This document shows, in pieces, positions 1 through 23,709 of a DNA stretch of 23,709 nt. This DNA comes from Irineochytrium annulatum (Eukaryota > Chytridiomycota > Chytridiomycetes > Chytridiales > Chytridiaceae). Numbering within the stretch: the first letter of the stretch is position 1; every line of letters starts with the position of its first letter. Made by a program: the position numbers and the translations under genes. The notes under the pieces were generated by a model. That model did no database searches. It had not been told where the DNA came from and saw only the letters and a program-made list of their open reading frames with translations. The stretch is taken from the NCBI GenBank assembly GCA_027600665.1, contig JADGJL010000364.1, positions 1-23,709 on the forward strand. The letters are read 5' to 3'.

Positions 1-2124
1 GGGTAGAGGTGCGGGCGGTGGAGGTGGCATATGTGTGTCGTGTCCGAGTGAGCCTGGTGTCGGCGCGAGCTGCTCGCCGATGCTTTCTACCCAGCTCCGA
101 AGAGGCTTAAACCATGAACCACCGCTAGCGCGCGAGTTACTGGCTGCGGCTGCGGGCCGCGAGGCGTCGTCGTCGGTGTGTGGAGGAGGTGGCGGCATGG
201 ACATATGCCTGGTGGGTACGGTAGCGGGTATGTGCGGGCTGGAGGACGCTGAAACGGTCGCCGCCCTGTTGAGAATGTATGGCTCTGCCCCGTGCTCTGC
301 TGTATTTAGTTGCGGCGAATTGGAGCTCGCATCGGCGTGATTATGGTCGGAAGTTGACATGCGCTTGCCCCGCCGGTCCGCTCTCCGGTCGACCGGGCTT
401 GCCACGTTTGATGTTGAGCTGCCGGGCCCGCCGCCGTTCCCAAGAGCCGATTGCCGCTTTGATTTCACTTTCCCATTCCATACCACGGACTCCGACTCTG
501 TCAATTCCATAGTCGACGATGGCGTCGTCGAGTTTGTAGGCCCCTTCACCTTCCCAGACCACACTATGCTCTCCGCATCGTCTAAGCCCAAAGAGGACCC
601 ACTCTCTTTGTTCCCCGCCCCCGACGCCGCCCTCGGCCTCGCGCTCTTCACCGGACCCGACCACAACGCACTCTCAGCGTCGTCCTGCAGAAGCTGAGAC
701 CCCACCGCCGACCCGCTAGCCTGGCTTTGGCTCTGCTTCCTCACGGGCCCGCGCCAGAGGGCCGACGATGCCTCCGCGCCGGGCTCTGTAGTAGGACCGT
801 TCCAGTTCGCCGTAGTGCTCCCCTTCACCGGACCGTTCCACAGCGCGCTCTCCAGATCGTCCCCAACCTCCACATCATGTTCGATCAGGCTCTCGGCCCC
901 ATCCCCTTCGTCCGACAGTGCCGCGCTTTCGTCGTCCCAGGTCGTCGTGTGCGTTGGCCGTGACGAAACCTTCGTCTTCCCGGTCCAGAGCGCGCTCTCG
1001 GCGTCAATATGCTCGCCCTCACCCCCACGTATAGCCGCGGCCCGTTCCTGCGGGTCGTGTTCCGAGTGGCTCCATCTCGGCGACAAGGAGTTGTTCGATC
1101 CTCTCCGCCTCCCACCAGCGCTTCGCCTACCGTCGGTCGGGTGAAGCGTCGGCGGCAGAAGCGGCCTGGCGTTCTTCGCCACCACGGCAGCCACCTTTTG
1201 CTTCAGCGCCACCTCACTCACCCCGCCGCCGACATCCAGCGACAAATCGCTCCCACCTGTGTTCCCATCACTCAGACTCGCCGGCCCAGTATCCAATTCC
1301 TCCTCCGTCGTGTGCGTGTGGACCGTGTTCTCATCCGTCGTCTCCCCAGGCACCCCTTGACCCTTTTTCGAGTTGAAAGGGTTCGCCTTCCTCCACCACG
1401 ACGCCTCTGGAGTGAACTCGACGTCCGAGTCCCACTCCGAATCATTATCCCAGCACCGCTTGACCTTTTTCGGCGGCATGTACATCTCGAGCCCCTCGTC
1501 CTCGTTGAAAAGGGGCGTCCAGGGGCTCTCGAGGAGGTGCCGGACGCTCGCGAGATCGAGCTCGATCTCGAGGAAGTGGGAGTCGGCCTGGCGGACGATA
1601 TAGTCGAGCGCGGTGATGTGGGCCTCCTGCGCGACCGTGAGCTCGGTCTTATACATGACGAGGAGCTCCTTCGCGGCCATGAGCTCCTCCTCGAGCTCTT
1701 GCGCGCGAAGTGAGGCGCGCTTCTCGTTGGCCAGCTCGGCTTTCACAGCGGCGATCTCGGTCCGGGCGGAAGTGAGGTCGCCCTTCAGGCGGAACTTCAG
1801 GCGGTTTTGTTTGGCGAGGAGCTCCTGGGCCTTTGCGAGCTGCTCGCGGATCGAGTCGACGTCCTCGTTCGAAGTCACCTGCGACGGCGGGGAGGGGTCG
1901 GCGGAGAGGTCGTAGAGGCCCGACATACGCTGGGAGTTGCGTGATCGAGGCAGTTGTTCGTACGTGGTCGAGGAAGGTGAGGCGATGTCGAAGGGCAAAA
2001 CGGGGGGTTTCGCGCCGGGCGTAGAGGGAGTCGGAATAGCCATGGTGGTATGGCGGCGTTCGATAGGTTTGGGGACCGTTTCGGGATCTGGGGATACTGG
2101 TGGTGTTGGCGGAGGGGCAGGCAT
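1..2124 (-). CDS. Coiled-coil, intrinsically disordered protein with repeated ESALW-x-G-x-VK motif (3' end beyond window)
   Basis: A single uninterrupted frame of 708 codons runs from the ATG at 2124 to the left edge without a stop, so the C-terminus is missing. An in-frame TAA lies seven codons upstream of the ATG, which supports this start. Residues 1-80 are Pro/Ser/Thr-rich. Residues about 85-200 form a charged heptad-like coiled coil (EQLAKAQELLAKQNRLKF, then AELANEK and EEELMAAKELL). Residues about 370-550 carry six copies of an acidic-aliphatic-Trp-x-Gly-x-Val-Lys motif. The rest is Ser/Pro/Gly-rich, with a short amphipathic stretch SWFKPLRSWVESIGEQL near the edge. I do not recognise the family. 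The layout (coiled coil plus disordered repeated linear motifs) suggests a scaffold or adaptor, which is inference. Only 31 bp separate its ATG from the stop of the WD40 gene on the same strand. Reality of the ORF is well supported by length and repeats; function is unknown. Confidence 0.8.
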   Translation of the reverse strand, partial: MPAPPPTPPVSPDPETVPKPIERRHTTMAIPTPSTPGAKPPVLPFDIASPSSTTYEQLPRSRNSQRMSGLYDLSADPSPPSQVTSNEDVDSIREQLAKAQELLAKQNRLKFRLKGDLTSARTEIAAVKAELANEKRASLRAQELEEELMAAKELLVMYKTELTVAQEAHITALDYIVRQADSHFLEIELDLASVRHLLESPWTPLFNEDEGLEMYMPPKKVKRCWDNDSEWDSDVEFTPEASWWRKANPFNSKKGQGVPGETTDENTVHTHTTEEELDTGPASLSDGNTGGSDLSLDVGGGVSEVALKQKVAAVVAKNARPLLPPTLHPTDGRRSAGGRRRGSNNSLSPRWSHSEHDPQERAAAIRGGEGEHIDAESALWTGKTKVSSRPTHTTTWDDESAALSDEGDGAESLIEHDVEVGDDLESALWNGPVKGSTTANWNGPTTEPGAEASSALWRGPVRKQSQSQASGSAVGSQLLQDDAESALWSGPVKSARPRAASGAGNKESGSSLGLDDAESIVWSGKVKGPTNSTTPSSTMELTESESVVWNGKVKSKRQSALGNGGGPGSSTSNVASPVDRRADRRGKRMSTSDHNHADASSNSPQLNTAEHGAEPYILNRAATVSASSSPHIPATVPTRHMSMPPPPPHTDDDASRPAAAASNSRASGGSWFKPLRSWVESIGEQLAPTPGSLGHDTHMPPPPPAPLP
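462..1005 (-). repeat. Six-copy degenerate protein motif repeat (D/E-x-ES-x-x-W-x-G-x-V-K)
   Basis: Within the left-edge protein the following copies occur in order: DAESALWTGKTK (about 970-1005), DLESALWNGPVK (822-860), EASSALWRGPVRK (736-775), DAESALWSGPVK (647-690), DAESIVWSGKVK (544-585) and ESESVVWNGKVK (462-502). A weaker seventh, ANWNGPT, lies between copies 2 and 3. Spacing is about 28-48 residues and the linkers do not resemble each other. Trp and Gly are invariant. The DNA copies differ at synonymous positions, so this is an old, protein-level repeat and not a recent DNA duplication. Confidence 0.85.
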
Positions 2125-2155
2125 GGAAATCACCGGTGCTGATTACGAAATAGCT

Positions 2156-3402
2156 TTAGAACGAAGCAACATCAGCGCCATGCATACCTATTTCCCAGAC
2201 GCGAACGGTGCAATCTCCGCTACCAGAGTAGAGCTTGCCATCATAACCTGCGCATAGACATGCAACCGCTCCAAAATGGCCGCCGAGCGTCTTTGTCGGC
2301 TTCCCCGACTTCACATCCCATTCGACGATGGCCTTGTCATCGCCCGCCGAGTACAACCGCCCAGCAGCGATGCAAACGGACCGAACGCCGACGACCCCCG
2401 TCGAGTTGTTGGCCTCTCCGGATCCGCCGTGACCCCTCAACGTCCTCAGGCATTGACCCGACGACGTGTCCCACACCTTTACGGAACCATCCCGGGACGA
2501 CGAGTACAAGAGATCCCGGCCGAGGCAGAGCGAGAACACCCAATCTGTGTGCTCCTCCAACACGAGCAGACATCGCCCGTTAGCCATGTCCCATACCCTG
2601 ACCGTGTGGTCATTGCCGCCCGAGTACAGTCTTCCGCCCGCCGCGCACAGAGCCAACACCCATCTGTACATGCAAAAAGTCAGCCAACACTTATAAGTAA
2701 GCCGTTAGCAGGAGTCAAAAAACGCCCTGACCTCGTGTGTCCCGTTAAAATCCACTGCCTCCTCCCCGAGGTCGGATCCCATTCGTTGATCATCCGATCC
2801 GCGCCACCAGAGTACAGCCTCCCCTCCGGGGACACGCAGACGGCCGTGACGTAGCCGTCGTGACCCCTGATCGTCCGCGTCGGCGTGGCTGTCGCGATCG
2901 ACCACACGATGACGGACCCGTCCTCCGATGACGAGAACAACCGCGACCCGGAGGCGCAGAGGCAGGTGACGCCTTTCGAGTGGCCGTGGCCGAAGGTCCT
3001 CGACACCGTGCCGGACGCCAGATCCCACTCGGTGATGACGCCGTCCCTACCTCCGGCGTAGAGTTTGCCCTCGTTCACGCAGATGGAGGTGATCGGCCGC
3101 CTAGAGAAACGCGGTTTAGCTGTTAAATCCCAACGCGCTACTAAAGCACGCCACTAAATCACAATTACAAACCTGGGCTGCGTCTCGAGCACCTGGACAC
3201 ACTTCGGCGCATGCAGAAGGAGCTGTTGTTGCTGCTGAATCTGCTGTTGGACCTGCTGATGTGTTGCCGTCTGCTGCGGCTGGATAAGGTGTGAGGTGCC
3301 AGGTAGGGCCGAGCCGCTCGAGCCGGCCGCACCGGCGCGGGTGGAGTCGGACGGGCCCTCGGCCCCGGCGGCCCCGCTCATCCCTCCGACGGCGGTCGCC
3401 AT
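2156..3402 (-). CDS. Seven-blade WD40 repeat protein with Gln-rich N-terminus
   Basis: Three exons: 3402-3173, 3100-2732 and 2663-2156. The introns are 72 bp (3172-3101) and 68 bp (2731-2664), both GT..AG, and the joined frame gives 368 aa. Residues about 1-75 are low-complexity, Ala/Gly/Ser-rich and then Gln-rich (HQQVQQQIQQQQQ). From about residue 77 to the end there are seven WD40 blades with recurring GRLYSGG-x-D and V-x-x-WD signatures, such as TVRVWDMANG, SVKVWDTSSG and TVRVWEIG. The repeats fill the protein, so it is probably one closed propeller acting as a protein-interaction platform. The style is like the propellers of TRAF7 or Fbw7, but no RING or F-box is present, and orthology is not assigned. 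An in-frame stop precedes the ATG by about 17 codons. The stop codon is 31 bp upstream of the next gene's ATG. Confidence 0.85.
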
Positions 3403-3425
3403 GCTCTCGACGTAGGTCCTGTTTA

Positions 3426-3433
3426 TGACGTCA
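3426..3433. promoter_or_regulatory. CRE/ATF-type palindrome TGACGTCA
   Basis: A perfect 8-bp palindrome TGACGTCA sits 23 bp upstream of the WD40 gene's start codon. This is the consensus for CREB/ATF bZIP factors, including fungal Atf1-type regulators. A second copy at 20033-20040 lies inside coding sequence, so chance occurrence is possible. Location next to a start codon is the only support. Confidence 0.3.
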
Positions 3434-3434
3434 G

Positions 3435-4080
3435 TTAGAGTGGAGTGTCAAGGGCGGCGCATGCAGTGGTGCCGACGGCACGGGCGACGCGGGGCAGCCT
3501 AAACGATGGCGATGGCATGGGTCCCGGGTATCGCCGTCGCGGCGGGAGGCCAGGTGGAGGAGAATGACGGAGGCGGAGTAGTCGTCCATCTGAGAGGCCG
3601 ATCGGTACCCCGCATGCGGCCGGCGCAGTCTTCCGATGCCACTGCAGCCCGGCCGTCATCCCGCTCGGCCTTCCTCGCGACGGGCAACTTGGCGCCGACG
3701 GCCTGAAGCCAGTCCGTTGTCCGCCCTGGTTCCACCCCCATGTGGCCCCGGCCTCCATATCCCGCCGACCCGATGCCATCGCCCACGCCACCCGGTTCGG
3801 GCTATCCTTCACGGCTCCCGCCGTCTTGGAGTTCGCTGGATACCCACCTTGGGCCGTGGAGAAGGCGGGGGCGGGCCTGATAGACGTGGTGATTAAGAGG
3901 GTCGCACGAAGTCCTTGTGCAGTTTTACCGCCTCCCCCCACGCGAGCTGTCACGAAGCCCCTGATGACGGCCGCCGCGGACACGATACGCTGGTCTTACT
4001 ACGTTGTCCGCGCTCGGCGCGTTCTGATCCTGATCCTGGGGGTACTCCAACCTTGTCATGAACGAGGAGGACTCCAGTGA
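3435..4080 (-). other. Possible decayed or mis-assembled minus-strand gene
   Basis: Reading the minus strand, GC-rich third positions and plausible protein appear from 3983 downward. The stretch starts with GTG, not ATG, and a TAA lies five codons upstream. Its N-terminus resembles a mitochondrial presequence (AAAVIRGFVTARV, then TTSIRPAPAFSTAQ). Near 3720 the better frame changes (DWLQAVGAKLPVARKAERDD), and near 3585 it changes again (QMDDYSASVILLHLASRRDGD). No GT..AG pair explains the shifts. It could be a pseudogene, a gene with sequence errors, or chance in GC-rich DNA. A plus-strand ORF over 3742-4080 is equally unrecognised. Confidence 0.25.
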
Positions 4081-4953
4081 TCATAACAGTAATTTTTTAA
4101 CAACCAATGATCGAATAGGCAGGAGAACAATATTGTATGCGAAAAGGGATCCTGCGATTACAATATATCATGATGATGTTCTCGTGAAAGCGACTTTCCC
4201 TCTTCTACTTCCAGATTGCCTTAAATAATACCTGCGATGGGATAGGCAGCTCGCTACACCACTGCTGTTATTCAGGCAATCAACATCCTTTGCAGAGTCT
4301 CCGAAGACTCGCTTTCGGAACAGGAGTTTGTCGTCGACATGGCCCGCGGAGGACGTTGGCCCTTGAAGGCTGCGAGAGATCGAAAAAGTCTCCGCCAAGT
4401 GCGCCTGGCAATGAAGTGCGTCATGACCATGCCGCCTCAACATCCTCCAACAATCTGCTGCCGAATGGCGTCGCACACCTCCTCCAACAATCTGCTGCCG
4501 GATGGCGTCGCACACCTCGGAAATGTCATTATAGCCTGCGGCGAGGTCTCCATCAGCGGACCAGGCTCTGGATCAGGGTGTAAGCGTCTCAGCGAGGTGC
4601 TCGTGAAGAGTTCTTGGTTGTGTTTCAATTTCTTATACTTGTGTTGAACTCATGAAATGAAGTCGATTGTTGATGTGTACATTCGGGTCAGCATCGAGTT
4701 TGTGGATGGCTACTGCATGGATGGAAGTAACAAATATTCGAACGCCACGGATGTTCTTGTCATATGCATGCAAATCAAGGAGATTACCGCTGACGCGATG
4801 CTGTGGACGGCGGCATGCTCGTCGACATCCTGTCAACACATGAAGCACGGCCGGGAGTTGCTGTGTATCTCATCTCCCGCTGCCATGCCAATCAATCGCA
4901 GACCTTCTTTTCTTCTTTCTTCATATTTCAAGGATTGTTATTAAGCTTGGTAC
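4081..4953. other. Gene-poor spacer with uncertain minus-strand coding traces
   Basis: AT-richer than its flanks. On the minus strand between about 4630 and 4280 there are protein-like pieces in different frames: QPRTLHEHLAETLTP, NDISEVCDAIRQQIVGG and, after the tandem duplication, MVMTHFIARRTWRRLFRSL ending in a stop near 4285. The 37-bp duplication at 4444-4517 is not a multiple of three and so changes the frame between them. No complete gene could be built. Positions 4640-4953 hold only short ORFs on both strands and look non-coding; they probably include the 5' leader of the LRR gene. Confidence 0.4.
4444..4517. repeat. 37-bp head-to-tail tandem duplication
   Basis: Unit 1 (4444-4480) and unit 2 (4481-4517) begin CCTCCAACAATCTGCTGCCG and end GTCGCACACCT. 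They are identical except for one A/G difference (position 21 of the unit), which indicates a recent duplication. In the minus-strand frame it duplicates the peptide CDAIRQQIVGG and shifts the frame by one. Confidence 0.95.
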
Positions 4954-6910
4954 ATGGAGCGGAGGGGTTTTGGTGATGGCGTGGAAGTCGAAAATGATGC
5001 CAACGGAATTGTCCAGTTTGTGTCAAAGATGATCCTGACAAGTGCTGTCCTTTCTTCACGCCTGCAGGCCGACGGCCGCCGGGGCCTGAAGAAGGGCTCC
5101 AACAACGATACTCCACCGGTACCCGCCGCCAATGCGACCACCTCGACCACTCCCCTTCACGATGCGACATCTGCCAACTGCTCCGGGATGGGAATTTCCA
5201 GAATAGACGACATCTCCTTCGCCGTCAATCTCTCACGCATGAACCTGAGCAACAACGATTTGTCCGGGGATGGAGAATGTCTGGAGGGATTGTTGCACTG
5301 TGTTAATCTCACTTGGCTGGATTTGAGCAAGAATCGGCTGGAGGAGCCGTTCAGAAATTTAGTGAACTTAGGGAAGCTTCAAGGTGTGTGCTTGTCATTT
5401 GATCGTAAGGGGTTGCGATGTTTAACCTCGCCGTCAGTGCTTAATCTGAGCCACAACAACATGAATCGGATATCGTTGCACGCGTCCAAGCTAACGAGCT
5501 TGAAGGCATTGATGCTGAACAACAACAGCATCCTTCGCATTGACAACATATCCTCTATTAAGAACTTGAACACGATTGGTAAGACTACCTTAATTAGTGG
5601 GAAATGAAAACACACTAACTTCCTCGCTCTCCAACAAAAAAGTCCTCTCCCATAACTCCATTACCGTCATCGAAAACATTTTCACCCTCCCTGCGCTCAC
5701 GAAGCTCTCACTCTCTCACAACCGCGTCCGCGTCATCCCCGACACCCTTGCCTCTTTATCCTCTTTACGTGAGCTCCGGCTCGCGCACAACCGCATTCTC
5801 AGCCTGCCGAGCCGGGCCATGTCCGGGCTTTCGGCGCTGGAGATTCTCGATTTGGGTCATAATTTGCTGACGGGGTGGGAGAGCGTGACGGCGCTGGAGG
5901 GGTGCCTGCATCTAGTTAACTTAAATCTGTTGGGGAATGGCGTTTGTGGGGTTGGAGAGAAGGGCGCGGAGAAAGGGAAGGACGAGAAGGGGGAATGGAA
6001 GAAAGAGAAGGGCGGGGAAGAGTACAGGGAGAAGGTGTTGGGTCTAGTCCCGACGTTAAGGGTTTTGGATGGGGATAGGTTTGACCCGAAATTCCTAGAA
6101 AGGAGGGAGAAGAGGAAGGGGGTCATGGAGAGGAAGAAGAGGATGGAGGAAAATCTCGCGAAGAAGGGGAAGACAACGCCGGCAGGGGATGGAGGTGCGA
6201 GCGGACCGGGGAGACAGGACGAGGCCAGAGAGCGAAGGCAACGGCCCGGAGCCGATGGAGAGGAAGACGGGGATGGAGGTGAAGTGGATAGGCCGAGGAA
6301 GCGGCCGAAGAGTGATAACGGCTGGGTAGTCCCGTCCGCCATCGGGGTTGAGGAATCAGCACGGGTCAGGGACGATGCGCCAAAGCCCGGACTGAAGTCT
6401 GCCAAAAAGAAGAAAGACGACGAGCTGAAGCCGACGACGAAACCTGGATTGAAGAAGGACGTCGCCCGGAAGTCGATCCTTTCACGAAAGAACCCTACCT
6501 CCTCCTCTGCCTCCACCATCGCCACGTCCACCGTCACCTCCGACTTCAAGCCTCTCTCAGCCCCCGCCCCACCGCCTTTCAAACCCAAACCGAAGGCGAC
6601 GTCCTTCTTATCCGCCGACGACACGAAGCCGCAGCCTTACTCTAAATCGCAGGCATCCCTCCTATCCGGCGAGGTTGTTCCCGACTCAACACTGGGGAAG
6701 CGGGAATCGTCGTCCCTCCTTGACGGCGACTCCCTAGAGATGGAGAAGAAGAGGCAGGCGAGGTCTGGCGTCGTCGCAATCATCGAGGCCAAGCAACCGA
6801 GGAGGGCCGTGACGACGACGACGGCGGCGAAGGTGAAGGTTGTGAAGACGGGAACGCCGGTTTTCGCGGCGGCGGGGTCCGGGGCCGTGAGCGTGGGGAA
6901 GTGGGATTGA
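4954..6910 (+). CDS. Leucine-rich-repeat protein with LRR cap and basic disordered tail
   Basis: Exons 4954-5383, 5438-5578 and 5643-6910 give 612 aa. The introns are 54 bp (5384-5437) and 64 bp (5579-5642, with CTAAC before the acceptor). Splicing restores perfect repeat spacing (KLQVLNLSHNNM; NTIVLSHNSI). Residues about 85-285 hold eight or nine LRRs of the L-x-x-L-x-L-x-x-N type, including WLDLSKNRL, KLSLSHNRV, RELRLAHNRI and ILDLGHNLL. A cap-like end follows (REKVLGLVPTLRVLDGDRFDP). Residues about 310-612 are Lys/Glu/Pro-rich and disordered, with basic clusters such as RPRKRPKS and SAKKKKDDE that could act as nuclear or nucleolar signals. Repeat order resembles a conserved plant/fungal LRR family of unknown function. 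No catalytic domain is seen. The upstream limit is uncertain, because the first 80 residues look atypical and an extra 5' exon could exist. Confidence 0.85.
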
Positions 6911-7020
6911 GTGGTGGAGGATGGAGAGGGAGAGATTTAGATGTGGACGTTGACGGTAATATTATCTCTTTTATGTTTGCTGCAGTGTTGCCGTTGTTAG
7001 GGCAAATGAGTTATACGATT

Positions 7021-7026
7021 AATAAA
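7021..7026 (+). terminator. AATAAA polyadenylation signal of the LRR gene
   Basis: A canonical AATAAA lies 111 bp downstream of the TGA at 6908-6910, in AT-rich sequence. Position and orientation fit the 3' end of the LRR transcript. Confidence 0.5.
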
Positions 7027-7255
7027 TGCATGGAGGGCTGCTTTTCGATTGAAGGTTAGAAGAGAGGACTGATTGCGGTTCCGACCCAAATTTCTGAACT
7101 CCGCATTATCAACAAATGCTGAAGCCTAAAACCGGGAGTTTAATGCCGGGACCTTAATGCGAGGCCCTGGCCGCGTTATCACCCTCGCATTCGGCAATGA
7201 GGCCGTCAGTAAGGTGTTAAACATGCAGGTGTGGCCTCGGAAGTCGCACTTGTAG

Positions 7256-7923
7256 ATGAGACTCTACGGCGGGAAGAACATCGGGGGCGGCGCAGCCTTG
7301 ATCAATGAGGCTTTGGGGCAGTGCGTCGAGGCGCTGGAAGTTATATCAAGGGGTCTGGGGTACGTGAAGAATGGTGAGGAATTCTTACGCTCCGGTTTGG
7401 CGAACTTACGCCTGTACTAGGTTTGATAGAGCAACTCAACTCCTCTCAGTCGTCTAAGCCCAAAGTCGGCGGCGAAAGGCACCCTTGCCGCAAGATCTTG
7501 CTGGTAGGAAACTTTGCTGATAGCATAAATCTCCAGAAAGCGTTCAAAGCGGAATTCGCACCTGTCGTACGCGTCATTGTGCCGGATGCTTATGGGACTG
7601 TGGGACGTCTTCGTTGGCAGCAGGCCGATGGATATGAAGCCGAGGATTCGAGGTTCTCGTTTGGCGTGCGCATTTGTGGTTACCTTCGTGTGCGCGTGGA
7701 TCCCGAGAGCCGCCGGATTACCTTGGAAGGTGAAAGCAGGGCCCCGTATTGCGCAAGCTGGCTTCTGTATTATGGCGAGGTAGTCGAGTTTGGGAAAGCA
7801 GTCAGCGGCTAGTACTTCCGATCGAACTCGCACTTGCGAGCTATTCGGTTTGAAATCTACGAGGGACAGGCTCCCAACATCCAACACATTAATGCGGGCG
7901 ACAGGAAGATGGAGATGGCATAA
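7256..7923 (+). pseudogene. Hsp70/HSPA12-like ATPase, C-terminal remnant with in-frame stops
   Basis: Two exons can be joined: 7256-7373 and 7421 onward, with a 47-bp intron at 7374-7420. The product contains GLGYVKNGLIEQL, then RKILLVGNFADSINLQKAF and VRVIVPDAYGTVG. These match the LVGGF-x-ES-x-x-LQ and VIVP-x-x-x-GTAV segments that close the nucleotide-binding fold of fungal HSPA12-like Hsp70 relatives. Later pieces (RFSFGVRICGY; YYGEVVEFGKAVSG; AIRFEIYEGQAPNI; INAGDRKM) follow the expected order of the family's C-terminal part. A TAG at 7810-7812 interrupts this homology and a TAA at 7921-7923 ends it. The first half of the ATPase (DFGTT-type phosphate loop) is absent from the preceding 350 bp. 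It is most simply a truncated, stop-bearing relic; a base error at 7810 cannot be excluded. It ends 73 bp before the ERCC8 start, so it may overlap that gene's promoter. Confidence 0.6.
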
Positions 7924-7996
7924 AAGAGCATCCATCGGTTCCACTGTTACATTTGTGGGTCAAAGGATTTCACATTCGTCAAACTCGCCCATTCTG

Positions 7997-9429
7997 ATGC
8001 CAGCCATGAACGCGATCAGAGCGAGGGAGTACGGCCTCAGTGTCACCCGGGGCCGCTTCTGCCCGCAGCTCGCGCTCTCCGATATTATCAAGGCCAGGTT
8101 CTACTCCGTATCGCTGTCGGAGAACAAGGAGGTCGCGAGAGTGACCGCCGGGCCCGTAAATGACCTCGCCATCGATGGGACCGGCGAGAGATAGTAAGTA
8201 TTGCGGAAATTCATGCTGCAGTATCTTTCTTACCGTCTTAATGCAGCATGGTGGCCGGCTTTGCGAATTCGTCAATCAGGATTTATGACTTGGCCGACAC
8301 GGCGAAACCTTCCGCGATGTCGCGCTCCCTAGTAAAGTCCATTGCCGTGATCAAGAGGTGCAGCTTTCAATTTATTTATTTCCTGACGATATGAAGCAAG
8401 CGGGGCCACAAGTTCAGCGTGACGGGCGTTGGGTGGTATCCGTTCGACACAGGGATATTCACGTCTTCGTCGATGGACGGGACGGTGTGTGTCTGGGACA
8501 CGGCGTCGGTGACGGTATGCTTGAGTTGAACACTTTGTCCCCGTCTAACAGGGTCAGTGCGCACTGAAATTTGAGCTCGCCGGTAAAGTATACGCTCACG
8601 GCATGTCGCTGGCGTCCACGCAACGCTTTCTCGTGGCTGCGGCGACGGAGCATCAGGCCGTCGCTGTGTGTGATATGGGCTCCGGCGCGATTGTAGCGCG
8701 GCTTCAAGGTTTTAAGGCCATTACCTGCCACGTAAAGTAACTTTGGGCAGGCCATAAGACGGAGGTCTTAACGTTAGCCTGGTCGCCCGTCGACGAGCAC
8801 ACTCTAGTCTCCGGAAGGTACCATCTCAGGCAACCGTGTCATATTATAACGACTCTTTAGCGCCGATTCCACCATCCGAATTTGGGACATCCGCAAAGCC
8901 AACGCCTCGCTCCGCACCATCGACGTCCGCCAGGCGCCCAAATCCATGGTGAAGGCCGCGACGAATCGTAAGGACCTCCTGCGGACATCGCCCGTCAACG
9001 GCCTCTCTTTCACCTCCGACGGCCGGGCAATCGTTTCCTTGGCCTATGACGATCACGTCCAACTATGGGATCCGGCCACCGGACAGGCCATAAACGTGCG
9101 TTTTCTTTATCACCATCCTTCGCTAAGGAACTTGTGTGTGCGTCCAGACCACCCAGCCCATGATCGCCTCCAACCGTCACAACTCCTCCATCCGCTTCTA
9201 CGTCACCCCGACATCCCATTGCCGCCCGCCCCTTGCGTTCGTCCCCTCGGACTCCAGGATCGTCTGCTTCAACCTGCAGTCGGGTGAGGTCGTCTCGCGT
9301 CTGGGGTGCCATTGGGGCCGGGTGACGTGCGTGGGCGGTCGGGCGAGCGTGCAGGAGCTGTATTCGGGTGGTGTGGATAACGAGATCTTGTGCTGGGATC
9401 CGGAGGTGGCGGGTAGGGATGAGTTTTAA
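7997..9429 (+). CDS. ERCC8: ERCC8/CSA orthologue, WD40 substrate receptor for transcription-coupled repair
   Basis: Seven exons: 7997-8193, 8247-8357, 8397-8514, 8558-8708, 8751-8817, 8861-9095 and 9148-9429, giving about 386 aa (human CSA is 396). Introns are only about 39-53 bp. CSA landmarks in order: a short helical N-terminus, GERYMVAGF after splice 1, [20 protein letters not shown] (human QWYPHDTGMFTSSSFDKT), [54 protein letters not shown], and [17 protein letters not shown] near the C-terminus. CSA is the WD40 receptor of a DDB1-CUL4 ubiquitin ligase that acts at RNA polymerase II stalled on DNA damage; the yeast counterpart is Rad28. The intron 3 acceptor could instead be 8551, adding Gly-Gln. 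An alternative start is the Met at 8006. Orthology is secure from the ordered motif matches. Confidence 0.93.
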
Positions 9430-9827
9430 AGAGGCGCGATGGATGAATTTGGTTTGCGCGCCAAGGCTCGCAGGTGCGAGAAAGGGGGGGTTAACTGCTT
9501 CGTTGCGACCAAGGGAACTATGTACGGCCAACGCAGAGCTGCGCGACGGGGGGAGGGTCAGGGACGGGATACACCGGACGCGAGGAGGTAGAGTTGGTCG
9601 ACGGGAGCGATGCTCGAGTTGCTCTCGACGGCTACGTACGGTAAGCCTTGATTTCGTTTTTTGCTGCGCTGTTTTGTCGTAACTTGTCTAGACACCAACG
9701 GCTTTGTCCTGGCCGCCATGTTCGTCGCCGACTCCAATAACATCAAGGAAAGGCTCTTTTCTTCGTATGTTAAAACTGTCTCCGTTTTCCTGGACCTTCT
9801 TGCTAACAGTATTTCAGTAACCGGTGA
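9430..9827 (+). other. Possible small or broken gene downstream of ERCC8
   Basis: Two short introns look real: 9641-9691 (GTAAGC..CTAG, with GTAAC before the acceptor) and 9765-9817 (GTATGT..CAG, with CTAAC). Joining 9610-9640, 9692-9764 and 9818-9827 gives a 37-aa peptide, MLELLSTATY then DTNGFVLAAMFVADSNNIKE, ending SSNR. Upstream, 9490-9640 reads as a better coding frame (REEVELVDGSDARVALDGY) that is out of phase with the next exon. Either an exon boundary was missed or the locus is frameshifted. No family recognised. Confidence 0.3.
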
Positions 9828-10775
9828 TGAAGCACAAGAACTCAGGCGAGCAACGCCCGCTTCACCTTTCGATGATGGAGTTTCTTGGTTGCTTTGAAAG
9901 TTTGCACCTGTCTGGATGCGTTGTTAAATCAAAGTTGACATGCGTGAACACACATGGCCTGATACAAGCAATGCTTCGTAGTATCACTTGGCGGATGGAC
10001 GTAGTTCAGCAACAAATGAAATAAGCGACGTAAACGGACGGCAGCCACAAGCTAAAACAATTACTCAACGTTATTGCCAATGAACGAGCAACAAAACTCT
10101 GACGCGAAGGTAGGTATGTACGAATAGACTGCAAGTACGGCCAACGTACGGCAAGAACAGAACGGATGGCAGGCGAGCAATAAGCACGATTTAATGTACA
10201 AAATACTGACGGCGGCGCCGACTTAAAAAAAAACCGCGTTTTCCGCCGCGCCGCCTGACATTAGAAGTCGCAAGCAACTGGGACACAGAAAGGAAGGGGC
10301 GGTGATGGGAATGGAGAGACCAAGTGGTGGGAACCAAGAACACCACAGCGTATTGACGGATGTGTGATGGAGCCTGGACACGGAACCAAACGAAGTTCCC
10401 GTCGACCTGGACGCTGAGATTGACAGGATTTTATGGACGGAGGACGCGATGGTTGCGAGTCGGCGCAAGTACGCGGATCTGATACGCCGGACTTTTAGAC
10501 TTGACTGCTGTTTTCCTCTATCGACAACAGCCTTCACAAAATAAATTATCGTCATTGTTCCACGTTCCCAATCACGCGCCAGTCGCTAATCAATTTAAAA
10601 ATGTAAAGATTTTACTCTCCTTTTGAGGAACTACCGAGATAGCAGGTTCGCTAAACGTGTATGAAAAATGACGACAACGCTATGCGCAGAAAGCCAGCTG
10701 GTTTGGTGACATCTACCACGAGGTGCAGCCAACTCCTGGGGGAATGATTTACTCCGCGAGGTCGTACTGCAAAAC
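9828..10775. other. Intergenic region, no convincing gene
   Basis: Only a 110-codon minus ORF (10555-10223) is open. It is Ser/Leu/Arg-rich, has no recognisable domain and shows no codon bias like the neighbouring genes, so it is not called. An AATAAA at 10540-10545 on the plus strand could end a transcript from the left. An inverted repeat at 10211-10255 is listed separately. Positions 10560-10775 are the likely 3' flank of the lipase gene. Confidence 0.5.
10211..10255. repeat. GC inverted repeat around an A-tract
   Basis: GGCGGCGC (10211-10218) and GCGCCGCC (10248-10255) are perfect inverted copies separated by 29 bp containing a run of nine A residues (10225-10233). It could form a hairpin in RNA. 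No function can be assigned. Confidence 0.5.
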
Positions 10776-11942
10776 CTAGGTCGACCTCGCTGTAATCCAC
10801 TCGATGTAGTCGGTGATTATTCCCTCCTTGATTGTTGGTTCGTTGTGGACTGGAGTGCACTCCAGTCAGACAACACAGGAGCAAAGGGCAACAAAAAAAT
10901 AACTTGAAGTCACTCACGCTCGTGCTTTACGCCAGAAAACTCTTTAAATGTCTTATCCTTCGACCCCGATTGCCGATAGAATACCCTCCCGCCCTCCACG
11001 TCAACGAGTGTATCGTCCCGGCTGAAATACATCAGGTATGGACACTTGAAAGACGCGGCGCCGGCGATGCTATCTAGGAACTCGCGGCTAATAAAGATGT
11101 CCCTGCAGAGCCTCAGCGTGATAAGGTCATGCACAAGCGGGTCTTCCCTGTAAGAAACCAAAACTTCGTCGCTACTACAAAGGCCGTCCAGGCTCAGCAT
11201 ATTTGTGTGCGACAACCGCGGCATCACGTGCACGCCGAACAGTTTCGCTACAATGCGGACGGAGAATGACGTGGGTTTCGCGTCGCGGATCGGGGGCGCC
11301 TGGGAGATGACGCCGCGGAAGTTTTTGGAGCGGAGCTTGGAGGAGTGGTGGAGGGAGAACGCGAGCGCGAGGAGGCCGCCGAGTGAGTGGCCCATGACGA
11401 AAGTGGGGAGGTTTTCGGGGTAGGAAGGGTCGATCGGGATTGCGTCGAGGAGTAGGAGGTCCTCAAAGACTTTGTCAAAGATAGTAAAGGCCGGAGCGCC
11501 CGTCTTTGCCAGCGTCCTACAACTCAAGGAGTTAACGAGCCATTCAGACTTTCTGCCTACGTATATTTCAATAAACATTACCTTCCGTGTCCTCTGTAAT
11601 CCATACCCTTGACGAGAATTCCGGCCTCCGCAAACCGTTTGAAGACGTGATCGTAACGAAGGATATGCTCGCCGATGCCGTGGAGCGCCAGAACCGCCGC
11701 CTTGGGAATGCCGGTTGGCTACTCAGATCCGCAGAAATCAGTCCACGTGCGTAAATATGCCCTCGCACGACATCCACTGCGTACCTTCCAGACATTGTAA
11801 AAGATTTCGACGCCGTCAAGAGCCTGCAAACGATCATGATCAGATCATGCAGTACAAGGTTCAAGACAAATACCGTTAAGTACGCGCCTCCGGGGCTGTG
11901 GTCGTCCGGAAGAGCCCACACCCGTTTCTTCGACCTGGCCAT
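10776..11942 (-). CDS. Monoglyceride-lipase-type alpha/beta hydrolase
   Basis: Five exons on the minus strand: 11942-11874, 11823-11785, 11718-11582, 11516-10918 and 10849-10776. The introns are 50, 66, 65 and 68 bp. The product is 305 aa, the size of human and yeast monoglyceride lipases (MGLL, Yju3). Landmarks: ALDGVEIFYNVWKP, the HG oxyanion motif (VLALHGIGEH), MDYRGHGR, nucleophile elbow GHSLGG with Ser126, acid segment SRDDTLVD with Asp250 the likely catalytic acid, and KHELHNEP with His280. All triad residues are present. It should hydrolyse monoacylglycerols or related lipid esters, probably on lipid droplets or membranes; the exact substrate is inferred from family. No signal peptide is seen. 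The gene diverges from the chitin deacetylase gene, with 100 bp between start codons. The last intron ends inside a 20-bp palindrome. Confidence 0.92.
10848..10867. repeat. Perfect 20-bp palindrome spanning a 3' splice site
   Basis: GACTGGAGTGCACTCCAGTC equals its own reverse complement. On the lipase coding strand the last intron's acceptor falls inside it (ACTCCAG then exon TC), so 18 of its bases are intronic. It has no spacer, so it is more like a protein-binding or inserted palindrome than an RNA hairpin. Confidence 0.95.
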
Positions 11943-12042
11943 GAAGCGATCTCCAGATCGTCAAACCTCTCTTGATCCTGAGTGACGTTGATCCCTAACG
12001 ATGGTCGCTGCGGACATCCGGAGCGATTGAGCTGCTTTAACC
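11943..12042. promoter_or_regulatory. 100-bp divergent promoter region (lipase / chitin deacetylase)
   Basis: Only 100 bp separate the ATG of the lipase (11942, minus) from the ATG of the deacetylase (12043, plus). Both 5' untranslated regions and core promoters must lie here or overlap coding sequence. No clear TATA box is visible; a TGACG half-site occurs near 11983. Shared regulation is possible but not shown. Confidence 0.5.
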
Positions 12043-14066
12043 ATGGCGGATCACGCCGTCGGTGACGAGGAAAGGGCAGGGCTGTTGTATGGGGACGGAA
12101 TTGCGGTCAGAATGGGCGACAAGAACCGCGGCCGGTGGAGGGCCTGCTGCCGCGTTTCCGACTCCAGGCTCGCGACGGGACCGCTGGTGTGCCTGCTGAC
12201 GGCCCTGGTTGTTGGTGAGATGAGCTTTCCGCCTTCCGAACGCGTTCGATATGCCTGCGAACTGACGGAGGATGTCGTCAGTCTACTGGATGGCTCACGA
12301 GTCGATCCTCGATCTGCTCGTCAAGCCAAAGGGTGTTCGGGAGTTCTACAAGAGAGCAGGGTATCCAAGTGCGTCCGTTGTCGCGTCCTTGACAGTTCCG
12401 TTCACCTTCCGAGTCCTGACGCGTTGAAAACAGCACAAATCCTGCCTGGGTACCAATGCGACCCAGCAACCTGCCTGATATCCAAGAACTGCCATTGCCC
12501 GTCCCCTCTCCCGCCTGGCAACCTCCCCGTCTCCCAGACGCCGCAGTTCGTTCTCCTCACGTGGGACGACGCCGTGAATGTGGCGACCTTTCTCTCCTAC
12601 ACGTCCGCCACGGTTCCGCGCGTGAACCCGAACGGGTGCCCCATATCGACCACGTACTTTGTCTCGACGGATTGGACGAACTATCACGACGTGCAGATAT
12701 TGTTCGCGAACGGACAAGAGGTCGCGGACCACACGATGGAGCATGTCGCGCTGCCGGATCTAGCGCAGATTCAGGGGCAGAGGATGGCGGTGGAGGCGTT
12801 TGCGCGCGTAGGCGCTTGGAATATTCAGGGGTTCAGGGCGCCGTACTTGAATTGTAGGTTATTGCTGTGCTTTTATGTCTCTTTGTTATTTTACCTCATG
12901 ATGACTATGATAACTGGATTTATCCGTTAAATAAGTTAACATGTCCACCTTCGAGAGGATTTCGAGCCTGGGCTATCTCTACGATTCGAGCGTTAGTGTC
13001 AACCCGTCGTCGAATCCGTTGTTTCCTTGGACGTACGACCACGGCGTGCCCGTTACATGCAATACCGGCATCTGTGACACTAAATCAGTCTTCCCAGGTT
13101 TGTGCGGCTTTCATTTCATTGGAAGGCTGTAGTTTATCGAAACGATCGTTTGGTAACAGGGCTGTGGGAGGTCCCGATGTACACGATGAACAACAATCTC
13201 GGTATTGCCTCGGCGTTGATGGACCCAGGAGGAGACGTGAGTATCGTAGAATTTTGTCCGCGTTTAGTCAAATTTTCTCATGCTGCGAACGCCAGCACGT
13301 GACCCTCCTCGCTGCCTTCAAGCGGAATTTTCTCGACTACCACTACAATCAGAACCGTGCACCCTTTGGCATTTGGCTCCACGCCGCGTGGATACTGGAG
13401 GACCCCACGCGGATCGCGGGCGTCCTCCACCCGTTTATGGACTGGGTCAATGAGGTCACGAATAACAGTACGTACTTCGTCACGGCTTCTCAGGTGCGTA
13501 TTTCTTGCATGTATTATGCGTTGCTTGGCGCCCGTGCTTAAATTCCAGCCTTAGCTCATCGCGTGGATGCAAAACCCCGTCGGGATCGACGGGATTCGGA
13601 ATCATGCATCAACCTCTTGCAGCCCGCGACCACCAGTCATGCCCGGTCGCGAGACGCAGTGCGACGGGCTGGACAACAACGGAGGTTTGTAGGCCTGGAA
13701 TTCTATTTGAGAGTGGGCACTCATCAGCATACTTTCTTTCCACCGCAAGATGGCAACTTTGACGAGGGCCTGACAATCACGTGTAACACGGGCAAATACT
13801 ACTTCCAGACCTGCTACCCCTCCTGCCCGGTCTTCCAGCCGAATGAAACGGACCCGGTCCCTCTCACGACCAGATACGTCCCGATGCTGAAACCCACGTC
13901 GACGGCGTGCCTGCCGTCGCTGCCGGCAACCTCCGTGCACGCGAGCTCGTTGACGGCGGTCGCGTCGTCGTTTCCGACGGCCGCGATGTCGACGGCGTCA
14001 ATCACGAGTAAGGCCCCGGCGTCATCGAGCGCGGTGAAAGCGACAACGACTGCAAGGGCGGGCTAA
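12043..14066 (+). CDS. Chitin deacetylase (NodB-type polysaccharide deacetylase), membrane-anchored or secreted
   Basis: Six exons: 12043-12853, 12936-13097, 13160-13236, 13296-13493, 13555-13684 and 13750-14066, giving 564 aa. The introns are 59-82 bp. Residues about 46-60 form one hydrophobic segment (GPLVCLLTALVVGEM) after a basic stretch, which fits a signal anchor. A Cys-rich linker (YQCDPATCL; NCHCPSP) precedes the NodB domain. Metal and catalytic motifs are present: TWDDAVN (Asp175/Asp176), H-T-M-E-H (His230, His234), FRAPYLN (Arg265) and WLHAAW. After the domain come a second Cys-rich part and a Ser/Thr/Ala-rich C-terminus, probably O-glycosylated. The enzyme converts chitin to chitosan in the cell wall. 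The long first exon (residues 60-130) reads poorly and could hide an unrecognised intron. The deacetylase identity is secure; N-terminal topology is inferred. Confidence 0.92.
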
Positions 14067-14427
14067 ATCCCCAATGATGCAGCATTTTTAACAACAGTTA
14101 TTAAGAACTGCAGGCACATGAAAATAACAGAAAGCATTGGTGTCCAACATAAGGCGGCGACAAAGGGCAGCAACAATATTAGTGAACAAACACCCAACAT
14201 ACTGAGCTGCGGCGCATGCAGAGTAAACATGCTCTAACTACAAATGAAGATGTTGACCGGCAAGTTTGTCTGGATGAGGGTCGCTTATATGCCCGATGGA
14301 CCCCAGTGCGAGCATTGTCGTTGCTGGTCACCAGAGAGGGTGAGGTCGTCAATTCCAACAAGTTGCATTCGTCGCCAGACGTGCCCCTCTCAACGCCACC
14401 CGCGCGTCCAGCCGGCGCCACGCATCG
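14067..14427. other. Intergenic spacer between chitin deacetylase and EI24 genes
   Basis: The first 150 bp are AT-rich and likely hold the 3' end of the deacetylase transcript; no exact AATAAA is present. The remainder should contain the promoter and leader of the EI24 gene. Open frames here are short and unrecognised. Confidence 0.5.
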
Positions 14428-15800
14428 ATGTCGTCGCACAAGAAACCCCGATCGGCGCCCACTCGGCCCATTGCTCCGTCGTCTTCGTCCGGACCGGTGC
14501 GGACCGCTTCGCTGGCGGAGTCCGCCGTCCTCACGCTGGACAGCGCGTGGAACGGCCTGCGGGACGCTTTCGCCTGGCCGGCGGCATTAATTGTCATCTA
14601 CGGGTAGGTCTCAACGTCCAGCTTAATCGAAACGTAACGCGCAAGCGAATCAGCTCCAAAACCATCCAGACGGCGACCCTGAAATGCTTTCTCCTCAACG
14701 GCCTCATCTTCCTCGGCTCTATCCTTCTCTTCGACCATCTCCTCTCTCCCCTCGCCGCTCACCTTGCCTCCGCGGCCCTCAGCACAGGGGCCTCCTTCTC
14801 CGCATCCCCTTCTGCCGGCGTCGATGGCGACCCCGCGTCGTCGTTCCCGGAAACGCCGCCGAACGGCACGGACGACATTGGCGGGGCGGCGGCCTTTCTG
14901 TCCAGCGTCGGGTCGGCCCTCACGGCGCTGTACCACCTCTTGTGGGTGTACCCCGTATACCTCGTCAGCTTCGTCCTGAACTCGTATTGGTACCAGGCGA
15001 TCGCGGACAGGTCGTTTGCGATCCTGAGGGGCGAGAGGGTCACGCATCCGAGGACCTACGACAGGTATAATTGATTAAAGAGAAAAGACGAGCTTCGTTA
15101 CGGTTGACCCTTACACCGTGGTGGCCCAGGTTATTGAAGAGGATTGCGGACGAGTCTTATCGCGCGCTCTTGCTGTTTAACTACCTCGCGACCGCGGCCG
15201 CCATGTATTCCGTCCCCGTTGTCGGACCCTTCCTCTCCTTTGCGCTTTTCAACTGGATTGGGGCCTTCTTCTCGTTTGAGTACAAGTGGGCAAGCAAGGG
15301 TTGGACGCTCGAAAGGAAGTTGGAGTACTTCGAGGATCGTTGGGCCTACTTTGCGGGTTTCGGTGGGTGACTATTTTGAATGCACTCCATACGTGGAGTT
15401 AGGACTAAACTCCTCATTGCCTTTGAATAAAGGCCTCCCCTGCACGCTTTGCACCTTCTTCTTTCCGCAGTTTATTAACGCGGGACTGTTTGCTCTCATC
15501 TTCCCCGTTGTAAGTACCCGCCTTGTTTTCTCCTTTTCTCGTTCCCACAACCCGGTGCTCACCCTGGCCATGCCCGAACAGTACATTATCATGGCTACCC
15601 GGGCTACCCCCTTGCCCAAGAGTGCGTCGTCGGTCCGCATGACGCTGATCCCGCGGCGGCTGCCTTTGTTCTGGGCGACGCGCGTATTAAACGACGCGTG
15701 CATCAATGCGACGTGCGGGCGCGGGCGGAAGAAGGCTCGCGGACCGCCACCTGTTTCTGGGTCGGCGGCGCCGGGCGCGGCTGGGAAGAAGACGTCGTGA
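14428..15800 (+). CDS. EI24: EI24-family multi-pass membrane protein (PIG8/EI24 homologue)
   Basis: Five exons: 14428-14603, 14654-15064, 15130-15362, 15433-15509 and 15582-15800, giving 371 aa (human EI24 is 340). The introns are 50, 65, 70 and 72 bp. The first exon is short and begins MSSHKKPRSAPTRP. Family landmarks: LWVYPVYLVSFVLNSYWYQ followed by IADRSF (human [22 protein letters not shown]), a hydrophobic stretch ending FNWIGAFFSFEYKW, KGWTLERKLEYFEDRWAYFAGFGLP (human IERNWPYYFGFGLP) and FINAGLFALIFPVYI. Roughly five or six membrane segments are visible. An insertion of about 50 polar residues (Ser/Pro/Gly-rich) follows the second segment. EI24 proteins sit in the ER and act in autophagy and stress-linked growth control in animals; the role here is inferred. 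The C-terminus is basic (GRGRKKARG; AGKKTS). Confidence 0.9.
15384..15399 (+). repeat. Small hairpin inside EI24 intron 3
   Basis: ACTCCA-TACG-TGGAGT is a perfect 6-bp stem with a 4-base loop, 21 bp after the 5' splice site of intron 3 (15363-15432). It could affect splice-site spacing in the pre-mRNA, but a stem this short may be chance. Confidence 0.4.
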
Positions 15801-16735
15801 GAGAGAATTAGTGGGCTGGAAGCGGGAGACAACGCGATTGTAGTATTGTATTCTAATTATATTAATGGCATCTTCGCGAGTGTGAAAGAATGGAAAGGCG
15901 CCTTCAATGTGAGGAGCAACCACTGCAGATACGGGAAATATGCAAAACAATTCAGCGTCCAGCTGAGTTCGAAAGGCTCCGGACTTGAAAATCCGGACGC
16001 CAACGCATCATGACCCTCGATATCGTCGCCGCAACCAACAACTGCTCAATCCCCAACTTCATCGCCGTCGTCTCCACCGTCCGTGTCGCTTGCGGGATAG
16101 CCGGGATCGCGCGTGCCACTCAAACTTCACACCAATCCTGCACCGACCCGCATGCCTGGAATCCTCGACGCTGCATTCCTGGAGACCGTCCAGCTCCAGG
16201 ACGTCCTTATCGACGCCCGAACTTCCGATGGGCGGCGAAGGCTTTACGGGTTTGGGGGACTTACAGAGAAACCGTTGTTATATGCGCAGGTCTCAGGGTT
16301 GGCGGGAGTTATGGAAATGCTATTACTGCAGAGACCCGGAACCTTATATTGACTGCCAAGACTTGCCCATCCTTGCCGGCGATCAGCGTTTGACCAAGAT
16401 ATGACCACGTACGTGCCGAGCACATTTGAGACCCCCTCGACTTGCCCCCCCGCGGCATGATCTCTCTCTTGACACCGCAGACGGCTCGTTAATCTGGACG
16501 GCTTCCTTGCTGACGCCGCTGCACTAATGTCGACATTGGTCGCAACGAGCTCCAGTATTCAATTCTTCATTTTTCGTCATCAGGTTTACTCCTGACCTAA
16601 TTTCATTCAGCGCCTATGATCAAAAAGCTATTTATCAATTCTATTACAATACTGTCGTCATTAAGTTTGCAAAGTTTAACCGTCGCTGCAAAGGAAAAAA
16701 TACAAAAAAAATTATATCGCACACACTCGCTCATA
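15801..16735. other. Intergenic region between convergent genes
   Basis: It separates the convergent EI24 (plus) and 1513-aa protein (minus) genes, so both 3' ends lie here. AT-rich tracts at 15840-15865 and 16600-16720 fit transcript ends. One small plus ORF is listed separately. A TCCGGA pair (15978-15983 and 15992-15997) could form a short hairpin. Nothing else is recognised. Confidence 0.5.
16152..16352 (+). CDS. Small hypothetical ORF, 66 aa
   Basis: The frame begins MPGILDAAFLETVQLQDVL and continues IDARTSDGRRRLYGFGGL, with plausible amino-acid composition. It may be the 3' exon of a gene whose first exon starts at the ATG at 16010 (MTLDIVAATNNCSIPNF), but no convincing GT..AG pair joins the two frames. 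No family recognised. It sits between two convergent genes and could be a relic. Confidence 0.3.
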   Translation: MPGILDAAFLETVQLQDVLIDARTSDGRRRLYGFGGLTEKPLLYAQVSGLAGVMEMLLLQRPGTLY

Positions 16736-19700
16736 CTACGGCGAAGAATTAGCCACGCCCACCGACCCTCTATGAAGCCCGCGCCCGCGACCCGGCCGCG
16801 AGCATTTCCGACCCCCCTCGCCTATTCGCTCCAACCGGGCCGCAACAATTGGGACGTTTTCCTCACACGCCGGCATTGTTCCCTCGCAAAACCGAGACCA
16901 CGCCGACGCCGACGACGACGCCGCGCCTACTCCGCCCGCTTCCCGACAAAGCAAGGACCCAAGGAATGGGTCTAGCCTTGTCGCCTGGTTGACTACAACA
17001 AGTGTTCGGTTCCGCTGGTTAACGCGGGCGTCCGAGGCCAAGAACGGGTCCGAGTCACCGCGATCGAGGCCCGACATGCCACCCTCTACTAATAAGTCTG
17101 CGCCGTCGCTGGGGGCCACGGGATGCCATAAGACCATGAAGTCCGAAACGAATCCAGTGGGGCTTGTCCAATAGGGCCAGTTAGCAACCGTCACCTCTAA
17201 GGTAAAGCGTTAGCACACGAGCGTCGTTTTTAAGCAAAAATTCTAGAGCTGCACCTTTTGCCCCCGAGGATCCCATGATCCAGCCTAGGACGCCTCCTCG
17301 CGAATCTTGATACATTAATGACGACGGATCCGCTCCTGCTCGCTTCTCCGGAGGGTAGTGAGCCGTAACCCTAAGCAACGAGGACGGGCTAGAACCGGAG
17401 GGAAGGGACGAGGCCGCCGCGGTGGCGGCTGCGAAAGCCTTGTCGCCTTTCTGGTTATCCCGGACTCTGCAATGCATATACGTCAATACGAAAGGAAGGC
17501 AATCTCTTTCCAGAAAAAGGAACTCACAAGCTGCTTACGAACGACTCGACGCCGGCCTTGAAGTCAGCATAATCCCTACCCACGCCTCTTAGCACCTCCC
17601 TTAGGCCCCAATGGCCTAAGAACACCGCGGGCACATCGAACCCATCCGCGGCATTCCCGTCACCGAGCAGTCTACCGTACACCCTCTTCATACCGCCCCT
17701 CGCCGTGATCCGTTCGTGCCGCTTGCCGTCAATCGCTGTGCGCTCATAAACGGCAGCGACGATCAGCGGTACTGCTTCGTCATCCTTTACGGCCTTCTTG
17801 CCGACTGCCAGCCGACACCCGAGGACGTCGTCGACGTCGGCCACGCACCGATCCACGCGAAGACGGGGCGACGTGCGGATAAGGATGTGAAGATGCGCCG
17901 GGGGGTTGGCGGTTACAGGCAGACTAGTAAGCGAGTGGACAAACGAGATTTTCGATGACGTGCGGTTGCGACGGAGGGCGTCGTTCAGAAGACGGACGAA
18001 CGAATCTGCCGTCGATTTCACGGGCTCGGGCTTTGCAGCGGCGATGGGCGGCGTCTGGAGCACAAGGACGTCGAAGGTAGAGAAATGGTCGAAGAGTCCG
18101 GTTCGGTTCAAGTCAAGGATGCGTTGTGTAGAGACGTCGCCCATGTTAAAGGTCATCATTTTCAGACGCTCACCACCTGATAGATAACCTGTGTAAGCAG
18201 AGGTCCGAGGATGGACGGGCAAAAGGCAAGAACAAGCAAAAGGAACCAACCTTGCTCAACTTCGTATACCATCGGGATATGGCCCTCCGTAGACACCTCC
18301 CGTGCGCACGTAACCCTCCTCGCTAGCAACCGATCCTCGGCTAAGGCGCTACCGATCTGCTTCCGATAGGCCTTAGCGCCGTCCTTCACCTCCTCACAAC
18401 CAAACCCGTCCACGAGGCACTCGCCCAATGTCTCCGCCCTCGGCCTGTACCCGTTCCCCGGCGCGACCATTGGCGCCCACACATGCGACAGCACGCGGCC
18501 CGTCATCGTCGGCGGGTGGAAGACCTCCACAAGCGATGGCCGAACCTTGGCGACCTTCTCCATAACAACCCCGAGATCAGCGTCAAACACTCCGCCCACG
18601 ATCAACGGGCTTCCGAACCGCATCCTAACCCTCTCCAACACGTCGAGCAGAACCACCATCTCGCCCACCGCCTCATCACCGCCCACCCAGTCCACATTCA
18701 CGACCACGACCCTCGCCTTCCCGCCCCGCCTCGTGACGGTCCATACGCTTGGCGTCCTCACACCAACCCTCCCGACGCCCCTCCCAAGGTCCTCGACGCA
18801 AACGGCCTCCCAGTCCGCCATTCCGCGTCCCAGGACAATCCGCTCCGCGTTCCGCAAGCTCCCTATCACGCCGCGCATCTCGCACACGTCCGAGACGGCC
18901 CACCCGGCTTTTGGCTCGCCGAGCCCCGCGAGCGGCGGCGGTAGCGACGGCGCCACCAAGGCGTTCTGCAGCAGCACGAGCGACGACCGCGCGGCCAGGA
19001 ATGAGACGGCCTGGGGCTCGAGCGGAGCCCCCGTGATTCGGTGCGTGGCCGCCTCGTGTCGAAACGGGAGCGGCGACGACGGCGCAAAATCGTCCTTGCC
19101 CAGGAGGCCAAATAGGGAAGGCGCGGCCCCGCTGGACGACCTTGCGGCGCGATGCAGGGAGAGCGGCGGGGCGACATCGGACTTCCAGCGGAGGGAGGGC
19201 GTGTATCCGCAGGTGAAGGTCACGTTGAGGTTGTCGAGCATGCGGGCATTGCCGTGTGAGACGTTAAGGTGGAGGCGGAGCTCGCCCCAAAGGTCACGGG
19301 CGAGTGTGACGTTCACGCGGAGGGTTGAAGCCTCGTCCAGATTGGCGACGACGGAAGGCAGCGGGGCCGTCGCGTTCGAGTATGGGGAGCTCAGGTTCGC
19401 CGAGACATACTTGTAGGGCTCGCCAAGGGCGACGAGGGATGTCAGCAGGACCGTCTTGGGGCTGGGCTTGGGCGACTTCTTTGTTGGTTTCGGAAAATTC
19501 AGGGATCGGATGGTTGAGACCGGGACTGTAAAATGGAGCGTAGAGCCGGAGGTGCACCTATAGCATAATATCAACACAACATTAAGCGCCAGAAGGCAAA
19601 ATTCCATTGAACTGCCATACCTCTCAAAGTAAGTCAGAGTTTGATTCGCAACTTCCACCGTCTTTCCAAACGTAGCCTCCTTCTTACTACCAAAGATAGC

Positions 19701-21579
19701 CCAAAATTGCTCGTCCTCGTCCCCCGCATTCTCCGCAACCCCACCGGTCTTGCTGACCTTCTTCGCCTCGAGCTTCCCTAGCGACGCCATCATCGAGCCA
19801 ACCTCGCACACAACCGACCCCTTGCAGGTGGATCCGGCCTCCAGCACAGCGACGGTGGCATTATGAAGGAGCTCGTACGATACGTTCGGGAACACGCGGC
19901 ATGCCGAGCACAACGACGCGATCGATCTCAGCAGCGTGTCGGATGGTGCACGGTCGTCCCCGTCCCCGACATCGGCGTCATCGTCCAAGGTAAGCTGCGG
20001 GTGCAACGACGCCATGGTGAGCGCGACGTGGATGACGTCAAACACGGTCTCAACGTCGGGGCCCTGAACCTCCAGCGTCGGGATCGTGGTCGACTTTGAC
20101 CGGATCGAGACGTCGGCGTGCCAAGCCGGACACGTCATGTTGCGGAACGCCGCTAGCTCCACGACAAGGTTCTCCCCCAAGATGGCGTCGAACGTCGGCC
20201 ATGGGCTCGCCACGCCGCCGTCGACCGCCAAGAGGGATGAGCCGTTCATGACGCGGCTGTAGACCCGCCCGAAGACGGCCCAATCGATGGTGTCCAGAAG
20301 GTCTTCGCAAGCTCCTCCGCCCTCAACGAGCCGCATGCCGGCGCGGTCTGAGATCGGCAGCGACGCGACGGCGGCCTCGACGTCGACCGTCCGGCGAGCG
20401 CCGTCGCCGACGATCACGGCGAGGTCGTCCTGATGCCAGATGGGGGTCTGCGAGAGCGGCGTGAGGAGCGGGGCTGGGTTCGTGGCGAAGGCCGGGTCAA
20501 GGACGAGGTGGCGGACTGCGGTGCAGTGAGAAAGGGGGATCGGGGTGAAGACCAAAAGCCGCGTTGGCTCCTAATATACATATTTTAGTACTAGCGACAA
20601 ATACCCAATACAAAGACCAAGTACTAACAGACTCCAACTCCTCCTCGTCATCGCCTTCCGCGTTCCTGGCCTTCCAACCATCCACGATCCTCTCGACGCC
20701 ATCCCTGCACATCCTCCTGCACGATCTCACGCCTCCGCGCCCCCACCCGTTAAAAGCGTCCAACTTCTCCATCATCTCCCTATCCTCATCAACCGGTCCA
20801 TCCGTCCCATCAACATCCGAGATCTCGTCGACAACGTCCAAACACCCCCCGAAGTCGACCCAGAGCCTCCGTACCCTAGTGCGGGCGGGACCACATTTCC
20901 CAACCTCGACAGCAAGCGTCGGCGGGTCCCATGACGAGTTCATATGCGCCGTAAGAGCGCGCTGGAGGTGGCGGTGGAACTCGACCGGGTGGGCTAGCGG
21001 CGGCGGGAGGGAGTCGGCCGAGGTCGCGGACGCCGCGGCGACGATCGTGGCGAGGTCGGCGGGCGTCGTGGCGTTGAGGTCCCGCACGAGCCGGTCGAAG
21101 AGGGTATCGGCCCGGTAGGCGCCAGGGTGTTTCGCCGAGGCGAATGAAGTCGACGAGTATGTAGCGGAGGACGACGTTGGCGGCGGCACGAGCGTCAGTG
21201 CCGTTCTGAGCCTCGTGAAGGCCGGGATGGACCAAGCCGACCTGTCATCGTTCGCGACCAGCTGGTCCACGATCTTGACGATGTCCTTGAACGACGTCCA
21301 GGACTTCATGACGGCCATAGCCTTCCCTGCGGCTTCCGCCAAGTGCTTTCCGTAGCCCTCCTTCGCGTATTCCGGATCGACGGGGGTCAGGTCGATGACG
21401 ATCTGGTGGTTGGGGTGGAGCTGCTGACGATACTTCGCGAAGTAGGAAGGGCTCAAAGGCTGTTGCTGGGCGGTGGCCTGAACCGTCGCGGGCTGGTGGA
21501 AGGAGGCGATCACGGCCACGACCGCCACGAACTTGATCGCGCGGCCGATTAGGCGGCTGGGAGCCGAACGGGGCTCCAT
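16736..21579 (-). CDS. Large predicted secreted protein (1513 aa) with two degenerate EEP-like modules
   Basis: Six exons on the minus strand: 21579-20629, 20570-19621, 19557-18251, 18188-17528, 17466-17255 and 17196-16736. The introns are 58-63 bp. All phases agree and the frame closes after 1513 codons. The N-terminus (MEPRSAPSRLIGRAIKF then VAVVAVIASF) is a good signal peptide. Residues 40-630 are unrecognised and rich in potential N-glycosylation sites. Two C-terminal modules resemble the endonuclease/exonuclease/phosphatase fold. Module 1 (about 815-1000) has LVLLQN, VVVVNVDW and PLIVGGVFDADLG. Module 2 (about 1078-1390) has MMTFNMGD, DVLVLQTPP, AVFLGHWGL and YWTSPTGFVSDFMVLW. Active EEP enzymes carry LQE, GDFN and SDH at these places; here they read LQN/LQT, GVFD/GHWG and SDF. 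It is therefore probably a non-catalytic, extracellular pseudoenzyme; EEP assignment is inference from motif order. Intron 2 (19620-19558) is 63 bp and stop-free, so it could be retained. Confidence 0.75.
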
Positions 21580-21979
21580 TGAAAGCAAAATAGCCCTTCG
21601 TCTGGGTTGAACGATGGACTGCGACGGCTAAAGCGAATAAGTATGGCGCGGGCGCCAAGGTCAAGGAGAAGGATCCCACAATGAGGTCGAATGCCTGCCG
21701 TCCTGGGAATCAGCTTCCGGGCTAAACAGTCGGCCAAGGACTGGAGCTTGGGCGGTGCTGGGATCGATGAGGTTCGGCAAAAATGTTCAAGCCTCCGTCC
21801 GGGGTGGCTTGATATCTATCTGTGTTGACGTTTTTGTATGAAATATTCATATCCCGGCGAAAGCCGAGGCGCCGAGAGATTTACAACCCGCCTTCAAACG
21901 CCCGGAGCCCATCGACCTCGTTCGCCTCCGTCCCTGTAGGAACCCGCCTCCTCACGAACCCCAAGCCAACATCGTCCAA
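21580..21979. promoter_or_regulatory. Divergent intergenic region, about 400 bp
   Basis: It lies between the start codons of the 1513-aa secreted protein (minus) and the right-edge gene (plus), so it should hold both promoters. An AT-rich stretch at about 21775-21850 is the best candidate core. No named motif is visible. The last 100 bp are CT/CG-rich and probably the 5' untranslated region of the plus-strand gene. Confidence 0.5.
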
Positions 21980-22316
21980 ATGTCGTCCCAGCGCACCGCC
22001 GTTCAGCCTCTCACGCCTGTCAGCGCCGCCTTCGTCGTCGGCGGTCGGGACGTTGCCCGGGCCCAAGCTTCCGGCCCTTCATCCCGCAGCGAGGGCAGCC
22101 CTTCCGTCTCGCCCACCAGCGCCCCGTCCAACGGATCATCCTCCCCGTCGACGGGCTTTGGCGGGTTTGAGGCCGTTGACCGAGCGAGGACCATGAAGCT
22201 GGTATGTGTCAACGAATGTTATCTTAATGATGGAAAGTCTGATGAAGCTTGAGCAGTACGAGGACCACCCGCATGCTCTGACTGGGGAGGACTACGGCCA
22301 AGGATGGAACCGTTGA
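21980..22316 (+). CDS. N-terminal exons of a disordered, Ser/Pro-rich protein
   Basis: Exon 1 (21980-22201) encodes 74 residues starting MSSQRTAVQPLTP, followed by Ser/Pro/Gly-rich sequence ending VDRARTMKL. A 55-bp intron (22202-22256, GTATGT..GCAG) leads to exon 2, YEDHPHALTGEDYGQGWN, which meets a TGA at 22314-22316. A one-base shift opens a further coding-like frame (PLIPGRATGTERMGQNVGD) to about 22430. This exon set may therefore belong to the same gene as the ORF starting near 22490, with an unresolved splice or an indel. No domain recognised. Confidence 0.55.
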
Positions 22317-22489
22317 TTCCTGGGCGGGCCACCGGGACGGAACGGATGGGGCAGAATGTTGGTGATCACGTTGAACCTGCCGCCAGACCGCCTGGACCGC
22401 GACTCGACTCCCGCAGCCACCTTGGCCGTCCTTACAACTGTTTTATGCTGCTTGCGCTGATATGGGTCTTCCTCTGATAACAACATAAT

Positions 22490-23709
22490 ATGCCATCAAT
22501 ACACTCGCAATTCATGTCCAGACCTGAATGGAAATCTTTGACCGCACAAAAACAATCGGGCAGTTCACCAGTGGACTTCAGAAGCCCAGGCCACTTGCAT
22601 TCTGGCGCGCAACCCGCAATGACCACGCCGTTGCCGTTCGACGCCGTCGGCGGTGGGTTATACCCGGGGGCACCCAGCGGCGACGTCGGCGGCAGCGACC
22701 ACGACGAGGATTACAACTTCCACACCGAGTTCAACGTGAACGAGCCGCGCCTGCCCCCCGCAGCCTCAACAGCCAGGGGCGGTCTCTCTCGGACCCAGTC
22801 GCAGGTCAAGACCGCCAGGAAACCGACGAACCCTCCGATGCTGTCCTTCCGCGGCATCTCAGACATCACAATCATCAACGACGAGATCGACCGCGCCCTG
22901 CAGGCGGATCCCTCGCCGCGCATGCCGACCGCCTTCGCGAAATCAAGGCAGACGACGCTGCAGCGCAATGCGTCCGTCCAGGAGCGCTCGCCGCGTCCCG
23001 CGCCCCGCCACGTGGACATCCTCCCGGTCAGTCCGAGCCGGTTCGACGACAACACGGACCCGAACAGATGCAGCCTCAGCAGCATCGGGAGCTCTGCTGG
23101 CGGCAGCGGCGTCGTCGGCGGTGGGGTGGGGGTCGAGTCCGCTGGGGACCACTACGGCATGCCGGACGAGGCCGGATCGGATGACTTCAACGCCTTTGAC
23201 TGGGTACCCGCCATGCGGGTGGCCCTGACGTCGGCCCGAGAGAGGCGGATGACGTTTTTGAGCTTCACGGAGCCCGAATCACTTACAGATATGTATGAGG
23301 GTGAAGTGGAAGGACCAAGGACGCCACGTGACGTGGAGATGGGGTTAGGCATGGGCGTCCGAGGGCCTCCGCTGACGGCATCAACGCACGTCCTGCGATC
23401 CGCCAGCTCCAGGTTTACTATCATGCCGAACGGCGGATCGTCCGCGCACCGCATCCACAGCGTCTCGAGGAACGTCGGCGCGCCGAACCCCTCGCTTGTG
23501 CGGTACGGTCGGGCTGCGCGGCGGCAAAGGGATGAGGACGACGAGGATGACATCGCGCCCGCCGTCGAGAGTTCCGACACGCCCGCTCGCATGGAGGGAA
23601 ACAACTACACTGAGGACGCCCTTCACCCCCACAACCTGCCTTTACCTAAAGCGAGGCCTACCACCGCCCACCCAGCGAAACGTTACCCTCCCCTGGATCC
23701 CACATCATC
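22490..23709 (+). CDS. Disordered protein open to the right edge (N-terminal part)
   Basis: A stop-free frame runs from the ATG at 22490 (in-frame TAA at 22478-22480) to the window end, 406 codons, so the C-terminus is missing. Internal Met codons at 22514 and 22619 are alternative starts, and an acceptor (TCCAG) at 22521 would make this a downstream exon of the gene starting at 21980. Sequence is polar and disordered, with acidic patches (SDHDEDYNF; RDEDDEDDIAP), Gly-rich runs and phosphosite-like basic-Ser motifs (SRTQSQ; LQRNAS; RSASSR). More ordered pieces are LSFRGISDITIINDEIDRAL and FDWVPAMRVALTSARE. No domain is reached before the edge; a long regulatory N-terminus of a larger protein is plausible. 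Function not assigned. Confidence 0.7.
   Translation, partial: MPSIHSQFMSRPEWKSLTAQKQSGSSPVDFRSPGHLHSGAQPAMTTPLPFDAVGGGLYPGAPSGDVGGSDHDEDYNFHTEFNVNEPRLPPAASTARGGLSRTQSQVKTARKPTNPPMLSFRGISDITIINDEIDRALQADPSPRMPTAFAKSRQTTLQRNASVQERSPRPAPRHVDILPVSPSRFDDNTDPNRCSLSSIGSSAGGSGVVGGGVGVESAGDHYGMPDEAGSDDFNAFDWVPAMRVALTSARERRMTFLSFTEPESLTDMYEGEVEGPRTPRDVEMGLGMGVRGPPLTASTHVLRSASSRFTIMPNGGSSAHRIHSVSRNVGAPNPSLVRYGRAARRQRDEDDEDDIAPAVESSDTPARMEGNNYTEDALHPHNLPLPKARPTTAHPAKRYPPLDPTS

Follow-up and report, generated by a model that had tools for sequence, protein, structure and literature searches.

The stretch of DNA analyzed here (the window, 23,709 nucleotides) comes from the chytrid Irineochytrium annulatum (Chytridiaceae) and contains on its minus strand a gene of six exons coding for a protein of 1513 amino acids (16736..21579). 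The exons occupy positions 21579-20629, 20570-19621, 19557-18251, 18188-17528, 17466-17255, and 17196-16736; the start ATG is at 21579, and the stop codon lies at 16738-16736. The five introns are 58, 63, 62, 61, and 58 bases long, and all have GT-AG ends. Splice reconstruction from the ATG to the stop codon reproduced exactly the gene model of the preliminary description. Exons 1-3 served to train a codon table, under which exon 4 scores 0.36 and exons 5-6 score 0.06. Taken jointly, exons 5-6 have a codon score matched by only one of 2000 dinucleotide simulations, and five of 2000 were stop-free, odds that are optimistic because the splice sites were picked for an open frame. Exon 5 alone is weak (score reached in 116 of 2000 simulations, stop-free in 271 of 2000); exon 6 alone does better (eight and 45 of 2000, respectively).

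The GenBank counterpart of this gene is the 1365-aa hypothetical protein HK101_007415, whose introns 1-3 are identical to those of the six-exon model. It ends at intron 4 and thus lacks exons 5-6 (aa 1290-1513), the less certain part of our model. The end of exon 4 (17522-17538, minus strand) carries two donors 11 bases apart, GTAAGC and GTGAGT: the first fits the GenBank end SPG, and the second is the one used in the 1513-aa model. Read by eye, the GenBank C-terminus (...VESFSPG) is compatible with a donor 11 bases upstream of ours. At the other end, the first 61 residues of HK101_007415 map to 22012-22194 (minus strand), from an extra upstream exon that we consider doubtful. Opposite this GenBank start, the plus strand has a frame opening with an ATG at 21980, and the two readings are probably not both right. 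We prefer the ends of the six-exon model to those of GenBank; the public model is probably wrong at both.

Nineteen further open frames in the window were searched with Pfam, and 11 of them had no match at all. Recognizable frames encode WD40 repeats (2156-3078, minus strand), leucine-rich repeats (4954-6910, plus strand), a serine aminopeptidase-type hydrolase (10910-11578, minus strand), and a polysaccharide deacetylase-like protein (12043-12930, plus strand; PF01522, 25.7 bits, cut-off 23.1), perhaps a chitin deacetylase. Matches to WD40 (8946-9287, plus strand) and EI24 (14244-15074, plus strand) fall below cut-off. No recognized partner of the gene for the 1513-aa protein was seen by Pfam among these neighboring frames.

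The N-terminus of the protein is a likely signal peptide (aa 1-35; 21475..21579, minus strand), with a hydrophobic stretch at residues 10-28 followed by ATA before QQQ; the cleavage site was placed by eye. This is the hydropathy maximum of the whole protein (1.79; the best 19-residue window elsewhere reaches 1.46). The mature part contains 15 N-glycosylation sequons against 4.9 expected, a number reached in none of 5000 shuffles, and 12 of the 15 lie N-terminal to the first of the two modules described below. The hydrophobic N-terminus and the excess of sequons therefore support the predicted passage of the protein through the secretory pathway, as had been proposed from the signal peptide and the many N-x-S/T sites.

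Following the signal peptide, an N-terminal region (aa 36-634; 19557..21474, minus strand) has 11 Cys residues (12 counting C635) and seven sequons. No family profile matches it above the curated cut-off, which agrees with the earlier remark that the first ~630 residues are like nothing known. Two candidate matches were rejected as too weak: Acetyltransf_CG on this region (E 0.0048, with 17.4 bits where the cut-off is 30) and phrog_7721 on the GenBank protein (E 5.3). Next comes what is possibly a beta-rich domain, judged by eye (aa 635-760; 19179..19556, minus strand), with a Cys near either end (C635 and C750); five sequons lie in aa 636-790.

The C-terminal half had been described as two tandem folds resembling those of endonuclease/exonuclease/phosphatase (EEP) enzymes. 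We delimit these as module 1 (aa 790-1069; 18252..19091, minus strand), on structure models and profile-profile scores, and module 2 (aa 1076-1395; 17093..18171, minus strand), which is split by introns 4 and 5 and for which the profile-profile comparison is joined by a model of exon 4 only (aa 1071-1289). Module 1 and exon 4 of module 2 were modeled from the single sequence without templates, and the best structural matches of these models in the PDB are mostly EEP structures. Confidence in the models is low (pLDDT 36 and 43); roughly half of module 1 is covered, and for module 2 the model is limited to exon 4. The best matches of module 1 belong to the DNase I / TDP2 / nocturnin branch of EEP, and those of exon 4 of module 2 do likewise by VIA. 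In the Foldseek list for the exon-4 model, three chains among the six best rows are Cimex-type nitrophorin, and the endonuclease domain of LINE-1 and the 5-phosphatase domain of synaptojanin are also among the best rows; below rank 14, non-EEP folds (IF3, methyltransferases) make up much of the list. The structure prediction and search thus came out with EEP structures in the lead for both segments.

For comparisons of sequence profiles we drew EEP references from the I. annulatum genome and from bacteria; these are part of the listed EEP places and include 20 picked as more divergent. Out of loci L001-L070, six (L009-L014) had been excluded beforehand and two (L003 and L008) had no stop-free translation in the single frame tried, leaving 62; a further two (L017 and L066) were dropped since their translations lack GDxN and are probably from the wrong strand, leaving 60. 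The hhalign profile-profile score is 22.6 for module 1 (none of 300 shuffles as high) and 20.3 for module 2 (four of 300), compared with 8-14 for the four other segments of the protein and about 15 for the reversed modules. Among 20 sliding windows of 280 residues, scores of 20-23 occur in the seven that start at residues 696-1056, against 9-15 in the remaining 13. The signal is modest, and the alignments are short, with 50 columns for module 1, 16 for module 2, and probabilities of a few percent. Windows starting after the LQT motif of module 2 drop to 13, and the later part of that module has no profile support.

Sequence searches and family profiles gave no comparable signal. A HMMER profile of the 60 EEP domains scored module 1 at -2.2 bits, a value reached by 160 of 1000 shuffles and exceeded by the N-terminal segment, and reported nothing for module 2. 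At E up to 10, Pfam, with the Exo_endo_phos family PF03372, assigned no family to module 1 or module 2; NCBIfam and PHROGs matched neither module 1 nor exon 4 of module 2, and a sequence search of the PDB returned nothing at E up to 10 for module 1, module 2, or the GenBank protein. A pair of EEP-like folds is supported by the structural matches and by a profile-profile signal found only over the modules, set against poor models and a silent HMMER search.

The catalytic motifs of EEP enzymes are the Glu of LQE, GDxN, SDH near the C-terminal end, an Asn of the first strand, and a His or Tyr in a loop. In module 1, the place of QE in LQE is taken by Q831-N832 (18963..18968, minus strand; MAFFT), so that the Glu is lost. 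GVFD at 956-959 (18582..18593, minus strand) takes the place of GDxN in the same register by hhalign and MAFFT, with loss of both Asp and Asn. The place of the His or Tyr before the central loop is occupied by N921, in NVDW (18696..18698, minus strand), according to HMMER, hhalign (which pairs it with the His of VNVH), hmmalign, and MAFFT; the loss of His noted earlier thus stands, but the residue aligned there is N921 and not D923. G1059-H1060, in EGHIPMV (18279..18284, minus strand), aligns by MAFFT with the DH of SDHxPV: the Asp is lost and the His kept. The first Asn is also replaced, by Arg according to MAFFT or by His801 if the spacing before LQT in module 2 is applied to LQN. The hmmalign alignment covered 14 residues of module 1 and a single one of module 2.

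Module 2 retains a different part of the site. MAFFT aligns N1084, in TFN (18145..18147, minus strand), with the first-strand Asn, and Y1217, in VAAVYER (17746..17748, minus strand), with the Tyr of VNVYTPN in the APE1-type locus L001 of the same genome. The Glu is again lost: hhalign and MAFFT both place LQT, with T1115 (18052..18054, minus strand), at LQE. Two strings compete for the place of GDxN, GHWG at 1261-1264 (17605..17616, minus strand), chosen in the preliminary description, and GDGN at 1245-1248, to which MAFFT gives that place. Spacing does not clearly favor GHWG, since the distances fit both registers: from the Glu place to the Gly there are 130 residues for GDGN and 146 for GHWG (reference range 107-163, 40 sequences), and from Tyr1217 to the Gly 28 and 44, respectively (reference range 15-60, 22 sequences), with 38 residues separating the Tyr from the Gly of GDLN in L001 by hand count. 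In the low-confidence model of exon 4, GDGN is preceded by a helix and GHWG directly by a strand, AVFL, and because of this strand pattern we lean to GHWG; on the model, then, GDxN is probably lost in module 2 as well. For SDH, the string SDF at 1378-1380 (17138..17146, minus strand) had been picked by eye, in an exon absent from the GenBank protein; MAFFT prefers SDG at 1390-1392, and the SDF register itself keeps Asp1379.

The replacement of LQE by LQN and LQT and of GDFN by GVFD, as first described, holds in that the Glu is lost in both modules and GDxN in module 1, and GHWG and SDF are both present in the sequence, if in disputed registers. The statement that all catalytic motifs are replaced was too strong, given His1060 in module 1, Asn1084 and Tyr1217 in module 2, and, in the SDF register, Asp1379. 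With the Glu lost twice and GDxN lost in module 1, but some catalytic residues kept, the residue changes make it likely that the modules are pseudoenzymes.

Homologue searches with the full-length protein (against ~5.8 billion proteins), module 1, and part of module 2 returned only the gene itself. The full-length search scored the best 7984 candidates by shared words, and all of these searches seed on exact five-residue words, by which relatives below ~40% identity (our own estimate) can be missed. Searches of the I. annulatum genome returned no paralogue, and a search of viral contigs no relative. Together these searches exclude close relatives only, and since they found no second member, they do not bear out the suggestion of an undescribed fungal family. 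The modules (17093-19091, minus strand) are dissimilar in sequence to each other though both resemble EEP folds: direct comparison of the two was no better than with shuffles, so derivation of one from the other by duplication is unsupported. To judge by their sequences, they may have separate origins or be very old.

The explanation we favor, at a probability of about one half, is that the protein is a secreted, N-glycosylated pseudoenzyme derived from EEP enzymes. Its C-terminal half would consist of two divergent EEP (DNase I-like) sandwiches that serve as scaffolds for binding, either extracellularly or within the secretory pathway. The former active-site cleft could present a face that binds phosphate, nucleic acid, lipid headgroups, or protein, and the Cys-containing N-terminal half might anchor or pair. 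Standard Mg-dependent cleavage of phosphoesters is not expected, because both modules lack the metal-binding Glu and module 1, probably also module 2, lacks GDxN. The data show the open reading frame and its splicing, the changes at LQE and, in module 1, at GDxN, the surplus of sequons, and a likeness to EEP in structure and profile; export, inactivity of the modules, and the scaffold role are points that we infer. A more specific proposal, which we put forward tentatively and regard as on the unlikely side, is that this represents an undescribed kind of chytrid extracellular protein: a pair of degenerate EEP sandwiches, which retain different parts of the catalytic site, would make up a unit for ligand binding, preceded by a glycosylated N-terminal half that contains Cys and may be a new fold.

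It is unlikely, if less so than the remaining alternatives, that at least one module, most plausibly module 2, is an active, divergent EEP enzyme in which GDGN is the real GDxN or other residues hold the metal. Asn1084, Tyr1217, and a literal GDGN aligned with GDxN at distances within the reference ranges would suit such an enzyme, as would the His retained in module 1; however, the Glu of LQE is gone from both modules, GHWG fits the same distance ranges, and in the low-confidence exon-4 model it is GHWG, not GDGN, that directly follows a strand. We give rather little credence to the view that the modules have another alpha/beta fold and match the motifs by chance. The silence of HMMER and Pfam, the low-confidence models, the short alignments with their low probabilities, and the IF3 and methyltransferase structures in the lower Foldseek list speak for it, but two separate template-free models each place EEP structures first, the profile signal is confined to the modules, and the motif order is seen twice. 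Least probable, in our estimate, is that the gene is decaying or wrongly modeled, an orphan that evolves fast and whose function is not constrained. The searches made found no relative, the GenBank protein stops at intron 4, and codon signal fades toward the 3′ end; yet ~1500 codons are open over six exons with consistently short introns, exon 4 scores 0.36 under the codon table from exons 1-3, and sequons are in excess.

Among known systems, the pseudoenzyme that we favor would be closest to the DNase I / TDP2 / nocturnin branch, in its best structural matches and in the order of its motif places. It differs in the loss of the Glu of LQE (both modules) and of GDxN (module 1, probably module 2), in the tandem arrangement of the modules behind ~630 residues of no known family, and in having no family profile match. 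The LINE-1 endonuclease and synaptojanin 5-phosphatase domains are alike in their Foldseek rank with module 2, but they are active enzymes not known to be secreted, unlike the chytrid protein as proposed. Cimex-type nitrophorin binds haem via a Cys thiolate. It is a precedent, as a secreted ligand carrier of EEP-related fold, listed in a review table under the inositol phosphatase family and as an NO donor (PMC4773796); it differs in being a single domain, in its haem ligand, and in its place in insect saliva. Ecm14 is likewise a fungal pseudoenzyme, a pseudopeptidase for which a role in the extracellular matrix has been proposed (PMC7706225). It is unrelated, belonging to the M14 metallocarboxypeptidase family, and is conserved in fungi.

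Our literature search found no paper on the EEP or DNase I-like fold as a pseudoenzyme or with a degenerate, noncatalytic site. To our knowledge, secreted EEP-fold proteins with an apparently lost active site are little described, with the bed-bug nitrophorin as the one case. If the proposal is true, a tandem pair in an early-diverging fungus would represent reuse of the EEP fold as an extracellular scaffold. The analysis further illustrates that single-sequence models can tentatively place a protein missed by sequence profiles. The I. annulatum genome itself, with L003 and L008 among its PF03372 places, has 13 matches to this family, 11 of them above cut-off. Five of them (C922, C237, C876, C563, and C1020) carry internal stop codons: these are possibly remains of retrotransposon endonucleases, or the stops may lie in introns.
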